DNA of 64,000 bases from Paenarthrobacter sp. JL.01a (lineage in GTDB: Bacteria; Actinomycetota; Actinomycetes; Actinomycetales; Micrococcaceae), in contig NZ_CP104877.1 in assembly GCF_025452095.1 (NCBI RefSeq), forward strand, positions 3,286,001 through 3,350,000, given 5' to 3'. A program made the position numbers and the translations under genes. The notes under the pieces were generated by a model that saw only the letters and a list, made by a program, of their open reading frames with translations, was not told the origin of the DNA and did no database searches. This document shows positions 1 through 64,000 of this stretch, piece by piece. Every line of letters starts with the position of its first letter. The stretch's first letter is position 1.

Positions 1-3
1 TCC

Positions 4-873
4 CTAGGAGAGCGGGCGCCCCGCCATCCTTTCCAGCCGGCTGATCCGTTCCTTCATGGGCGGGTGGGTGGAGAACATGCGCCGCATGCCGCCGCCGCGG
101 AAGGGGTTGGCGATCATGAGGTGCGAGGCATTGACCAAACGCTGGTCCTGCGGAAGTGGCAACTGGCTCACCCCGGACTCGATCTTGCGCAGGGCCGAAG
201 CCAGTGCCAAGGGATCGCCAGTGAGCTCGGCACCGTCCTCGTCGGCGTCGAACTCGCGGGTGCGGGAGATCGCCATCTGGATGAGTGAGGCGGCAAAGGG
301 TGCCAGCAGCGCCATGGCGATAGTGGCAAGGGGGTTTGCATTTCGCCGGTCACCACCGCCAAAGATCAGCAGCATCTGGCCAACCGAGGTGATCACGCCG
401 GCCACGGCTGCCGCCACCGAGGACGTGAGGATGTCGCGGTTGTAAACGTGCATCAGTTCGTGCCCCAGCACGCCCCGGAGTTCCCGCGCATCCAAGAGGT
501 GCAGGATTCCTTCAGTGCAGCACACAGCGGCGTTCTTCGGATTGCGCCCGGTAGCGAAGGCGTTCGGCGTCATGGTCGGTGACAGGTAGATCCGCGGCAT
601 GGGCTTGTTGGCCCGCACGGACAGCTCCCTGACGATCTGGTACAGCTGTGGCGCCTGGGCCTCTGTCACCGGGTACGCGGCCATGGAGCGGATGGCGATT
701 TTGTCGCTGTTCCAGTACCCGTACGCGGTGGTACCGACGCCGATCAAGGCCATGATCCAGATGGGGGCGGTGCTGCGGGTTCCTGAGGCGATGATGGCAC
801 CCAAACCCAACAACACCGCCCACAGCACGCCGAACAGTGCCGCGGTTTTGAGTCCATTGTTGTGTTTGTGCAC
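4..873 (-). CDS. htpX: HtpX-type M48 membrane metalloprotease
   Basis: This encodes a zinc-dependent membrane endopeptidase of family M48B, whose members degrade misfolded membrane proteins. The zinc motif HELMH is at residues 138-142 and the third ligand is the Glu of TREFDAD near residue 207. Hydrophobic segments lie at about 12-30, 37-52, 150-172 and 182-202, which fits the four-helix HtpX topology. I start at the GTG at 873, giving 289 aa, because AAGGA lies five bases upstream and the family begins here. A longer open frame to 1110 runs through a tandem repeat and has no homologous look. The 3' end is just inside the window edge. Family assignment is firm; the substrate is unknown. Confidence 0.93.
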   Translation of the reverse strand: MHKHNNGLKTAALFGVLWAVLLGLGAIIASGTRSTAPIWIMALIGVGTTAYGYWNSDKIAIRSMAAYPVTEAQAPQLYQIVRELSVRANKPMPRIYLSPTMTPNAFATGRNPKNAAVCCTEGILHLLDARELRGVLGHELMHVYNRDILTSSVAAAVAGVITSVGQMLLIFGGGDRRNANPLATIAMALLAPFAASLIQMAISRTREFDADEDGAELTGDPLALASALRKIESGVSQLPLPQDQRLVNASHLMIANPFRGGGMRRMFSTHPPMKERISRLERMAGRPLS

Positions 874-947
874 GTTTCCTTCGTCCTCTTTCTTCGCCTC
901 TTGCGGGGGTTCTTTAGCTTTAACGCCGACGCCGGTCGCCCTGTTCC

Positions 948-1007
948 GGCGGCTACGGCAGCGGCGGCTACGGCAGCGGCGGCTACGGCAGCGGGTGCTA
1001 CGGCACC
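948..1007. repeat. 15-bp tandem repeat between the MFS gene and htpX
   Basis: Three perfect copies of GGCGGCTACGGCAGC (948-962, 963-977, 978-992) are followed by a degenerate fourth (993-1007). The array lies at and beyond the 3' end of the minus-strand MFS gene. In that gene's frame each unit carries a TAG stop, so the coding end is followed by a series of in-frame stops. On the plus strand one frame would read Gly-Gly-Tyr-Gly-Ser, but it has no start or support as a gene. Confidence 0.9.
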
Positions 1008-2269
1008 GGGTGCTTCGAATCGTAGGCGACGAACCCGGGTTGGATGCGCGAGGCGAGCCACGCCAGCACGATGCACAGAACGCCGCCAAACAGCAGCACG
1101 CCGCCTTCACTGAGGAACTTCGTCACTCCACCGGCCAGCATGTCCCCCACCCGTGGCCCGCCCGCGACCACCACAATGAACACCCCTTGCAGCCGCCCGC
1201 GCAAATGGTCCGGGGTGGCGGCCTGGAGGATGGTGGTGCGGAAGACAGCACTCACGGAATCGGAAATACCGGCGAGCGCACAGCAGAGCGCCGCCGGTAT
1301 CAGCCAAGGTGCGGTTCCGTTACGTCCCGAGTCTCCAGCCAGGAGCACCACCAGGCCAAAACCTGCAATCGATGCGCCCCAACCCATCACCGACCACACC
1401 ACCGCGCTGCCCTGCCGGCGCACCCTGCCCAGCGGCCCGGAGAAGAGGCCCGCGAGGAACGCGCCCACGGCTGTGGAAGCGAGCAGCACACCCACGGTCG
1501 TCTCCCCTCCCCCGATCATCACAGCACCTATGGCCGGCATCAGCGCCCTGGGTTGTGCGCAGATCATGGCGATGAGGTCAATGACGAAGGTCATGCGGAC
1601 ATTCGGCCGCCCGCCCAGGAAGCGAAACCCCTCCACCACTGAACGGAATCCGGGCCGCACTGCATCCTTGGAGGGTGGCAACGGGGGCAGCTTGAAAAGC
1701 CCCCAGAGCGCAAAGGTGAAACTGATGACGTCAATGGTGTAGGTCCACCCGAAACCGATCGTGGCCACGAGCACTCCGGCCAACAGCGGTCCGGCGGTCA
1801 TCGAGAGACCGAATGTCAGCATGTTCAGGGCGTTTGCGGCCGGCAACAGGTCCTTGCGGACCAGGAGCGGAATAATCGCGCTTCTGGCCGGTCCGTTGAT
1901 GCCCTGCGCGCCGCTTTGGATGGCCACCAGCGCATAAAGCACCCAGATGTTCCCGATCTCCAGCCACGCCTGCAGAGCCAGCCCGGCCGTGGTCAGCCAT
2001 AGGACCAGCGAGGCGATCAGGGCCACTTTCCGGCGATCGTAGGCATCGGAGATGGAGCCGCCGTAGAGACCTGCGATCACCAGCGGAACCAGCGCGAAGA
2101 TGCCCAGCAATCCTACGTAGAGGCTTTCCTGGGTCAGCCGGTAGACCTCCAGACTGACGGCCACAAGGGTCAGTTGGGTCCCGATGGCCGCCACGGATGC
2201 CCCGAGCCAGAGCCGGCGAAAAGCAGGACTCTCCCTGAGCGGAGTTATGTCTGCCAGTAGTTTTGCCAC
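998..2269 (-). CDS. MFS transporter, EntS-like (MFS_3)
   Basis: This 423-aa protein is a 12-helix major facilitator. The N-terminal stretch FRRLWLGASVAAIGTQ and the loop GGSISDAYDRRKV (the MFS motif A region between helices 2 and 3) resemble the enterobactin-exporter-like MFS_3 family of drug or siderophore efflux pumps. It probably starts with GTG; the Shine-Dalgarno is weak. It is divergent from the HIT-like gene, with about 57 bp between them, and its stop lies inside a 15-bp tandem repeat. The substrate cannot be told from the sequence. Neither neighbour suggests siderophore synthesis, so general efflux is as likely. Confidence 0.85.
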   Translation of the reverse strand: MAKLLADITPLRESPAFRRLWLGASVAAIGTQLTLVAVSLEVYRLTQESLYVGLLGIFALVPLVIAGLYGGSISDAYDRRKVALIASLVLWLTTAGLALQAWLEIGNIWVLYALVAIQSGAQGINGPARSAIIPLLVRKDLLPAANALNMLTFGLSMTAGPLLAGVLVATIGFGWTYTIDVISFTFALWGLFKLPPLPPSKDAVRPGFRSVVEGFRFLGGRPNVRMTFVIDLIAMICAQPRALMPAIGAVMIGGGETTVGVLLASTAVGAFLAGLFSGPLGRVRRQGSAVVWSVMGWGASIAGFGLVVLLAGDSGRNGTAPWLIPAALCCALAGISDSVSAVFRTTILQAATPDHLRGRLQGVFIVVVAGGPRVGDMLAGGVTKFLSEGGVLLFGGVLCIVLAWLASRIQPGFVAYDSKHPVP

Positions 2270-2326
2270 CGTCCAACCCTAACCAGCCCCGGGGCTTGGT
2301 AGGCTCACCCCGGGGAAGGAGTTGAC

Positions 2327-3094
2327 ATGGTCATGTCGCGACGCTTGCTGTACCGTTCGGACTTTTGGGAGATCGCCCGGCCACACCATCCCCTCACGGC
2401 AGGACACGTGGTGATCCGTTTGTCAGATCCCTCCATTGAGTTCGCCCTCCCGTCAGCGGCGGATTGGCTGCTCTGCCACCAGCTTGCGCGGACAGCCCTG
2501 GCGAAGGTCCTCGGAGCAGCTGAGTGCCCCGTCATGTTCGCCTACCAATGGCATCCCTTGGGCGCCAGTCTCGGGGAACCGGTGGCCGAGTCGTCGACGC
2601 CGACGTTCCACCTCTTTGGTCGATGGGCTGGAGAAACCACGACGCCGGGACAGCAGCTGTCGCTGCCGGCCCACCGTCGGGTGGCATTGCCGGAGTCCGG
2701 CCTGGAAGAAACCGACCAGGCACTTCGTGAGGTGCTGCGCAGCGGGTGGCCCGCAGCGGGCCGGGCCGTCGAACATGCGGCGGAGGCCGCCGTCGTACCT
2801 GTCCTCGAACCGGCCCGGACTGTAACTGCGGGACGCCGCCACACGGTGATCGAGCCCGCGGGAGGGGCGGCGTCGATCCGGGAGCTCAGGCCGGCTGACC
2901 TCCTTGCCATCGCCGCATCCCTGGGCGCCTTGCCAATGCCCCTTGGAGTCAGCGGCTTCAGTTGCGTAGCGCTCGAATCACGGATCCCGGAGATGCCGCT
3001 GCGGATCCATGCGCTGGGCAGATCCGCGGCTGAGGACGTGAATCCGCTCCTGGAATTATTGCGTTCACCGGAAGTTAGCCTCACCTTATTGTGA
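2327..3094 (+). CDS. HIT-like domain protein of unknown function
   Basis: This is a 255-aa protein preceded by GAAGGAG seven bases from ATG. The N-terminal half resembles the HIT/GalT fold: HPLTAGHVVI near residues 21-30 matches the PYTPGH strand of HIT proteins, and WHPLGASLGEP with TFHLFGRW near 75-100 sits where the HIT C-terminal strands would be. The diagnostic HxHxH catalytic triad is absent, so nucleotidyl hydrolase or transferase activity is doubtful. Residues 130-255 match nothing I recognise; they contain a short acidic helix and a hydrophobic C-terminus. It stands alone between an exporter and a Fur regulator. The family call is tentative. Confidence 0.6.
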   Translation: MVMSRRLLYRSDFWEIARPHHPLTAGHVVIRLSDPSIEFALPSAADWLLCHQLARTALAKVLGAAECPVMFAYQWHPLGASLGEPVAESSTPTFHLFGRWAGETTTPGQQLSLPAHRRVALPESGLEETDQALREVLRSGWPAAGRAVEHAAEAAVVPVLEPARTVTAGRRHTVIEPAGGAASIRELRPADLLAIAASLGALPMPLGVSGFSCVALESRIPEMPLRIHALGRSAAEDVNPLLELLRSPEVSLTLL

Positions 3095-3110
3095 ACTTAT
3101 CAAAATAAGT
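3095..3110. promoter_or_regulatory. Inverted repeat, probable Fur/CatR-type operator
   Basis: ACTTAT and ATAAGT form a perfect 6-bp inverted repeat around CAAA, just upstream of the Fur-family gene. It is strikingly AT-rich for this sequence. Fur-like repressors that sit next to catalase genes (CatR of Streptomyces, FurA of mycobacteria) autoregulate through AT-rich sites in this position, so this is the likely operator. Binding is inferred. Confidence 0.55.
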
Positions 3111-3124
3111 GTTTGAATGGATGC

Positions 3125-3604
3125 ATGACGGATCACACTGCTGAGCAGCAAGCATGGGCGGCGGCCCTGCATGCCCATGGCCGGCGTGTGACCAAGCAGC
3201 GGCTGGCAGTGCTCGCCGCGGTCCAGCACCACCCGCATTCCCCGGCAGAAGGCATCCTTGCCGCTGCCCGCGAAGAACTTCCCGAACTGACGGCGCAGTC
3301 GGTTTATGTGGTTCTCAGCGATCTCACGGACCTGCAGATGCTGCGCCGTTTCGAGCCCCCGCACTCCCCGGCCCTCTATGAAACCCGGGTTGGCGACAAC
3401 CACCACCACGCCGTCTGCATCAGCTGCGGCAAGGTGGAGGACGTGGACTGCGCAGTGGGACACGCACCGTGCCTCACTCCGCACTGGAATGAAAATTCCA
3501 AGCCCATGACCATCCAGATCGCAGACGTCCTCTACCAGGGCATCTGCCAGGATTGCCAGGCCAAACAACAGCTGCCCGTACTACCTTCCGTAACCCAGAA
3601 ATAA
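3125..3604 (+). CDS. Fur-family peroxide-sensing repressor (CatR/FurA-like)
   Basis: This 159-aa protein has a winged-helix N-terminus ([15 protein letters not shown] near residues 19-33; SVYVVLSDL in the recognition region) and a metal-binding C-terminus with [17 protein letters not shown] and a later CQDC pair, the structural zinc Cys4 of the family. It ends 14 bp before the catalase start. By analogy with CatR-CatA and FurA-KatG it probably represses the catalase until peroxide oxidises its metal site. I chose the ATG at 3125; an upstream in-frame TTG at 3113 would add four residues. No clear Shine-Dalgarno is visible. Confidence 0.9.
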
Positions 3605-3618
3605 GAAAAAGGAGAATG

Positions 3619-5103
3619 ATGACCGCGAACATCTCGACCACACAGTCGGGTGCCCCTGTCACTTCCGACGCGCACTCCAAGTCCGTCGGCGCTGACGGTG
3701 CCATCATCCTGACCGACCACTACCTGGTGGAAAAGCTCGCACAGTTCAACCGCGAGCGCGTCCCGGAGCGTGTTGTGCACGCAAAGGGTGGCGGCGCTTT
3801 CGGTACGTTCAAGACCACTTCCGACGTTTCCGCCTACACCAAGGCAGCTTTCCTTCAGCCGGGTGCCGAGACGGACATGCTGATTCGCTTCTCCTCCGTT
3901 GCAGGCGAGAACGGTTCCCCCGACACGTGGCGCGATCCCCGCGGTTTCGCCGTGAAGTTCTACACCTCCGAGGGCAACTACGACCTCGTGGGCAACAACA
4001 CCCCGGTGTTCTTCATCCGCGACGGAATCAAGTTCCCGGACTTCATCCACTCCCAGAAGCGCCTCCCGGGTACCCACCTGCGCGACGCTGACATGCAGTG
4101 GGACTTCTGGACCCTCTCCCCCGAGTCCGCACACCAGGTCACCTGGCTCATGGGCGACCGCGGCCTGCCGGCTTCCTGGCGTGAAATGCAGGGCTACGGC
4201 TCGCACACCTACCAGTGGATCAACGCTGCTGGTGAGCGTTTCTGGGTCAAGTACCACTTCAAGTCCAACCAGGGCGTCAACTCCATCACCGGTGAGCAGG
4301 CTGAAGCACTGGCCGGTTCGGATGCAGACTTCTACATCCGCGACCTCTCCGAGAACATCGAAGCCGGCAACTTCCCGTCGTGGGAACTGCACGTCCAGGT
4401 CATGCCCTACGAGGACGCCAAGACGTACCGCTTCAACCCGTTCGACCTCACCAAGGTGTGGCCGCACTCCGACTACCCGCTGATCCACGTGGGCACCATG
4501 GAGCTGAACAAGAACCCGGAGAACTACTTCGCGCAGATCGAGCAGGCCACCTTCGCGCCGTCGAACTTCGTGCCGGGCATCGCTGCCTCCCCGGACAAGA
4601 TGCTGCAGGCCCGCATCTTCTCCTACGCCGACGCACACCGTTACCGCGTGGGCACCAACCACGCCCAGATCCCGGTGAACCAGCCGAAGAACCAGGTCAA
4701 CAACTACAGCCAGGATGGCCAGGGCCGTTACCTGTTCAACGCCCCGTCCACTCCGGTCTACGCACCGAACTCCGTCGGCGGCCCGGCTGCTGTTGAGCCC
4801 GCATCCCCCGCCGGTGGCTGGGAGAACGACGGCGAGCTCACCCTCTCCGCGCACACCCTGCACGCCGAGGATGACGACTTCGGCCAGGCCGGTACCCTGT
4901 ACCGCGAGGTCTACGACGAGGCCGCCAAGGCACGCTTCCTCGACACCATCACCGGTGCCGTTGGTGGCGTGAAGAACGCCGACATCAAGGAACGCGCCAT
5001 CCAGTACTGGACCAACGTTGACGCCGAACTCGGCGCCAAGCTCCGCGCCAACCTCGGCGCTGGCCAGACCACGTCCGACGCTGAAGCAGCCAACAAGCTC
5101 TAA
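3619..5103 (+). CDS. katA: Monofunctional haem catalase
   Basis: This 494-aa catalase disproportionates hydrogen peroxide in the cytoplasm. The catalytic His is H54 in [12 protein letters not shown], the distal Asn is N127 in GNNTPVFF, and the proximal haem ligand is Y336 in [12 protein letters not shown]. Length and motifs fit the small-subunit catalases. Two ATGs are adjacent (3616, 3619); the second has AAGGAG four bases upstream and is preferred. It lies directly behind the Fur-type gene and probably shares its transcript, ending at a strong terminator at 5117. Codon use is very C-ending and regular, consistent with high expression. Confidence 0.97.
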
Positions 5104-5116
5104 GCGTCCGGCTTTC

Positions 5117-5156
5117 AGAACACCCCGCTGCGGATCCATCCGCGGCGGGGTGTTCT
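5117..5156 (+). terminator. Rho-independent terminator of catalase
   Basis: AGAACACCCCGC pairs perfectly with GCGGGGTGTTCT around a 16-nt loop, starting 13 bases after the catalase stop. A short T-rich stretch follows. Confidence 0.85.
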
Positions 5157-5239
5157 TTGCTTTTCCACATAACCGGTTCTTTCCACATAGCAGGCTCTAC
5201 CTATGGCTGATCAGTCCTGGGGATTCATAGGATCCCTTC

Positions 5240-5875
5240 ATGGACACATTCACAGGCATTCAGACAGCCGCTTTCCGCTTCTACGAGGACCTTGAAGAGA
5301 ACAACAACCGTGAGTGGTGGCTGGAGCATAAAAGCACGTACGACGCCGAGGTCAGGGAGCCGCTGACAGCTCTCCTTGCGGAGTTGGAGCCCAGGTTCGG
5401 GCCGGCAAAGATCTTCCGCCCCAACCGGGACATCAGGTTCTCCCAAGACAAGTCGCCGTATAAGACCGCGCAGGGCGCCTTTGCTGCCACCAAGGAAGGC
5501 GTTGGCTACTACGTGCAGATCAGCGCAGACGGGCTCCTCATTGGCGGCGGTTACCATTCCCACACGCCGGCGCAGCTTGCCCGCTTCCGGGCAGCAGTGG
5601 ATGCTCCTGAGAGTGGTCAGGAGCTGCAAAAGATCATCGACGACGTAGCGGAAGCAGGGTTCGCGATTGAAGGGGAGAAGTTGAAGACCATTCCCCGCGG
5701 TTTCGACAGGGACCATCCGAGGGCGGAGTTGCTCAAGCACAAGTCGCTGTCGGCCGGGGTGGAGGTGGGGCAGCCGGAATGGTTGTCCACTGCTGCGGCC
5801 AAGGACGAAATCGCTGCCCGCTGGGAGGTGCTTCGGCCCCTGGTGGAATGGGTTGGCGAGCACGCGGCACCGTAA
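5240..5875 (+). CDS. DUF2461 domain protein
   Basis: This 211-aa protein belongs to the DUF2461 (TIGR02453) family. Typical landmarks are FYEDLEENNNREWW near residues 14-27, NRDIRFSQDKSPYK near 62-75, and GYYVQISADGLLIGGG near 88-103. The family's function is unknown. It has no signal peptide or membrane segment and is probably cytoplasmic. It stands alone, convergent with the amino-acid permease, and shares a hairpin terminator region with it. The ATG at 5240 opens the family's conserved N-terminus. Confidence 0.88.
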   Translation: MDTFTGIQTAAFRFYEDLEENNNREWWLEHKSTYDAEVREPLTALLAELEPRFGPAKIFRPNRDIRFSQDKSPYKTAQGAFAATKEGVGYYVQISADGLLIGGGYHSHTPAQLARFRAAVDAPESGQELQKIIDDVAEAGFAIEGEKLKTIPRGFDRDHPRAELLKHKSLSAGVEVGQPEWLSTAAAKDEIAARWEVLRPLVEWVGEHAAP

Positions 5876-5902
5876 GGATGTTGGCGGCCCCGGGACGCAG
5901 AA

Positions 5903-5931
5903 ACGCCCGGAAACCAATGGTTCCCGGGCGT
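5903..5931 (-). terminator. Terminator hairpin between convergent genes
   Basis: ACGCCCGGAAACC pairs with GGTTCCCGGGCGT, with one mismatch and a short loop. On the minus strand TTTCTG follows. It lies between the DUF2461 gene and the 3' end of the permease and may serve both directions. Confidence 0.7.
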
Positions 5932-5999
5932 CTCCGTGATGGAAAAGCAGGTAGCTGTCTGACAAGCTGCGTCCCGCATCAACGTGCAGGCGGACGCAA

Positions 6000-7556
6000 T
6001 CAGACCTTGGAGAGGTTGTCTTCGTCCTCGTCGCCGTCGGTCTGTCGGCTTTCCGTGCGGCCATCGACGGAGGCCTTGGCGGAAGCGAACTTCTCGTTGA
6101 GCCTGGAGTGCCGCTGGCCGTAGGCGAAGTAGATCGCCATGCCGATGACCAGCCAGATCGCAAAGAAGATCCAGGTTTCCACGGCCAGGTTGGTCATGAG
6201 GTAGAGGCACAACACTGCCGAGACCCAGGGAAGAACCTTGCCGAAGGGCACGCGGAAGGCAGGCTTGAGGTCGGGACGCTTCTTGCGGAGTACCAGGATG
6301 CCCAGGCTGACCATCACGAAGGCCGAAAGGGTTCCGATGTTGATCATTTCCTCAAGGAGATCCACCTTGGTCACACCGGCAACAATTGCAACAGCGGCGC
6401 CGCAGATGATCTGCAGGCGGGCCGGGGTAGCCCGCTTATCACTGGTCTTGGACAGGGAGCGGGGCAGCAGACCGTCGCGGCTCATGGCAAGAACCACGCG
6501 GGACAGGCCCATGAGGAGCACCATGATCACGGTCGTCAGGCCCACCAGGGAGCCGAAGGCGATGACCTTGGCTGCGTCGGTGTTGCCCACGGCCTCGAAT
6601 GCGGTGGTCAGCGTCGGGTTCTTGACCTCAGCCAATTGGGTGTAGGAGACCATGCCGGTCAACGCAAGGGAGACCAGGATGTAGAGCAGGGTGACCAGCG
6701 CCAGGCCGCCGAAGATGCCGCGGGGCAGCGTCTTCTGCGGGTTCTTGACCTCTTCTGCGGACGTGGCCACCACGTCAAAGCCGATGAAGGCGAAGAACAC
6801 CAGTGCAGCGCCGGCGAAGATTCCGAGGGTTCCGTACTGCGCAGGAGCGGCACCGGTCAGGAAGCCGAAGAACGACTGCTTCATGACGTCGGCCGCACCG
6901 TTGCCGGCCGTAGGCTCGGAGGCCGGGACAAACGGCGTGTAGTTGGAGAACTTCACGTAGCTGAAGCCCACCACGATCACGAACAGCACGACAGCGATCT
7001 TGATCATGGTGAAGACGTTGCCCACGCGGGCGGACAGCTTTGTCCCCAGCACCAGCAGCACCGTAAAGATTGCGACGATCAGGAAAGCGCCCCAGTAGAG
7101 GTCGAAGCCGAACACGCTGACGGAGGGCGGCATCTCCACTCCCATCAAGCCGAACACTGTGCTGAGGTAGATGCCCCAGTACTTCGCGATCACGGCTGCG
7201 GCGGTGAAGAGTTCAAGGATGAGGTTCCAGCCGATGATCCATGCCAGGACCTCGCCCATGGTGGCGTACGTGAAGACGTAGGCGGAACCGGCCACGGGGA
7301 TCGCGGTGGCGAACTCGGCGTAGCACATGATGGCCAGAGCGCAAGTGACAGCGGCGATGGCGAAGGAGATGGTGACGGCGGGGCCGGCAAAGTTGGCGGC
7401 AGCCTTGGCGCCCACCGAGAAGATACCGGCGCCAACAGCAACGGCGACGCCCATGATCATGAGGTCCCAGGTGCTCAGGCTGCGCTTGAGCTTGCGACCG
7501 GGTTCGTCGGAATCGGCGATCGACTGCTCAATCGACTTGGTCCTGAAAATGTTCAT
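6000..7556 (-). CDS. APC-superfamily cationic amino-acid permease
   Basis: This 518-aa protein has twelve or more membrane helices. The first helix region, LMIMGVAVAVGAGIFSVG, holds the glycine-rich unwound motif of APC transporters, and GFDVVATSAEEVKNP near residue 255 is the conserved loop of the cationic amino-acid (YfnA/CAT) group. The C-terminal 40 residues are hydrophilic and acidic (DGDEDEDN). It probably imports basic or other amino acids by proton symport. The upstream region has a possible TATACC -10 element, and no good Shine-Dalgarno precedes ATG. It is monocistronic. Confidence 0.9.
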   Translation of the reverse strand: MNIFRTKSIEQSIADSDEPGRKLKRSLSTWDLMIMGVAVAVGAGIFSVGAKAAANFAGPAVTISFAIAAVTCALAIMCYAEFATAIPVAGSAYVFTYATMGEVLAWIIGWNLILELFTAAAVIAKYWGIYLSTVFGLMGVEMPPSVSVFGFDLYWGAFLIVAIFTVLLVLGTKLSARVGNVFTMIKIAVVLFVIVVGFSYVKFSNYTPFVPASEPTAGNGAADVMKQSFFGFLTGAAPAQYGTLGIFAGAALVFFAFIGFDVVATSAEEVKNPQKTLPRGIFGGLALVTLLYILVSLALTGMVSYTQLAEVKNPTLTTAFEAVGNTDAAKVIAFGSLVGLTTVIMVLLMGLSRVVLAMSRDGLLPRSLSKTSDKRATPARLQIICGAAVAIVAGVTKVDLLEEMINIGTLSAFVMVSLGILVLRKKRPDLKPAFRVPFGKVLPWVSAVLCLYLMTNLAVETWIFFAIWLVIGMAIYFAYGQRHSRLNEKFASAKASVDGRTESRQTDGDEDEDNLSKV

Positions 7557-7720
7557 AAAAATGCCACATTCTGGAGGGTGGTGGTATAGGACCTATCAAG
7601 AATAGTGTCCGACCAATGGACGGCCATATTTATCCCAGATAGTGAGACGCGCCCGTGCTTCCTGTGACAGCTGTGGCTGGTGTGATGATGGCGCGTTGCC
7701 CGCATCACACCAGCCGTGAC

Positions 7721-8137
7721 CTAGATTCCCTGCACATCCCAGTCCATCAGTGTTGACCGGATGAGGAACCGCTTACCCTCGGGTGCCTCTACTGAGAACC
7801 CACTCCCCCGCCCGGCAACAACATCCACTGTCAGATGGGTGTGGGACCAGTAGTTGAACTGTTCCCGGGACATCCAGAATTCCAAGGGCTGTGGCTCCGA
7901 GGCAGTGCCGAGTTCGAACCGGCCCAGAAGGACATCCGAATCGCCTGTCAGGAATTCCCCCGCCGGATAACACATGGGTGCGGAGCCATCGCAGCAGCCA
8001 CCGGATTGATGGAACATCAACGGGCCGTGCTGCGCCCACAACGTGCGGAGAAGATCCACGGACGCCGCGGTGAGCGCCACCCGGGAGAAATCCTCTCCGG
8101 GCAGCGTCACCGCAGCTTCCAATGCAGAGCTGGTCAT
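7721..8137 (-). CDS. DUF779 domain protein of the aldehyde dehydrogenase operon
   Basis: This 138-aa protein belongs to the DUF779 family, which is regularly found next to aldehyde dehydrogenase genes. The signature GGCCDGSAPMCYP near residues 47-59 clusters three cysteines, suggesting metal or thiol chemistry. HTHLTVDVVAGRGSGFS near 99-115 is a second conserved block. Its ATG overlaps the alcohol dehydrogenase TGA by one base (TGATG), so translation is coupled. The function is unknown; a role in maturing or protecting the dehydrogenases is possible but unproven. Confidence 0.88.
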   Translation of the reverse strand: MTSSALEAAVTLPGEDFSRVALTAASVDLLRTLWAQHGPLMFHQSGGCCDGSAPMCYPAGEFLTGDSDVLLGRFELGTASEPQPLEFWMSREQFNYWSHTHLTVDVVAGRGSGFSVEAPEGKRFLIRSTLMDWDVQGI

Positions 8138-9159
8138 CAGAATTTCAGAACCACTCGGCCGTCGATCTTTGCGTGTTTCATTTCGTCGAACACCGCGTTG
8201 ACCTCGGACAACTCCCGGGTTGAGACCGTTGGCTTGATCTTCCCCTGGGCGTAGAACTCCAGTGCTTCTTCAAGGTCCTGCCTGGTGCCCACAATCGAAC
8301 CCCGGACCGTGAGGCCCTTGAGGACAATCTCGAAGATCGGCGCCGGAAAATCCCCTGGGGGAAGGCCATTGAACACGATCGTTCCGCCTCGCCGGGCCAT
8401 GCCGATGGCCTGACCGAAGGCCGAGGGGTGCACGGCCGTCACCAGAACCCCATGGCAGCCGCCGGTTTCCCCTTGGATCACCTCGGCGGGATCCTCATGC
8501 AACGCGTTGACTGTCAGCTCGGCACCGTGTTCCTTTGCCAGCGCCAGCTTGTCGTCGGCGATGTCGACAGCGGCAACACGCAGGCCCATCGCCACCGCGT
8601 ACTGAACCGCGATATGGCCCAGGCCGCCGATGCCGGAAATGGTGACCCACTGTCCCGGTTTGGCCTCGGTCATCTTGAGACCCTTGTATACTGTCACGCC
8701 GGCACAGAGGACCGGAGCGACCTCCACGGGGTCCGAGCCTTCCGGAATACGGGCTGCGAATCGGGTGTCCACCAGCATGTACTCACCAAACGAACCATCG
8801 ACGCTGTAGCCGCCGTTCTGCTGTGACTCACACAGGGTTTCCCAGCCGGTCCGGCAGTACTGGCAGTCTCCACAGGCGGACCAAAGCCAGGCGTTTCCCA
8901 CCAGATCGCCCACGGCAACGTCCGTGACGCCCTCACCGAGAGCGACCACTTCGCCCACTCCCTCATGCCCCGGAATGAACGGTGGCGTGGGTTTGACCGG
9001 CCAGTCGCCTTCGGCGGCGTGCAAATCCGTATGACATACCCCCGACGTCAGGAGGCGGACCAGCGCTTGGCCGGGACCCGGCGTCGGGCGTTCAACCTCC
9101 TTGACCGTGAGGTCGGTTCCAAACTCCGTGACTACTGCTGCTTGCATCGTGTTCGACAT
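8137..9159 (-). CDS. adhP: Zinc-dependent alcohol dehydrogenase (AdhP-like)
   Basis: This 340-aa medium-chain dehydrogenase oxidises alcohols with NAD. Catalytic zinc ligands are C42 in GVCHTD, H65-E66 in GHE, and the Cys of VLCAGVTVYK near 152. The structural zinc site is CGDCQYCRTGWETLC at 96-110. The Rossmann motif is GIGGLGH. The start at 9159 is chosen for AAAGGAG eight bases upstream; 26 further upstream residues in the open frame look unrelated and run into a palindromic repeat. It follows the aldehyde dehydrogenase, separated by that repeat, and couples into DUF779, giving an alcohol-to-acid pathway. Confidence 0.93.
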   Translation of the reverse strand: MSNTMQAAVVTEFGTDLTVKEVERPTPGPGQALVRLLTSGVCHTDLHAAEGDWPVKPTPPFIPGHEGVGEVVALGEGVTDVAVGDLVGNAWLWSACGDCQYCRTGWETLCESQQNGGYSVDGSFGEYMLVDTRFAARIPEGSDPVEVAPVLCAGVTVYKGLKMTEAKPGQWVTISGIGGLGHIAVQYAVAMGLRVAAVDIADDKLALAKEHGAELTVNALHEDPAEVIQGETGGCHGVLVTAVHPSAFGQAIGMARRGGTIVFNGLPPGDFPAPIFEIVLKGLTVRGSIVGTRQDLEEALEFYAQGKIKPTVSTRELSEVNAVFDEMKHAKIDGRVVLKF

Positions 9160-9190
9160 TAACGATCTCCTTTGATCCCTGCGAATAATT

Positions 9191-9255
9191 GGAGTTTTTG
9201 TACAGCTAATGCCCTTAAGAAGGCTCCATAAGGGCATTTGCTGTACAAAAACTCC
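9191..9255. repeat. 65-bp intergenic palindrome, copy 1
   Basis: GGAGTTTTTGTACAGC at the left end is matched by its exact complement GCTGTACAAAAACTCC at the right end. The inner parts TGCCCTTA and TAAGGGCA also pair. The last base overlaps the stop codon of the upstream aldehyde dehydrogenase gene. A second copy of identical length and arms lies at 12311-12375. There is no T-run after the hairpin, so a classical terminator is less likely than a REP or MITE-like element. Confidence 0.95.
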
Positions 9256-10778
9256 TAGAAGAAGCCGAGCTTGTTCTCGTTGTAGCTGACCAGGAGGTTC
9301 TTGGTCTGCTGGTAGTGGTCCAGCATCATGGCGTGGTTTTCACGGCCAATGCCTGAGGACTTGTAGCCACCGAAGGCGGCACCTGCCGGGTAGGCGTGGT
9401 AGTTGTTGACCCACACGCGGCCGGCCTGGATTTCCCGGCCTGCGCGGTAGGCGACATTTCCGTTGCGCGACCAGACGCCGGCACCCAGTCCATAGAGGGT
9501 GTCGTTCGCGATGCCGATGGCGTCGTTGTAGTCGCTGAACTTGGTGACGGACACTACCGGGCCAAAGATCTCCTCCTGGAAGATCCGCATCCTGTTGTGT
9601 CCCTCGAAGATGGTGGGCTGGACGTAGTAGCCGCCAGCCAGGTCACCGGAGAGCTCGGCCCGGGCACCACCGGTAAGGACCTTGGCGCCCTCCTGCTTTC
9701 CGATGTCGATGTAGGACAGGATTTTCTCCAGTTGGTCGTTGGAGGCCTGTGCACCGATCTGTGTTTCCGTATCCAGCGGGTTGCCCTGGATGATCTTGTT
9801 GGTCCGGGCCACGACATCGGCCATGAAGGAGTCGTAGATGCCTTCCTGGACCAGAGCACGGGACGGGCAGGTGCAGACTTCGCCCTGGTTGAACGCGAAG
9901 AGGGTGAAGCCTTCCTGTGCTTTGTCGTAGAAGGCGTCGTTCTGGGCGGCGACGTCATCGAAGAAGATGTTCGGGCTCTTGCCGCCAAGCTCCAAGGTGA
10001 CGGGGATGAGGTTGTTGGAGGCGTACTGGCTGATCAACCGTCCCGTGGTGGTCTCGCCCGTGAAGGCGATCTTGCGGATGCGCGGGCTGGAAGCCAGCGG
10101 CTTGCCGGCCTCGACGCCGAATCCGTTGACCACGTTGACCACGCCGGCCGGCAGGAGATCACTGATCAGTTCCATGAGGACCAGGATGGACGTGGGCGTC
10201 TGCTCGGCAGGCTTGAGGACAACCGCGTTTCCGGCCGCGAGTGCCGGTGCCAGCTTCCAGACGGCCATGAGGATGGGGAAGTTCCACGGGATGATCTGGC
10301 CGACAACGCCCAGGGGCTCCTTGAAGTGATATGCGGTGGTGTCCTCGTCCAGTTGGGAGAGCCCACCTTCCTGGGCACGGACGGCCGAGGCGAAGTAGCG
10401 GAAGTGGTCTGCGGCCAGCGGGATGTCGGCGTTGAGGGTCTCGCGGACCGGCTTTCCGTTGTCCCAGGTCTCGGCGACGGCCAGGAGTTCAACGTTCTCG
10501 TCGATGCGGTCTGCGATCTTGTTCAGGATCGCGGCGCGTTCGGTCGCGGAGGTCTTTCCCCAGGACGGCGCCACCTTGTGGGCTGCGTCCAGTGCGAGCT
10601 CGATGTCCTCGGCCGTTCCCCGGGCAACTTCGCAGAATGCCTTGCCCGTCACCGGGGTGATGTTCTCAAAGTAGGCGCCCTTGACCGGGGCAACCCATTC
10701 GCCGCCGATCCAGTTCTCGTAACGGTCTTTGAAGGTGACCTTCGAACCCTCGGCACCCGGCTGTGCGTAAACGGTCAT
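9255..10778 (-). CDS. NAD-dependent aldehyde dehydrogenase (AcoD/AldB-like)
   Basis: This 507-aa enzyme oxidises aldehydes, probably acetaldehyde, to acids. The general base is E263 in LELGGKSPN and the nucleophile is C302 in [15 protein letters not shown] near 163-168 and FTGETTTG near 239-246 are cofactor loops. The double-Cys CTC and the C-terminal [18 protein letters not shown] are typical of the AcoD/ExaC group of about 506 aa. AAAGGAG precedes ATG. It leads an operon with the alcohol dehydrogenase and DUF779 genes, and its likely activator lies immediately upstream. Confidence 0.95.
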
Positions 10779-10842
10779 TGCTAGCTCCTTTGCTGCGAAT
10801 CACTGTGGCTCTCGCCATTGATCCGAGCCTAGGAGCCGGGAG

Positions 10843-10861
10843 GTTGCAGCTACGTTGCAAC
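10843..10861. promoter_or_regulatory. Inverted repeat upstream of the aldehyde dehydrogenase operon
   Basis: GTTGCA and TGCAAC form a perfect inverted repeat with a 7-bp spacer, 65-83 bp upstream of the aldehyde dehydrogenase start and directly after the regulator gene. A second small palindrome, GTGAGTCAGCTCAC (10864-10877), abuts it. The position suits an activator site for the GAF regulator; binding is inferred. Confidence 0.45.
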
Positions 10862-10874
10862 AGTGTGAGTCAGC

Positions 10875-12218
10875 TCACTCCTGCAGTTCCCTTTCGATGC
10901 GCTCCAGATCGGCAACCACTGCGGCGCGCTTGGGTGAGCGGGGCGGCAGCAGCTTCAGGACCGCAAGGCGGAGGTCGACGTCGTACTTCGCCTCGGGTAG
11001 CTCCGCGTACTTGAGCAGCGAATCGACGCTGCCGTCGCTGAGCAGCGCCTCCCGCAACAGAAGCGACACCCGCTCGCGCAACTGCACGACGCCGGGCGCC
11101 TCCGACCGCGGCAAAAGCGCACCTTTGTAGATTTCCAGGGCTATGCGGTGGGCGCCGCGCTGCAGGCAACTCAGGACCTGGCCGGAATCGGGAAGCAGCT
11201 CGACGGGCAGCCTGTACGGCCGCGACTCGGGCACAGCGTCAGGGCTGAGTTCCTGGATCACCTTGCGGAGGCGGACCATCTCGGCGCGGAGAGTCACGGA
11301 CGATCCCTCGCCGGGGTAAAGCTGGGCGCACAGATCATCTGCGCTCAATCCATCCGGATGGTTGCCGAGAATGGCCAGGATCTCGCTGTGGCGTGCTGAC
11401 AAGGAGACGGTCCGGCCATCGATGCTGAGCAGCGCCTGGTCACGCCCCAGAAGCTGGAGGCTGTTGCGGTACAAAGCCTGGCCGCCCGTGGCGGCTGCGC
11501 TCCGGCGTCGTGGTTTGTCGCGGACTGCCGCGGCGAGCTGTAAGCGTTCGATGCGCAACTGTGCCTGGGCGGCAGCGACCGTTGCTTCCACGAGCGAGAG
11601 CGTGTGCGGTGCGACGGCGGTTTCGGTCCCGGTGATGTCCACGACGCCCAATACTGCTCCGGAGTCGGGATCGTGGAAGGGAACCGCGGTGCAGCTCCAG
11701 GGATGGACGGACCGCTTGAAATGCTCGGCCCCGGAGATCTGGATGCTGCGGTCAAGGGCCAACGCCGTGCCCGGAGCGCTGGTGCCCACGGAGGCTTCGG
11801 ACCAGTCGGCGCCGGCGACGAACATCATGCCTTCGGCGCGGCGTTGCATGACGGGGTCGCCGTCCACCCACAAAAGCCGTCCGACGTCGTCGCCTACGGC
11901 CACCAGCAGGCCGCTGTCATGGCTCGGCTGGACCAGCAGCTTCTTGATCACGGGCATGATGGTGGCCAAAGGGTGCAGCCGCCTGTACTCCTCCAGCTCA
12001 TCGCGGTCCATGGCCAGGGGCGCTTCGGGTACGTCGGGGTTGGCCTTCAAGTAGGCCGAACGTTGCCACGATTCATGGACGAGGCGCCTGATTCCGGCGA
12101 TCTCATCGGCGCTTCCGGCGCGCCAGGCCTCCAAATGTTCGTGGCCGGCCAGGGCACGCTTCTGCAGCAGCTCCGCGGCGTCAATGCCTGGAGCGATCGG
12201 ATGGACTGGATTCCTCAT
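10875..12218 (-). CDS. GAF-domain transcriptional regulator, AcoR-like without AAA domain
   Basis: This 447-aa protein begins like AcoR-type activators (RRLVHESWQRSAYLKANPDVPEA near 46-68), followed by a GAF-like sensor at about 80-225 (GLLVAVGDDVGRLLWVDGD, SVGTSAPGTALAL). Instead of the sigma-54 AAA+ domain and Fis helix it carries a C-terminal region with SLSARHSEILAILGNHPDGLSADDLCAQLYPG (given as context near 270-300), which resembles a winged-helix module. GGGGAG precedes ATG. Actinobacteria lack sigma-54, so this architecture makes sense. Its place ahead of the aldehyde dehydrogenase operon indicates that it controls it. Confidence 0.85.
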   Translation of the reverse strand: MRNPVHPIAPGIDAAELLQKRALAGHEHLEAWRAGSADEIAGIRRLVHESWQRSAYLKANPDVPEAPLAMDRDELEEYRRLHPLATIMPVIKKLLVQPSHDSGLLVAVGDDVGRLLWVDGDPVMQRRAEGMMFVAGADWSEASVGTSAPGTALALDRSIQISGAEHFKRSVHPWSCTAVPFHDPDSGAVLGVVDITGTETAVAPHTLSLVEATVAAAQAQLRIERLQLAAAVRDKPRRRSAAATGGQALYRNSLQLLGRDQALLSIDGRTVSLSARHSEILAILGNHPDGLSADDLCAQLYPGEGSSVTLRAEMVRLRKVIQELSPDAVPESRPYRLPVELLPDSGQVLSCLQRGAHRIALEIYKGALLPRSEAPGVVQLRERVSLLLREALLSDGSVDSLLKYAELPEAKYDVDLRLAVLKLLPPRSPKRAAVVADLERIERELQE

Positions 12219-12310
12219 CGAACTCCCCTGGGTGCTGTGCGTTATGGCCTCGCGTGGTGGGCAACGCGTGTGGTGGGCAGCACAGTACCGACGAGTCTAG
12301 TTCGCCGGAT

Positions 12311-12375
12311 GGAGTTTTTGTACAGCCAATGACCCTAAAGCGCCCGAATAAGCGCATTAGCTGTACAAAAACTCC
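12311..12375. repeat. 65-bp intergenic palindrome, copy 2
   Basis: This has the same 16-bp arms as the element at 9191, GGAGTTTTTGTACAGC and GCTGTACAAAAACTCC, and the same total length. The centre differs and pairs less well. It sits five bases after the stop of the FprA-like gene, so both copies follow the 3' end of a minus-strand gene. Confidence 0.95.
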
Positions 12376-12380
12376 GGAGG

Positions 12381-13823
12381 TCAGGGGCGGGAGATGCGGA
12401 TCATTTCCTCGCGCGGGACAACCTTGATGCGCTCGCGGACCACGCCGTTCCCGTCTTCGGAGGCGGCGGAGGCTGCGGACCACTCAGCACCGAGGGCAGC
12501 TTCGTGCGCGTCCAGCCGGTTCCAGCCTTCCCACGTGGTGTATTCGATGCCGCGTTCTTCCAGGAGGTCGATGATGGCCTGCGGGTCCGGGTTTTCGGCC
12601 GGCGGCAGGTTCAAACGGTCCTCGAGGAGGCAGCCGATGGTTTCCAGCGCATCGCCCTTGGTGTGCCCGATCAACCCCACAGGTCCGCGCTTGATCCAGC
12701 CGGTGGCGTAGATTCCCGGTACTGGTTCCCCATCGGCACCCAGGACGCGGCCGCCGTCGTTCGGAATGACGCCGCGGCGGGCGTCGTACGGCAGCTCCTC
12801 CAGCGGCGAGCCGTGGTAGCCGATGGCCCGGTAGACCGACTGGACCGGGTATTCGAGGAACTCCCCGGTTCCCTTGACGTTGCCGGTGCCGTCCAGTTCC
12901 ATCCGCTCAAACTTCATCGCCGCAACCTTGCCCGGGGTCTCGGGTGAGTCGAGGATTTCCACCGGGCTGTGCAGGAAGTGCAGGTGCAGGCGGCGGGACG
13001 AGGGCTGCTCGGCTTCAGCATGCTCCTCCACCAGCCAGTTGGTCATGGTGTTGACCATGGTCTTGATCTGGTTGTTGGTCCGGATTGCCTCGTCCGAGGC
13101 CTCGTCGAATTCGAAATCCTCCGGGTACAGGACGATGTCCACGTCCTTGCAGTGCGAGAGTTCGCGCAGTTCCAAGGGCGTGAACTTGACCTGGGCAGGC
13201 CCGCGACGGCCGAAAACGTGGACGTCGGTCACGGGCGAGCTCTTCAACCCTTGGTACACGTTGTCCGGAATCTCTGTGACAAGCAGTTCCTCCGGGTGCT
13301 TGACCAGCATGCGCGCAACGTCCAAGGCGACGTTGCCATTGCCGATCACCGCGATTTCCTTGGCGTCCAGCGGCCAATCGCGCGGCACGTCCGGGTGTCC
13401 GTCGTACCAGGAGACAAAGTCCGCGCCGCCAAAGGAGCCTTCCAGCCCAATGCCGGGAATGTTCAGGTCCGCGTCCTTGATGGCTCCGGTGGAGAAGATC
13501 ACGGCGTCATAGAAGGCGCGGAAGTCGTGGAGGCTCAGGTCCCTGCCGTAGGTCACGTTGCCCAGGAAGCGTATGTCCCCGCGATCCAGCACCTTGTGCA
13601 AGGCGTTCACGATGCCCTTGATGCGGGGATGGTCCGGCGCTACACCGTATCGAATCAACCCGTAGGGCGCGGGGTACGCCTCAAAGAGGTCGATGCTCAC
13701 TTCCACGTGCCCGTCTTTGACTTCGTTGGACTTGGTGAGGATGTCCGCGGCATAGACACCGGCGGGACCCGCGCCCACAATGGCGACGCGAAGCGGACGA
13801 TTGGTTGCGGCTGAGTCTGACAC
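12381..13823 (-). CDS. fprA: Ferredoxin-NADP+ reductase, FprA type (first copy)
   Basis: This 480-aa flavoprotein transfers electrons between NADPH and ferredoxin. The FAD Rossmann motif VGAGPAGVYAADIL is at about 16-29, the adrenodoxin-reductase signature PYGLIRYGVAPDHP at about 53-66, and the NADPH motif GNGNVALDVARML at about 159-171. ATGWIKRGPVGLIGHTKGDA near 370-390 completes the family pattern. It starts at GTG with GAAGG about nine bases upstream. A close paralogue lies at 26265-27731 and shares most motifs. It stands alone here, next to no obvious partner, so its electron acceptor is open. Confidence 0.94.
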   Translation of the reverse strand: MSDSAATNRPLRVAIVGAGPAGVYAADILTKSNEVKDGHVEVSIDLFEAYPAPYGLIRYGVAPDHPRIKGIVNALHKVLDRGDIRFLGNVTYGRDLSLHDFRAFYDAVIFSTGAIKDADLNIPGIGLEGSFGGADFVSWYDGHPDVPRDWPLDAKEIAVIGNGNVALDVARMLVKHPEELLVTEIPDNVYQGLKSSPVTDVHVFGRRGPAQVKFTPLELRELSHCKDVDIVLYPEDFEFDEASDEAIRTNNQIKTMVNTMTNWLVEEHAEAEQPSSRRLHLHFLHSPVEILDSPETPGKVAAMKFERMELDGTGNVKGTGEFLEYPVQSVYRAIGYHGSPLEELPYDARRGVIPNDGGRVLGADGEPVPGIYATGWIKRGPVGLIGHTKGDALETIGCLLEDRLNLPPAENPDPQAIIDLLEERGIEYTTWEGWNRLDAHEAALGAEWSAASAASEDGNGVVRERIKVVPREEMIRISRP

Positions 13824-13943
13824 CGTGAGCCCTTCCGAAGCAGTGAGCCACGCCGCTGTTGGCGGCGCGCGCAGATTTCAATTCTAGGTGTCGGCCCCAC
13901 ACTGGGCCGCTTATATGGCAGGAGTCACAAAAATACCCAAAGA

Positions 13944-15014
13944 TTGCGGAATATTGCGGGGAAGGCCGGTGTTGGCCAGAATGTGTCGACTCCGGATCAG
14001 ATCATTTCAGGCTCCCCTTCAGACCAGCCCACGACGGCGGTAGCCGGGAGCGGAGGCGACGGAACCGGCGGTGCCGGCAAGCCGGTGCGGAGCGAATCGA
14101 CGGCGGGCATCCTGTTCGGCATCGGCGCTTACGGGCTGTGGGGCCTACTCCCCCTGTACTTCTTCATCCTGATGCCTGCGGGTGCGATCGAAATCGTGGC
14201 CAACCGCGTTGTCTGGTCCTTGATTTTCTGCGCACTGCTGATCACCATCACCCGGTCCTGGCGGATTTTCGGCGCCGCGCTGAAGGACCGCAGCGTCTTC
14301 GGTCCCTTGGCCTTGGCTGCCGTCCTCATCGCCATCAACTGGCTCACGTACACCTTCGGCGTCACCACCGGCCACGCCGTGGAAACCTCGCTGGGATATT
14401 TCATCAACCCCTTGGTCTCGGTCCTTTTGGGCGTCTTTGTCCTCAAGGAGAAGCTGCGCCCCCTGCAGTGGACAGCGGTGGGCATCGGGTTCGTGGCGGT
14501 CGGCGTCCTGACGTTCTCCTACGGGCAACTCCCATGGATCGCCCTGATCCTGGCCTTCAGCTTTGGCCTTTACGGCTTTGTGAAGAAGCGGGTGGGCCCC
14601 AAGGTCGATGCCCTCACCAGCCTCAGTGTCGAGACCATGGTGCTGGCTCCCTTCGCAGCGATCACCATGGTGGTCCTGGGTGTTGCGGGGGCCGAAACCC
14701 TCACGACCATGGGCGCCGGACACTTCTGGCTGTTGGTGGCCTCGGGGGTCATCACAGCTGTTCCGTTGCTCTTCTTCGGCGCTTCCGCACGCCGCCTGCC
14801 AATGACCACCATCGGCCTGCTCCAGTACTTTGCCCCGATCCTCCAGTTCGTTGTGGCACTGCTTGTGTTCCACGAAACCATGACCGCTGCCCGCTGGATC
14901 GGCTTCTGCGTGGTCTGGCTGGCCCTGGTCCTGCTGACGATCGACATGCTGCGGACCACCAGGAAGAACTCGGCGCTGAAGAAGCAGGCGCGGCTGTCCG
15001 CCGTCGAGGCCTGA
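13944..15014 (+). CDS. rarD: RarD-like EamA-family transporter
   Basis: This protein of up to 356 aa has ten predicted membrane helices in two EamA repeats. GLWGLLPLYFF and NRVVWSLIF mark helices 1-2, NWLTYTFGV helix 4, and SLGYFINPLVSVLLG the conserved RarD block. The substrate of RarD proteins is unknown; chloramphenicol resistance has been reported for the family. The start is uncertain: TTG at 13944, or GTG at 13971 or 13983. None has a strong Shine-Dalgarno, and the first ~50 residues are hydrophilic and Gly/Thr-rich. A 71-bp palindromic repeat follows its stop. Confidence 0.85.
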   Translation: MRNIAGKAGVGQNVSTPDQIISGSPSDQPTTAVAGSGGDGTGGAGKPVRSESTAGILFGIGAYGLWGLLPLYFFILMPAGAIEIVANRVVWSLIFCALLITITRSWRIFGAALKDRSVFGPLALAAVLIAINWLTYTFGVTTGHAVETSLGYFINPLVSVLLGVFVLKEKLRPLQWTAVGIGFVAVGVLTFSYGQLPWIALILAFSFGLYGFVKKRVGPKVDALTSLSVETMVLAPFAAITMVVLGVAGAETLTTMGAGHFWLLVASGVITAVPLLFFGASARRLPMTTIGLLQYFAPILQFVVALLVFHETMTAARWIGFCVVWLALVLLTIDMLRTTRKNSALKKQARLSAVEA

Positions 15015-15042
15015 ACCCCTCGCCTGGTCCCCTCGCGCGAAG

Positions 15043-15113
15043 TCGCGGGAACGCTGCCAAAACCCCCGGACCTTTCCGGCGGATTCGCAGCTTTCCCACG
15101 ATTTCGACGCCGG
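15043..15113. repeat. 71-bp palindromic intergenic repeat, copy A
   Basis: It begins TCGCGGGAACGCTGC and continues with CCGGACCTTTCCGG, then GCAGCTTTCCCACGA and CGACGCCGG. The outer arms pair with two mismatches and the centre forms its own hairpin. A nearly identical 71-bp copy is at 18087-18157. It separates the RarD-like gene from a LacI remnant. Confidence 0.92.
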
Positions 15114-15175
15114 GCCCTAGTCGAGCACGTCCGGGTTTGGTTCCTTTTCGCGGCCGGAGGGGTCGACGGCACGGG

Positions 15176-15508
15176 ATGCGGGAATTGCTGGACCGGAATT
15201 TGGACTTCACCGCGGTCTTCGGCGCCAACGACCTCGTGGCGGCCGGCATCCTTGAACCCCTTGAGGAACGCGGGATCAAGGTGCCCCGGGACATTTCGGT
15301 GGTGGGCTACGACGACGTTCCCGTCGCCAGCGAGCTGCGCCCGCGCCTCACCACAGTTCGCGTACCGCTCGAAGAACTGGGGCGCGAGGCCGTCCGTTTG
15401 GCTCTGGCCCAGTCACCGCACGACGCCGGCGCTTCCTCTGACAACACCCTCACCGTTGGTACGCATATCGTCATCCGGGACTCGGTTTCGCCTCTCAACA
15501 AGTTCTGA
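15176..15508 (+). pseudogene. LacI-family regulator, C-terminal remnant
   Basis: About 110 residues match the C-terminal effector-domain end of LacI regulators: DFTAVFGANDLVAAGI, RGIKVPRDISVVGYDD, RPRLTTVRVPLEELG. The DNA-binding domain and the first half of the effector domain are missing; the upstream reading frame becomes unrelated just before 15176, within about 60 bp of a palindromic repeat. The ATG at 15176 is internal to the ancestral gene. It is probably what remains of a regulator of the polysaccharide-lyase locus that follows. I consider it non-functional. Confidence 0.85.
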
Positions 15509-15613
15509 GCACTTCTGTTCATTTCCGTTGAAGGGCCATGGAACCGGAAATAGGGTTGCGGGAAACTTCCGCCGCCATATCCCCACGCCACAACAGTTTT
15601 GAACGGAGCAGTT

Positions 15614-18040
15614 TTGAACGTCATTGGATCACCCATGAGCCGCAGGACCCTCTTCCGTACAGCTGGAGCAGCAGCCCTCGCGGGGGCGCTCCTTTCGCAG
15701 GCGGCTCCGTCTTTCGCAGCGGATGGCCTCCAGGAGCTCATAGCCCGACGGCGGCAAGTCCTCACCGGCGGCCAAAGCGCTGCGGACATCCCCGAACTTG
15801 CGGGACAACTTGATGGCATGGGCGCTACTACGGAGAAGTGGTGGTCATCCATGGACAAAGCTCCAGTGCGAACGTCCCTCTGGAGCGACCTTCCCCTCGC
15901 TGGCATCGGACAGTCCGCCACCGCGACCAGCAACCTGGGCCTGCATTTCAACCGCCTCTATGACATGGCATTGGGCTACGCCGTGGCCGGCACCCCGTAC
16001 GCCGGGAATCCCCAGCTGGCGGCCGACATTGTTGCTGGCCTGAAGCTCCTCAACGACACTGCCTACAAGCCCGGGATGCGCGCAGCGGGCAACTGGTGGT
16101 TTTGGGAAATTGGCGTACCCCGCAAAACAGTGGACATCCTGACACTGCTGCACGCCGAGGTTCCGGAAGCCCTCCGGTCATCCCTGCTCGCGGCGGTCCG
16201 CTGGTTCGCGCCGAACCCGAATTGGCGTGGTCGTGCTACATCCCTGGCGGAGACCGGCGCCAACCGCGTGGACAAATCACTGGCCTGCTGCATGCGCGGA
16301 ATCCTGGACAACAACACGGATGAGATCGCTCTTGGCCGGGACGCCCTCAGCGACACCGTCCGAGGCGGCACCAACAGTGTGTTCACCTACGTCACCAGCG
16401 GCGACGGCTTCTACACCGATGGCTCGTTCGTTCAGCACAGCTACCTGCCCTATGCCGGGACTTATGGTGTGGTGGCGTTGGCGGGCATCGCCGAAATCAT
16501 CGCCATGCTGGGCGGTAGCGACTGGGCCATCAAGGATCCCAATCAGTCGGTGCTCCTGGACGCTGTGGAGTCCACTTATGCTCCATTCGTCTGGGACGGC
16601 AGGATCATGGATACGGTTCGCGGGCGGGCTGTCTCGCGGCAACGTGAACCCGACTACGTCAGCGGCTTCGGCTTGATCTCGGCTGTGCTCCTGTTGGCTC
16701 CCGGATGCGAGGAGCCCTACCGCTCCCGTTTCCTGGCGTTGGCGAAGGGCTGGCTGGAACGCTGTGCCGACCAGAAGCTCGTGGGCCACCCCACCCAGAG
16801 CCTGGCCAAGTCCCTGCTGTCCTTGGCAGTTCTCTCCAATGCCTCCGTGACAGCTGCTCCGGCCCCCGTGTATAGCCGAATGTTCGCTGACCAGGACCGC
16901 CTGGTGCACCACAGACCACAGTGGGGCTGTACAGTGAACCTCTCCTCCAAACGCATTGGCCGGTACGAGTGGGGCAACAGCGAAAACAACCTCGGCTGGT
17001 ACCAAGGTGATGGCATGACCTTCCTGTACACCAGACAGGATCCATCACAGTTCAGCGCGGACTTCTGGCCCACAGTGGACCCGTACGCTCTTCCAGGAAC
17101 CACCGTCAATGACGAGGTCCGCGCCAGCGGTGCGGGCGGAGCCGGCACCGGCATCCCCCGCGCTTACCAAGCCTTTGCCGGTGGACTGACCGTCGACGGG
17201 CGCTGGGGTGTTGTCGGCATGGACCACGTCAACCACAACAAGACCTTGTCCGGCCGGAAATCCTGGTTCTTCCTTGACGACGCCGTGGTGTGCCTTGGAT
17301 CAGCCATCACCGGCACTGGCGGCGCCGCCGTGCAGACCACCATCGAGAACAGGTCCTTCGTGGTGGGTTCCATACCTTCGGTACGGACCGATTCCCGCAA
17401 CCGCAGCATGGCTCCAGGGGATGCTCCCGTGCAGCTGAAGCGCTCCCTGCACCTCGAGGGACACGGTGGCTACGTCTTCCTGGACGCGCCGGGTGTTTCG
17501 AGCATTCCCGACGTTGCCGTCATCCGCCGCACCGGCAACTGGTATGACATCAACTCCGGGGCGGACACCGGAGGGAGCAGCGATCCTGTGACCCGGGATT
17601 TTGTCACTGTGACCCACCGTCACGGCAAGGATCCAGCCGGCTCGGGCTATGCGTACATGGTGTTGCCCGCGGCTACGCACGATGCCACGTTCTCGCAGTC
17701 GGCCAACCCTGCAGTGAAAGTGCTGGCCAACTCTGCGGATGTCCAACTGATCAGCGCGGGCAAGGACGGCCTGGTGTTGGGCAACTTCTTTGGCGCGGGC
17801 AGCGCGGCGGGCTTCACGGTCTCCGGTCCGTGCACCCTTGCCACCCACCAGAGCAACGGGCAGCTCACGGTGTCTGTGGCCGATCCGTCGCGCACTCAAA
17901 GCAGCGTCCGGATCACGGTTCCCGGCACATGGACCAAGGCCGTCCGTGCCGACGTGGGTGCGATCCTGGTTGGCAACAACACCATGGAGGTCCAGCTCGA
18001 CGGGCACGGTCACCAGAAGAACCTGACGCTCGGCACCTAG
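15614..18040 (+). CDS. Tat-exported polysaccharide lyase family 8 (chondroitin/hyaluronan/xanthan lyase)
   Basis: This ~808-aa secreted enzyme cleaves uronic-acid polysaccharides by beta-elimination. A twin-arginine signal (SRRTLFRTAGAAALAG, cut after SFAAD) precedes the alpha/alpha toroid. The PL8 catalytic set is visible: Asn in GANRVDKS, His in DGSFVQHS and Tyr nine residues later in YAGTYG, Arg in MDTVRGRAVSR, plus the aromatic patch NWWFWEIG. The beta-sandwich half contains NSENNLGWYQGDGMTFLY. I prefer the TTG at 15614 with GGAG five bases upstream; ATG at 15635 is the alternative. Arthrobacter chondroitin AC lyase is the nearest relative I know. Exact substrate is undecided. Confidence 0.92.
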   Translation: MNVIGSPMSRRTLFRTAGAAALAGALLSQAAPSFAADGLQELIARRRQVLTGGQSAADIPELAGQLDGMGATTEKWWSSMDKAPVRTSLWSDLPLAGIGQSATATSNLGLHFNRLYDMALGYAVAGTPYAGNPQLAADIVAGLKLLNDTAYKPGMRAAGNWWFWEIGVPRKTVDILTLLHAEVPEALRSSLLAAVRWFAPNPNWRGRATSLAETGANRVDKSLACCMRGILDNNTDEIALGRDALSDTVRGGTNSVFTYVTSGDGFYTDGSFVQHSYLPYAGTYGVVALAGIAEIIAMLGGSDWAIKDPNQSVLLDAVESTYAPFVWDGRIMDTVRGRAVSRQREPDYVSGFGLISAVLLLAPGCEEPYRSRFLALAKGWLERCADQKLVGHPTQSLAKSLLSLAVLSNASVTAAPAPVYSRMFADQDRLVHHRPQWGCTVNLSSKRIGRYEWGNSENNLGWYQGDGMTFLYTRQDPSQFSADFWPTVDPYALPGTTVNDEVRASGAGGAGTGIPRAYQAFAGGLTVDGRWGVVGMDHVNHNKTLSGRKSWFFLDDAVVCLGSAITGTGGAAVQTTIENRSFVVGSIPSVRTDSRNRSMAPGDAPVQLKRSLHLEGHGGYVFLDAPGVSSIPDVAVIRRTGNWYDINSGADTGGSSDPVTRDFVTVTHRHGKDPAGSGYAYMVLPAATHDATFSQSANPAVKVLANSADVQLISAGKDGLVLGNFFGAGSAAGFTVSGPCTLATHQSNGQLTVSVADPSRTQSSVRITVPGTWTKAVRADVGAILVGNNTMEVQLDGHGHQKNLTLGT

Positions 18041-18086
18041 CCAGGCACCGCCGTCGAGCCTTGATTCCCGACGCCGGGACCCGAGA

Positions 18087-18157
18087 TCGCGGGAACGCTG
18101 CCAAAACCCCCGGAACTTTCCGGCGGATTCGCAGCTTTCCCGCGAACTCGACGCCGG
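18087..18157. repeat. 71-bp palindromic intergenic repeat, copy B
   Basis: It has the same length and order as the copy at 15043-15113: TCGCGGGAACGCTGC, CCGGAACTTTCCGG, GCAGCTTTCCCGCGA, CGACGCCGG. In this copy the outer arms pair better (TCGCGGGAA with TTCCCGCGA, GCTGC with GCAGC). It lies 46 bases after the lyase stop, so the two copies bracket the LacI remnant and the lyase as direct repeats. Confidence 0.92.
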
Positions 18158-18182
18158 CGCGCCAGATCGCGGAGAAGCAAAG

Positions 18183-18226
18183 AAAGAGGCGGGCCGGGGG
18201 GAATTGAACCCCCGGCCCGCCTCTTT
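18183..18226. terminator. Bidirectional terminator with tRNA T-arm-like apex
   Basis: An 18-bp perfect stem (AAAGAGGCGGGCCGGGGG with its complement) closes an 8-nt loop between the convergent lyase and gabT genes. A-rich and T-rich ends suit termination both ways. Read on the minus strand the tip is GGGGGTTCAATTCCCCC, which has the form of a tRNA T-arm. Confidence 0.85.
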
Positions 18227-18243
18227 GCGTGAAGCGCTGAACC

Positions 18244-19599
18244 TTACGCGTTGGCCTTGATGGCCTTCGCCAGGACCTCGAGGCCGTCGATCAGCAGTTC
18301 GTCGCTGATGACCAGCGGCGGGAGCAGGCGGATGACGTTGCCGTAGGTGCCACAGGTCAGGATGATGACACCTTCCTGGAGGCAAGCGGCAGCAACGGCC
18401 TTGGTGAGCTCGGCGTTGGGTTCCTTGGAACCGGCCTGGACCAGTTCGATGGCCAGCATGGCCCCACGGCCGCGGATGTCGCCAACAACGGAAACTTCAG
18501 CTGCCAGTTCGCGGAGCTTGCCCAGGGCGAGTTCTTCAATGTGGCGTGCGCGGCCGTTGAGGTCGTGCTGTTCCATGGTGTCGATCGCTGCCAGTGCTGC
18601 TGCACAGGCAACCGGGTTGCCACCGTAGGTGCCGCCGAGGCCGCCCGGGTGAACGGCGTCGAGCAGGTCGGCGCGGCCGGTAATAGCGGACAGCGGCATG
18701 CCACCGGCGATGCCCTTGGCCATGGTGATGATGTCCGGGACAACGCCTTCGTGATCGACGGCGAACCACTCACCGGTGCGGCAGAAGCCGGACTGGACCT
18801 CGTCGGCGATGAAGACGATGCCCTTTTCCTTTGCCCAGGCGGACAGTGCCGGGAGGAAGCCTTCGGCCGGAACAATGAAGCCACCTTCACCCTGGATGGG
18901 TTCGATGATGATCGCGGCAACCTGGTCGCCACCGATCTGCTTCTCGATGGCGGTGATGGCGCGCTTGGCTGCCTCGGCGCCTGTGATCTCCGGGTTCTCT
19001 TCACGGAACGGGTAGCTCATGGGCATGCGGTAGACCTCGGGCGCGAACGGGCCGAAGTTGGTCTTGTACGGCATGGCCTTGGCGGTGAGCGCCATGGTCA
19101 GGTTGGTGCGGCCGTGGTAGGCGTGGTCGAAAGCTACGACGGCGTCGCGGCCGGTGGCCAGGCGGGCAACCTTGATGGCGTTCTCCACGGCTTCGGCGCC
19201 GGAGTTGAACAGCACGGTGCGCTTGGCGTGATCGCCCGGGGTGAGGCGGTTGAGCTGCTCGGCAACTGCTACGTAACCCTCGTACGGGGTCACCATGAAG
19301 CAGGTGTGCGTGAAGTGCGCGGCAGCTTCCTGGACAGCTGCGACGACGGCGGGGTCGGAGGCGCCGACGCTGGTCACGGCGATGCCGGAGCCGAGGTCGA
19401 TGAAGGAGTTGCCGTCGACGTCGCGGATGATGCCGCCGTCGGCGTCTTCAACGTAAACGGGAACGCCCGAGGCGACACCGGCAGCGACGACGGCGGAGCG
19501 GCGCTCAGCCAATGCCTGCGACTTGGGGCCGGGGAAGGCGCCGTTGATGTTGCGCTTCTGCTCGATGCGGTACGAGAGTTCGTTCGCGGTGGTGGTCAT
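18244..19599 (-). CDS. gabT: 4-aminobutyrate aminotransferase
   Basis: This 451-aa PLP enzyme moves the amino group of GABA to 2-oxoglutarate, giving succinate semialdehyde. The PLP lysine is K295 in ITMAKGIAGG, the pyridine-binding Asp is D266 in IADEVQSGF, and FNSGAEAVENA near 131-141 binds phosphate. NRLTPGD and SYPFREE are typical of actinobacterial GabT. It lies 47 bp behind the aminobutyraldehyde dehydrogenase gene in the same direction, so the pair converts aminobutyraldehyde through GABA. A divergent PucR-type regulator lies upstream of the pair. Confidence 0.94.
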   Translation of the reverse strand: MTTTANELSYRIEQKRNINGAFPGPKSQALAERRSAVVAAGVASGVPVYVEDADGGIIRDVDGNSFIDLGSGIAVTSVGASDPAVVAAVQEAAAHFTHTCFMVTPYEGYVAVAEQLNRLTPGDHAKRTVLFNSGAEAVENAIKVARLATGRDAVVAFDHAYHGRTNLTMALTAKAMPYKTNFGPFAPEVYRMPMSYPFREENPEITGAEAAKRAITAIEKQIGGDQVAAIIIEPIQGEGGFIVPAEGFLPALSAWAKEKGIVFIADEVQSGFCRTGEWFAVDHEGVVPDIITMAKGIAGGMPLSAITGRADLLDAVHPGGLGGTYGGNPVACAAALAAIDTMEQHDLNGRARHIEELALGKLRELAAEVSVVGDIRGRGAMLAIELVQAGSKEPNAELTKAVAAACLQEGVIILTCGTYGNVIRLLPPLVISDELLIDGLEVLAKAIKANA

Positions 19600-19646
19600 G
19601 AGGGGGTTGCCTTTCTAAAAAACGGGGAAATTCTTACGCGACTGAG

Positions 19647-21077
19647 CTATGCATCCAATGCACTCATCACGTGCTTGATGCGTGTGTAGTCCTCGACGCC
19701 GTACATGGAGAGGTCCTTGCCGTAGCCGGACTGCTTGAAGCCGCCGTGCGGCATCTCTGCCGTGAGGAGGATGTGGGTGTTGATCCAGACCGCACCGAAG
19801 TCCAGGTCGCGGCTCATGCGCATGGCCGTGCCGTGGTCGGTGGTCCAGACGCTGGACGCCAGGGCGTATTCGACGTCGTTCGCCAGCGCGAGCGCTTCTT
19901 CTTCGGTGCTGAACTTCTGGACCGTGATGACCGGGCCGAAGGTTTCCTTCTGCACGATGTCATCGCTCTGCTTGGCACCGGTGATGATGGTGGGCTCGAA
20001 GAAGAAGCCCTTCTCGCCCGCACGGTGTCCGCCGGTGACGATCTTGCAGTTCTCCGGCAGGTTCTCCACGACGGAGGTCACTGCGTTGAAGTGGTTCACG
20101 TTGTTGAGCGGACCGAAGTAGTTGTCTTCGTCGTTCTGGGAACCGGTGTGCAGGGTCTTGGTGTGCTCCACCATGGCTGCCACGACGTCGTCGTGAACCG
20201 AGTCCTCGATGAGGACGCGGGTAATGGCGGTGCAGTCCTGTCCGGCGTTGAAGAAGGCGAACTCGGCAATGGCCGCGGCGCTCTTCTTAATGTCGGCGTC
20301 CTTGAACACGATCGCGGGAGCCTTGCCACCGAGTTCCAGGTGGGCACGCTTGAGGCTCTTGGCTGCGCCGCTCGCAACGGCGATGCCCGCACGGACGGAG
20401 CCAGTGATGGACACCAGTCCGGGGACCTTGTGGTCAACCATCATGGCGCCGGTTTCGCCGGTACCCAGGACAACGTTGAGCACACCGGCGGGGAAGATTT
20501 CGCCTGCCAGGCGGGCCAGGACCAGCGTGGATTCGGGGGTGGTGTCCGAGGGCTTGAGGACAACGGTGTTGCCTGCGGCCAGGGCGGGACCGATCTTCCA
20601 GATTGCCATGAGGAACGGGTAGTTCCACGGGGCAACCTGGGCTACGACGCCGATGGGTTCGCGGCGCACGTAGGAGGTGTGGCCCTCGAAGTATTCGCCT
20701 GCGGACTTGCCTTCCATGAGGCGCGCGGCGCCGGCGAAGAAGCGGAGCTGGTCTGCACCGGCAGCGACTTCCTCGGAAGCGATGAGGGAACGGACCTGGC
20801 CGGTGTTGCGGTGCTGCGCCTCAACGAGTTCGTCGCTGTGGGCCTCGACGGCGTCGGCGAGCTTGAGGAGCATGAGCTGGCGCTGGCCGGGGGTGGCCTT
20901 CTTCCAGGACTTGAACGCCTCGTTTGCTGCGGACATGGCTGCGTCCACGTCGGCCTGCACCGAAATGGGAGACTTGGCAACGATTTCCCCGGTGGCGGGG
21001 TTCACGATGTCCAGCAGACCCGTACCTGCCGGCGTGACGAATTCGCCATTGATGAAGTTCTGCAAGGTTTGAACCAC
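19647..21077 (-). CDS. patD: Gamma-aminobutyraldehyde dehydrogenase (PatD-like)
   Basis: This 476-aa NAD aldehyde dehydrogenase has catalytic E248 in LELGGKAPAI and C282 in FNAGQDCTAI. The GQDCTA motif and the length resemble PatD/YdcW of putrescine breakdown more than succinate-semialdehyde dehydrogenase. I start at the GTG at 21077 because GAGGG lies nine bases before it; a TTG nine bases further up would touch that site. It forms an operon with gabT. Together they would carry 4-aminobutanal from putrescine to succinate semialdehyde. A succinate-semialdehyde role cannot be excluded. Confidence 0.9.
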   Translation of the reverse strand: MVQTLQNFINGEFVTPAGTGLLDIVNPATGEIVAKSPISVQADVDAAMSAANEAFKSWKKATPGQRQLMLLKLADAVEAHSDELVEAQHRNTGQVRSLIASEEVAAGADQLRFFAGAARLMEGKSAGEYFEGHTSYVRREPIGVVAQVAPWNYPFLMAIWKIGPALAAGNTVVLKPSDTTPESTLVLARLAGEIFPAGVLNVVLGTGETGAMMVDHKVPGLVSITGSVRAGIAVASGAAKSLKRAHLELGGKAPAIVFKDADIKKSAAAIAEFAFFNAGQDCTAITRVLIEDSVHDDVVAAMVEHTKTLHTGSQNDEDNYFGPLNNVNHFNAVTSVVENLPENCKIVTGGHRAGEKGFFFEPTIITGAKQSDDIVQKETFGPVITVQKFSTEEEALALANDVEYALASSVWTTDHGTAMRMSRDLDFGAVWINTHILLTAEMPHGGFKQSGYGKDLSMYGVEDYTRIKHVMSALDA

Positions 21078-21221
21078 GGTGTGCAACCCTCTTTCGGTGT
21101 CTGGGCATGGGTTTTAGCTGATCAGAGCCTATGCCAGGGAGGGGGTAGGGGGAATAGTCAGCTGCACACACAAGGCCACCGCGCTTAGTGCGCTTGACCA
21201 GCACCGGGTTACGCTTAAAGC

Positions 21222-22664
21222 ATGGCCCTGTCCCTTGCTTCGCTCGTCGCTGTCCCGTCCCTGAAACTCCGCCAGTCCGGCCTTGCCGAGACCACGTGGA
21301 ACCAGGACATCAGCTGGGTGGCGGTGACCGAGCTGGAGGATCCGCAGCGCTTCCTCAGCGGCGGTGAATTGGTGCTGACCACGGGCTTGCGCCTCAAGAG
21401 TGCGGCCGACCAGCGGCGATTCGTCCGCCAGGTCCAGCGGGCAGGCGCCGTGGGAATTGGGTTTGGCATAGGCCTCACGCACGAATCCGTTCCCGAGGCC
21501 CTGATCGCCGAGGCCAACCGGTGGGGACTTCCCTTGGTGGAGGTGCCCTACGAGATCCCGTTCATTGCCATCGGAAAGCTCGTTGCAGAGTCCCACTCCG
21601 CAGACCACTACTCCAACCTGGAGCGCCTCCTGGCCGGGCACCAGATCCTCGCCCGATCGCTTCTCACCGGTGGCGGACTGAACGAACTCCTCAAGCAACT
21701 GGGCAGCATGCTCCGCACGGACGTTGTGCTCACCCAGTTCAGTGCCCAGCTCTACAACAGCGTTCCCGGGAAACCGGCCCCAAATGCTGACGGCTGGGCC
21801 TCCTATCCGATTCCCACCGGCCGCAGGGACGCCTGCACGCTCTGGCTCCGCCAACCCTTCATCGACTCGGGGATCGTCAGCTACGCGCAAAACCTCATCA
21901 GCGTCGAACTCAACAACATGGTCAAGCAACGGCAGGCCCAGCGTGCCATGGCCGGCCAGGTGTTGGACGACGTCATCCACGGCACGCTGGAGACCATTGA
22001 GGCGGCCCGCCGTTTGGCCGGTGTCGGCATCAACAGCACCCGGAAGAACGTGGTGCTGGTTGCCGAATCCACGGCACACCACAAGCAACTGGTCAGCATC
22101 TCGCTGCCCCAAGCGCTCGAAGGTGGCGTGAGCGCCGTCGTCGGGAAGGACCTGGTCACCGTCATCAACGACGACGGCAGCTCGGCCACTGCCCTCGCCA
22201 AGAGCCTCAGCGACCACCTGCAGGAGGCCGGCATCCACGCGGTGATCGGCATTGGCGGCGCCTACACCAAGCCGAACGGCCTGCGCTGGAGCTACTTCGA
22301 GGCGCGCGACGCCGTGGCGCACGGCTTGCCGGTCAACGAGCCTGAGCGCCTCAGCCTGACCTCCCTGCTGCTCGCCAGCGAGGATGTGCCCTTGGCGGAT
22401 ATGGCCAGCGAGTCGCTCACTCCCCTGCGCAAGTTCGATGCCGCCCATGGCGCCGAGCTGGTGGCCACGTTGGAGAGCTACCTGAACCACAACGGCTCCG
22501 TAGCTGCCGTGGCCGAAGCTCTCACCCTGCACAGGAACACCGTCCGCTACCGGCTGGCCCAAATCACCGAACTCACCGGCTACGACCCCTCCCAAACCCA
22601 GGACCGCGTCCAGCTGTGGCTGGCTTTGGCGGTCCAGCGCCTGGGCTCCCGAAACCCGCGGTAA
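21222..22664 (+). CDS. gabR: PucR-family transcriptional regulator of the gab genes
   Basis: This 480-aa regulator has an N-terminal PucR sensor domain (about 10-125: ISWVAVTELEDPQRFLSGGELVLTT region), a GGDEF-like middle, and a C-terminal helix-turn-helix with GSVAAVAEALTLHRNTVRYR near 428-447. It is divergent from the patD-gabT pair, 144 bp away. In Corynebacterium a PucR-type protein, GabR, activates gabTDP, so the same role is likely here. TACGCT sits six bases before ATG, which suggests a leaderless transcript. The symbol is given by analogy. Confidence 0.88.
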   Translation: MALSLASLVAVPSLKLRQSGLAETTWNQDISWVAVTELEDPQRFLSGGELVLTTGLRLKSAADQRRFVRQVQRAGAVGIGFGIGLTHESVPEALIAEANRWGLPLVEVPYEIPFIAIGKLVAESHSADHYSNLERLLAGHQILARSLLTGGGLNELLKQLGSMLRTDVVLTQFSAQLYNSVPGKPAPNADGWASYPIPTGRRDACTLWLRQPFIDSGIVSYAQNLISVELNNMVKQRQAQRAMAGQVLDDVIHGTLETIEAARRLAGVGINSTRKNVVLVAESTAHHKQLVSISLPQALEGGVSAVVGKDLVTVINDDGSSATALAKSLSDHLQEAGIHAVIGIGGAYTKPNGLRWSYFEARDAVAHGLPVNEPERLSLTSLLLASEDVPLADMASESLTPLRKFDAAHGAELVATLESYLNHNGSVAAVAEALTLHRNTVRYRLAQITELTGYDPSQTQDRVQLWLALAVQRLGSRNPR

Positions 22665-22750
22665 GAGTACGACGGCGGCACGCGGCTGGGCGTCTCTCCG
22701 CAAGGAAGCGTCGAATCATGGGCTGACCGGAGAGATTCGCCACAGAAGTG

Positions 22751-22785
22751 TAGACATTAGACGTCAAACGTCTAACCTTTAGATA
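22751..22785 (+). promoter_or_regulatory. Leaderless promoter with GntR-type operator in the spacer
   Basis: TAGACA (22751-22756) and TAACCT (22773-22778) are spaced by 16 bp and end six bases before the ATG at 22785. The palindrome TTAGACGT-CAA-ACGTCTAA (22757-22775) fills the spacer and overlaps the -10 box. The GntR gene downstream is the obvious ligand. Promoter and operator function are inferred from the layout. Confidence 0.7.
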
Positions 22786-24071
22786 TGGCTACGACGACTC
22801 CACTCACGACGACAGGAAACATCCCTACGATCTCCCCCGCCGGTGCTGCCCCGAGCGCAGCGAACACCGGCGCCAAGGCACCCAAGTCCCGGGTCGTCGT
22901 CGTGGTTGGCGTCATCGCCGTCGTCCTCATTGGCCTGAACCTGCGCGCCGGGATCACCAGCGCAGCCGCCCTGTTCCATGAACTGCAACAGTTCCTCGGT
23001 TATGGCGCCCTGGTGGCCTCGATCCTGCCGTCCATCCCCTTGTTATGCTTCGCGGTTGCCGGTCTTGGGACCTCCTGGCTGACGCGCCGGGTGGGCGTTG
23101 AAAAGGCCATCTTCATCGCGCTGGCACTCCTGGCAGCCGGGCTCTTGGTCCGCGGAGTTCCCGCGACCGGCGCACTCCTGGGCGGCACCGTCCTGGCCAT
23201 GTCCGGGTTGGCGGTGTGCAACGTCGCCATGCCCTCGCTCATCCGCGAGCACTACTCGGACCGCACCTCCATGATGACCGGTGTCTACACCTTCACGATG
23301 TCCGGCGGCGCCACGTTTGCCGCGGCCGTCAGCGTGCCTCTCGCCCAGCAGCTTGGTTCCCCGTCAATGGGCTTGGCCGCGTGGGGCCTCCTCGGCGTTG
23401 CTGCCCTGCTCGGATTCCTCCCGGTCGTCCTGCACAGCCACCGCAATTCGACCAAGACGGACCGCCCCCGGGTCTCCATGTGGCCGCTGCTGAAGACCCG
23501 TTTGGGCCTCCTGATCACTGCGATCTTCACGTTCCAGGCCTTCCTTGCCTACGCAGTGATGAGCTGGTTCGCCTACATCCTTACCTCCCAGGGGCTCAGC
23601 GCTTCCGAAAGCGGCCTGCAGTTCGGCGTGATGCAGCTGGTCTCGGTGGCGGCAGGCATGATCCTGTTGACGCTCGGCTCCCGCCCCGGCATGCTGCGGC
23701 CCGCTTTGTACCTGGCCAGCAGCTCCACCCTGGTGGCGATCGGCACCATGCTGTGGTTGCCGACGTCGCTCGCAGTCATTCCGGCGGTGCTGTTCGGCTT
23801 CGGCCTGGGCATCTTCCCGCTGGTCCTGGTGATCATCAGCCGCAGTGGAGGCTCGACGGCGGAAACCACGGCGCTCTCCACCATCGCCCAATCGCTGGGA
23901 TACTTGATTGCGGCCATCGGCCCATTTGGCATGGGGCTGCTCCACAGCGCCACCGGCGGCTGGGTGTTGCCGTTGAGTCTGCTGTCCATCGTGGCCGTTG
24001 CGCTCATGGTCACCTGCCACCTGCTCACCAGCAAGCGCACCGCATCGAAGACCCAACCGAGGACGGCATGA
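22785..24071 (+). CDS. MFS transporter, CynX/NimT family
   Basis: This 428-aa twelve-helix transporter begins with a hydrophilic 34-residue lead. NLRAGITSAAALFHELQ and the sequence around REHYSDRTSMMTGVYTF match the CynX/NimT group, which includes cyanate, 2-nitroimidazole and glyoxylate-type carriers. The substrate is not evident. No Shine-Dalgarno precedes the ATG; a promoter directly abuts it, so the mRNA is probably leaderless. The stop overlaps the start of a GntR gene (ATGA), so both are translated together and the regulator likely senses the transported compound. Confidence 0.9.
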   Translation: MATTTPLTTTGNIPTISPAGAAPSAANTGAKAPKSRVVVVVGVIAVVLIGLNLRAGITSAAALFHELQQFLGYGALVASILPSIPLLCFAVAGLGTSWLTRRVGVEKAIFIALALLAAGLLVRGVPATGALLGGTVLAMSGLAVCNVAMPSLIREHYSDRTSMMTGVYTFTMSGGATFAAAVSVPLAQQLGSPSMGLAAWGLLGVAALLGFLPVVLHSHRNSTKTDRPRVSMWPLLKTRLGLLITAIFTFQAFLAYAVMSWFAYILTSQGLSASESGLQFGVMQLVSVAAGMILLTLGSRPGMLRPALYLASSSTLVAIGTMLWLPTSLAVIPAVLFGFGLGIFPLVLVIISRSGGSTAETTALSTIAQSLGYLIAAIGPFGMGLLHSATGGWVLPLSLLSIVAVALMVTCHLLTSKRTASKTQPRTA

Positions 24072-24754
24072 CCCTGACCCCTTCGCATCGCCCGGCCCTC
24101 GCCGAGGAGATCACCGCCAAACTGCGGGACATGATCAAGACGGGCGAATGGCCGCTGCAGGAACGTATCCCTGCCGAGCCTGAGCTCATGGCAACCCTGG
24201 GTGTTTCGCGGGGAACGTTGCGCGAAGCCATCAAGGCCCTGGCGCACTCCGGGATGCTGGAGGTCCGGCGCGGCGACGGTACGTACGTCCGGGCCAACAG
24301 CGAGATCTCCGGGGCCGCCCAGCGGATGTACAAGGAGCACACGCAGGAACATATCGTCGAGGTTCGTTTGGGGCTCGACACCCAGGCGGCCCGGTTGGCA
24401 ACGAAGCATGCCACGGCTGACGACATCGCGGAGATGCGCCGCCTCCTGGCAGTCCGGCACGATGCCTGGCTTGCCGAGGACTACCCCGCGTGGGCCACCG
24501 CCGACTGGGAATTCCATGAACGCGTGGCCTTGGCCTCAGGCAATCCCCTGCTGCACCAGCTCTACGTTTCCTTCGGTGGCGTGTTCCACAACGATCTCCT
24601 CCGCCAGCAGCGCAAGGACGGCTTCAACGGCATCCCACGCGAAGGCCACGACGAACTGGTGGATGCCGTCGAAGCCCACAACCCGGAGGCCGCCGTTTCC
24701 AGCGTCTACCGGAACCTGGATTTCTGCGCCGACAAGAGGCCCCTGCAGTTCTAA
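24068..24754 (+). CDS. GntR-family (FadR/FCD type) regulator
   Basis: This 228-aa protein has an N-terminal winged helix (EPELMATLGVSRGTLREAIK near 38-57; RRGDGTYV near 69-76) and an all-helical FCD ligand domain with the metal residues expected around WEFHERVALASGNPLL near 142-157. Its ATG overlaps the transporter's TGA by four bases. The palindrome in the promoter ahead of the transporter is the natural target, making this an autoregulated uptake operon. The effector is unknown. Confidence 0.92.
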   Translation: MTLTPSHRPALAEEITAKLRDMIKTGEWPLQERIPAEPELMATLGVSRGTLREAIKALAHSGMLEVRRGDGTYVRANSEISGAAQRMYKEHTQEHIVEVRLGLDTQAARLATKHATADDIAEMRRLLAVRHDAWLAEDYPAWATADWEFHERVALASGNPLLHQLYVSFGGVFHNDLLRQQRKDGFNGIPREGHDELVDAVEAHNPEAAVSSVYRNLDFCADKRPLQF

Positions 24755-24768
24755 GAACCACGTTGCGG

Positions 24769-24808
24769 GCCCGCTGTTCCGTTGTTGTCCAACAACGGAA
24801 CAGCGGGC
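24769..24808. terminator. Strong bidirectional terminator
   Basis: A 19-bp perfect stem (GCCCGCTGTTCCGTTGTTG and its complement) closes almost without a loop, between the convergent GntR and metallo-hydrolase genes. Confidence 0.85.
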
Positions 24809-24818
24809 TTTCCACGTC

Positions 24819-26183
24819 CTAGGGAACCAGCTCAATCCCGGCACCGGCAGCATCCTTGAACCGGGCATCGATGAGCACCACGTCACGCCCGGCGCGGTCC
24901 AGCAAACTCGCGGCAAGGCTGGCCCGGTAGCCTGTGGCGCAGTGCACCCAGGTCCTGCTTTCGGGCAGTTCGGTCATCCGGCCAAGGAGTTCGTAGACGG
25001 GCACGTTGACGGCATCCTGCACATGTGAAGCCTCGAACTCATCAGGCCTTCGGACATCCAGCACCACGTCATCCTGAGCGCGCTCCCTCAATAGGAGGCT
25101 CCAGTCGCCGTGCGGGTAGCTGGACCGCGACGCCCCGGGCGCCAGCTTTTCGGGTGAGGGCCCGACGGCGGCATCCGGACTTTCGATGCCGATCCTCGCC
25201 AGGTCACGGATCGCCTTTTCCACGTCATCGTGTGTTCCGAGGAGCGTGAGTGGCTGATTCCAAGGGATCACCCAGCCGAGATAGCTGGTGAAGTTGGAAC
25301 CATTGCCGTACTCAAAGGCCACGCTGCCCTCCAGATGGTCCTCCGCGAAAGCAATCCGGTGCCGGAGGTCCACCACCCACTCGCCCGAGCGCAGCCGACG
25401 GGCCAGTTCAGCGGGCTCCACCGACTCCGGGACATCCAGATTCACGGGCGCAGGACCAGCGGAATTCAAAGGGCTCATGTGGGCGTAGTACGCGGGGTAG
25501 GCCGTGATGTTCGCCAGCAACTCCGCTACGAAGTGCTCTTCACTCGGGTCGGTCAGGGCGTGGTTGTGTGCTGACTGCTCTGCCAAGGTAGATGAATCCT
25601 GGTGGCTCGCAGGCCCAATGGAACAGAACGATCCGAAGCCGTGGGTTGGATAGAGGGCGGCCTCCGGGTGCGCCGAGTCCGCCAGTCGACGAACCGAAGA
25701 ATACTGCGCGTGGGCCAAGGCCTCCGTGTCGCCAGGAGCCACCAGGTCCGTCCGTCCAACCGAGCCGTACAGCAAGCTGCCGCCGGAAAAGACGGCCTCC
25801 GTGCCGCCGTCGTCCGCTGCGTCACGCACCACGTACGCCAGGTGGGTGTGGGTATGTCCGGGAGTTGCGACCACCCGCACGGACAGGCGTCCCACTGAAA
25901 ACACATCCCCGTCCGCCACCGGTGTCCGTGCAAAAGAGACGTGGTCCGCAGCGTTGACCACGTAGACAGCACCGTGCTTTTCCGCGAGGACCAGGCCACC
26001 GGTGACGTAGTCGTTGTGGAGGTGGGTCTCCGCCACGTGGGTGATCCGCACGTCCGCAGCAGTGGCGGCTGCCTCAACCCGGTCGATGTCGCGCTGGGGG
26101 TCGATCACCAACGCCACGGAGCCGTCGTGGACCAGGTAGCTGCGATCCCCAAGCTGGGGTGTCTCGATCACGACGACGTCCAT
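24819..26183 (-). CDS. Metallo-beta-lactamase fold persulfide dioxygenase with rhodanese domains
   Basis: This 454-aa protein has an MBL domain (1-240) and two rhodanese domains (about 255-345 and 365-454). The metal motif is THLHNDY, where the usual HxHxDH ends in Tyr. This fits mononuclear-iron persulfide dioxygenases, which use the first His. The second His ligand is in PGHTHTHLAY. The first rhodanese domain lacks a catalytic Cys; the second has it in WVHCATGYRAS. It likely oxidises glutathione- or other persulfides to sulfite, which the sulfur genes nearby could use. TAAGGT lies six bases before ATG, suggesting a leaderless message. Confidence 0.88.
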   Translation of the reverse strand: MDVVVIETPQLGDRSYLVHDGSVALVIDPQRDIDRVEAAATAADVRITHVAETHLHNDYVTGGLVLAEKHGAVYVVNAADHVSFARTPVADGDVFSVGRLSVRVVATPGHTHTHLAYVVRDAADDGGTEAVFSGGSLLYGSVGRTDLVAPGDTEALAHAQYSSVRRLADSAHPEAALYPTHGFGSFCSIGPASHQDSSTLAEQSAHNHALTDPSEEHFVAELLANITAYPAYYAHMSPLNSAGPAPVNLDVPESVEPAELARRLRSGEWVVDLRHRIAFAEDHLEGSVAFEYGNGSNFTSYLGWVIPWNQPLTLLGTHDDVEKAIRDLARIGIESPDAAVGPSPEKLAPGASRSSYPHGDWSLLLRERAQDDVVLDVRRPDEFEASHVQDAVNVPVYELLGRMTELPESRTWVHCATGYRASLAASLLDRAGRDVVLIDARFKDAAGAGIELVP

Positions 26184-26198
26184 ACCCCCACCTTAAAA

Positions 26199-26261
26199 CA
26201 ACGCGGGGTCACTTAGGGCCCATCCGGAAGCTCCGAATGGGCCATAAGTGACCCCGCGTTG
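26199..26261. repeat. 63-bp intergenic palindrome (third family)
   Basis: CAACGCGGGGTCACTTA pairs over 17 bp with TAAGTGACCCCGCGTTG, and the inner GGCCCAT and CCGGA blocks pair with TCCGA and ATGGGCC. It lies four bases after the stop of the second FprA gene and just upstream of the metallo-hydrolase promoter. I see one copy in this window. Confidence 0.95.
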
Positions 26262-26264
26262 GTT

Positions 26265-27731
26265 TTAGACCTGGGCGGATACACCGTCGCGGGAGATGTT
26301 GACCATGTCCTCGCGCGGCACAACCTTGATGCGCTCACGGGTCACCTCAACGCCGTGCGAACCGCCGGCTTCGGTGGCCGCTGCGCCGAGGGCGAGCTCG
26401 TGGGCGTCCAGCGCCAGCCAGCCTTCCCAGCTGGTGAACTTTACGCCGCGGGCATCGAGCAGATCCACGACGGCGTCTGCCGCAGGAACCTCGGCGACCG
26501 GCAGGTTTTCGCGGTCCTCCAGCAGGTACGTGACAGTCTCGAGGGCATCGCCCTTGGTGTGGCCGATGAGTCCGACGGGACCACGCTTGATCCAGCCCGT
26601 GGCGTAGAGGCCCGGGACGTGCTGGCCGTCGGCATCCAGGACGCGGCCGCCGTCGTTGCTCACGACGCCCTTCTTGTGGTCAAACTCGACGTCCGGCAGG
26701 GCAGAGCCGAAGTAGCCGATGGCGCGGTACACGGCCTGGACCGGGTAGTCGATGAACTCGCCGGTGCCGCGGGCGTTGCCCGTGCCGTCCAGCTCGGTGC
26801 GCTCGAACCTGATGCCGGCAACCTTGCCGGGGGTCTCGGCGGAGTCCACGATTTCCACCGGGCTGTGCAGGAAGTGCAGGTGCAGGCGGCGGGAAGCCGT
26901 GAGCTCGGAGAGGTCCTCGGGCTGCTCGGCGATCCAGTTGGTGAGCGTGCCAACCATGGTCTTGGTCTGGTTGTTGCTCTGAACCTGGCGGTCGGACTCT
27001 TCGTCGAACTCGAAGTCCTCGGCGTAGAGGATGATGTCGACGTCCTTGGAGTGCGAGAGTTCGCGGAGCTCCAGCGGGGTGAACTTGACCTGTGCCGGGC
27101 CACGACGGCCAAACACATGGACGTCAGTCACCGGGGAGTTCTTCAGGCCGGCGTAGACGTTGTCCGGGATTTCGGTGACCAGCAGGTCATCGGCGTGCTT
27201 GGACAGCATACGTGCTACGTCCAGCGCCACGTTGCCGTTGCCGAGGACCGCGATTTCCTTGGCATCCAGCGGCCATTCGCGGGGCACATCCGGGTGTCCG
27301 TCGAACCAGGAGACGAAGTCCGCGCCGCCGAAGGAACCCTCAAGCTCGATGCCCGGGATGTTCAGGTCTGCGTCCTTGATGGCGCCGGTAGCGAAGATCA
27401 CGGCGTCATAGTGCTTGCGGAGGTCCTCGATGGAGATGTCCGTGCCGTAGTCCACGTTGCCGAAGAAGCGGATGTCGCCGCGGTCCAGCACCTTGTGAAG
27501 GGCGTTGACGATGCCCTTGATGCGGGGGTGGTCCGGCGCAACGCCGTAACGGATCAAGCCGTACGGTGCCGGGTAGCGGTCAAAGAGGTCGATGCTGACG
27601 CTGAGTTCTCCGCTCTTGACGGCTTCGCTCTTGGTCAGGATGTCAGCTGCGTACACGCCGGCCGGGCCGGAGCCGATGACGGCGACGCGGAGCGGACGGT
27701 CCGCAGAACCTACGGGGGTGCTAATTGACAC
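26265..27731 (-). CDS. fprA: Ferredoxin-NADP+ reductase, FprA type (second copy)
   Basis: This 488-aa protein is a close paralogue of the one at 12381-13823: the same IGSGPAGVYAADIL, APYGLIRYGVAPDHPR, GNGNVALDVARML and GWIKRGPVGLIGHTKGDA motifs, with divergence concentrated at the N-terminus and around 265-290. It follows the siroheme synthase gene by 20 bp, so it is probably in the sulfur regulon and passes NADPH electrons through ferredoxin to the sulfite reductase at 40407. A comparable fpr gene lies in the cys cluster of Corynebacterium. Confidence 0.94.
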   Translation of the reverse strand: MSISTPVGSADRPLRVAVIGSGPAGVYAADILTKSEAVKSGELSVSIDLFDRYPAPYGLIRYGVAPDHPRIKGIVNALHKVLDRGDIRFFGNVDYGTDISIEDLRKHYDAVIFATGAIKDADLNIPGIELEGSFGGADFVSWFDGHPDVPREWPLDAKEIAVLGNGNVALDVARMLSKHADDLLVTEIPDNVYAGLKNSPVTDVHVFGRRGPAQVKFTPLELRELSHSKDVDIILYAEDFEFDEESDRQVQSNNQTKTMVGTLTNWIAEQPEDLSELTASRRLHLHFLHSPVEIVDSAETPGKVAGIRFERTELDGTGNARGTGEFIDYPVQAVYRAIGYFGSALPDVEFDHKKGVVSNDGGRVLDADGQHVPGLYATGWIKRGPVGLIGHTKGDALETVTYLLEDRENLPVAEVPAADAVVDLLDARGVKFTSWEGWLALDAHELALGAAATEAGGSHGVEVTRERIKVVPREDMVNISRDGVSAQV

Positions 27732-27751
27732 GGCTGTGTTCCTTCTTGTTT

Positions 27752-29023
27752 TCAGTTGGTGCGGACGCGGGGACGGTTGGGGGTAATGGTGCTGTAGTCA
27801 GCGGTCTTGAAGTGCTCCGGGGCGAAGGGGCTGACGCGGACCACATCGCCGATCACAATCACCGCCGGATTTGCCACGCCCACGGCTTCCGCCTGGTCCG
27901 CAATGCTTCCCAGGGTGCCGATGGTGACGCGCTGTTCCGGCAGATACCCGTTTTCTACGATACCTACTGGAGTGTCCAAAGGCAGACCCGAGCTGGCCAG
28001 CGCAGCCGCGGAATCACGCAATTGCGCCACGCCCATGAGCAACACCACAGTGTGATCGGGTCGTGCCGGGACTTCTGACAGCTCCTCATGGCCGGTGACC
28101 ACGCTGAAGCCCTTGGCCAAGCCACGGTGCGTCACCGGGATGCCCGCGGCAGCGGGAACTGAGATCGCCGACGTCACGCCGGAGACCACTTCAACCTCGA
28201 CGCCGTTCTGCCGGCAGAATTCTGCTTCCTCGCCACCGCGGCCCAGGACATAGGGGTCGCCGCCCTTGAGGCGGACCACCCGGTTGCCCTTGAGGGCCTC
28301 TTCCACGAGGATGCGGTTGATCTCAAGCTGCGGTACAGGGTGGTGGCCGGGGGTCTTGCCGACCTCGATCACGCGGACGTCGGGAGCCAGCTCTTTGAGC
28401 AGCCCGCGCGGACCAAGACGGTCTGCAACCACGACGTCGGCCTGGCCCAGCAAGCGCCGACCACGGACGGTGATGAGTCCCGAGTCGCCAGGACCGCCGC
28501 CAACCAAGGCGACGGACCCCATGGAACCTGCGCTGTCCGCTTTCCGGTGCCGCCGCAGCGGCAGGTCGCCGGATTCCAGGGCAGTGGCAACTGCGTTCCG
28601 CAAGGCCATGGCGCGGCGCGGGTCTCCCCCGGCATTGATGGCGATTTTGACGTCGTCCACTTCGGCCACGGCCGGTGTCCAGGCAGCGGATGCCTCGTGG
28701 TCCGAAGCGTTGACGCACCAGATGCGCTGCGCCTCGGCGTCGGCCGCTACCCGGGTGTCAACAGCGGCAGTGCCAGTCGCCGTCTGAACGAACCAGACGC
28801 CGTCGAGGTCGTCAGTGCGGTACTCCCGGGCCTCCCAGGTGAGGAGCCCCGACGCCGCCTGCGTGCGAAGTATTTCGGTGGCAACGGGAGCGACGACGGT
28901 GACTTTTGCACCGGCGTCGAGCAGTCCCTTGGCGCGACGCTGCGCGACGGATCCGCCGCCCACAACCAGCACCGGGCGGCCGAGCAGCCTCAGCGCGGTG
29001 GGGTAAATGTCCTGTATTGCCAT
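27752..29023 (-). CDS. cysG: Siroheme synthase: precorrin-2 dehydrogenase/ferrochelatase fused to uroporphyrinogen methyltransferase
   Basis: This 423-aa fusion makes siroheme. Residues 1-155 form the CysG N-terminal part with the NAD motif VVGGGSVAQRRAKGLL; residues 168-410 form the SAM methyltransferase with LVGGGPGDSGLITVRG, RLKGGDPYVLGRGGEEA and SGVTSAISVPAAAGIPVTHR. Siroheme is the cofactor of the sulfite reductase in this window. I place the start at 29023: TTGAAG-N18-TACAGT ends six bases before that ATG, a leaderless promoter. The open frame continues upstream for 125 residues without family similarity. It is cotranscribed with fprA. Confidence 0.93.
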   Translation of the reverse strand: MAIQDIYPTALRLLGRPVLVVGGGSVAQRRAKGLLDAGAKVTVVAPVATEILRTQAASGLLTWEAREYRTDDLDGVWFVQTATGTAAVDTRVAADAEAQRIWCVNASDHEASAAWTPAVAEVDDVKIAINAGGDPRRAMALRNAVATALESGDLPLRRHRKADSAGSMGSVALVGGGPGDSGLITVRGRRLLGQADVVVADRLGPRGLLKELAPDVRVIEVGKTPGHHPVPQLEINRILVEEALKGNRVVRLKGGDPYVLGRGGEEAEFCRQNGVEVEVVSGVTSAISVPAAAGIPVTHRGLAKGFSVVTGHEELSEVPARPDHTVVLLMGVAQLRDSAAALASSGLPLDTPVGIVENGYLPEQRVTIGTLGSIADQAEAVGVANPAVIVIGDVVRVSPFAPEHFKTADYSTITPNRPRVRTN

Positions 29024-29029
29024 GAAAAA

Positions 29030-29059
29030 ACTGTAGGGCGGCGCCGTAATATGCTTCAA
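29030..29059 (-). promoter_or_regulatory. Leaderless promoter of siroheme synthase
   Basis: On the minus strand TTGAAG (29059-29054), an 18-bp spacer and TACAGT (29035-29030) lead into the ATG six bases later. The same -10 hexamer at the same distance precedes the sulfite reductase and menC genes. Confidence 0.65.
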
Positions 29060-29126
29060 AGGCCCGGACACAACCGGTAACGCTGGGTAATCCGGCGTCA
29101 CAAAAAGTTTCAAAGCCTCCGGCCGA

Positions 29127-30038
29127 TTAGAAGACCGACCAACCCGTGCGAGTGGTGAATTCGTCCAATGCGGCCACCCCGGCCACCGAGTTTCCGGATC
29201 GTCCCAGCCCCGGGCTCCACACGCTGATGGCGCACTTGTTCGGGACCACGGCCACGATCCCGCCGCCCACGCCGCTCTTGCCCGGCAGGCCCACCCGGTA
29301 CGCGAACTCCCCTGCAGCGTCGTAGGTGCCGCAGGTGAGCATGACGGCGTTGATCCTCTTCGTTTGAGCCGGTGACAACAAGAGGCTTCCGTCGGCACCC
29401 AGGCCGTTGGAGGCCAGGAACCGGGTGGCGAGCGCCAAGTCCTCGCACGTCATGGCCAGGGCGCACTGCTTGGCGTAAGAATCCAGGACGTCTTCAACCC
29501 GGTTTTCGAGGTTGCCGCAGCTGGCCAGGAAATGCGCCAAGGAGGCATTGCGATGGCTGTTGTCCAACTCCGATGAGGCCACCCGGTGGTCTGTATCGAT
29601 GCTCGTGTTGCTGCTTTCCTGCCGCATCAGATCCCGCACAGCGTGCGCGGCGTTGCCCGTCAGGCTCAGGAGCCTGTCCGTCACCACGATCGCGCCGGCG
29701 TTGATGAAGGGGTTCCGGGGAATCCCGTCCTCGCTCTCCAGCTGGACCAGTGAATTGAAGGGGTTGCCTGAGGGCTCGCGGAAGACACGCTTCCAGATGT
29801 GGTCCCCGTCGGAGGCCAGCACCAAGGCGAGGGCGAACACTTTGGAGATGCTTTGGACGGAGAACTCGACGTGGGCGTCTCCGGCCGAGAACACCTCCCC
29901 GTCCTTGGTCACCAGGGATATCCCGAACTGATTCGGATCCACAGCCCCGAGCTGGGGAATGTAGTCGGCCACAGTGCCTTGACCCACGTGCGGCTCGACT
30001 GCTCCAACGATGTCTTCGAGGAGATTCTGAATGTCCAT
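29127..30038 (-). CDS. glsA: Glutaminase
   Basis: This 303-aa serine-dependent beta-lactamase-like enzyme hydrolyses glutamine to glutamate and ammonia. The catalytic Ser63-x-x-Lys66 pair is in FSVQSISKVF; NPFINAGAI near 105-113, DLYAKQ-like SYAKQCAL near 193, and GKSGVGGGIVAVVP near 253-266 complete the family pattern. Length equals the short bacterial glutaminases, without the ankyrin or STAS extensions. AAAGG lies five bases before ATG. It is monocistronic and cytoplasmic. Confidence 0.95.
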   Translation of the reverse strand: MDIQNLLEDIVGAVEPHVGQGTVADYIPQLGAVDPNQFGISLVTKDGEVFSAGDAHVEFSVQSISKVFALALVLASDGDHIWKRVFREPSGNPFNSLVQLESEDGIPRNPFINAGAIVVTDRLLSLTGNAAHAVRDLMRQESSNTSIDTDHRVASSELDNSHRNASLAHFLASCGNLENRVEDVLDSYAKQCALAMTCEDLALATRFLASNGLGADGSLLLSPAQTKRINAVMLTCGTYDAAGEFAYRVGLPGKSGVGGGIVAVVPNKCAISVWSPGLGRSGNSVAGVAALDEFTTRTGWSVF

Positions 30039-30173
30039 CTATACCTTTACTGGCTTCGTCAGCCCCCTCCTCATTGAAGGGGCTTTCACGTGCAAACGCG
30101 GCGTTCCCGCAGCGAGGCACAGCCAATAAGAGTACCGGCGTTTCAGGACCTCCGTGGACGCCGGACGGACAGG

Positions 30174-31217
30174 TTACACAGCGCGGCTGGCGCTCCACCC
30201 GAACGCCGGGGCGATGTGCTTTGCCACGTTGCCCAGGAGCTTGGCGTTGTAATCGACGCCGAGCTGGTTGGGCACGGTGAGCAGCACCGTATCCGCAGAC
30301 TGGACCGCGGAGTCCTTCGCCAACTCTTCCGCCAGCTGGTCCGGTTCCCCGATGTAGCTCTTACCGAAACGGGACAACGCGCCGTCGAGAATTCCGACCT
30401 GGTCCTGGCTGTCCGCTTGGGCGCGGAGGCCGAAGTAGTGGTTGTCGACGTCGTCCACAATGGGGATCACGCTGCGGCTGACGGATACCCTCGGTTCGAA
30501 GTCATGGCCGGCAGCTGCCCAAGCTTCGCGGAACATCCGGATCTGCTCGGCCTGGAGTTCGTTAAAGGGCACACCCGTATCTTCGGTGAGAAGCGTCGAG
30601 CTCATGAGGTTCATCCCCTGTTCTGCCGCCCACACCGCCGTCTTGCGCGTGCCCGCACCCCACCAGATGCGCTGCGGAAGGCCCGGCGATTGAGGCTGGA
30701 TCGGGAGCAAACCCGTGGCGCCGCCGGAATAGTGCGGATCCGCCTCCGCCACGCCGTGACCTGCAATGGCTTTGCGGAACAGAGCCGTGTGGCGGCGGGC
30801 CATGTCTGCGCCGTCCTCGCCATCGGCGGGGACATACCCGAAGTTCGCGGCACCGTTCCGTGCGGGCTCGGGTGAACCACGGCTCACGCCCAGTTGCAGC
30901 CTGCCGTCACTGATGAGGTCCGTGGCTGCGGCTTCCTCGGCCATGTAGAGGGGGTTTTCGTAGCGCATGTCGATAACGCCGGCACCCATCTCAATACGGC
31001 TTGTCCGCGCGGCGATGGCACTCAGGAGCGGGAACGGCGAAGCCTGCTGGCGCGCGAAGTGGTGCACACGGAAGAAAGCTCCATCGATGCCCAGTTCTTC
31101 CGCGGCAACGGCGAGGTCAATCCCCTGCTTCAGGGCCTCGCCGGCAGTGGGAACCAGGGAGCCTGGGACGCGGGCCCAGTGGCCGAAGGACAGGAAGCCG
31201 ATCCGTTTGTTGTGCAT
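30174..31217 (-). CDS. Luciferase-like (LLM class) flavin-dependent oxidoreductase
   Basis: This 347-aa TIM-barrel protein belongs to the bacterial luciferase-like family. GFLSFGHWARVPGS at the N-terminus, GAGVIDMRYENPLYMAEEAAATDL near 80-103 (family flavin-binding strand) and LQLGVSRGSPEP near 108-119 are conserved. It probably uses reduced FMN or F420; the substrate is unknown. I favour ATG at 31217. A TTG at 31256 would overlap the upstream DHFR-like gene's TGA by four bases and could allow coupled translation with 13 extra residues. It is cotranscribed with that gene. Confidence 0.88.
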   Translation of the reverse strand: MHNKRIGFLSFGHWARVPGSLVPTAGEALKQGIDLAVAAEELGIDGAFFRVHHFARQQASPFPLLSAIAARTSRIEMGAGVIDMRYENPLYMAEEAAATDLISDGRLQLGVSRGSPEPARNGAANFGYVPADGEDGADMARRHTALFRKAIAGHGVAEADPHYSGGATGLLPIQPQSPGLPQRIWWGAGTRKTAVWAAEQGMNLMSSTLLTEDTGVPFNELQAEQIRMFREAWAAAGHDFEPRVSVSRSVIPIVDDVDNHYFGLRAQADSQDQVGILDGALSRFGKSYIGEPDQLAEELAKDSAVQSADTVLLTVPNQLGVDYNAKLLGNVAKHIAPAFGWSASRAV

Positions 31218-31252
31218 GCCCGTCACAACACTGGTGAGTGCCGGTGCATTCC

Positions 31253-31810
31253 TCAATCGGCCCGTCGATAGTGCATGGCGACCGCGCCGTTACTCAATGG
31301 CTCGGCGGAAAGCAACTTCAGGCGCCGGGTGCTGCCCAGTCCGTCCTGGTACAGGGTGGGTCCGTGACCGGTAATCATGGGATGGATCAGGAACTTGTAC
31401 TCATCAATGAGGTCCAGCCGGTCCAACTCCGTGGCAAGTTTCCCGCTGCCTACGAGCACGCCAGCCGGAGTGCTGTCTTTGAGTTCCTGCACCGCCGCAC
31501 GGAGGTCGCCGGTCAGGTGGTGGCTGGCCGTCCACGGGAAGTCGCTTCTCGACGCTGAGACGACGTACTTGGGCTTTGTCTCCAGCGTCACTGCCCAGTC
31601 CTTAAGAGATTGCGGGGCATCAATTTCACCGCTGGCGACGGCCGGCCAGTAGCCCTCCATCATTTCGTAGGTGGTCCGGCCCCAGAGCATGGCGCCGCTC
31701 TCCTCCAGGAGTCGGGTGAAGTGGGCATGCGTCTCGTCGTCGGCGATGCCCTCCCGGTGGTCAACGCAACCATCCAGGGTGACGTTGATGCTGAACGTTA
31801 GGAGGCCCAT
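31253..31810 (-). CDS. Dihydrofolate-reductase-like (RibD C-terminal) protein
   Basis: This 185-aa protein belongs to the RibD_C/DHFR-like family. SINVTLDGCVDHREG at the N-terminus, AMLWGRTTYEMMEGYWP near 40-56, and GVLVGSGKLATELDRLDLIDEY near 116-137 are the NADPH-fold markers. These small homologues are usually not true folate reductases; the substrate is unknown. TAGAAT six bases before ATG suggests a leaderless message. It leads the luciferase-like gene in an operon. Confidence 0.88.
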   Translation of the reverse strand: MGLLTFSINVTLDGCVDHREGIADDETHAHFTRLLEESGAMLWGRTTYEMMEGYWPAVASGEIDAPQSLKDWAVTLETKPKYVVSASRSDFPWTASHHLTGDLRAAVQELKDSTPAGVLVGSGKLATELDRLDLIDEYKFLIHPMITGHGPTLYQDGLGSTRRLKLLSAEPLSNGAVAMHYRRAD

Positions 31811-31893
31811 TTGGCGATTCTAGGCGTTCAGAAGGGAATGCGCAGCGGATAAACCTGCATCAGAGGCGAAACACAGACGCTGCAATGCAATGG

Positions 31894-31910
31894 ATACCCT
31901 CCAGGGGTAT
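31894..31910. promoter_or_regulatory. CsoR-type copper operator
   Basis: ATACCCTCCAGGGGTAT is a perfect 6-bp inverted repeat with a 5-bp centre. It has the form of known CsoR sites (ATACCC-N5-GGGTAT type) that control copper-resistance genes. It overlaps a TATGCT -10 candidate 42 bp upstream of the DUF6153-like gene. Cu(I) control of the two following genes is inferred. Confidence 0.7.
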
Positions 31911-31951
31911 GCTGCTATTGTCCGAAGAGCTGCGGGAGGTGGTGGGAAACC

Positions 31952-32371
31952 GTGAACAGGCTGACATTCCTGGATGCCGGCGCCACCATCCGACGCCGGG
32001 TCCCGCTCCTGTTGTTGGTGGCTGCCGTCATCGCGGGCATCTTCGGAATGCATGTGGTTTCGGGCTCGCACGCCAGGCATTCGAACAGCACGGCGGGTGC
32101 TGTGTTCCATCACGAGCACGGCCCAGCTCAGCACCTCCAGACATCCTCGCCTGCCGACGCCGAGCAGTGCACATCGGGCAGCTGCTCCTGCGCGCAAACC
32201 GGCAACGCCAACTGCACCCCTTCGCACAAAACAGGCTCCCTGGCCGCACCGCCTCCAGGTGACGCCGTTGTGGTCACTGCCACGGCCACGGCTCCCCGGG
32301 ACCCCAGTCCGTCCTGGTCCTACCGACCAGCCGCACCCACCCCCCGGCAACTGAGCATCAGCAGGACGTAA
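31952..32371 (+). CDS. Small membrane protein, DUF6153-like
   Basis: This 139-aa protein starts at GTG. One membrane helix (about 18-36, VPLLLLVAAVIAGIFGMHV) is followed by a His-rich segment (SGSHARHSNS, FHHEHGPAQH) and a Cys-rich one (CTSGSCSCAQTGNANC), then a Pro-rich tail. Gene context next to a DUF305 lipoprotein and the His/Cys content resemble DUF6153 proteins. Together with the operator just upstream this points to copper binding at the outer face of the membrane. No enzymatic domain is visible. Confidence 0.72.
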   Translation: MNRLTFLDAGATIRRRVPLLLLVAAVIAGIFGMHVVSGSHARHSNSTAGAVFHHEHGPAQHLQTSSPADAEQCTSGSCSCAQTGNANCTPSHKTGSLAAPPPGDAVVVTATATAPRDPSPSWSYRPAAPTPRQLSISRT

Positions 32372-32492
32372 GCAGCTGAATGGGTCGCCGTGCGGCTACC
32401 CGTCTACCCCCCGGGCCATGGGCTGGGGAACACATCTGCTTACCCTTGGCGGCACCAATGAGCCGCCTGAATTGGCAAAGGACCATTCACTG

Positions 32493-33125
32493 ATGAATAA
32501 AACACGCTTTACTGTCGCTTGGGCTGCTCTTGCGGCCCTGATCGCCTTGGTCGGCTGCACTCCGAATTCCGGCTCCGGTTCGATGCCGGGCATGGATCAC
32601 GGGATGTCGGGACCTCCGGCCAGCTCTTTACCAAGCCACGGCACCGCGGGCAGCTCTGATTCAGCCCACAATGCAGCGGATGTCATGTTCGCCCGGATGA
32701 TGATTCCGCACCACGCCCAGGCCGTCGAGATGTCGGACGTGATCCTGACCAAGAAAGATGTTCCGTCCGCCGTGACCGCCTTGGCGGTCCGGATCAAGGC
32801 GGCCCAGGCACCCGAAATCCAGAAGATGACGGCCTGGCTGGAGGGCTGGAGTGAGCCCACGATGGGGTCCTCAGCGCACGCAGGCCACGGCATGGACGGC
32901 ATGGTGGGCGACGCTGAGCTGCAGAAACTCAAAGAGGCCCAAGGCACGGAAGCAGCCAGGCTCTATCTCTCCCAGATGATCGCGCATCACGAAGGTGCTG
33001 TGACCATGGCCAAAACCGAGATCAGCCAGGGCAAATCCACCGAGGCCGTGCAGCTTGCCAAAGACATCGTGGCTGCGCAGGAGCAGGAGATCCAGGACAT
33101 GAAGGCCCTCCTCGCCGGCCTCTAA
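32493..33125 (+). CDS. DUF305 lipoprotein, probably copper-related
   Basis: This 210-aa exported protein has a lipobox LIALVGC near residue 22. After a Met/His-rich MPGMDHGMSG segment come two DUF305 repeats: MIPHHAQAVEMSDVIL near 72-87 and MIAHHEGAVTMAKTEI near 160-175, each with the HH-x-x-A-x-x-M pattern of the ferritin-like four-helix bundle. Another HAGHGMDGM lies between them. The motifs suit metal binding. It follows the DUF6153-like gene by about 120 bp and probably shares its copper-responsive promoter. AAAGGA precedes the chosen ATG at a slightly long distance. Confidence 0.9.
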   Translation: MNKTRFTVAWAALAALIALVGCTPNSGSGSMPGMDHGMSGPPASSLPSHGTAGSSDSAHNAADVMFARMMIPHHAQAVEMSDVILTKKDVPSAVTALAVRIKAAQAPEIQKMTAWLEGWSEPTMGSSAHAGHGMDGMVGDAELQKLKEAQGTEAARLYLSQMIAHHEGAVTMAKTEISQGKSTEAVQLAKDIVAAQEQEIQDMKALLAGL

Positions 33126-33140
33126 CGCTACGGTTCCGTA

Positions 33141-33174
33141 AACGCCCGACGGCGGGAGGCCGCCGTCGGGCGTT
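33141..33174 (+). terminator. Terminator after the DUF305 gene
   Basis: AACGCCCGACGGCG pairs with CGCCGTCGGGCGTT around a 6-nt loop, followed by a T-rich stretch, 15 bp after the stop. It also faces the 3' end of the ABC permease gene. Confidence 0.85.
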
Positions 33175-33188
33175 GCTTGTTAAGGGGG

Positions 33189-34127
33189 TTAGCGGCTGCT
33201 GCCCGCCAGCAGGCCACGGCGCTGGAGCAGGCGCTTCTCGATCGGGCCGAACACGAGCAGTTCGATGAGAATGCCAACGAAGAGGATCAGGAGGATTGCG
33301 GACATGACGATCGCCATGTCTGACAACGCGCGGCCCTGATCCAGCAGGGAGCCGAGGCCAAAGCCGATGGTGCCGCCCACTGCGATGATTTCAGCGGCCA
33401 TGAGGGAGCGCCAGGAGAAGGCCCACCCCTGCTTCAAACCACCGATGTACCCGGGAAGGGCCGCCGGGAGGATGATCTGCAGGGCCATCTGCAGCCGGTT
33501 CGCGCCGAGCACCGTGCCGACGCTGCGGAACTGCGGCGGGATTTGGTCGACGCCGGAGATGAGGCCGTTGATGATGGACGGGATGGCACCCATGAGCACC
33601 ACGAAGTACACGGTGGCGTCCGTCAACCCGAACCAGATGATGGCAGCAGGAACCCAGGCCACGGATGGCAGGACCTGCAGACCTGAGATGAGCGGCCCAA
33701 AAGCACGCCGAAGAGGTGCAACCTGTGCCAGCAACAGGCCAATCGGCGTTGCCACCACGACGGAAATCAGGAAGCCGATCAGACCGCGTTGCAGGGAGGT
33801 CCAGACCGATTCCTGGACCTTGCCTTCACTCCACAAGACGCCCAACTGGGTCAGTACATCCAGCGGCCCCGGGACCTGGTCGCGGCGCTTGAGACCTAAG
33901 GACACGTAGAACTGCCAGGCCAGAACAAGGACCACGAGCGCCACGATCGGCAGCAGGATGCGCTTCCACTCGATGCCGCGTTGACGGCCAACGTCCGACT
34001 GCAGGTTATCCAGACCCGCTTCAAGGTCGCGAAGTTCGGAGGGGTTGCCTTTGATGGACGGCGAGGTGATGTGGTTCTGGTCGCTCACGGGGAGGGTCCG
34101 CTCTTCGGTGGTCTGGTTACTTGGCAT
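33189..34127 (-). CDS. ABC permease, SsuC/TauC type
   Basis: This 312-aa inner-membrane permease of the nitrate/sulfonate/taurine importer family has about six helices. The EAA loop is near 205-225 (GTVLGANRLQMALQIILPAALPGYIGG region), and GWAFSWRSLMAAEII is the typical downstream block. The first 50 residues are hydrophilic and longer than usual. Its ATG lies 11 bases inside the ATPase gene. It is the last gene of a three-gene importer in the sulfur cluster, so the cargo is probably a sulfonate or another sulfur source. Confidence 0.9.
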   Translation of the reverse strand: MPSNQTTEERTLPVSDQNHITSPSIKGNPSELRDLEAGLDNLQSDVGRQRGIEWKRILLPIVALVVLVLAWQFYVSLGLKRRDQVPGPLDVLTQLGVLWSEGKVQESVWTSLQRGLIGFLISVVVATPIGLLLAQVAPLRRAFGPLISGLQVLPSVAWVPAAIIWFGLTDATVYFVVLMGAIPSIINGLISGVDQIPPQFRSVGTVLGANRLQMALQIILPAALPGYIGGLKQGWAFSWRSLMAAEIIAVGGTIGFGLGSLLDQGRALSDMAIVMSAILLILFVGILIELLVFGPIEKRLLQRRGLLAGSSR

Positions 34128-34848
34128 GGCGGCGGATCTCCTCGCGAAGTCGTCGGGTAATGACGCCGGTCAGCTCCCCTGCGCGGCCGGCATCGGTGCG
34201 GTGTTCCTCAGTGACTTCCCATTCGGCCACGACCCGGCCTGGGCGCGAGGACAGCAGCAGTACCCGCTGGCCCAGGCGCACGGCCTCGCGGACGTTGTGG
34301 GTGACGAAGATGATGGTTCGCCCGGTTTCCTTCCAGATCCGCTCCAACTCATCGTGAAGAAGGTCTCGGGTGATGGCGTCGAGCGCGGCAAACGGCTCGT
34401 CCATCAGGAGCACCTGCCGGTCCTGAGCCAGCGAACGGGCAAGGGCCACACGCTGGCGCATGCCTCCGGACAGCTCGTGTGGGCGCTTGTCGCCGGCTCC
34501 TCCAAGGTGGACGAGCTCCAGCAGCTCGGTTGCCCGCGCACGTCGGCTCGCCTTGCTGCTCGACTTGTCGGCCAGCTGAAGGGCCAGTTCGATGTTGCCT
34601 CGTGCGGTCAGCCACGGGAACAAGGCTGAGTCCTGGAACATGAACGCCGCACCATCGCTGGGGACTTCCAGAGCGCCCGACGTCGGCTGCTCAAGTCCGG
34701 CGATGATGTTCAGCAGGGTGGACTTGCCGCAGCCGGACGCACCGAGGAGGGCGACAAACTCGCCCTGCCCGATCGTGGCGTTGACGTCGTCCAGGACGGG
34801 AGCCCCGTCGCCGAAGCGTTTGCCCAGGTTCTCCAGTACAACTGGCAT
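34117..34848 (-). CDS. ABC transporter ATPase, SsuB/TauB type
   Basis: This 243-aa ATPase has Walker A GASGCGKST near 37-45, the Q-loop in FMFQDSALFPW, the signature LSGGMRQR near 131-138, and Walker B VLLMDEPFAALD. The MRQR form and FPWLT after the Q-loop are typical of sulfonate/nitrate/taurine systems. The start at 34848 has AAGGA upstream; 24 extra upstream residues lack similarity. It energises the permease it overlaps and pairs with the binding protein gene upstream. Confidence 0.93.
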   Translation of the reverse strand: MPVVLENLGKRFGDGAPVLDDVNATIGQGEFVALLGASGCGKSTLLNIIAGLEQPTSGALEVPSDGAAFMFQDSALFPWLTARGNIELALQLADKSSSKASRRARATELLELVHLGGAGDKRPHELSGGMRQRVALARSLAQDRQVLLMDEPFAALDAITRDLLHDELERIWKETGRTIIFVTHNVREAVRLGQRVLLLSSRPGRVVAEWEVTEEHRTDAGRAGELTGVITRRLREEIRRHAK

Positions 34849-34962
34849 GGTCCCGTCCTTCGTTTGTTGTTCGTCAAGCTGGTACTGCCTAAGCCGTATC
34901 CGGGGTCCGGATGCGGCCAAAGGCCGGCCCGCCCCGTGCGGGGCGGACCAGCCTGTTACTGC

Positions 34963-36111
34963 TTAGTCCTGGCCGAGACCGGCGGCGGAGGTCTTCTTGC
35001 CCTCCACCTCGTTCAAGGCGCGGAGGTCGAAGATGCCGTTGATGTCGGCGGTCTTGGTGGTGCCTGCGTCAACGCCGTCCTGGAGGAGCTTCTTGTACGT
35101 TCCTGCCAGGGGGTCGGTGGTGAACTTGATGTTCTGCAGCGCGCGGTCGATCACGTTGGCCGGGAGCGGCTTGCCCGCGGTGTCCTTAAGGACTGCGTTG
35201 ATGGTGCTCGCCTTTTCCGAAGCAGAAGCGGAGTTCAGCCAGTTCACGGATTCGACGTGGCCCTTCAGCAGAGCCTTGACGGTCTCCGGGTGTTCAGCTG
35301 CGAACTTCTTGTTCACGATCAGGATGGTGGTGGTGAAGTCACCCTTGTCCCACAGGTCCTTCTCGTCCACCAGGACCTTCGCACCGGCTTCGAGCACCAG
35401 GCGGGAGGCCCAAGGCTCAGGCAACCACGCGCCGTCGAGCTTTCCGTCTTGGAAGAGCTTCAGGGTCTGGGCGTTTTCGGTCGGGTTGATGTTGACGTCG
35501 CCGCTGCCGTCGGGGTTGGTCTTGTAACCCTGGTGGCCGAGCCAGGCGCGCAGTGCCACGTCCTGGGTACCGCCGAGCTGCGGCGAAGCGAGCACTTTGC
35601 CCTTGAGGTCGGCTGCGGAGTTGATCTCCGGCTTGACCACCAGCTGGGCGCCACCGGAAGCCGCGCCGGCGATGATGCTGATGGATTCGCCGTTGCTCTT
35701 GACGAAGGAGTTGATGGCCGGGTTCGGGCCGATGTACGTGGCGTCGATTGCTCCGGCGTTCAGGGCTTCGATCGCGGCGGGGCCGGCGTTGAAGACCTGG
35801 GTGCTGAGCTTGGTGTCGCCGAGTTCCTTGGCAATGAAACCCTTGCTGGTGCCGACCAGGGCCGGGCCGTGGGTGACATTGCTGAAGTAGCCCAGCTTAA
35901 GCTCCGCGGCCGGCGAGGTGTTGGCAGCCGGTGCTGCCTGGTTGTTGCTGTTCGAGACGACGGAGGCTACGGCTGCGCCTGCGCCGATCAGCAGGACCAG
36001 CCCAACGGCCAATCCGATCTCCAGGGTGCGGCGGCGCTTGTTCTTGGCGGGGGTCTGGCCCGCGACGATGCGGGTGGTACCGGGTTTCGGTGACTCGGGA
36101 GTGTTCGACAT
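34963..36111 (-). CDS. ABC substrate-binding protein, SsuA/NrtT-like
   Basis: This 382-aa protein has an N-terminal cytoplasmic stretch with KNKRRR, one membrane helix (about 30-52) and no lipobox Cys, so it is membrane-anchored rather than a lipoprotein. The periplasmic-binding fold begins at LKLGYFSNVTHGPALVGTSKGF and includes YIGPNPAINSF and GAWLPEPWASRLV, typical of aliphatic-sulfonate binding proteins. AAGGA precedes ATG. It leads the importer operon, and a promoter lies about 105 bp upstream. The cargo is inferred from family and cys context. Confidence 0.9.
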   Translation of the reverse strand: MSNTPESPKPGTTRIVAGQTPAKNKRRRTLEIGLAVGLVLLIGAGAAVASVVSNSNNQAAPAANTSPAAELKLGYFSNVTHGPALVGTSKGFIAKELGDTKLSTQVFNAGPAAIEALNAGAIDATYIGPNPAINSFVKSNGESISIIAGAASGGAQLVVKPEINSAADLKGKVLASPQLGGTQDVALRAWLGHQGYKTNPDGSGDVNINPTENAQTLKLFQDGKLDGAWLPEPWASRLVLEAGAKVLVDEKDLWDKGDFTTTILIVNKKFAAEHPETVKALLKGHVESVNWLNSASASEKASTINAVLKDTAGKPLPANVIDRALQNIKFTTDPLAGTYKKLLQDGVDAGTTKTADINGIFDLRALNEVEGKKTSAAGLGQD

Positions 36112-36216
36112 GGGGGTCCTTAGGAGATTTTTGGGATGCGAAGCGGGGCGAAGATCAGGCCCCTAACATCGCCCATCGAGGGCAAGGAAGGACCGTTCCG
36201 GAGTGGTCATGAGTTC

Positions 36217-36246
36217 ACAGTAGGGACTGTCATATTTCGGCTTCAA
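36217..36246 (-). promoter_or_regulatory. Promoter of the sulfur-type ABC importer
   Basis: On the minus strand TTGAAG (36246-36241) and TACTGT (36222-36217) are 18 bp apart. ACAGT-AGGG-ACTGT (36217-36230) is a perfect inverted repeat overlapping the -10 box and looks like an operator. The resulting leader would be about 100 nt; I see no known riboswitch in it. Confidence 0.6.
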
Positions 36247-36264
36247 TCCCGTAGAAATCAAGGT

Positions 36265-37218
36265 TCATGAAGGGTCACTTGGCGTCATATTGGCCGAAAG
36301 GGCTTCAATGTCCTTCGGGTTCGTACGGCAGCAGCCGCCCAGCAAACGGGCTCCCAGGCCAAGCCACTCCCCCGTGTTGCCAGCCAGAGTTGCGTCGCCC
36401 CGCAGCCCTTCCGCCGGTCCCCACGTCTTGGTCACGGCGTCATACGTCTCCCCCGAATTCGGGTACGCCACGAGCGGTTTGTTGGCGGACTTCCGGAGGT
36501 TGCCCAGCGCCGGGGCCACAAGGTCCAGCGGCACACAGTTAACCCCGACGGCGGCCACGCGCGGTTCCGCGCTGAGCAGCTCAGCCACGTCCGCAAGCGG
36601 TGTTCCGTCGCTGATGTGCGCACTGTCCCGCAACGTGAACGTGAACCAGGATTCGACGTCGAACTCCGCCACGAGCGCCAACAGCGCCTCCGCTTCGGCG
36701 TACGACGGCAGCGTCTCGCAAGCCAGGAAGTCCGCGCCCGCTTCAACCAATGCGGCGATGCGGGGCCGGTGGAAGTCCCGAAATTCCGCGGGAGAAAGCG
36801 TGTAATCGCCCCGGTACTCTGAGCCGTCGGCGAGGTAGGCGCCGTACGGTCCCACCGAGCCGGCCACCAGCAAGGGCCCCGAGCCGGGGTTGGCCGCGAG
36901 GTACTCCTGGCGGGCCTCATTGGCCAACCGGACACTCAGCGAAACCAGCTCCAGCGACTCCTCCACGGACAGACCGCGACGCGCGAAACCCTGCGGCGTC
37001 GCCTGGTAGCTGGCGGTGATGGCGACGGAGGCACCGGCGTCGAAGTAGTCGCGGTGCACCTGCTTGATCAGCTCCGGCTGCTCCAGCAGGACCTTGGCGG
37101 ACCAGAGCGCATCCTCAAGGTCGCAACCGTGGGCTTCTAATTCGGTGGCCAGGGCTCCGTCCAGGACCAGGTCCTTGCCGGCGTCCATGAGGGTGCTGAG
37201 CGTGGTGTTGCGGGGCAT
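36265..37218 (-). CDS. mmuM: Homocysteine S-methyltransferase
   Basis: This 317-aa TIM-barrel enzyme methylates homocysteine, usually with S-methylmethionine, to make methionine. The zinc cysteines are in GVNCVPL near 222-228 and LLGGCCRTNP near 290-299. The N-terminus DGALATELEAHGCDL is typical of MmuM/YagD. GGAAGG is four bases before ATG. It lies between the cysN terminator and the ABC importer. A hairpin with a T-run sits just before its ribosome-binding site, so expression may depend on readthrough from the cys operon. Confidence 0.93.
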   Translation of the reverse strand: MPRNTTLSTLMDAGKDLVLDGALATELEAHGCDLEDALWSAKVLLEQPELIKQVHRDYFDAGASVAITASYQATPQGFARRGLSVEESLELVSLSVRLANEARQEYLAANPGSGPLLVAGSVGPYGAYLADGSEYRGDYTLSPAEFRDFHRPRIAALVEAGADFLACETLPSYAEAEALLALVAEFDVESWFTFTLRDSAHISDGTPLADVAELLSAEPRVAAVGVNCVPLDLVAPALGNLRKSANKPLVAYPNSGETYDAVTKTWGPAEGLRGDATLAGNTGEWLGLGARLLGGCCRTNPKDIEALSANMTPSDPS

Positions 37219-37236
37219 ATGGCCTTCCCAAAAAAG

Positions 37237-37298
37237 AAACCGCGGCTTGTTCGAACATCACGCTCCACAAGGGAGGGGCAGCGAACAAGCCGCGGTTT
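37237..37298 (-). terminator. Terminator/attenuator between cysN and mmuM
   Basis: A 17-bp perfect stem (AAACCGCGGCTTGTTCG and its complement) with a 28-nt loop is followed on the minus strand by TTTCTTTTTTGGG. The T-run ends only a few bases before the mmuM Shine-Dalgarno and start. Confidence 0.85.
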
Positions 37299-37315
37299 TG
37301 TTGCTGTCTGTGTCC

Positions 37316-38719
37316 TTAGATGACGTAACGTTCGTCTTCGTGGTCACCGGGGTGGTCCTTGACCAGACCGGCGGCCAAGGTGTTGCCGTCAATGGGGTCA
37401 ATCACCAGGAAGGCACCCGTGCGACGGTGGTGCAGGTAGTTCTCCAACGGCAGGGCCGCGGCGAGCCGGAGCTGCGCGTTTCCGATGTCGTTGAGTTCCA
37501 GCGTTGACGTCGGCTCCACGGCAAACGTGGCCAGGTCCAGCTTGCCGGTGACGTTGCGGACCAGTGCCTGGACCGTGCGCGTCCCGTGCTTCACCAGGAC
37601 CTTCTGGCCTTCGCGGAGGGGCTTCGGCGACAACCATGCCAATGATGCGTACAGGTCAGCCGAGCTTTCGCGGACGGTTCCGGCCGCGGCGATGGTGTCT
37701 CCACGGGCGATGTCGATCTCGTCAGCCAAACGTATGGCCACGGACTGCGGCGCAGCGGCCTCTTCCAAGGACTGGCCCGCGAAGTCGATGCCCACCACGG
37801 TGGTGACGCGCGGTTCGTGGCCCGGGCTGATGACGGACACTTCGTCACCGACCTTCACGGAGCCTTCGGTGATCTGCCCGGCGTAAGCACGGTAGTCACG
37901 GTACGCCTCCACGTCGAGTCCGGCAGCAACAGCATCAGGGGCCAGGGCACCTTGCGGCCGGATGACCAACTGCACCGGGAAACGGAAGCTTTCCAGTTCG
38001 GCTTCGAGCTCATCGGCGGCCGGGAGGGTTTCGAGGACCTCCAGCAGCGCAGGACCGGTGTACCAAGGAGTGCGCCCGGAGCGGTCCACCACGTTGTCGC
38101 CGTCGAGGGCCGAGACCGGCACCACCAGCAGGTCAGCGACCCCATCGGAACCCAGGCCGAGCTCGCGGGCCACCTTCTGCACGTCGGCCTCGATGTCGCG
38201 GAAGACCTGCTCGCTGAAGTCCACGAGGTCGATCTTGTTCACAGCCACGATCACGTGCGCCACGCGCAGCAACTGCAGCACGGACAGGTGGCGGCGGGTC
38301 TGCTCCAGCACGCCCTTGCGGGCGTCGATCAGTACGACGACGGCATCCGCAGTGGACGCGCCCGTCACCGTGTTCTTGGTGTACTGAACGTGGCCGGGGC
38401 AGTCCGCCAGGGTGAAGCTGCGGCGGTCCGTGGCGAAGTAGCGGTAGGCCACATCGATGGTGATGCCCTGCTCGCGCTCTGCACGCAGGCCATCGGTCAG
38501 GAGGGCAAGGTCGATGCCCCCCTTGTCGCCGCCAAAGCCGCGGTCCGCGGAGGTGCGGGCAACGGCGTCGAGCTGGTCAGCCAGGATGGCCTTGGAATCG
38601 TGAAGGAGGCGGCCCACCAAAGTGGACTTGCCGTCGTCGACCGATCCGGCTGTAGCGAAACGGAAAAGGGTGGTGGGCAGGGCTGTCTCCAGCCCGGCAG
38701 CCAATGTTTCGGTGCTCAT
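37316..38719 (-). CDS. cysN: Sulfate adenylyltransferase subunit 1 (GTPase)
   Basis: This 467-aa subunit drives sulfate activation to APS by GTP hydrolysis. G1 is GSVDDGKST near 25-33, G3 DCPGH near 105-109, and G4 NKID near 160-163. Two EF-Tu-like beta-barrels follow. No APS-kinase domain is fused at the C-terminus, so this is the short CysN, consistent with an APS-reducing rather than PAPS-reducing route. It begins directly after the cysD stop (TAAATG) in the cysH-cysD-cysN operon. Confidence 0.96.
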   Translation of the reverse strand: MSTETLAAGLETALPTTLFRFATAGSVDDGKSTLVGRLLHDSKAILADQLDAVARTSADRGFGGDKGGIDLALLTDGLRAEREQGITIDVAYRYFATDRRSFTLADCPGHVQYTKNTVTGASTADAVVVLIDARKGVLEQTRRHLSVLQLLRVAHVIVAVNKIDLVDFSEQVFRDIEADVQKVARELGLGSDGVADLLVVPVSALDGDNVVDRSGRTPWYTGPALLEVLETLPAADELEAELESFRFPVQLVIRPQGALAPDAVAAGLDVEAYRDYRAYAGQITEGSVKVGDEVSVISPGHEPRVTTVVGIDFAGQSLEEAAAPQSVAIRLADEIDIARGDTIAAAGTVRESSADLYASLAWLSPKPLREGQKVLVKHGTRTVQALVRNVTGKLDLATFAVEPTSTLELNDIGNAQLRLAAALPLENYLHHRRTGAFLVIDPIDGNTLAAGLVKDHPGDHEDERYVI

Positions 38720-39679
38720 TTAGAAGTAGCCGTCCTTCTTGCGGTCTTCCATGGCTGCCTCGGAGATGCGGTCATCTGCTCGGGTGGCGCCACGTTCGGT
38801 CAGGGTGGAGGCAGCGACTTCAACTACGACGTCGGCCACGGTGCGTGCGTCTGACTCGACGGCACCTGTGCAGGACATGTCGCCCACTGTCCGGTAGCGG
38901 ACCAGCTTGGTGATGACGTCCTCGTGCGGAAGCGGCTGGGAGACCTCGCCCACTGCACGCCACATGCCATCGCGGGCAAAGACCTCGCGTTCGTGGGCGT
39001 AGTAAAGGCTGGGAAGCTCGATGTTCTCACGCTCGATGTAGCGCCAGATGTCCAGCTCGGTCCAGTTGCTGATGGGGAACGCGCGGACGTGCTGGCCCAC
39101 GGTGTGGCGGCCGTTGTACAGGTTCCACAGCTCGGGACGCTGGTTGCGCGGATCCCACTGGCCGAACTCGTCGCGGAGGCTCAGGATGCGCTCCTTGGCA
39201 CGGGCCTTGTCCTCGTCGCGACGACCACCGCCGAAGACGGCGTCGAACTTGTTCTTCTGGATCGCGTCCAGCAGTGGAACCGTCTGCAGCGGGTTGCGGG
39301 TGCCATCTGCGCGTTCGGCCAGTTCGCCGCGGTCGATGAATTCCTGGACGGAACCCACCACAAGCTTCAGGCCCAAGCGTTCCACCGTGCGGTCGCGGAA
39401 GTCGATGACCTCGGGGAAGTTGTGCCCGGTGTCCACGTGCAGCACGGGGAAAGGCACCTTGCCCGGCCAGAATGCCTTGGTGGCCAGGTGCAGCATCACC
39501 ACGGAGTCTTTGCCGCCGGAGAACAGCAGCGCAGGCTTCTCGAATTCGGCGACAACCTCGCGAATGATGTGGATGGCCTCGGACTCGAGGGTGTCCAGTG
39601 AGCTGAGACGCTCGACCGAGGGGGCGTCTACTGCCGCTGCAACTTCCACCGTGGACTCCTCTGTTGTGTACGTGCTCAT
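38720..39679 (-). CDS. cysD: Sulfate adenylyltransferase subunit 2
   Basis: This 319-aa catalytic subunit forms APS from ATP and sulfate. The PP-loop SGGKDSVVML is near 54-63; HVDTGHNFPEV, GGGRRDEDKARAKER and FPISNWTELDIWRYI are diagnostic of CysD. I start at the ATG at 39679, which overlaps the cysH stop (ATGA); two further in-frame ATGs upstream lie inside cysH. It forms the heterodimer with the next gene, cysN. Confidence 0.96.
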   Translation of the reverse strand: MSTYTTEESTVEVAAAVDAPSVERLSSLDTLESEAIHIIREVVAEFEKPALLFSGGKDSVVMLHLATKAFWPGKVPFPVLHVDTGHNFPEVIDFRDRTVERLGLKLVVGSVQEFIDRGELAERADGTRNPLQTVPLLDAIQKNKFDAVFGGGRRDEDKARAKERILSLRDEFGQWDPRNQRPELWNLYNGRHTVGQHVRAFPISNWTELDIWRYIERENIELPSLYYAHEREVFARDGMWRAVGEVSQPLPHEDVITKLVRYRTVGDMSCTGAVESDARTVADVVVEVAASTLTERGATRADDRISEAAMEDRKKDGYF

Positions 39680-40410
39680 GTGTGTAGTCCGCATTCTGTC
39701 TTGTCGGATCCTGCCCAGCGGCCGGCTCGGGGGTCTTCGCCCGGGGCCACTTTGCGGGTGCAGGGCTGGCATCCGATGGACGGGTAGCCCTGGCTCAGGA
39801 GGGGGTTGACGGGGAGGATGTTGTCCTCGGAGTACTCCAGCAGCTGATCGAAGGACCAGTCCACCATCGGGTTCACCTTGACCAGGCCGAAGCCTTCATC
39901 CCAAGTGACCACCGCGGTATTCGTGCGGGTGGGGGCTTCGTCGCGGCGGACGCCGGTGAACCACACTTCGTAGCCCGCCAAGGAGCGGCGCAACGGCTGG
40001 ACCTTGCGGAGGGCGCAGCATTGGGCAGCGTCCCGGGCGAACAGGTCCTTGCCCCGCAGGCGGTCCTGCTGCTCGACGGTGTTCTCCGGCAGGACATCCA
40101 CCACGTTTACGCGCAGGTTGGCAGCTACTTCGTTGCGGGTGTCGTACGTTTCCTTGAAGTGGTAGCCGGTTTCGAGAAACAGAACGTCGACGCCGGGAAG
40201 CTGGTCCGCCACCAAGGCCGGCAGCACGGCGTCGGCCATGGAGCAGGCAACGGTCACCGCGGGCAGCTCGAAGTTGCGCGCAACCCAGGCAATGGCTTCC
40301 TCGGCAGTCGCGTTCCAACCAAGCTCCGCGGCACCGGCCTCAGCCAATGCTTTGAGTTCTTCGTGGGACCGCAGCGTGCGGACGGCCGGAAGCGTCTGGG
40401 GATCTGTCAT
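39676..40410 (-). CDS. cysH: Adenylylsulfate (APS) reductase
   Basis: This 244-aa PP-loop enzyme reduces APS to sulfite. The iron-sulfur cysteines CC in AQCCALRKVQPL (about 135) and GCQPC near 217 mark the [4Fe-4S] APS-reductase class, not the PAPS enzyme. ECGLHT at the C-terminus carries the catalytic Cys. The 4-nt overlaps with the sulfite reductase and cysD genes on both sides show tight coupling. No cysC (APS kinase) gene is seen nearby, which agrees with direct APS reduction. Confidence 0.95.
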   Translation of the reverse strand: MTDPQTLPAVRTLRSHEELKALAEAGAAELGWNATAEEAIAWVARNFELPAVTVACSMADAVLPALVADQLPGVDVLFLETGYHFKETYDTRNEVAANLRVNVVDVLPENTVEQQDRLRGKDLFARDAAQCCALRKVQPLRRSLAGYEVWFTGVRRDEAPTRTNTAVVTWDEGFGLVKVNPMVDWSFDQLLEYSEDNILPVNPLLSQGYPSIGCQPCTRKVAPGEDPRAGRWAGSDKTECGLHT

Positions 40411-42149
40411 TGGAGGTCTCCTTCATCTGCTGAGTGTGCCCACTCAGCGAAGGTCTGGCCCTCAGCGCCGACGGCGACGAACTTGCGGACCACGCGCTCC
40501 ACGTAATCGGGCAGGTCTTCCACCGTGACCTTCAGGCCGCGGACGGTACGTCCCAAACCTGCTTCCTCGCGCTCGTTGTTGGCCAGCCCGCCACCAAGGT
40601 GGACCTGGAAACCCGGGGTGGGGTCGCCGTCGGGCGTTGGCAGCATCATGCCCTTCAGGCCGATGTCGGCCGTCTGGATGCGGGCGCAGGAGTTCGGGCA
40701 GCCGTTGATGTGGAGGGACAGTGCCGAGGGCAACTGCTTTGTCTCCACGAGGTCGGCCAGGCGGCGTTCCAGTTCGGCGATGGCGGTGGCAGCGGTGACC
40801 TTGGTTTCGACGATGGCCAGCTTGCAGAACTCGATGCCCGTGCAGGCGATGGTGCCACGGCGGAACACAGACGGCCGGGCGGACAGACCCAGGGTGTCCA
40901 GTTCGGAGATCAGCGGTTCCACCTGCTCCTTGGCGACGTCCAGTATGACGAGCTTCTGGTGCGGGGTGGTCCGCAGCCGGTAGCTGCCGTGCTTCTCCAA
41001 GGTGTCCGCGAGCTTCACGAGTGCCTCGCCCGAGGTACGGCCAACCGTCGGCGCAACACCGATGAAGAACTTGCCGTCCTTCTGCTCGTGGACGCCGATG
41101 TGGTCGCCGGGGGCGCTGGCCTTCGGAGCGGCGGGACCATCGGGAAGCTTGAAGCCGAGGTATTCGTCCTCGAGGATCTGGCGGAACTTGGCAGGACCCC
41201 AGTCGTTCATCAGGAACTTGAGGCGGGCCTTGGTGCGCATGCGGCGGTAGCCGTAGTCACGGAAGATGCTGGTGACACCCAGCCACACCTCAGCGGCAAC
41301 ATCGGCCGAGACAAAGACACCGAGGCGTTCGGCAAGGCGGGGGTTGGTGGACAATCCGCCGCCGACCCAGAGGTCGTACCCAGCGCCGAGTTCGGGGTGG
41401 ACAACGCCAACCAGGGCAAAGTCGTTGATCTCGTGCACCACGTCCTGGGACGGGTGGCCGGTGATGGCGGTCTTGTATTTACGCGGCAGGTTGGCCAGCT
41501 CGGGGTCGCCGATGAAACGCTCGGCGAGTTCGTGGATGAGCGGCGTTGGATCGATGATCTCGTCCTTGGCGATGCCCGCAACCGGAGAGCCGAGGATAAC
41601 GCGCGGCACGTCGCCGCACGCTTCGGTGGTGGAGAGGCCAATGCCCTCAAGACGGCGCCAGATCTCGGGCACGTCCTCCACGCGGATCCAGTGCAGCTGG
41701 ATGTTCTGGCGGTCCGTCAGGTCGGCTGAGCCGCGGGCAAAGTCCACGGAAATCTGGCCGATGACCCGCAACTGCTCGGTGGTGAGTGCACCGCCGTCGA
41801 TACGCACGCGCAACATGAAGTACTTGTCTTCGAGCTCGTGCGGTTCAAGCGTGGCGGTCTTGCCGCCGTCGATCCCGGGCTTGCGCTGCGTGTAGAGGCC
41901 CCACCAGCGGAAACGGCCGTGCAGGTCCGTGCCGTCAATGGAGTCGAAGCCCTCTTTTGAGTAGACAGACTCAATGCGCTCACGGACGTTCAGCCCGTTG
42001 TCTTCCTGCTTCCAGGTCTCGTTGGCGTTGAGCGGCGTGGTGCCATCGACCTTCCACTGGCCGTGGGGCTTGGCCGCCGGACGGGTGCGTGCTGGGCGCG
42101 AAGGGACTGCGGCGTCAGCGGACGCACCGGCTACAGCTGTATCTGTCAT
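40407..42149 (-). CDS. sir: Ferredoxin-dependent sulfite reductase
   Basis: This 580-aa siroheme/[4Fe-4S] enzyme reduces sulfite to sulfide. The cluster motif is TACTGIEFCKLAI-like, IACTGIEFC near 440, with NGCPNSCAR near 485. Two parachute domains are present (ADLTDRQNIQLHWI near 141; LRTTPHQKLVI near 403). Residues 1-30 are an Ala/Pro/Arg-rich lead. The start at 42149 follows TACAGT by six bases, so the message is leaderless. Nitrite reductase is the main alternative, but the overlap with cysH settles the role. Confidence 0.93.
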   Translation of the reverse strand: MTDTAVAGASADAAVPSRPARTRPAAKPHGQWKVDGTTPLNANETWKQEDNGLNVRERIESVYSKEGFDSIDGTDLHGRFRWWGLYTQRKPGIDGGKTATLEPHELEDKYFMLRVRIDGGALTTEQLRVIGQISVDFARGSADLTDRQNIQLHWIRVEDVPEIWRRLEGIGLSTTEACGDVPRVILGSPVAGIAKDEIIDPTPLIHELAERFIGDPELANLPRKYKTAITGHPSQDVVHEINDFALVGVVHPELGAGYDLWVGGGLSTNPRLAERLGVFVSADVAAEVWLGVTSIFRDYGYRRMRTKARLKFLMNDWGPAKFRQILEDEYLGFKLPDGPAAPKASAPGDHIGVHEQKDGKFFIGVAPTVGRTSGEALVKLADTLEKHGSYRLRTTPHQKLVILDVAKEQVEPLISELDTLGLSARPSVFRRGTIACTGIEFCKLAIVETKVTAATAIAELERRLADLVETKQLPSALSLHINGCPNSCARIQTADIGLKGMMLPTPDGDPTPGFQVHLGGGLANNEREEAGLGRTVRGLKVTVEDLPDYVERVVRKFVAVGAEGQTFAEWAHSADEGDLQ

Positions 42150-42155
42150 ACATCG

Positions 42156-42185
42156 ACTGTAGGTCTGGCCAGATTTGGCCAGCAA
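42156..42185 (-). promoter_or_regulatory. Leaderless promoter of the sir-cysHDN operon with palindromic operator
   Basis: On the minus strand TTGCTG (42185-42180), an 18-bp spacer and TACAGT (42161-42156) precede ATG by six bases. Two self-complementary TGGCCA motifs four bases apart (42166-42181) fill the spacer. Further upstream GAAATGTT/AACATTTC (42193-42222) is a second inverted repeat. Either could bind the sulfur regulator. Confidence 0.6.
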
Positions 42186-42302
42186 AGGTCTGGAAATGTT
42201 GAGTCACCTAGGGAAACATTTCGTCACGAACACGCCGACGGCCTTGTTCCGGGGCGCTGGATATGCAGGTCCCAAAAGCCTCGATTTCCTTGCAAACAAA
42301 GG

Positions 42303-43001
42303 TTAGGAGAGGCTTCCCAGCACTGCGTCGTAACGCTCCAGCGCAATCTCCGCCAGAACCGTCGAAGGAAGTAATGGAGCCGCCACGACATCGGCGCCGG
42401 CCTTGGCGAGCTGGTCATGGAAATAGCCCGTGGCCAACAGGTAGGACGCGACAAAAACGCGACCACCGCTCCCGGCGAGCTCAGCACGCAAGGAGGCGAC
42501 GCCGTCGGGCACTGTCGGCTGGGCGCTGGCGCCATAGGCGACCCGCACCTTGTTCGGCAGCAGCTCAGCGAGCAAACGCGCCTGCTCCTCCGAATCGACC
42601 GACCCGTCCGGCAGCGAGGATCCAGCGGCAGCCAGCAGGACGCCGTCGTTCTCCTGCAGCCCGGCGTTGCGCAAGTGGGTGGCCAGCAGCTCCGCCAGGC
42701 GCGGATCGGGACCAAGCGGCCGGGCGGCCACCACTTCGGGCCGGCTCTTGATCGCTTTGGGCACGTCCACCTTGATATGGAAGCCGGTGGAGAGCAAAAG
42801 CGGTACGACGACGGCGGCAGTCCCCTCGGGCAGGCCCTCCACCACCCCGGACAATTCGGGCTCCTGCACGTCCACGTAGGCCTCCAGGACCCGAAGCCCG
42901 GGACGGAGTTCCTCGATGTCGGCCATGACCTGGCGGATGGCTGCCTGCCCCTCGGCGTTGCGGGTTCCGTGGGCACAGGCGATCAAAACGGGGCTGTTCA
43001 T
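42303..43001 (-). CDS. Sirohydrochlorin chelatase (CbiX/SirB-like)
   Basis: This 232-aa chelatase inserts iron (or cobalt) into sirohydrochlorin. The catalytic HGTRNAEG at about 11-18 and VPLLLSTGFHIKVDVP near 67-82, with its active-site His, define the class II chelatase fold; a second, degenerate half follows (ASYLLATGYFHDQL near 187-200). It lies upstream of the sulfite reductase in the same direction and may finish siroheme made by the cysG product, although that protein carries its own chelatase domain. No Shine-Dalgarno precedes ATG; TACGCT lies seven bases upstream. Confidence 0.9.
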   Translation of the reverse strand: MNSPVLIACAHGTRNAEGQAAIRQVMADIEELRPGLRVLEAYVDVQEPELSGVVEGLPEGTAAVVVPLLLSTGFHIKVDVPKAIKSRPEVVAARPLGPDPRLAELLATHLRNAGLQENDGVLLAAAGSSLPDGSVDSEEQARLLAELLPNKVRVAYGASAQPTVPDGVASLRAELAGSGGRVFVASYLLATGYFHDQLAKAGADVVAAPLLPSTVLAEIALERYDAVLGSLS

Positions 43002-43034
43002 GGGAGCTAGCGTAACGTTGAGCCAGCACCTGTT

Positions 43035-43736
43035 GTGAAGCACGTTAAGAAAGAACCAGTCCCCTTGATTTCCTTTGACATTGTTCTTCTCTGGCTTGAC
43101 CTCATCGGTGTGTTCTTTTTTGCCGTCTCGGGGTCCTTGCTGGCTGCCCGGAAGCAGTTCGACTTCGTTGGTTCCATCCTGCTGGCCTCCATCGCAGCAC
43201 TTGGCGGCGGCGTGATCCGCGACATCGTCATCAACGCCGGTCCGCCCATCGCCTTCACAAATCCCGCCTATCTGGCGCCTCCACTGCTCGCGGCGATGCT
43301 GGTCTACTACCTGTTCTCCTCTGTCCAGCGCTTCACCTCGCTGTTGACGCTGTTCGACGCCGGCGGGCTGGCTTTGTTCTGCATCACCGGCACCCTCAAG
43401 GCAATCAGTGCCGGCATGAATCCCGTGGCGGCGATCCTGCTGGGCGTCACCACGGGAGTGGGCGGTGGCCTGCTGCGGGACATCACGGCGAACGAGATCC
43501 CTACCCTGTTCAACAACCGCGATATCTATGCGCTGCCTGCCTTTGTCGGGGCGGGTCTGACCACGTTGCTGTGGCACCTCGGGCTCTTCAGCGGGCTGAC
43601 GGCCTGTGTGATCGCCGGGATTGTTTTCGCCTTCCGGGTCACTGCCTGGCGACGCGGCTGGTACGTGCCGTTGGCGGTCCGTGGTTGGCACCGTGCCGGG
43701 AGCGGCGGAGGCGCAATTTCGGGCGCCCGGGATTAG
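43035..43736 (+). CDS. TRIC-like (UPF0126) membrane protein
   Basis: This 233-aa protein has seven hydrophobic helices and the duplicated TRIC/YadS pattern: FFAVSGSLLAARKQFDFVGSI-type repeat near 27-47 with GGGVIRDIV near 57-65, repeated as FCITGTLKAISAGMNPVAAI and GGGLLRDIT near 143-151. Bacterial relatives form trimeric cation channels. The GTG start lacks a Shine-Dalgarno. It is divergent from the chelatase gene, with 33 bp between starts, and precedes the SUKH-like gene by 13 bp. Confidence 0.88.
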   Translation: MKHVKKEPVPLISFDIVLLWLDLIGVFFFAVSGSLLAARKQFDFVGSILLASIAALGGGVIRDIVINAGPPIAFTNPAYLAPPLLAAMLVYYLFSSVQRFTSLLTLFDAGGLALFCITGTLKAISAGMNPVAAILLGVTTGVGGGLLRDITANEIPTLFNNRDIYALPAFVGAGLTTLLWHLGLFSGLTACVIAGIVFAFRVTAWRRGWYVPLAVRGWHRAGSGGGAISGARD

Positions 43737-43749
43737 CTAGGATAAGAGC

Positions 43750-44172
43750 ATGACTGACATGTTCCTCGAGAAGTTCCGCGCGCTGGTCCCAAAGTATCTC
43801 GAGGATGAATGGCAGGAAGAAGACGGCCTTACGCCGGAGGAACTGGACGACGCCCTCGCTGAACACTCCTTCACCATCCCGATGGTCCTGCGCGAGTTCT
43901 ACCTTGCCATCGGCGGTTGCGAGGACCTCATGGAGGCCTACCACTACTTCTGGGACCCCGAGGAACTCGAAGTCGATGACGAAGGCTTCCTCATGTTCCT
44001 GGAGGACGAGGACGAACAGTTCACGTGGGGCTTCCGCACCGCCGACCTCAACATCCCCGACCCCATCGTGTGGCGCCGCAACAACGCCCGCGGCCAGTGG
44101 AAGAGCGAGGAAGGTACGTTCTCCGAGTTCGTGTTCGACATGTTTGAGTGGGCGTTCAACGACGAAGACTAG
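43750..44172 (+). CDS. Acidic SUKH/SMI1-like protein
   Basis: This 140-aa strongly acidic protein has the SMI1/KNR4-like core near 41-75: the helix FTIPMVLREFYLAIGG with the family Gly-Gly turn, then a strand leading to WDPEELE. Aromatic residues are frequent at the C-terminus (FSEFVFDMFEWAF). SUKH proteins often act as immunity proteins to contact toxins, but lone copies of unknown role also occur, and no toxin gene is nearby. TAGGAT six bases before ATG suggests its own leaderless promoter. A good terminator follows. Confidence 0.72.
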   Translation: MTDMFLEKFRALVPKYLEDEWQEEDGLTPEELDDALAEHSFTIPMVLREFYLAIGGCEDLMEAYHYFWDPEELEVDDEGFLMFLEDEDEQFTWGFRTADLNIPDPIVWRRNNARGQWKSEEGTFSEFVFDMFEWAFNDED

Positions 44173-44187
44173 GTTTTCCTGCTTTGC

Positions 44188-44228
44188 CAGCCCCCGCGCA
44201 GCCGATTGGTTGCGTGGGGGCTGTTTTT
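44188..44228 (+). terminator. Terminator after the SUKH-like gene
   Basis: CAGCCCCCGCGCA pairs with TGCGTGGGGGCTG (one wobble) and is followed by five T residues. Confidence 0.88.
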
Positions 44229-44636
44229 GTGTGGCGCCCCGTACCGCCACTGGCTTCCTGACCCTTTTTTGACCCGTAGCCGGCGATCGACACCCATTTT
44301 TGGTTGATATAGGGGGTGAGCCGTACTAAAAGAGGGTCATGACACCGCGGGCCAGCGGCAAGCGGCTCGCATGCTTGCCAAAAGGAATGGCCCCGGCTCG
44401 CTGCAACGTTACGAGTCATACGCTGCACCGAACCGGGACCACAATCTCCGTTCGCATCAGACCCACCGGAGGCATTTAGTGGATCCGTGAATAGCTTATG
44501 ACAAAGCTGTCACATTTACAACTCTCGGAGTAAACCAATTTCCCGGCTCCGCAAGCCTGTTGACGAACGCAGCGACTTGTCCACATATGAATGATCCAGT
44601 GCTGAGTGCTCACGGGCAGGCCCGGACGATGGCTTG
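44229..44636. other. Gene-free gap with unexplained hairpins
   Basis: No open frame here has coding character. The stretch includes AT-richer parts (near 44290-44340 and 44490-44560) unlike the flanking genes. Visible structure: GGCAAGC/GCTTGCC stem (44357-44379), a longer imperfect pairing of GGCCCCGGCTCG with CGAACCGGGACC (about 44389-44440), and a repeated CGCTGCA inside its loop. I cannot match it to a known RNA; signature motifs of SRP RNA, tmRNA and RNase P RNA are absent. Confidence 0.5.
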
Positions 44637-45503
44637 ATGGATCTGATGGAGTATGTTCGCTTTCGCCATGGGACCGCCAGGACAGCAGACCTCCGGCGGG
44701 CGGGATTCTCCGAGCGGATGCTGGCTGCTGCGGTTGCAAAGGGAAGCCTCCGCCGCATCAAGCGAGGTGTTTATACTGCGCCGGGGGCAGACCAAGCCGT
44801 ACTGGGCGCATTCCATTCAAACGGGCGCTTGACCTGCATTTCGGCTGCCCGCTTCCACCGGCTCTGGACCTTGAAGCCGCCACCGGAAGAACTCCACGTC
44901 AGTTGCGGCAACGGGATTCCACGAACCGGCGTCGTCGACCATGCCCCGTGCACCCACCCGCCGCACCCACACCTGCCGGTTGCCGGGGTGGCCGATGTCC
45001 TGCTTCACGCCCTGCGTTGCCTTCCCGAACTTGAAGCCTTGGTCCTTGTACAGAGCGCGGTCAGCCAAGCACTTCTCAGCCCCGCCTTCCTGAACTCAAA
45101 ACTGCCCGGAAAGCGGAACGGCCGGGCCAGAGCGGTACTCGACCTGGTAATCCCCCGTGCGGATTCTTTGCTGGAAGTCCTGGCGCATACACACTTCGTG
45201 CGAGCTGGGGTATCCGTACAGATGCACGTCGATATTCCAGGCGTTGGAGAAGTCGATTGCCTCATCAACGGGTGTCTGATTGTGGAATTGGACGGCGGCA
45301 CTCATGTGGAAGGCAAGCAGGTCAAGAAGGACCAGTATCGGAACAACGCCAGCTTGCGGGGAGGACTACTGGTGCTGCGCTATTACTATGCGGATGTCGT
45401 TCATCGCCCGGAACGCATGGTGGCGGAAGTCCTGGATGTCCTGAAAATGAGGGAGAACGGACGATATGGACCCAGGAGCCCGTGGCCTGCTGACCTCTTT
45501 TAA
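44637..45503 (+). CDS. AbiEi-like antitoxin domain fused to DUF559/Vsr-like nuclease fold
   Basis: This is a 288-aa protein. Residues 1-60 (HGTARTADLRRAGFSERML, then GSLRRIKRGVYTAPG) form the winged-helix module seen at the start of AbiEi-type antitoxins. Residues 175-280 resemble DUF559 of the PD-(D/E)XK superfamily: LLEVLAH, EVDCLINGCLIVELDGGTH with the E-x-D pair, then DQYRNNASLRGGLLVLRYYY. All nuclease-fold landmarks seem present. No AbiEii toxin gene is adjacent. Such fusions are common in Arthrobacter relatives and their role is not established. Starts at 44637 or 44646 are both possible. Confidence 0.78.
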   Translation: MDLMEYVRFRHGTARTADLRRAGFSERMLAAAVAKGSLRRIKRGVYTAPGADQAVLGAFHSNGRLTCISAARFHRLWTLKPPPEELHVSCGNGIPRTGVVDHAPCTHPPHPHLPVAGVADVLLHALRCLPELEALVLVQSAVSQALLSPAFLNSKLPGKRNGRARAVLDLVIPRADSLLEVLAHTHFVRAGVSVQMHVDIPGVGEVDCLINGCLIVELDGGTHVEGKQVKKDQYRNNASLRGGLLVLRYYYADVVHRPERMVAEVLDVLKMRENGRYGPRSPWPADLF

Positions 45504-45507
45504 GAAG

Positions 45508-45553
45508 GCCACGGCCCCCTTGCCACCCATCGAGGGTGCATAGGGGCCGTGGC
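45508..45553. terminator. Terminator between convergent genes
   Basis: GCCACGGCCCC pairs with GGGGCCGTGGC over a 24-nt loop, followed by TGTAAAAAG. It lies between the DUF559 gene and the 3' end of the polyprenyl synthase gene and can serve both. Confidence 0.75.
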
Positions 45554-45595
45554 GCTGTAAAAAGAAGGTCAGGAACCCGCGCTGCAGAAGGGAAC

Positions 45596-46699
45596 TTAGC
45601 TGTTGCGGTCCACCACAGCGTGGGCAAAGTTGGTCAGGGAGTCCTTCACGACACCCTCGGGCAGCGGGGCAAGGGCTGCAACGGCTTCGGCTGACCACTG
45701 GCGGGCGATCTTCCAGGACTCGCTGGTGACAGGGTGCTCACGCAGGCCGGCCACGGCCTCAGCCAGCGCCGGATCGGAGGACAGGTCGCCGTCGATCAGT
45801 TCAAGAAGGGCGACGGCGGACGCGTCACCCGCCGCTGCGTCACGGCGCAACAACAGAACCGGCAGGGTGGGGACGCCTTCGCGGAGGTCCGTGCCCGGGG
45901 ACTTGCCGGACTTCACCTTTACACCGGTGACATCAATGACGTCGTCGGCCAGCTGGAAGGCGACGCCAACCTTTTCGCCGTACTCAACCAGCACGTCCTC
46001 GTATTCCGGAGCAGCGCCGGCGAAGATTGCACCGAGCTGGCCGGAAGCTGCAACCAAGGAACCGGTCTTGTCGGCAATCACCGAAAGGTAGTGCTCCACT
46101 GGATCTTCATCTTCCCGCGGCCCCACGGTTTCGTGCAGCTGGCCAAGGCAAAGCCGCTCAAAGGTGCGGGCCTGGATGCCGAGAGCCCGGGATCCAAGCT
46201 CGGAAACCAGGATGGAAGCCCGTGCAAAGATGAGGTCGCCGGTCAGGATGGCCACGGAGTTGCCCCAGACTTCGTGGGCAGTGGGAGCTCCACGGCGGAA
46301 CGGCGCGGAGTCCATCACGTCGTCGTGGTAGAGAGTGGCAAGGTGCGTAAGCTCAACGACAACGGCTGCCTGGACAACCTCGGGACGTGAGGCGTCGCCC
46401 AGGTGTGCGCACAGCAGGGTCAGCAGCGGGCGGATCCGCTTGCCTCCGGCTTCCACCAGGTGCCGCGACGTCGCGTCAGCCAAAGGGTCGGAGTTGGAGA
46501 TCGCTTCGCGAAGCTTCTTCTCCACGCGCGCAAGGTTGTTGGTGATGGCCGGGCCAAGCTCGGCGTCGCCTGCGATGGCAGCAAAACCTGCGGGCAGCTG
46601 GAGCCCCGTTGCAATGGCTGTGGTGTTCAGGGAAGGCTCGTTGGAGTCCGGCAAGCCGTGCCCGGCATGCGTCCAGCTGTGTTCGGCAGAGTTCGTCAC
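45596..46699 (-). CDS. Polyprenyl diphosphate synthase (menaquinone side chain)
   Basis: This 367-aa trans-prenyltransferase elongates allylic diphosphates. The first Asp-rich motif is HDDVMDSAPFRRG near 125-137, the second QLADDVIDVTG near 253-263, and GGKRIRPLL near 84-92 binds substrate. The ~40-residue N-terminal lead is variable. Next to menJ-like and menG genes it most likely makes the hepta- to nonaprenyl tail of menaquinone. GTG start with TAGGGT six bases before it suggests a leaderless message. The gene lies nine bases downstream of the menJ-like gene, so cotranscription is also possible. Confidence 0.92.
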   Translation of the reverse strand: MTNSAEHSWTHAGHGLPDSNEPSLNTTAIATGLQLPAGFAAIAGDAELGPAITNNLARVEKKLREAISNSDPLADATSRHLVEAGGKRIRPLLTLLCAHLGDASRPEVVQAAVVVELTHLATLYHDDVMDSAPFRRGAPTAHEVWGNSVAILTGDLIFARASILVSELGSRALGIQARTFERLCLGQLHETVGPREDEDPVEHYLSVIADKTGSLVAASGQLGAIFAGAAPEYEDVLVEYGEKVGVAFQLADDVIDVTGVKVKSGKSPGTDLREGVPTLPVLLLRRDAAAGDASAVALLELIDGDLSSDPALAEAVAGLREHPVTSESWKIARQWSAEAVAALAPLPEGVVKDSLTNFAHAVVDRNS

Positions 46700-46708
46700 G
46701 GGTTAACC

Positions 46709-48052
46709 CTAACTAGTTGTTGCGGAAACCGCGGTGTCGGAGCATGCCTGCGTCAGGGCGCGGGCAGAGGAAGTGTTGGACGTTGCCGGAACCAGCATCT
46801 CAAGGACCCGGATCACGCGGTCTTCGAAGCCCTTCGCGGACGGGTCGGTCAGGTTGGCGAGCATACGCACCACAAAGCGCATCAGGACCGGAATGGGCAT
46901 GCCCGTCCGCAGAGCAAGCTTCATCACTGCAGGCTTCCCAATCAGCGTCGCAAACATCCGTCCCAGCGTGAAGTGCGAGCCCCACTGGTCTCGCACGTAG
47001 TCCGCGTACCGCGAAAGGTGGGCATCGGCGTCGTGCGTGGACCAAGCCGCAGAAGCCGAACGGGACGAACAATCAATCAGGAACTCAGCCGCGAACCGGG
47101 CCGACTCCATCGCGTAGGAGATGCCTTCACCGTTGAACGGAGACACCATGCCACCGGCGTCGCCGAGCAGCAGCAGCCCGGGTGAATAGTGCGGCGTGCG
47201 GTTGAAGCCCATGGGCAAGGCCGCACCACGGATCTCCCCCACCTGGTTTTCCGGGGTGAAGCCCCACTCGGAGGGCATGCCGGCGGTCCATTCGCGCAGG
47301 ACCTGCTTGTAGTCGAGCTTGCCGAACTCCTTGGAGGAGTTCAGGATGCCAAGGCCCACGTTGGAGGTGCCGTCGCCGACGCCGAACACCCAGCCGTAAC
47401 CGGGAAGCGGCTTGCCGGATTTGCCGGGCAGTTCCAGCCAGCCTTCCATCCAGTCGTCCTCGTGGCGCGGCGAGGTGAAGTAGGTCCGCACCGCGACGCC
47501 CAGCGGCCGGTCGTCGCGCTTGTGCATGCCCAGCGACACGGCGGTTCGCGTCGAGTTACCGTCCGCGGCGAGTACGACGTCGGCATGGAAGTCGCGCTGT
47601 TCGCCCGTCTTGCGTCCGGACTCGTCAAGGATCGCTGCGCGCACACCGATGACACGACCGGCGTCGTCGGTCAGCGCTGAGGTGACGCTGTGGTGTTCGA
47701 GCACCACGGCGCCGGCAGCCTGGGCGTGACGGGCAAGGTCCTCATCGAAGCCCAGGCGCGTGCGGATCAGGCCATAGGTGGGAAAGTCCGCGACCTCAGG
47801 CCAGGGCAGTTCGATGGTGCGGCCGCCGGCAATGAGGCGAAGACCCTTGTTGCGGCGCCATCCCTCGTCAACGGCGTGGGGCAGGCCAAGCTTCTGGATC
47901 TCGCGGACGGCACGTGGAGTGAGGCCGTCTCCGCAGACTTTCTCGCGGGGAAACGACGTTTTTTCCAGCACAGTGACGTCGATGCCCGCTTGGGCGAGGT
48001 AATACGCGGCTGTGGACCCGGCAGGGCCCGCGCCGACAATCAGTACTTTCAC
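46709..48052 (-). CDS. Geranylgeranyl-reductase-family flavoprotein (MenJ-like)
   Basis: This 447-aa FAD enzyme belongs to the geranylgeranyl reductase family; in mycobacteria MenJ saturates one isoprene unit of menaquinone. The FAD motif IVGAGPAGSTAAYYLAQAG is at about 4-22, EKVCGDGLTPRAV near 37-49, and the GD motif LLLLGDAGGMVSPFNGEGI near 289-307. Its position between menG and the prenyl synthase supports the quinone role. It follows menG by 18 bp. Archaeal-type lipid reduction is the family alternative and unlikely here. Confidence 0.88.
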   Translation of the reverse strand: MKVLIVGAGPAGSTAAYYLAQAGIDVTVLEKTSFPREKVCGDGLTPRAVREIQKLGLPHAVDEGWRRNKGLRLIAGGRTIELPWPEVADFPTYGLIRTRLGFDEDLARHAQAAGAVVLEHHSVTSALTDDAGRVIGVRAAILDESGRKTGEQRDFHADVVLAADGNSTRTAVSLGMHKRDDRPLGVAVRTYFTSPRHEDDWMEGWLELPGKSGKPLPGYGWVFGVGDGTSNVGLGILNSSKEFGKLDYKQVLREWTAGMPSEWGFTPENQVGEIRGAALPMGFNRTPHYSPGLLLLGDAGGMVSPFNGEGISYAMESARFAAEFLIDCSSRSASAAWSTHDADAHLSRYADYVRDQWGSHFTLGRMFATLIGKPAVMKLALRTGMPIPVLMRFVVRMLANLTDPSAKGFEDRVIRVLEMLVPATSNTSSARALTQACSDTAVSATTS

Positions 48053-48070
48053 GTCGTCCTAATCAGCAAC

Positions 48071-48841
48071 TTAGCCGGACTGGGCGCCTGTTCGGCGCGG
48101 TTTGATCTGGCGGCGCAACTTGGCCACGGGAACACTTTCGCGGTGCTCAGCGGGCTTCTGCGCGCGGTGCACGGCAACAATCCCACCGCTGAGGTTGCGG
48201 TAGGTGATGTCCGTCCATCCGGCGTCGGCCAGCCACTGTGCCAGGTGGTCCTGGTCCGGCCACGCGCGGATGGACTCGGCGAGGTACACGTAGGCGTCCG
48301 GGTTGGAGGAGACCTTGGTGGCGATGGCCGGGAGGGCGCGCATCAGGTACTCGGTGTACAGGTTGCGCCACAGGGGAACCACGGGGTGGGAGAACTCGGC
48401 GATGACCAGCCGGCCGCCGGGCTTGGTCACGCGCAGCATTTCCTCGAGGGCCTTGCGGGGTTCCACGACGTTGCGCAGGCCGAAGGAGATGGTGGAGGCA
48501 TCAAAGCTGTTGTCCGCGAACGGCAGGTTGGTGGCATCCCCTGCGATGAAATCGATGTCGGGGCGGCGGCGCTTGCCCACTTTGAGCATGCCCAGGGAGA
48601 AGTCGCAGGCCACAACATCAACGCCCGCGTCGGCGTAGGGCTCGCTGGACGTTCCCGTTCCGGCGGCGAGGTCCAGGACTTTCTGGCCCTTCTTTACATC
48701 CATGGCGTCCACGACGATCCGGCGCCAACGCCGGGTCTGTCCCATGGACAGGACGTCATTGACGACGTCGTATTTTGGGGCGACATCATCAAACATCGTC
48801 GCAACTTCGTCCGGACGCTTTTCCAAGGATGCTCGGTTCAC
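48071..48841 (-). CDS. menG: Demethylmenaquinone methyltransferase
   Basis: This 256-aa SAM methyltransferase performs the last step of menaquinone synthesis. [21 protein letters not shown] near 19-39 and [19 protein letters not shown] near 55-73 (SAM motif I), [14 protein letters not shown] near 101-114, and [16 protein letters not shown] are the UbiE/MenG signatures. The C-terminal ~25 residues are basic. It starts with GTG, preceded by GACAAT six bases upstream, and is divergent from menF, 91 bp apart. Confidence 0.93.
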
Positions 48842-48932
48842 CCAGTAATTGTCTCAGACATTCCGCAGACTTTGCTGCGCTGTAGAAGTCGGCTCAGGTT
48901 CTGCTCCCGCGCGGGAGTACTGTTGTTCCATC

Positions 48933-50273
48933 ATGACGAGCACGCTCCGCACCTTGACAGTCCCCCTCGATGTTGGATCATCCCCCGGGGGGCTGCCGTC
49001 GTTTCTGGTGCGGGACGACGTTCTTTGCTGGTCGCGGCGCGAAGCCGGCCTGGTGGGCTATGGCGAGCTGAGCCGCTTCAATGCCACCGGCCCCGAGCGT
49101 TTCCTCGAGGCCGATATCTGGTGGCGGCACCTCATTCTTGAGGCGGAAATCACTGATCATGTGGAACTCCCGGGCACCGGTCCCGTCGCATTTGGCTCCT
49201 TCGCTTTCTCCAAGACGTCCCCGCACGTCTCCCGCCTGATCCTCCCGGAATTGGTCATCGGCATCCGCGACGGCCGCGCCTGGGCCACTCAATTGACGTT
49301 CGACGGCGACCCCCTCACCGAGGCGGGCGTCCTCGCCAGCGTGGACCGCTGGCTCGCCGGCACCAACGGTGACGAACCCGCCCAGGGAGGGTCCGACGTC
49401 GGGCCGTCACCTGAGGCTGTTGCCGAAGACGGCTACCTCAGCCACGGCTCGCTCAGCGAAGCCAACTGGATGAAGGCGGTGGCCGATGGCGTCGAGGAGA
49501 TCCGCGCGGGCAAGCTGGAAAAACTGGTGTTGGCGCGCGACGTCGTTGCCACCCTGCCGGCCGGCGTCAACGCGGCGGAGGTTCTTCGCCAGCTGGCCGC
49601 GAGGTACCGGGAATGCTGGACGTACGGCGTTGACGGCCTGGTTGGCGCGACGCCCGAAATGCTGATCCAGGTGGAGGGCCGTACCGCGCAGGCCCGGGTC
49701 CTGGCGGGAACCCTGGACCGCCGGGATGCCGATGGCATGGACGGCTCCCCCATGGAATACGCCGAGCGGGTTTTGGCCGGTTCGGACAAGCAGCGTCACG
49801 AGCATGAGATCGCCATTGATTCGTTGACCCGCCAGCTGGCCCCTTTCTCCGAGGCGATGAACTCCCACAGCGAGCCGTTCATTCTTGAATTGCCCAATGT
49901 GTGGCACCTGGCCTCGGATGTGAAGGCCGAGCTGGCCGATATTGAGGGTCACGTGCCCACGTGCCTGGCGCTCATCAACGCCCTGCACCCCACGGCCGCT
50001 GTCTGCGGAACCCCCACCCTGGTGGCGGGTGCCCTGATCCGGAAACTCGAGCACCTCGACCGCGGACCCTACGCCGGTCCCGTGGGGTGGCTCGATGCCG
50101 CCGGCAACGGAGAGTGGGGCATAGCGCTGCGCGGAGCGGTCATCGAAGATGCCAACACCGTGCGACTCTACGCCGGTTGCGGCATCGTGGAGGGCTCGCA
50201 GCCGGAGGCGGAACTGGCGGAGACCTGGGCCAAGTTCCGGCCGATGCTGGAGGCTTTGGGAATCAAGCGCTGA
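48933..50273 (+). CDS. menF: Isochorismate synthase
   Basis: This 446-aa chorismate-utilising enzyme makes isochorismate, the first committed step to menaquinone. The C-terminal catalytic region contains EEIRAGKLEKLVLARDV near 190-206, GATPEMLIQVEGRTAQARVLAGT near 237-259, the KQRHEHEIAID Mg-binding block near 286-296, and HPTAAVCGTP with GPYAGPVGW near 345-375. Siderophore isochorismate synthase (EntC/DhbC) is the alternative, but the men neighbours decide. The ATG at 48933 opens the conserved domain; 28 residues upstream in frame look spurious. Confidence 0.92.
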   Translation: MTSTLRTLTVPLDVGSSPGGLPSFLVRDDVLCWSRREAGLVGYGELSRFNATGPERFLEADIWWRHLILEAEITDHVELPGTGPVAFGSFAFSKTSPHVSRLILPELVIGIRDGRAWATQLTFDGDPLTEAGVLASVDRWLAGTNGDEPAQGGSDVGPSPEAVAEDGYLSHGSLSEANWMKAVADGVEEIRAGKLEKLVLARDVVATLPAGVNAAEVLRQLAARYRECWTYGVDGLVGATPEMLIQVEGRTAQARVLAGTLDRRDADGMDGSPMEYAERVLAGSDKQRHEHEIAIDSLTRQLAPFSEAMNSHSEPFILELPNVWHLASDVKAELADIEGHVPTCLALINALHPTAAVCGTPTLVAGALIRKLEHLDRGPYAGPVGWLDAAGNGEWGIALRGAVIEDANTVRLYAGCGIVEGSQPEAELAETWAKFRPMLEALGIKR

Positions 50274-50431
50274 ATCTGGGATTTCAGACAGGGCTTCTCT
50301 TCTAGCGGTTGATAAGTGCGTAAACTGGTTATCTAATAGTGAAACTTCGTTTCCTGTGATGCACATCTCACGTTCGGGGCTACACTAAAACCGACTCAGT
50401 TCAGCATCCACCGCAACAAAAGGTAAAACAC

Positions 50432-51229
50432 ATGCAGATCTCCCGTTCGGTTCTGTCCGGCACCAAGATTGCCGCCGTGCTCGCAGCCGGCGCATTGGCC
50501 CTCACCGCCTGTGGTGGTTCCTCCACCCCCGCAGCCTCCGATGGCTCGGGCCTGAAGCTCATCAACGCCGGCAAGCTGACTGTGTGCTCGGATGTACCCT
50601 ACGAGCCCTTCGAATTCCAGAAGGACGGCAAGATTGTCGGCTTCGACATGGACATCGCTGCAGAGATTGCCAAGGACATCAAGGCAGAACTCAACGTGGT
50701 GGACAGCTCCTTCGAGGCCATCGAGACCGGCACCGCACTGACCGGCTGCGACGTCTCCATCTCCTCGATCTCCATCACGGACGTCCGCAAGAACGTGATG
50801 GACTTCTCCAACCCGTACCTGGACGATGACCTGACCCTCGTGGCCACCTCGTCCTCCGGCATCAACAACATCGACGGCGCCAAGGGCAAGAAGGTCGGCG
50901 TCCAGCAGGCGACCACGGGTGCCCAGTACGCCAAGGACAAGGGCATCGACGCGCAACAGTTCGAGGACTCCGGCTTGCTGGTCCAGGCCCTCAAGGCCGG
51001 CACCATCGACGCCGCCATCGGCAACCAGTCCGTTCTTGGCTACGCCATCAAGGACGATTCGAACCTGAAGCGCGTTGAGGACTACGCGACGGGTGAGAAG
51101 CTGGGCATCGCCATCAAGAAGGGCAACACCGCCATGGCCGACGCTGTGAACGGCACCCTGAAGCGCATCACTGACGACGGCTCCCTGAAGAAGTTCCAGA
51201 CCACCTGGTTCGGCGAAGCCACCAAGTAG
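50432..51229 (+). CDS. Amino-acid ABC transporter binding lipoprotein
   Basis: This 265-aa family-3 solute-binding protein has a signal peptide and lipobox ALTACGG (Cys27). LTVCSDVPYEPFEF starts the fold; GFDMDIAAEIAKDI near 70-83 and DVSISSISITDVRKNVMDFSNPY near 107-129 are classic polar amino-acid/glutamine binding-protein motifs. AAAAGG precedes ATG. The order binding protein, permease, ATPase and the hairpin after this gene are typical of amino-acid importers that make excess binding protein. The ligand is probably a polar amino acid. Confidence 0.93.
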   Translation: MQISRSVLSGTKIAAVLAAGALALTACGGSSTPAASDGSGLKLINAGKLTVCSDVPYEPFEFQKDGKIVGFDMDIAAEIAKDIKAELNVVDSSFEAIETGTALTGCDVSISSISITDVRKNVMDFSNPYLDDDLTLVATSSSGINNIDGAKGKKVGVQQATTGAQYAKDKGIDAQQFEDSGLLVQALKAGTIDAAIGNQSVLGYAIKDDSNLKRVEDYATGEKLGIAIKKGNTAMADAVNGTLKRITDDGSLKKFQTTWFGEATK

Positions 51230-51262
51230 TCCGAGCCCCGGCTCTCCCGAGATCCACGCAGG

Positions 51263-51296
51263 CGGGCCCCGAAACGATTCGTTGTTTCGGGGCCCG
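51263..51296 (+). terminator. Intra-operon hairpin after the binding-protein gene
   Basis: CGGGCCCCGAAAC pairs perfectly with GTTTCGGGGCCCG around 8 nt. There is no T-run, so it more likely stabilises the upstream mRNA 3' end or partly terminates than fully stops transcription. Confidence 0.7.
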
Positions 51297-51323
51297 GCTG
51301 CGCAACATGAATGTGAGAACACC

Positions 51324-52115
51324 ATGGCAATGACTGCACGTCAACGAGCCAAAGTCAGTTTGTACGTCCAGGCGGGCATCTTCGTTGTGGTCCTGGCCGC
51401 AGTGATCCTTGCCGTGGACTGGAAGACGATCGGTACCAGCGTCTTCAACTTCGCCAAGATCGGCCCGATGTTCCCGGACATTTTCCTGGTGGGCCTCAAG
51501 AACACCCTGATCTACACAGCGCTGGCCTTCGTGGTGGGCCTGTCGGGCGGCCTCCTGCTCGCCCTCATGAAGCTCTCCTCCTTCCCGCTGTACCGCTGGA
51601 TCGCCACCGGCTACATCGAGTTCTTCCGCGGCGTCCCTGCCCTGCTGGTCTTCATCGCCTTCGGCTACGGTGTTCCGCTTGCCTTCGGTGTCCAGTGGGA
51701 TGTCAACGTGGTGGTCATGGTTTCGCTGGGCATGGTGGCCTCGGCCTACATCGCTGAAACCCTCCGCGCAGGCCTGCAGGCTGTGCCCAAGGGACAGATG
51801 GAAGCGGCCCGTTCGCTGGGCATGCCGCACTGGCGGGCGATGGTTTCCATTGTCATTCCCCAGGCGTTCAAGATCGTCCTTCCCCCGCTGACCAACGAGA
51901 TCATCCTGCTCACCAAGGACTCCTCGCTGATCTACGTCCTGGGCCTCACCGCTTCCCAGTACGAGCTCACCAAGTTCGGCCGCGACGGCATCTCGAGCCT
52001 GGGCGCAGGCCTCACCCCCTTGCTGGTGGCTGGTGCCTTCTACTTGGTCATCACCATCCCGTTGAGCCTCCTTGCGAGGAAGTTCGAAAGCCGCTCCGCG
52101 CGGACCAAGCGATAG
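51324..52115 (+). CDS. Amino-acid ABC transporter permease
   Basis: This 263-aa HisM/GlnP-type permease has an N-terminal helix (about 12-33) followed by four core helices. [17 protein letters not shown] near 58-74, [20 protein letters not shown] near 95-114, and the EAA loop [22 protein letters not shown] near 162-183 are diagnostic. The start at 51324 is chosen over a longer frame running back through the hairpin. It works with the flanking binding protein and the ATPase 11 bp downstream. Confidence 0.93.
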
Positions 52116-52126
52116 GCAGGACAGTC

Positions 52127-52921
52127 ATGAACAACTCCACTGGGAGCACGGCAGCCGTTCGCGCCGCCGGCGTCGACATCAAGGACCTCCGCAAGTCCTA
52201 CGGCAACAACGAGGTCCTCAAGGGCATCTCACTGACCGTGGAACCGGGCCAGGTAGTCTGCCTGATCGGCCCGTCGGGCTCCGGCAAGTCCACCCTCCTT
52301 CGCTGCGTCAACCTGCTGGAACACCCCAACGCCGGCACCATCAACGTAGGCGAGTTCGAGGCGACCGATCCCGACGTCGACCTCAACAAGATGCGCCAAA
52401 GCGTCGGTATGGTCTTCCAGCACTTCAACCTGTTCCCGCACCTGAGCGTGCTGGAGAACTGCACCATCTCGCAGATGAAGGTGCTCAAGCGCTCCAAGTC
52501 CGAAGCCGGTGAGGTGGCACGCCACAACCTCGAACGCGTCGGCCTGGGACACTTGGCAGACCGTTTCCCGGACCAGCTCTCCGGTGGCCAGCAGCAGCGC
52601 GTGGCCATCGCACGCGCTTTGTCCATGGACCCCAAGCTCATGCTCTTCGATGAGCCCACCTCCGCGCTGGACCCTGAAACGGTGGGCGACGTCCTTGCCG
52701 TCATGCGGAAGTTGGCCCAGGAAGGCATGACCATGCTGGTGGTCACCCACGAAATGGGCTTTGCCCGGGAAGTGGCCGACCGCGTTGTGTTCATGGATGC
52801 CGGCGTTGTCGTGGAGGAAGGCCCGGCCGAGCAGGTCATCAGCGCCCCCACCCAGCCGCGTACCAAGGAATTCCTGCGCCGCGTCCTTGACCCGACGCAC
52901 ATCGGCGTCGAGGAAGCGTAA
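52127..52921 (+). CDS. glnQ: Amino-acid ABC transporter ATPase (GlnQ type)
   Basis: This 264-aa ATPase has Walker [10 protein letters not shown] near 48-56, [16 protein letters not shown] (Q-loop) near 98-113, signature LSGGQQQR near 151-158, and Walker [14 protein letters not shown] near 171-183. The FNLFPHLS sequence is typical of polar amino-acid importers. It completes the three-gene operon and is followed by a terminator. Confidence 0.95.
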
Positions 52922-52940
52922 CTCCTCTGGTTTGACGCAA

Positions 52941-52977
52941 AAGGCGGGCGGCACGCACATTGAGTGCCGCCCGCCTT
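52941..52977 (+). terminator. Terminator of the amino-acid importer operon
   Basis: AAGGCGGGCGGCAC pairs perfectly with GTGCCGCCCGCCTT around a 9-nt loop, 20 bp after the ATPase stop. Confidence 0.85.
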
Positions 52978-52988
52978 CCGTTTCCCCA

Positions 52989-53108
52989 CGCTCTCTCCCA
53001 TCCCCCCGCTTTCCTGCCGGCGCTCTCTCATATCCCCCCGGCCTGCCGCCGACGCTCGCTCACATCCCTGCGGCTTGCCGCCGACGCTCAATCACGTCCT
53101 ACCGGGAA
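52989..53108. repeat. 32-bp tandem repeat array 3' of menD
   Basis: Four degenerate units start at 52989, 53021, 53053 and 53085, exactly 32 bp apart. Each begins CGCTC(T/G/A)(C/A)TC(C/A) and continues with a C-rich tract and a GCC-rich end. The last is cut short near the menD stop. There are no unique spacers, so it is not a CRISPR. Related arrays lie at 54857 and 55568. Confidence 0.85.
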
Positions 53109-53113
53109 AGGGC

Positions 53114-54823
53114 TCAACCGGCTGTCAAAACCTGACCAACGGCCGCGCTGATCGCTTCCTTGATCCGGGCATGAAGTCCACGCAGCCCTGCCCGGTCCAC
53201 GCGCACTTCCACAATGGTGCGGCCCTTCAGCGGCGCCCTCAGTGCGTCGGCGAGTTCCGCCGTCGTACTGACCGCTTGGTGCCCGACGCCGTACGCCGCC
53301 GCGAGTGCCGCGATGTCCACTGAGTGCGGGGTGCCAAAGAGGCGTTCGACGGCGGTGCCGTAAGCGCCCGAGTCCTCCACCGCGCCGTGTTCGAGAAGGC
53401 TGAAAATCGCTCCGCCGGAGTCGTTGAGCACCACGATGCGGAGGTCCGGAGTTGGTTCTCCCTGGCCCAAAAGAAGGCCGCCGGCGTCGTGCAGGAAAGT
53501 GACATCGCCCAGCAGGACGGTGGTTTCGCGTCCGCTGCCCAGGGCGATTCCGGTAGCCGTGGCGATGGTGCCGTCGATGCCGGCGAGGCCGCGGTTGGCG
53601 TAGACGGTGGCGATGGGTTCGTGGTGCGGTTGGCCGGCGAGATCGACGTCGCGGATGCCGTTGGAGGAGCCCAGCACCAACTGGCCCCGGGAGTGTTCCC
53701 ACACTGTGGCGCCTACGGATGGGCCGTTCGCGACGCTCTCCCCCGCAAGCACGCCGTCCAGGGCATGTTGGGCAGCGGCCCCGGCAAGAAGCCAGGAATC
53801 CAGCCATTCCGCGGAGCCGCGGCCAGCGAAGTCCGCCAGTTCGGGGAGGGTTTCCACGGGCGTTTCCCGGCGGCGACCGGCCTCGTACCAGGCGACCGGG
53901 ACAGGTTGGTAGATCGCGGACTCGACGGACTCACGCGCCAGAAGTGCTGCAACAGGGCGGGACAATGTGGCCCGGCCAAAGAGGACCACGCGCTCGACGG
54001 GGCTCGGCGACTCCGGCCCGAAATGCTCCAGCAACACCCTGTACGGCCCCACCGCATTGGGTCCGAAGCGGGCGTTGGAGGACGGTTCTGCCAGCAACGG
54101 AAGGCCGTGCGCGCGGGCGAAGGCGTCGGCGACAGGGCCGGCGTCGTGCCCTGCGAGGACCACGGTTCGTCGCTCCGGCAGTTCGCTGGGAGCCGCCGGA
54201 AGATCCAAAGCCCGGGGACCGGCGTCGTAATGGAAAACGCCGTGCCCTTGCGTGTCCGGCAGGGCGTCCCCGGCCGCCGGAATCAGCGGGTCGCGGAACG
54301 CCAGGTTCACCTGGACGGGTCCGGGCGGAGTATCTTCGAGCGCGCCCGTAGCGGCGTAGAGTGCGGTGGCAACGGCTTTCTGCGGATTCTCCCCCGCGCC
54401 GACGTCGACGGCGAAGCGAACGTGCTCGCCGAAAAGGTCCAATTGGATGGTGGTCTGGTTCGCCCCGGTGCCGTGGAGTTCTTCGGGGCGGTCAGCGGAT
54501 ATAACCACTACCGGAACGGCCGAGTGGTTCGCTTCCATGACGGCGGGCAGCAGGTTTCCCACTGCGGTGCCGGAGGTGGTCAGGACGGCAACGGGAGCCT
54601 CCGAGGATAGGGCGAGACCGAGCGCGGTGAATCCCGCGTCGCGTTCGTCGATCCTTACGTGGAGCCGGATCCGGCCGGCTGCTTCCGCTTCGGCGAGCGC
54701 GTACGCCATGGGCGCGGAACGGGACCCCGGCGCAACCACGGCGTGCCGAACGCCGCCGTCGAGCAGTGCAGTTACCGCGATCCGGGCAGCGGCGATGGAT
54801 GTCAGAGAGTCCTGGAAAGTCAC
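53114..54823 (-). CDS. menD: SEPHCHC synthase (MenD)
   Basis: This 569-aa thiamine-diphosphate enzyme joins 2-oxoglutarate and isochorismate. VVAPGSRSAPMAYAL near 29-43 and the cofactor Glu in the RIDERDAGFTALGLAL stretch near 57-72 are MenD-specific; GIDGTIATATGIALGSG near 416-432 and GDVTFLHDAGGLL near 438-450 hold the ThDP/Mg site. It starts with GTG, and TAGACT six bases before it suggests a leaderless message. Both flanks carry 32-bp tandem repeats. It acts directly after menF in the pathway. Confidence 0.95.
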   Translation of the reverse strand: MTFQDSLTSIAAARIAVTALLDGGVRHAVVAPGSRSAPMAYALAEAEAAGRIRLHVRIDERDAGFTALGLALSSEAPVAVLTTSGTAVGNLLPAVMEANHSAVPVVVISADRPEELHGTGANQTTIQLDLFGEHVRFAVDVGAGENPQKAVATALYAATGALEDTPPGPVQVNLAFRDPLIPAAGDALPDTQGHGVFHYDAGPRALDLPAAPSELPERRTVVLAGHDAGPVADAFARAHGLPLLAEPSSNARFGPNAVGPYRVLLEHFGPESPSPVERVVLFGRATLSRPVAALLARESVESAIYQPVPVAWYEAGRRRETPVETLPELADFAGRGSAEWLDSWLLAGAAAQHALDGVLAGESVANGPSVGATVWEHSRGQLVLGSSNGIRDVDLAGQPHHEPIATVYANRGLAGIDGTIATATGIALGSGRETTVLLGDVTFLHDAGGLLLGQGEPTPDLRIVVLNDSGGAIFSLLEHGAVEDSGAYGTAVERLFGTPHSVDIAALAAAYGVGHQAVSTTAELADALRAPLKGRTIVEVRVDRAGLRGLHARIKEAISAAVGQVLTAG

Positions 54824-54856
54824 CGTTCCAGTCTATGGGCGCTCGTCCCTCCCCAA

Positions 54857-54940
54857 CGCTCGCTCACATCCCCCCACTTTCCGGCCAACCCTCACGCACA
54901 TCCCCCCACCTTCCGGCCAACCCTCACGCACATCTCCGCG
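54857..54940. repeat. 32-bp tandem repeat array 5' of menD
   Basis: Units start at 54857, 54889 and 54921, again exactly 32 bp apart, with the form CGCTCGCTCACATCCCCCCA then CTTTCCGGCCAA. A partial unit may begin at 54840. It lies directly after the stop of the SOUL gene, which is at 54942 on the minus strand. The consensus matches the array at 52989. Confidence 0.88.
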
Positions 54941-54941
54941 G

Positions 54942-55517
54942 TCAGGGCTCTTCGACGTCGATCACGACCTCGTTGTGGCGAAGGAACCATGGCTTGAAAG
55001 GGGGATCGAAACGCGCAAACCGGGGAGCCCCAAGGGGGAGCAGACCTGCCAGGCGGAGGGCCTCAAGCAGCGCCACACTATGGCGTTGAAAAGCCGTAGC
55101 TGATCCGCTCCCAGAGAACCGGGCGACAGCCGTCAAGGACCCTGGTACCTCGCGGATTTTGACCCTGGGTTCGTCGGGGACAGGGGCGCTATCTACTGTC
55201 ACTCCAGGCGGCAGGACGAAAGCCACGACGTAGTCTTCGTCTTCGCCTCTCGGGATAGGACCGCTCTGCAGAACGGGCGCCGTCATGACCATTTCCTCGG
55301 ATGATGCGTTCTCTTGCAGAACGGGCGCGGTCATGGACAGCTTCTGCCGGGCTTTGTTACTGCCGCTGATGTAGTTAAAGAGGGAGCGGAAGGCCTCGTT
55401 TGCGGCGCGATCAAACGCGGCATGCACTTGAACCTCCGCGAGAACATGCGCCGGATACCGGCGCAGTTCGAAGTGAGGATAGCGCTTGACCAGATCATAC
55501 GGCTGCTGTTCAGTCAT
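54942..55517 (-). CDS. SOUL haem-binding family protein
   Basis: This 191-aa protein belongs to the SOUL/HEBP family: YPHFELRRYPAHVLAEV near 13-29, FRSLFNYISGSNKARQKLSMTAPV near 44-67 and EEMVMTAPVLQ near 73-83 are the hallmark strands. Members bind haem or tetrapyrroles; bacterial function is not established. No signal peptide is visible, so it is probably cytoplasmic. It is followed by a 32-bp repeat array and by menD in the same direction. Confidence 0.9.
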   Translation of the reverse strand: MTEQQPYDLVKRYPHFELRRYPAHVLAEVQVHAAFDRAANEAFRSLFNYISGSNKARQKLSMTAPVLQENASSEEMVMTAPVLQSGPIPRGEDEDYVVAFVLPPGVTVDSAPVPDEPRVKIREVPGSLTAVARFSGSGSATAFQRHSVALLEALRLAGLLPLGAPRFARFDPPFKPWFLRHNEVVIDVEEP

Positions 55518-55567
55518 GGTGGGATTGACCCTACGCCGGTGTCGCGCAGCCCGCCATAGTCCGGGAA

Positions 55568-55580
55568 CGTGAGCGAGCGT
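55568..55580 (-). repeat. Isolated core of the 32-bp repeat, inverted
   Basis: GTGAGCGAGCGT, the exact complement of the ACGCTCGCTCAC core of the arrays flanking menD, occurs here between the SOUL and PhoX genes. It is in opposite orientation and does not repeat. Confidence 0.6.
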
Positions 55581-55591
55581 CAGGAACGCCC

Positions 55592-55628
55592 AAGCGCTCC
55601 CCTACCTCCAGGAGATAAGGGAGCGCTT
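55592..55628. terminator. Terminator at the 3' end of phoX
   Basis: AAGCGCTCCC pairs perfectly with GGGAGCGCTT over a 17-nt loop, 12 bp beyond the phoX stop. Confidence 0.75.
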
Positions 55629-55639
55629 CAGCGGATCAG

Positions 55640-57730
55640 TTACTTACGGAACACCTGCACGATGGACGGGCGGGGTGCCCGCACCGCACCAGGCAAAGGG
55701 GTGGCCCCGGCGGGTACGTAATCCGGGAAGTACGAGTGGGGCGCGTCGAACGTGCCTTCTTCGCCCGGGTGCTGGACGGCGACGAACACCGTCCGCTCTT
55801 CGTCGTGGACGATCGGACCACAGGTCTCGGCGTCGCGGGGAACGGCCAGGAACTGTTCCACCTTGCCGCGCTCCGGGCCTTCGAGGGTGACCTTGAACAG
55901 ACCATCGTTGTAGCCGATGGTTGACGGAGCACCGTCGGTGGAGATCCAGAGGTTGCCTACGGAGTCGAACGCCACGTTGTCCGGGCAGGAAATCGGCGAG
56001 ACCTTGTCGGCCGGGAACCCCGAGAAGTACGTGGAGCTGTTTTTGGAGGGGTCGCCTGCAACCAGCAGGAGGGTCCAGTTGAACTTGGTCCCGGTTTGGC
56101 CGGGACCTTCCGTGATTTCCACGATGTGGCCGTCCCGGTTGAGTGTGCGCGGGTTGACCTCCGTCGCGCCTTCCTTGCCGGCCTTGCCACGATCGGAGTT
56201 GTTGGTGCAGGCCACGTAGATCTTGCCGGTGAGCAGGCTGGGCTGGACGTCCTCACAGCGGTCCATCTTGGTGGGGCCAACCTTGTCGGCGGCCAGACGG
56301 GTGTAGACAAGAACCTCGGCCACGGACATACCGGGCACCGCCGAGGCACCGCCAACCACCAGCGGCAGCCACTCGCCCGAGCCGTCGAACGCTCCGTCGG
56401 CGGGGAGCTTGCCGCTGCCATCGATCTCGGCAGCAGGCGAGTCGCCGGTGAAGCGGGCCACGTACAGGTCACCTTCGGAGAGCAGGCTCATGTTGTTCTT
56501 GCGAGCTGCCTTGGAGTCGCCGGGCTGGTACTTGCCCTTGGAGACGAACTTGTACAGGTAATCGAAGCGCTCGTCGTCACCCATGTAGGCCACAACGCGG
56601 CCGTCCGGGGCAAGAATGACGTTGGCGCCCTCGTGCTTGAACCGTCCCATGGCGGAGTGTTTCCGGGGAGTGGAGGTGGGGTCGAACGGATCAACTTCGA
56701 CGATCCAGCCAAAGCGGTTGCTTTCGTTGGCATATCCGGAGTTGCGGGTGTCAAAACGTGGCTCGTCGAGCTCCCACTGGCGGGTGGTCGGCTTCGATGA
56801 GAGACCGTAGCGCTTGTCTCCGTCGCTGGTTCCGGGTGCTGCAAAGTAGCCGTTGAAGTTTTCCTCACCGGAGAGGATGGTGCCCCAGGGGGTGGTGCCA
56901 CCCGAGCAGTTGCCAAGGGTGCCCTTGATGTAGCGGCCGGCCGGGTCATCGATGGTCTTGACCAGGTTGGTGCCTGCAGCCGGACCGGTCAGTTCATAGA
57001 CCGTGTCGGTGATGAAACGCCGGTTCAGGGCAGCACCTTGAACGTAGCTCCACGGCTTGTTCTTGTTTTTGCGTTCCAGCTCCACGACTGCAAGGCCATG
57101 TGCGGCGCGGCCGATGGCGCGTGCTTCCGCAGCATCGAAGCCGACAGGCAGCATGATGTTCTCGTTGGTGTACTCGTGGTTGGTGAAGAGCACGGCACGG
57201 CGATCCTTGGAATCGGGGATCGGCAGGATGTCGGTGTAGTCGTTGTTGTAGCCGAACTGGCATGCCTGGGCTGCGGCCGTCTGCTTGGTGATGTCGAAGG
57301 CGGGTGAGTCCGCGAACAGAGGGTCACCCCAGCGGATGATGGGGTTCCAGCCGAAGCCCTCCGGAACGGTAAAGGCATCGACGGCGGCATCGACAGGCTT
57401 GATGGCAGTGAACTGGAGCTTGGACTTGTCGAAGCCCTTCTTTGCAGCGTCGGACAGTCCGTTACCGGCATCGGCGACGGCGGAATCGGTACCGGTCACG
57501 GCACCTCCAAGAACGACGGCGAGCGCTCCTGCTGCGCCGAGGCCCAGTGCCGCGCGGCGGGACATCGCCGTGGAGGCAATATCGCGGAAGTAGCCGTTGG
57601 CGCTGGTGTTGCAGACGTCGCCTGCACAGGCGTTGTCGCACTTGAGCGCACACGTTACCGCACTGCGCTTACCCTTGGTGTGGCCGAGCATGGGCAGCAG
57701 CGGGAACTTGCGGCCGGTGGTTTCAGACAT
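55640..57730 (-). CDS. phoX: PhoX-family alkaline phosphatase, Tat-exported
   Basis: This 696-aa protein has the PhoX/DUF839 beta-propeller pattern. An internal Tat signal (MSRRAALGLGAAGALAVVLGG region, about 56-76) follows an unusual N-terminal segment with CALKCDNACAGDVC, common in actinobacterial members. FTNHEYTNEN near 157-166, GNCSGGTTPWGTILSGEENFNGYF-type block near 247-270, and the C-terminal SCPDNVAF and HPGE residues supply Ca/Fe ligands. PhoX enzymes hydrolyse phosphate esters outside the membrane using Fe and Ca. GGAAGG lies seven bases before ATG. Confidence 0.9.
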   Translation of the reverse strand: MSETTGRKFPLLPMLGHTKGKRSAVTCALKCDNACAGDVCNTSANGYFRDIASTAMSRRAALGLGAAGALAVVLGGAVTGTDSAVADAGNGLSDAAKKGFDKSKLQFTAIKPVDAAVDAFTVPEGFGWNPIIRWGDPLFADSPAFDITKQTAAAQACQFGYNNDYTDILPIPDSKDRRAVLFTNHEYTNENIMLPVGFDAAEARAIGRAAHGLAVVELERKNKNKPWSYVQGAALNRRFITDTVYELTGPAAGTNLVKTIDDPAGRYIKGTLGNCSGGTTPWGTILSGEENFNGYFAAPGTSDGDKRYGLSSKPTTRQWELDEPRFDTRNSGYANESNRFGWIVEVDPFDPTSTPRKHSAMGRFKHEGANVILAPDGRVVAYMGDDERFDYLYKFVSKGKYQPGDSKAARKNNMSLLSEGDLYVARFTGDSPAAEIDGSGKLPADGAFDGSGEWLPLVVGGASAVPGMSVAEVLVYTRLAADKVGPTKMDRCEDVQPSLLTGKIYVACTNNSDRGKAGKEGATEVNPRTLNRDGHIVEITEGPGQTGTKFNWTLLLVAGDPSKNSSTYFSGFPADKVSPISCPDNVAFDSVGNLWISTDGAPSTIGYNDGLFKVTLEGPERGKVEQFLAVPRDAETCGPIVHDEERTVFVAVQHPGEEGTFDAPHSYFPDYVPAGATPLPGAVRAPRPSIVQVFRK

Positions 57731-57806
57731 GGGGGGACCTTCCAGAGTGTGTACGAGGATCCCGACGAGCCTTTCAGCGCAATCCAAAGCTGAGTGGTCT
57801 GCCCGG

Positions 57807-58826
57807 TTAAGACCCGGTGAACAACCCGTGCCGGTCCGTGGCCAAGACGGCGTGGACGCGCCGGAGCCGGTCCAGCCACCAATCCCGGCGTTCCCCGGAG
57901 GCCGCAAACTGCTCCAGCAGCCCGGCGTCGGCGCTGACATCCCGCAACCGGATGGCGCCGTCGTCGGCTACCAGCGGATCGGCAGTGATGTCTGAGGCGA
58001 AGAGCGAAACGGTTCCCAGCCCGCAGGCATATGGCAACGCTGGAAGTGCTGCCGCGAGCGCCAGGCCCCCGCGGATACCCACGGAGGTGTCCAAGGCGGA
58101 ACTGACGACGGCGGGCAGCCCGGATTGTTCGACGATGGCCAAGGCCCGCCGCACTCCCCCGAGGGGCGCCACCTTGACCACGATGAGGTCGGCGGCGCCA
58201 GCGCGTGCCACACGCAAGGGGTCATCTTCCTTGCGCACACTCTCATCCGCGGCAATGCGGACAGGGGTCGCCCTGGAAGATACCCGCCGCCGCACCTCAG
58301 CCAATCCATCAATGGTGGGAACAGGTTGTTCGGCGTATTCAAGCCCGTATGGAGCCAGCACCCTGAGGGCTTCAACGGCTTCCTCGACGTCCCACCCGCC
58401 ATTGGCATCCACCCTGATGGCGGCCTCAGGAAGGGCCCGACGGACTGCTGCTACTCGCGCGAGGTCGTCGGACAGTTGTTGTCCCTTTTCAGCGACCTTG
58501 ATCTTGACAGCATCCACGCGCCCGAACCTGGCCAGGACGTCGGGAACGCGATCAGCAGAAACTGCCGGAACCGTCGCATTAACCGGAACCTCGGCCCGCA
58601 GAGGTGCCGGGAACCCCAGCCAGCCCGCCTCCAAGGCGGCCGCCAACCAGCGGGAGGATTCGTCGTCGTCGTATTCCGGGAAAGGACAGAACTCTCCCCA
58701 CCCCAGCGGCCCGCGCAACAGGAGAGTCTCGCGCTCCATGATGCCCCGGAACTTCACGCGCATGGGCAACGAGACCACATAGGCGGAGTCAAGGAGTTCT
58801 TCAAGTTCAGGAAGGGGAACAGGCAT
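57807..58826 (-). CDS. menC: o-Succinylbenzoate synthase
   Basis: This 339-aa enolase-superfamily enzyme dehydrates SHCHC in menaquinone synthesis. The acid/base Lys is in AVKIKVAEKG near 129-138, metal ligands are in RVDANGG near 163-169, YAEQPV near 191-196 and RIAADES near 216-222, and the second Lys in IVVKVAPLGG near 239-248. TACAGT exactly six bases before the ATG at 58826 marks a leaderless start; a longer frame adds nine residues. It is the fourth men gene of this region. Confidence 0.93.
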   Translation of the reverse strand: MPVPLPELEELLDSAYVVSLPMRVKFRGIMERETLLLRGPLGWGEFCPFPEYDDDESSRWLAAALEAGWLGFPAPLRAEVPVNATVPAVSADRVPDVLARFGRVDAVKIKVAEKGQQLSDDLARVAAVRRALPEAAIRVDANGGWDVEEAVEALRVLAPYGLEYAEQPVPTIDGLAEVRRRVSSRATPVRIAADESVRKEDDPLRVARAGAADLIVVKVAPLGGVRRALAIVEQSGLPAVVSSALDTSVGIRGGLALAAALPALPYACGLGTVSLFASDITADPLVADDGAIRLRDVSADAGLLEQFAASGERRDWWLDRLRRVHAVLATDRHGLFTGS

Positions 58827-58886
58827 ATTGCCACTGTACCGGCGGCCTTTCACGCCGCTGCGAAGGAAAGTGGGCTATGTGGAAAA

Positions 58887-59474
58887 CTACTCCGACCAGT
58901 ACGTACGCACTTCTTCGCGGGCCCGGGCAAGAGGCTCAGCAGGCACAATCAGGGAGCCCTCCGGCAACCCCGCATCATCCCACTTTGCAACGATCTGCAG
59001 GTCACCTTCGGCGGGCCGCGGCCACAACCAATACTTGGCAGAACCCTCTGCCTGCTCGTCATCGGCACTGCTGCCACCGCCTTCCCGCGGCACCAGGAAT
59101 GGTCCCGGAATGTCGAGGGAGCCTTCCACCATGGAAGGATCCCCGGCGAAGGCTTTGCGACCATCGGGCAGCGCAACCCCGATGAGGATGCCCGGCAAGC
59201 CGGGTCGCTCGAAGCCGCGCTCCATCACTTCCAGCCACCCCGAATCGGACTCTTCGGAGCGCCGCACGGACCACACAAGATCCAGAATGCATCCCGTGGA
59301 AAAGACCTCGACCGCTTTGAGCGCCACCACCGCGTTGGGGCCGCGGAGTACAAAGCCTCCGGAGGGCACCATGCCCGGCAGCTCGTCCGACGGCGGCCCG
59401 GACCATGCCGGCCGGCTCAGCTGCGGTTCACGTAGCCCGGCGGGGGCCTCGGGGAGGTCGTCGAAGAAGCTCAT
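58887..59474 (-). CDS. Hypothetical protein
   Basis: This 195-aa protein has no motif I recognise. It begins SFFDDLPEAP, contains GGFVLRGPNAVVALKAVEVFSTGCIL near 50-75, and ends in a conserved-looking WLWPRPAEGDLQIVAKW segment, so it may be a small beta-rich protein. There is no signal peptide or membrane helix. Good third-position GC and a start context GGATGGAGC support coding. It lies 60 bp upstream of menC in the same direction. Confidence 0.72.
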   Translation of the reverse strand: MSFFDDLPEAPAGLREPQLSRPAWSGPPSDELPGMVPSGGFVLRGPNAVVALKAVEVFSTGCILDLVWSVRRSEESDSGWLEVMERGFERPGLPGILIGVALPDGRKAFAGDPSMVEGSLDIPGPFLVPREGGGSSADDEQAEGSAKYWLWPRPAEGDLQIVAKWDDAGLPEGSLIVPAEPLARAREEVRTYWSE

Positions 59475-59577
59475 GCTCCATCCATACACCGCCACATAAG
59501 CTCTGGGGAAGGTCACCTGACAACCGAGAGGCAGCAACCGCGATATTCTCGAAGTCACAACACGATGTGGGGGAAAC

Positions 59578-60198
59578 ATGAGTCAAGCAATGCCCGGTTC
59601 AACAACGCCTCCCGGTTGGTACCCGGACCCGTCATTCCCTCAGCGGATGCGGTGGTGGGACGGTGTGCAGTGGACACCGCATCTGGCCCCAGCCACGGCG
59701 CAGACCATGCCTGTCCAGCGCGTTCTCATCAGCAACCAGACGCCGGTGTACAACCCGTTCATTTGGGCGATCACATTGCTCCCGCTCGTCACGCTCCTCC
59801 TGATGCTCACCTGGCAGCCAGAGTTCCGCCTCATCACAACGCGCCAAGGCACCACCACCGTCGACCCGACGTCGATCTACTCCCCCGGATATTTCTTGCT
59901 CCAGGGCGTCGGGTTCGTCACGTACGGGCTATCGGTTTTCTTCGCGTTCCTTGATCGCCAGCGCCTTGCGAATTCGGGAGTGATCCGACCGTTCCACTGG
60001 GCCTGGTGCTTCCTGAGCCCCACGGTTTACATCATTGGCCGGACCGTGATCGTTCGGAAGGTAGCTCTTGGCCGGGGTCTCGCCCCGATCTGGGCCATGA
60101 TCGGAACCTACATTGTGTCGCTGATCGTGGTGGGCATTTGGATGGCCAATTTCATGTCGCAGATCTACTCGCAGATTGGCTACTCCGTAAACGCCTAA
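59578..60198 (+). CDS. DUF2510 membrane protein
   Basis: This 206-aa protein begins with a DUF2510 module (PPGWYPDPSFPQRMRWWDGVQWTPH near 11-35), a short Trp-rich domain that often precedes membrane helices in actinobacteria. Four hydrophobic segments follow: about 60-80, 104-123, 143-158 and 168-192. GGGGGAAAC precedes ATG. The next gene is a shorter-range paralogue. The function of this domain pairing is unknown. Confidence 0.85.
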   Translation: MSQAMPGSTTPPGWYPDPSFPQRMRWWDGVQWTPHLAPATAQTMPVQRVLISNQTPVYNPFIWAITLLPLVTLLLMLTWQPEFRLITTRQGTTTVDPTSIYSPGYFLLQGVGFVTYGLSVFFAFLDRQRLANSGVIRPFHWAWCFLSPTVYIIGRTVIVRKVALGRGLAPIWAMIGTYIVSLIVVGIWMANFMSQIYSQIGYSVNA

Positions 60199-60213
60199 CG
60201 CCGAAGGGACGCA

Positions 60214-60489
60214 ATGACTGACGCCTCAGCGCCGGGCCCGCTTTCGAGTCCCACCACGACGCCGGAACCTGGCTGGTACGCCGATGCTGCGGACCCACGG
60301 TACTTCCGTTGGTGGGATGGCTCGGCCTGGACACAACATATAGGACCACCGGCTTCGCCGTTGCTCAACCAGCGCCCAGCCCTCCGCCCGGGGACTCCGG
60401 TCTACAACGCCTTCGTCTGGGTCTTCGCCGGGCTGCCGTTGCTTCCAGCGGTGCTCGTCCGGCGTGGAACCCACAGGTCCGTTTCGTGA
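60214..60489 (+). CDS. DUF2510 paralogue, N-terminal part of a split gene
   Basis: These 91 residues contain a DUF2510 module (PGWYADAADPRYFRWWDGSAWTQH) and the first membrane helix (NAFVWVFAGLPLLPAVLV), parallel to the preceding gene. After about 60455 homology continues in the -1 frame (RPAWNPQVRFV matches WQPEFRLI of the neighbour) and this frame ends at TGA 60487-60489. A one-base deletion or a sequencing error is likely. The stop overlaps a possible GTG restart, so two coupled peptides are conceivable. Confidence 0.8.
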   Translation: MTDASAPGPLSSPTTTPEPGWYADAADPRYFRWWDGSAWTQHIGPPASPLLNQRPALRPGTPVYNAFVWVFAGLPLLPAVLVRRGTHRSVS

Positions 60490-60851
60490 CATCATCCACA
60501 GGCGATCCCGTTCCTGATCCGTCGTCTCTCTTGGACCTCGGCTACTTCCTGACCATTGGGACCTTGGCGTTTGTGTACCTGGCGTCGGTTGTCCTGGCAT
60601 TCTTCGACTACCGGAGGCTACGAAGGAATGGAGTCGTCCGGCCATTTCACTGGGCCTGGGCCCTTATGTACATGGGCAGCGTGGTTTACATGATTGGCCG
60701 GACAGTGGTGGTCAACAAGGTCGCCCCCGGACGTGGGCGGTGGCCAATGGCTGTGCTGATCGCAGGGTGGTTGCTCTACATGGTCCTGGCCAGCCTCAAA
60801 AGTATGGAATTTATGCGCTCCATCTTCTCGGGAATGGGCTACGGGGCCTGA
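60486..60851 (+). CDS. DUF2510 paralogue, C-terminal membrane part of a split gene
   Basis: These 121 residues continue the membrane domain of the split paralogue: DLGYFLTIGTLAFVYLASVVLAF, RRNGVVRPFHWAWALMYMGSVVYMIGRT-like helices (about 16-80) and LIAGWLLYMVLASL align with the gene at 59578. The GTG at 60486 overlaps the upstream TGA as GTGA and could allow re-initiation. Homology begins upstream of this GTG, at about 60456, showing that the break is a frameshift in a formerly single gene. Confidence 0.75.
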   Translation: MTSSTGDPVPDPSSLLDLGYFLTIGTLAFVYLASVVLAFFDYRRLRRNGVVRPFHWAWALMYMGSVVYMIGRTVVVNKVAPGRGRWPMAVLIAGWLLYMVLASLKSMEFMRSIFSGMGYGA

Positions 60852-60913
60852 GCCAGTAATCCGCCCTCACACGCGTTAGGTAGACTGCTGGCTAAGCGCA
60901 GGAGAGGAAGCCG

Positions 60914-61963
60914 ATGAACCGCAAGGCAACCGCACTGGACGTCGCCAAGAGGGCCGGCGTGTCCCGAAGTGCGGTCTCACTGGTCCTCAATGGGCGCGGA
61001 GACGGAAACGTGGCCAAGGAGAGCCAGGACCGCATCCGTTTGGCAGCCCAGGAGCTGAACTACTCCCCCAATGCTATTGCCCTCAGCCTGCGGAACCAAC
61101 GGTCGCGCGTCATCGGCATAGTCTCCGACGCGGTGGTAGTGAGCCCTTTCGACGGCAACATCATCGGCGGCGCGGACGACGTCGCACGCAGCCGTGGCTT
61201 CGTCACCGTTGTCATGGACACCGAAAGCGACGCCGCCCGGGATGCCAGTGCCATCGAAACCCTCCTGGACCGGCAAGTTGATGGCCTCATGTACGTGACT
61301 GTCGGCTTGAAGCCCATCGAGATCCCCCAAGGCATGCTCCGCGTCCCGTCAGTCCTGGCCAACTGCTACGACGAACATCCCCAACCCCAGCTTCACCACG
61401 TCATCCCGGACGAAGTCACCGGTGGCCGTGAAGCCACCGAACACCTCTTGCAGCTGGGCCACCGGGATATTGCCCTTGTGGCCGGCGCCAGCGAAGACCC
61501 GGCCGCTCCCCTCCGGGTGCAAGGTTACAAGGACGCCTTTGCGCGCGCCGGGATCGGCATCAGGGAGGACCGGATTACGCACGCCGGCTGGGATATCAAT
61601 GACGGCTTCACCTGGGCCATGCGCCTGCTCGACGACGTCGAACCCACCAACCGGCCGACGGCCATCATGTGCGCCAACGACCGCCTGGCCATCGGCGTTG
61701 CGCTGGCGGCCTCGCGCTTGGGCCTCAGCATCCCCGGCGACCTCTCCATCATGGGCTACGACGACGAACACCGGATCGCCAACACCATGGTTCCCGCCCT
61801 CACCACCATGGCCCTGCCGTTGCGCGAGATCGGCCAGGCGGCCATGACAGCACTTTTGCGAACCATTGAGGGCGAGGAAAGCACGACGGCGGCCCCCACC
61901 CTGGAGACGCTTGTCCCCTGCCGCTTGGTGGTGCGTGAGTCGACGGGCCCAGCACCACGCTGA
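60914..61963 (+). CDS. LacI-family regulator of the fructan locus
   Basis: This 349-aa repressor has an N-terminal helix-turn-helix ATALDVAKRAGVSRSAVSLVLNG near 5-27, hinge LNYSPNAIALSL near 49-60, and a full periplasmic-binding effector domain (TAIMCANDRLAIGVAL, GDLSIMGYDDEHRIA, LTTMALPLREIG). GGAGAGGAAG precedes ATG. It is convergent with the GH32 gene, which it probably controls together with the sugar ABC genes beyond the window edge. The effector is likely a fructose-containing sugar. Confidence 0.92.
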   Translation: MNRKATALDVAKRAGVSRSAVSLVLNGRGDGNVAKESQDRIRLAAQELNYSPNAIALSLRNQRSRVIGIVSDAVVVSPFDGNIIGGADDVARSRGFVTVVMDTESDAARDASAIETLLDRQVDGLMYVTVGLKPIEIPQGMLRVPSVLANCYDEHPQPQLHHVIPDEVTGGREATEHLLQLGHRDIALVAGASEDPAAPLRVQGYKDAFARAGIGIREDRITHAGWDINDGFTWAMRLLDDVEPTNRPTAIMCANDRLAIGVALAASRLGLSIPGDLSIMGYDDEHRIANTMVPALTTMALPLREIGQAAMTALLRTIEGEESTTAAPTLETLVPCRLVVRESTGPAPR

Positions 61964-61972
61964 GCCCGTCGT

Positions 61973-62029
61973 TGCGAGGCCCGCTCAGCGCCCCAAATCC
62001 TCGAAATAGCGCGCAGAGCGGGCCTCGCA
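61973..62029. terminator. 57-bp palindromic terminator between convergent genes
   Basis: TGCGAGGCCCGCTC pairs perfectly with GAGCGGGCCTCGCA; parts of the 29-nt centre (AGCGC with GCGC) may pair too. It lies between the LacI and GH32 stops. It has no T-run, so it may be another intergenic palindrome rather than a classical terminator. Confidence 0.65.
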
Positions 62030-62040
62030 GCGGAGGACAC

Positions 62041-63414
62041 TCAGCGAGGCAGTGCCAACTCCCACACCTCGGCGGTCGCGCCATCGGGAAGGTTTAGCGT
62101 CCAGGATTCTCCGGGCGCAGGGTAGGCCCGGAGGGTGGTGGCGACGGAACCGGAACGGTACACCTCCACCAGGGAGGCATCGATGAAGATCCGGAGCTCC
62201 TCCCCCTCAACCAGCTCACCCGAATAGACCGCCTGGGAACCAGAACCCTCACCGAGTTCCAAGGAAACAGTGCCGGAACCGGACACCAGCACCTCGGCAA
62301 ACCCAGGAACCTCCACGGATCCGGTAGCCCTGGAAGCCACGGAAGCACCCCGGTAAACGCCGGCTTCCGGCGCGGGAGCAACAGCCAGCGCCCCGTCAAC
62401 CACAGACAAAAGGCGGGGATGCGTTAACACACCCGACCATCCGGCGTCGTCGATTTCTTCCTGGGTGCGGCCACGGCGACCGTCACGTCCGGGCCCTTCG
62501 TTGGCCCAACCGAACAGCAAAGCCGAAGCAGAGCGGCCATAAGAAAGCTGCACGATTTGCGGCGCGTAGAAGTCGCGGCCAAGGTCGGACTTCCCGCCCG
62601 AGACAGGAGCAAACACCGGCAACCCGGTCTCCGGGTCGGCTGAGAGCGAACCGATCAGGTGCCCCACGCCGTTGGCGTGCTCGTGGTCGTCTCCGGAAAG
62701 CCAGAGCGAGAACATCATGACCCACGTGGAACCGCCGGATGCCACCGGCACCTCTACCAACTGAGGGCACTCCCAGATCTCAGCCGGCGTGTGCTCGGCA
62801 GCCACAGGGTTGGCCGTGGTGAGCCAGATCCCTTGGTATTTCCAGTCGTCGAGGGAGTCCACGGTGTACAGCAGCAAGGCGGCACGCCCATCGGCCAGTC
62901 CGGCGCCCTGCATGGCGTAGCGGACGCCGTTGAAGTGGAAGATGAAGGGGTCGCGCACAGCAGTGACCAGCGGATCGGCAGGCATGGGAGCGGCCACGTG
63001 TCCGTCCTGCTCCCACGTCACCAGATCCGCGGAACCACGCGCGATCACTACCTGGGAGTGACCGCCGTGGTCCTTCACACCGGAGTATGCGGCCGTCGGA
63101 ACGCCGTTATCCGAGGTCACCACGCCAGTCCAGCAGCCGGCAGAGTCCGGGCCGCCCGCTTGGGGAACCAGTGCCACCGGGTGTTCTTCCCAGCGGACCA
63201 GGTCCGGGGAGCTCACATGGCCCCACTGGATCTGGTGGTGCCGGGCGGACAAGGGGTTGTACTGGAAGAACACGTGGTAGCGGCCGTCGATGAAGCTGAC
63301 GCCGTTGGGGTCGTTGATCCAGCCCTGCGCCGGACGTGGGTGGAACCTCGGGAAGGCAGGGTCCGGGTGCGTCGAGGCAGCCAACAGGGAGTCAGAGAGT
63401 ACAAGGTCCGTCAA
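62041..63414 (-). CDS. GH32 beta-fructosidase (sucrase/levanase/inulinase)
   Basis: This 457-aa glycoside hydrolase family 32 enzyme releases fructose from sucrose or fructans. The nucleophile Asp is in WINDPNG near 31-37, the transition-state Asp in VRDPFIF near 155-161, and the acid/base Glu in IWECPQLV near 213-220. A C-terminal beta-sandwich follows. There is no signal peptide, so it acts inside the cell on imported sugars. I start at TTG 63414, with AAAGGGG six bases upstream. It follows an ABC sugar permease gene by 28 bp. Confidence 0.93.
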   Translation of the reverse strand: MTDLVLSDSLLAASTHPDPAFPRFHPRPAQGWINDPNGVSFIDGRYHVFFQYNPLSARHHQIQWGHVSSPDLVRWEEHPVALVPQAGGPDSAGCWTGVVTSDNGVPTAAYSGVKDHGGHSQVVIARGSADLVTWEQDGHVAAPMPADPLVTAVRDPFIFHFNGVRYAMQGAGLADGRAALLLYTVDSLDDWKYQGIWLTTANPVAAEHTPAEIWECPQLVEVPVASGGSTWVMMFSLWLSGDDHEHANGVGHLIGSLSADPETGLPVFAPVSGGKSDLGRDFYAPQIVQLSYGRSASALLFGWANEGPGRDGRRGRTQEEIDDAGWSGVLTHPRLLSVVDGALAVAPAPEAGVYRGASVASRATGSVEVPGFAEVLVSGSGTVSLELGEGSGSQAVYSGELVEGEELRIFIDASLVEVYRSGSVATTLRAYPAPGESWTLNLPDGATAEVWELALPR

Positions 63415-63442
63415 CGGAACCCCTTTCAAAGTGAAGAAGAAA

Positions 63443-64000
63443 CTACTTGCCCGCGCCTGCGGTGAGCCCGTCCTGCAGCGCACGCTGACCGAACATGAAC
63501 ACCACCAGCGCGGGAATCATGGAGAGGACAACGCCGGCAAGGACCACGGAGATGCTTCCTGTACCCAGGTTGCCCTGAAGGGAAACCAAGCCCAGTGGCA
63601 GCGTGAAGTTCTGCTCCGAGATGGTCATGATGAGCGGCCTGAAGAACTCGTTCCAGTGGAAGTTGAATGCCAGGATGCCTACGATTGCCAGGCCCGGCAT
63701 GGCCAGCGGCGCATATACGGAACGGAACGTACGCCACGGCGAGGCACCGTCGATAGCGGCCGCTTCAGCGAGCTCGCCCGGCAACCCCAGGAAGTACTGG
63801 CGCATCAGGAAGGTGCCGAATGCCGTCGGAATGGCCGGGATGATCAGCGCGAGCAGCGTGTCCGACAAACCCACACCGCGGATCAGCATGAAGACAGGCA
63901 CGATCGTCACCTGCGCCGGCACCATCATGGTGGCCAGGACGATGGAGAACAGCGCCCCCCGTCCGCGGAAGCGAAGGTGGGCGAAAGCGTATCCGGCCAG
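63443..64000 (-). CDS. Sugar ABC transporter permease (MalG type), 5' end outside window
   Basis: The visible 185 residues are the C-terminal part of a carbohydrate permease of the CUT1 family. LAGYAFAHLRFRGR at the window edge is the usual helix-2 block, MMVPAQVTIVPVFML helix 3, and the EAA loop ELAEAAAIDGASPWRTFRSVYAPLAMPG-type sequence near the middle contacts the ATPase. The frame stays open to base 64000, so the gene starts outside. With GH32 and the LacI regulator it points to uptake of a fructo-oligosaccharide. Confidence 0.92.
   Translation of the reverse strand: MAGYAFAHLRFRGRGALFSIVLATMMVPAQVTIVPVFMLIRGVGLSDTLLALIIPAIPTAFGTFLMRQYFLGLPGELAEAAAIDGASPWRTFRSVYAPLAMPGLAIVGILAFNFHWNEFFRPLIMTISEQNFTLPLGLVSLQGNLGTGSISVVLAGVVLSMIPALVVFMFGQRALQDGLTAGAGK

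Follow-up and report, generated by a model that had tools for sequence, protein, structure and literature searches.

Two palindromes with identical arms stand directly behind stop codons in the genome of Paenarthrobacter sp. JL.01a, and they raise the question of whether such elements are mobile repeats, RNA hairpins or marks of gene ends. The original prediction, made on the 64,000-nucleotide stretch of DNA that we refer to as the window, described two 65-bp palindromes with identical 16-bp arms, each right after a minus-strand stop codon, and this description proved accurate (Table 1). A scan of the window for the 16-mer GGAGTTTTTGTACAGC, allowing up to three mismatches, gave exactly four matches, all of them perfect, where shuffled sequence would be expected to give 0.15. 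Copy 1 shares its rightmost base with the end of the stop codon at 9255, and 5 bp separate copy 2 from the stop codon at 12381. The product of the gene ending beside copy 2 is presumably FprA-like, and we take the GAF-domain gene downstream to be a regulator. The listed open reading frame of the zinc alcohol dehydrogenase begins within copy 1; judging from a Shine-Dalgarno-like GGAGATC, the gene probably starts at 9159. A palindrome of another family, with CAACGCGGGGTCACTT arms, is similar to the 65-bp family in size and placement, and arms related to it are present at one family-1 site in two relatives.

Table 1 Palindromes of the window and the genes beside them
Feature	Position	Strand	Basis or remark
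Palindrome copy 1	9191..9255	.	65 bp; also matched by the family model
Copy 1, left arm GGAGTTTTTGTACAGC	9191..9206	+	16-mer scan of the window
Copy 1, right arm	9240..9255	-	16-mer scan of the window
Aldehyde dehydrogenase gene (PF00171), stop codon touching copy 1	9255..10778	-	Pfam; orthologous 3' ends compared
Zinc alcohol dehydrogenase gene (PF08240, PF00107), downstream of copy 1	8137..9159	-	Pfam
Palindrome copy 2	12311..12375	.	65 bp
Copy 2, left arm	12311..12326	+	16-mer scan of the window
Copy 2, right arm	12360..12375	-	16-mer scan of the window
Pyridine-nucleotide oxidoreductase gene (PF07992), ending 5 bp from copy 2	12381..13823	-	Pfam; orthologous 3' ends compared
GAF-domain gene (PF01590), downstream of copy 2	10875..12218	-	Pfam
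Palindrome of another family, CAACGCGGGGTCACTT arms, 63 bp	26199..26261	.	3 bp from a minus-strand stop

That the two window copies lie near each other is all that speaks for a local duplication of one locus or for palindromes arisen by chance. A genome-wide arm search recovered 36 copies round the chromosome, adjoining genes of many families, and both window sites are also occupied by the element in relatives. The two outcomes that the original prediction had itself held against its reading, namely only two copies in the genome or a recent duplication of this locus, are thereby refuted. In total, the genome (G000) holds approximately 36 to 40 copies of the family; model-based numbers are half of the two-strand matches and, with at most 86 candidates scored per genome, may be low. 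Three single-arm matches (944560, 1562534 and 1789559) were judged to be due to chance and removed from the set. Exact-arm patterns, which miss worn copies, placed the family in 12 of 35 genomes of the genus (Arthrobacter/Paenarthrobacter) and in none of 310 genomes from 31 other genera. Exact copies are plentiful in G000, G020, G023, G039, G048, G057 and G059, and they are wearing out or absent in G001, G003, G006, G008, G033, G034 and G060. The assembly of Paenarthrobacter aurescens TC1 contains 19 copies with GTTTTTGTACA arms, and several palindrome families occur within the genus. A literature search with the arms of families 1, 2 and 4 gave no paper on a bacterial repeat among the records listed, nor did topic searches yield a description of the 65-bp palindrome in titles and the beginnings of abstracts. 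No match in the window exceeded the gathering score of Rfam, the elements themselves giving only microRNA-type matches below threshold.

The architecture of the family is narrowly fixed, with 203 of the 208 copies measuring exactly 65 bp. When gaps of 25-55 were permitted, the 27 own copies recovered all had a single spacing, as did 35/35 copies in G057 and 36/37 in G059 when the permitted gap was 30-45. The arm consensus is GGAGTTTTTGT(A/C)CA, the consensus ends are GGAG...CTCC, and the inverted doublet of a conserved 16-mer at fixed spacing recurs in several genomes. Among own copies, columns 4-14 are nearly invariant, and the inner halves share a half-site consensus of their own. This refines the original prediction, which had described the two copies as having different centres: the centres do differ, but not simply so, because copy 1 folds into a single long hairpin and the inner halves follow the half-site consensus. 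The accompanying claim of conserved arms and drifting centres holds in part; a consensus exists for the inner half-sites too, and in the source clade the two halves of a copy are alike at columns 15-20 beyond the level seen between halves of different copies.

The arms differ between genomes in a uniform manner. Column pair 12/54 is A-T in 34/34 own copies and C-G in 35/35 copies of G057 and 36/36 of G059. The arm state is thus uniform per genome although gene ends are shared across genomes: G000 has 6/34 in common with G059 (5 on both sides; one of the six weak, at 52% on one side) and 5/34 with G057 (2 on both sides), at a lenient cut-off of 45% protein identity. Arm conservation in the named loci and in G057 and G059 is biased, because these were chosen by exact arms (TGTACA; TGTNCA in G057 and G059), and the arm states of TC1, ISL-65 and AFG20, selected by exact TGTACA, are not extended genome-wide. 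Exact arms were found in 3 of about 50 copies of four relatives versus 62 of about 128 copies of four others, both groups and the chromosome interval having been picked after the data were seen. Hybrid arms occur twice in ISL-65 and twice in G039. Inner motifs are common to the copies within one genome (G057 versus G059), a pattern that recent copying would also give.

A palindrome in a 3' untranslated region could act as an RNA hairpin, which might terminate transcription without a U-tract, block 3' exonucleases or be a target of RNase III. The window copies have stable predicted folds (-43.9 and -36.8 kcal/mol; z -11.0 and -6.2), pairing in own copies is above that of shuffles, and paired double changes between arms number 35 versus 14.1 expected, 24 of the 35 being Watson-Crick. 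At site 1011554, two relatives carry another GC-rich hairpin instead of the element. The hairpin of L315 is termed just a GC-rich hairpin because a simple scan gave no terminator-like site there. However, mismatches in the transcript sense are G-U as often as A-C (19 own tandem copies hold 21 and 22, and 47 other tandem copies 65 of each), which weakens the RNA stem as the constrained object, although a long stem with neutral mismatches would show this as well. The coupling of columns 15-20 ranges from a z of about 6 in clade A through 2.0-2.7 in G020, G059 and G057 to -0.3 in ISL-65 plus AFG20. For columns 21-32, z is 2.5 in G000 and lies between 1.3 and -2.1 elsewhere, leaving a full-length stem unsupported as the constrained object outside G000, yet the length is unchanged. 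In the central columns, halves taken from the same copy agree no more closely than halves taken from separate copies, with G000 as a weak exception. A mere stem would not need the near-invariance of columns 4-14 either. No U-tract directly follows the stem; the 3' side of the element reads ...CAAAAACTCC on both strands, which puts the T run at the end opposite to where an intrinsic terminator would have it. We consider an RNA-level role to be distinctly unlikely. Collectively, the equal G-U and A-C counts, the uncoupled centre and the fixed length point to recognition as DNA, through two inverted half-sites.

The flanks of the elements are C-rich on the left and G-rich on the right, and therefore nested insertion into the loops of older hairpins was considered; this was rejected, as flank complementarity was not above that of mismatched pairs (own copies P 0.91, others P 0.27). 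In clade B, the orientation of unlike half-sites relative to transcription was split 12 versus 7.

The placement of the copies agrees with the proximity to stop codons noted in the original prediction. Of 208 copies, 21 lacked two neighbours within 600 bp, and the remaining 187 comprise 79 in convergent, 101 in tandem and 7 in divergent gaps, with gene ends from a home-made gene caller and with a background of gene-pair classes from one 64-kb window (36 tandem, 7 divergent and 7 convergent). Within 15 bp of a stop were found 73/79 convergent copies and, counting from the upstream stop, 72/101 tandem ones; 89/101 tandem copies are closer to the upstream stop than to the next start. A GC-rich hairpin also adjoins elements 634543 and 901555.

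Comparison of orthologous sites between relatives showed that many element sites are common to different species. Elsewhere, the site in a relative is empty, holds a worn relic of the element, or is taken by a different hairpin or by a palindrome from another family. Twelve sites were examined, and all but 3715214 aligned. The empty sites for which the original prediction had proposed to look were indeed found and are clean, as at 3864801, where 4 nt separate the convergent stops in G034. At 1548685, the element is replaced by another palindrome family. The many 3' ends of relatives that lack the element show that it is dispensable at single sites. Across 25 orthologous filled pairs, picked by eye and including two relics, identity was 579/650 in the arms, 595/700 in the inner parts and 169/225 in the centre. 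The corresponding 40-bp flanks, which reach partly into coding sequence, gave 760/1000 and 817/1000, so that the right flank (82%) is nearly as conserved as the inner half-sites (85%). Copies from related species are non-independent.

These patterns bear on a purely selfish origin, in which a REPIN/MITE-like element whose arms are needed by an unrecognised transposase would be tolerated just beside stops, where insertion is harmless. Dispersed copies with family-wide arms, clean empty sites, the several palindrome families of the genus and the terminal inverted repeats that characterize MITEs are in line with it, as is the REPIN-like layout, which in REPINs comprises two conserved 16-mers at fixed spacing and compensatory changes (PMC3116915). 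Meanwhile, the arms are better conserved than the flanks at shared sites, and a filter for harmless insertions fails to explain a position at the stop as opposed to near the next start. No target-site duplication was noticed at the aligned empty sites, whose flanks have diverged.

The search for a moving enzyme also weighs against a selfish element. The RAYT suggested in the original prediction was not borne out: the Y1/RAYT transposase model (PF01797), the one class searched, gave no match in G000 and none in 60 of the 61 genus genomes, element-rich ones included. The same model found matches in 5 of 14 control genomes, E. coli among them, and the sole genus genome with a match, G032, carries about one weak copy. 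Descent from a RAYT/REPIN system was rejected on these grounds. Neither did a parent element with the same ends emerge, as no arm with up to two mismatches lies outside the 65-bp pairs in G000 except the three matches judged to be due to chance. Among the 25 listed of 131 Pfam families, from 65 of the 67 proteins flanking own copies, there was no transposase or recurrent DNA-binding family. Copies 621714 and 634543 enclose a 12.8-kb segment; its integration by an integrase was likewise rejected, as there is no integrase among its nine called genes. We regard a purely selfish element as unlikely.

Known systems provide partial parallels. E. coli REP/BIME sequences are extragenic palindromes found in 3' untranslated regions, in convergent or tandem gene gaps and in some cases within about 15 nt of a stop; there, a RAYT and clusters of REPs occur, whereas here we find single 65-bp units. 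Integron attC sites, which belong to gene-cassette arrays with an integron integrase, are also palindromes 3' of stop codons and were considered for that reason. Intrinsic or U-tract-less terminators share the position of the hairpin just 3' of the stop, which other hairpins occupy in some relatives, but they differ from one arm sequence and one length in about 200 copies without U-tract or sense-strand bias. We do not recognise the arm sequence as that of a REP. In Bertels and Rainey 2011 (PMC3116915), a REPIN is a REP doublet forming a hairpin, with two conserved 16-mers at fixed spacing and compensatory changes. The 65-bp element likewise consists of two conserved inverted 16-mers at fixed spacing. 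REPINs are distributed at random in extragenic space (PMC3116915), whereas our element is bound to stop codons, has many sites common to several species and abounds in genomes without a Y1/RAYT match. The GTAG/CGTC-tagged REPs (PMC3733652) are short palindromic extragenic repeats too, with a CGTC class that also lacks a dedicated transposase. Their units are 20-40 bp long and bear a tetranucleotide tag on one of their ends, in contrast to our symmetric, longer element without such an end tag. None of the 36 own copies opens with GTAG or CGTC or closes with the complement, apart from 3940819 and 4231636, whose initial GTAG belongs to the paired arm. The main text of PMC3733652 does not mention Arthrobacter or Actinobacteria.

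Based on these findings, we see about an even chance that the element is a lineage-specific REPIN-like repeat, spread by a putative mechanism other than RAYT and retained as a 3' boundary through a putative DNA-binding factor. The original prediction of a REP/MITE-like or protein-recognised 3' element pointed the right way: a dispersed, fixed-length family at gene 3' ends with clean empty sites is established, the RAYT is missing from 60 of the 61 genus genomes, and protein recognition, like the function and the factor of the element, is something that we infer. Two inverted half-sites of approximately 28 bp each would comprise an outer GGAGTTTTTGTNCA and, roughly one helical turn closer to the centre, an inner submotif; half-sites held at a fixed distance make an element of 65 bp. 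A putative protein or complex would recognise both as DNA, whether double-stranded, single-stranded or in cruciform shape; once bound or folded, the element may form a strand-symmetric boundary at gene 3' ends, stopping or insulating transcription. Several points speak against this reading: no candidate protein was found, many 3' ends of relatives lack the element, 7 of 187 copies were called divergent, a GC-rich hairpin also adjoins two of the elements, the right flank is nearly as conserved as the inner half-sites, and the paired arm changes also fit a folded strand. A broader version, which we consider less likely than not, is a genus-wide, protein-dependent and strand-symmetric gene-end system, in which exchangeable fixed-length palindromes by stops (several arm families, one architecture) would be read by a putative fast-evolving DNA-binding factor, ending or insulating convergent and tandem transcription without U-tract or Rho site.

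In these Arthrobacter-type soil bacteria, the 65-bp palindrome may serve to mark gene ends or to close them. Should the arms be protein sites, the family would represent a bacterial gene-end mark that is sequence-specific and comes with dozens of natural replicates, and the empty sites in close relatives, together with lineages in which the element is wearing out, would let the protein and an effect on read-through be sought directly. If the element is mobile, it would be a REPIN-like element without a RAYT, moved by another enzyme. The copies in the named strain P. aurescens TC1 put tests of these possibilities within reach.

The window holds two copies of a palindromic repeat family (family 1) that is strand-symmetric, of fixed length and placed at gene 3' ends. 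Both 65-bp elements were present as the original prediction had described them, each behind a minus-strand stop codon, which copy 1 contacts and from which copy 2 lies 5 bp away. Tandem minus-strand genes flank each copy, and the 16-bp arm matches the window four times, against 0.15 matches expected. In the complete genome of JL.01a (G000; a single contig of 4,404,497 bp, with the window at 3,286,001-3,350,000), an arm search allowing up to 2 mismatches gave 67 matches, which resolved into 36 copies once 3 matches judged to be chance had been left out. A covariance model built from these copies, scoring no more than 86 candidates, found at least 80 two-strand matches, corresponding to about 40 copies. 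One of the 36 copies falls in the 1.64-2.78 Mb interval, a chromosome quarter picked after the data were seen, where 9.3 would be expected.

Placement relative to genes is consistent across species. The own copies comprise 17 convergent, 19 tandem and no divergent cases, and a multi-species set (187 of 208 copies) comprises 101 tandem, 79 convergent and 7 divergent ones. The upstream stop is closer than the next start for 89 of the 101 tandem copies, and the median distances are 8 bp and 69 bp, respectively. In many convergent pairs, the element almost fills the gap between the stops. The flanks are C-rich on the left and G-rich on the right (43% C and 41% G within 30 bp, G000), and no mutual pairing was found between left and right flanks. 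The window has 12 inverted repeats with exact arms of at least 12, and for 10 of them a called stop codon is no more than 20 bp away; long hairpins seem to occur at many gene ends in this genome.

The family was detected in Arthrobacter and Paenarthrobacter. Exact TGTACA arms, searched in one genome per GTDB species, returned 75 stretches, all titled with these two names, and exact TGTNCA arms matched 16 of 61 genus genomes. A sample across the whole family gave matches in 12 of 345 genomes, all among its 35 genus members, and the 310 genomes of 31 other genera gave no match. The covariance model, a laxer search, found at least one match in at least 44 of the 61 genus genomes. One IMG/VR contig is probably unrelated, its similarity being due to chance or convergence.

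Length is 65 bp in 203 of 208 copies and 64-67 bp in the remainder, and spacing was identical in all 27 G000 copies found when a gap of 25-55 was permitted. Along the element, columns 6, 7, 10-14 and 21 carry an identical pair in 36 of 36 own copies; pairs 16/50, 20/46 and 25/41 vary, frequently on both sides, and double-changed cells over the whole structure number 39, versus 20.4 in shuffles. Copies with TGTCCA/TGGACA arms and different inner motifs occur 35 times in G057 and 37 times in G059. At columns 15-20, halves of one copy agree beyond the common consensus in the own clade, A, with z about 6. This agreement is weak in G020, G059 and G057 (z 2.0-2.7) and absent from ISL-65 and AFG20 taken together (z -0.3). 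At columns 21-32, coupling is weak in G000 (z 2.5) and missing from the other groups (z 1.3 to -2.1), where the length stays constant too; the fixed length is therefore no by-product of a full stem. Judging from the alignment, about one helical turn would separate the outer motif of each half from the inner one. In clade B (G059, G020, ISL-65, AFG20 and G002), inner half-sites are of two types, and 18 of 26 classified convergent copies combine unlike types, as a bare count.

Changes on both sides also separate orthologous copies. At one site shared by G059 (L240) and ISL-65 (L111), the copies differ by two changes, TGTCCA to TGTACA and AACG to ATCG, each of which appears on both sides. Orthologous pairs show 35 double changes versus 14.1 expected, 24 of them Watson-Crick, with related species counted repeatedly. 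Such pairing might serve an RNA stem. In transcript sense, however, A-C mismatches are as frequent as G-U in tandem copies (22 and 21, respectively, among 19 own copies, and 65 of each among 47 others). If an RNA stem were under selection, G-U should be the commoner of the two, so the parity weakens an RNA role, although mismatches in a stem this long could be neutral, in which case parity would arise anyway. At the DNA level, a putative factor would read the two half-sites.

Presence, absence and replacement are all seen at orthologous sites. For 22 of the 36 own copies, the site is common to a copy in named loci, one perhaps only through a neighbour 428 bp off. Between clades, 6 of 34 G000 gene ends (5 on both sides) and 13 of 35 G057 gene ends (9 on both sides) are common to G059, and rough arithmetic puts the chance expectation below one. 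Each window site was compared across the best 29 of 60 relatives, and 11 additional sites across up to 7 relatives (Table). More distant species have different hairpins or none at the copy 1 site. At site 1548685, family 1 and CGCGGGGTCACTT-armed palindromes occupy the same place, so one gene end is open to different families. Palindromes with AACTGNGTAGCA arms (L281-L297) number 17 in 13 of 61 genus genomes, with a 60-bp core in 16 and a called stop within 20 bp in 14. The plan that these families have in common suggests that they form a superfamily, with putative homology among them.

Table. Palindromes, adjoining genes and orthologous sites (copies and genes in window coordinates; sites by G000 coordinate; G, genomes; L, single loci)
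Feature	Position	Strand or length	Observation
Copy 1	9191-9255		filled: G039, G048, G023; worn: G060, G033; collapsed: G008; absent: G034
Copy 2	12311-12375		filled: G008, G039; one arm worn: G048, G023; shortened: G034; cleanly absent: G033, G060; TGTCCA form at gene end: G057, G059, G021; worn form: G038
Aldehyde dehydrogenase gene	9255-10778	-	stop touched by copy 1
Oxidoreductase gene	stop at 12381	-	5 bp from copy 2
Site	3864801		intact: G000; slightly worn: G023, G008, G033; shortened: G060; 20-30 nt in its place: G039, G048; 4 nt between convergent stops: G034
Site	3052751		element between stops: G000; arms worn: G008, G023; few bases between stops: G048, G034, G060
Site	505409		same-length worn relics: G039, G034; deletion: G023, G060, G033
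Site	1011554		filled: G000, G039; different GC-rich hairpin: G023, G060
Site	1548685		family 1: G000, G023, G048; empty: G039; remnants: G034, G033; CGCGGGGTCACTT-armed palindrome: G060 (L308), G008 (L310)
CGCGGGGTCACTT-armed palindrome	window 26199-26261	63 bp	at gene end
CGCGGGGTCACTT-armed palindrome	L054 5705-5769	65 bp	at gene end
GCGCGAACGTACACT-armed palindromes	L151, L181, L182
IMG/VR contig	L128 844-907	64 bp	similar outer arms; ACACGTGT repeats within

Two near-identical G000 copies, 621714 and 634543 (L358 1515 and 14344), enclose a cluster for fructan use, 12.8 kb in length (GH32, inulin-fructotransferase-type, sugar ABC transport, LacI and PfkB), with no integrase among its nine called genes. 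In G023, G033 and G060, one copy joins the outer flanks, as if the two copies had recombined.

Identity across 25 filled orthologous pairs is 89% in arms, 85% in inner parts and 75% in the centre; their 40-bp flanks, partly reaching into coding sequence, show 76% and 82%. Exact arms are kept in 3 of about 50 copies in G008, G033, G034 and G060 together, versus 62 of about 128 in G000, G023, G039 and G048, the two groups having been chosen afterwards. This unequal decay is compatible with some lineages having lost a factor, or having ceased to need it.

The suggestion that a RAYT (REP-associated tyrosine transposase) moves the element found no backing, with no Y1 match in 60 of 61 genus genomes, G000 included, and no transposase appeared among the Pfam families listed for flanking proteins (25 of 131). 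Searches by arm letters or topic found no printed description of family 1 among the literature matches listed. The layout is the same as that of REPINs, inverted REP doublets (PMC3116915); family 1 differs in lacking both a RAYT match and a random extragenic spread, and therefore we do not file it as a REPIN. Copies would spread by some copying route. Placement, the other hairpins at the same place and arm conservation point to a possible boundary or termination role. Family 1 resembles REPINs in form and may act like a terminator.
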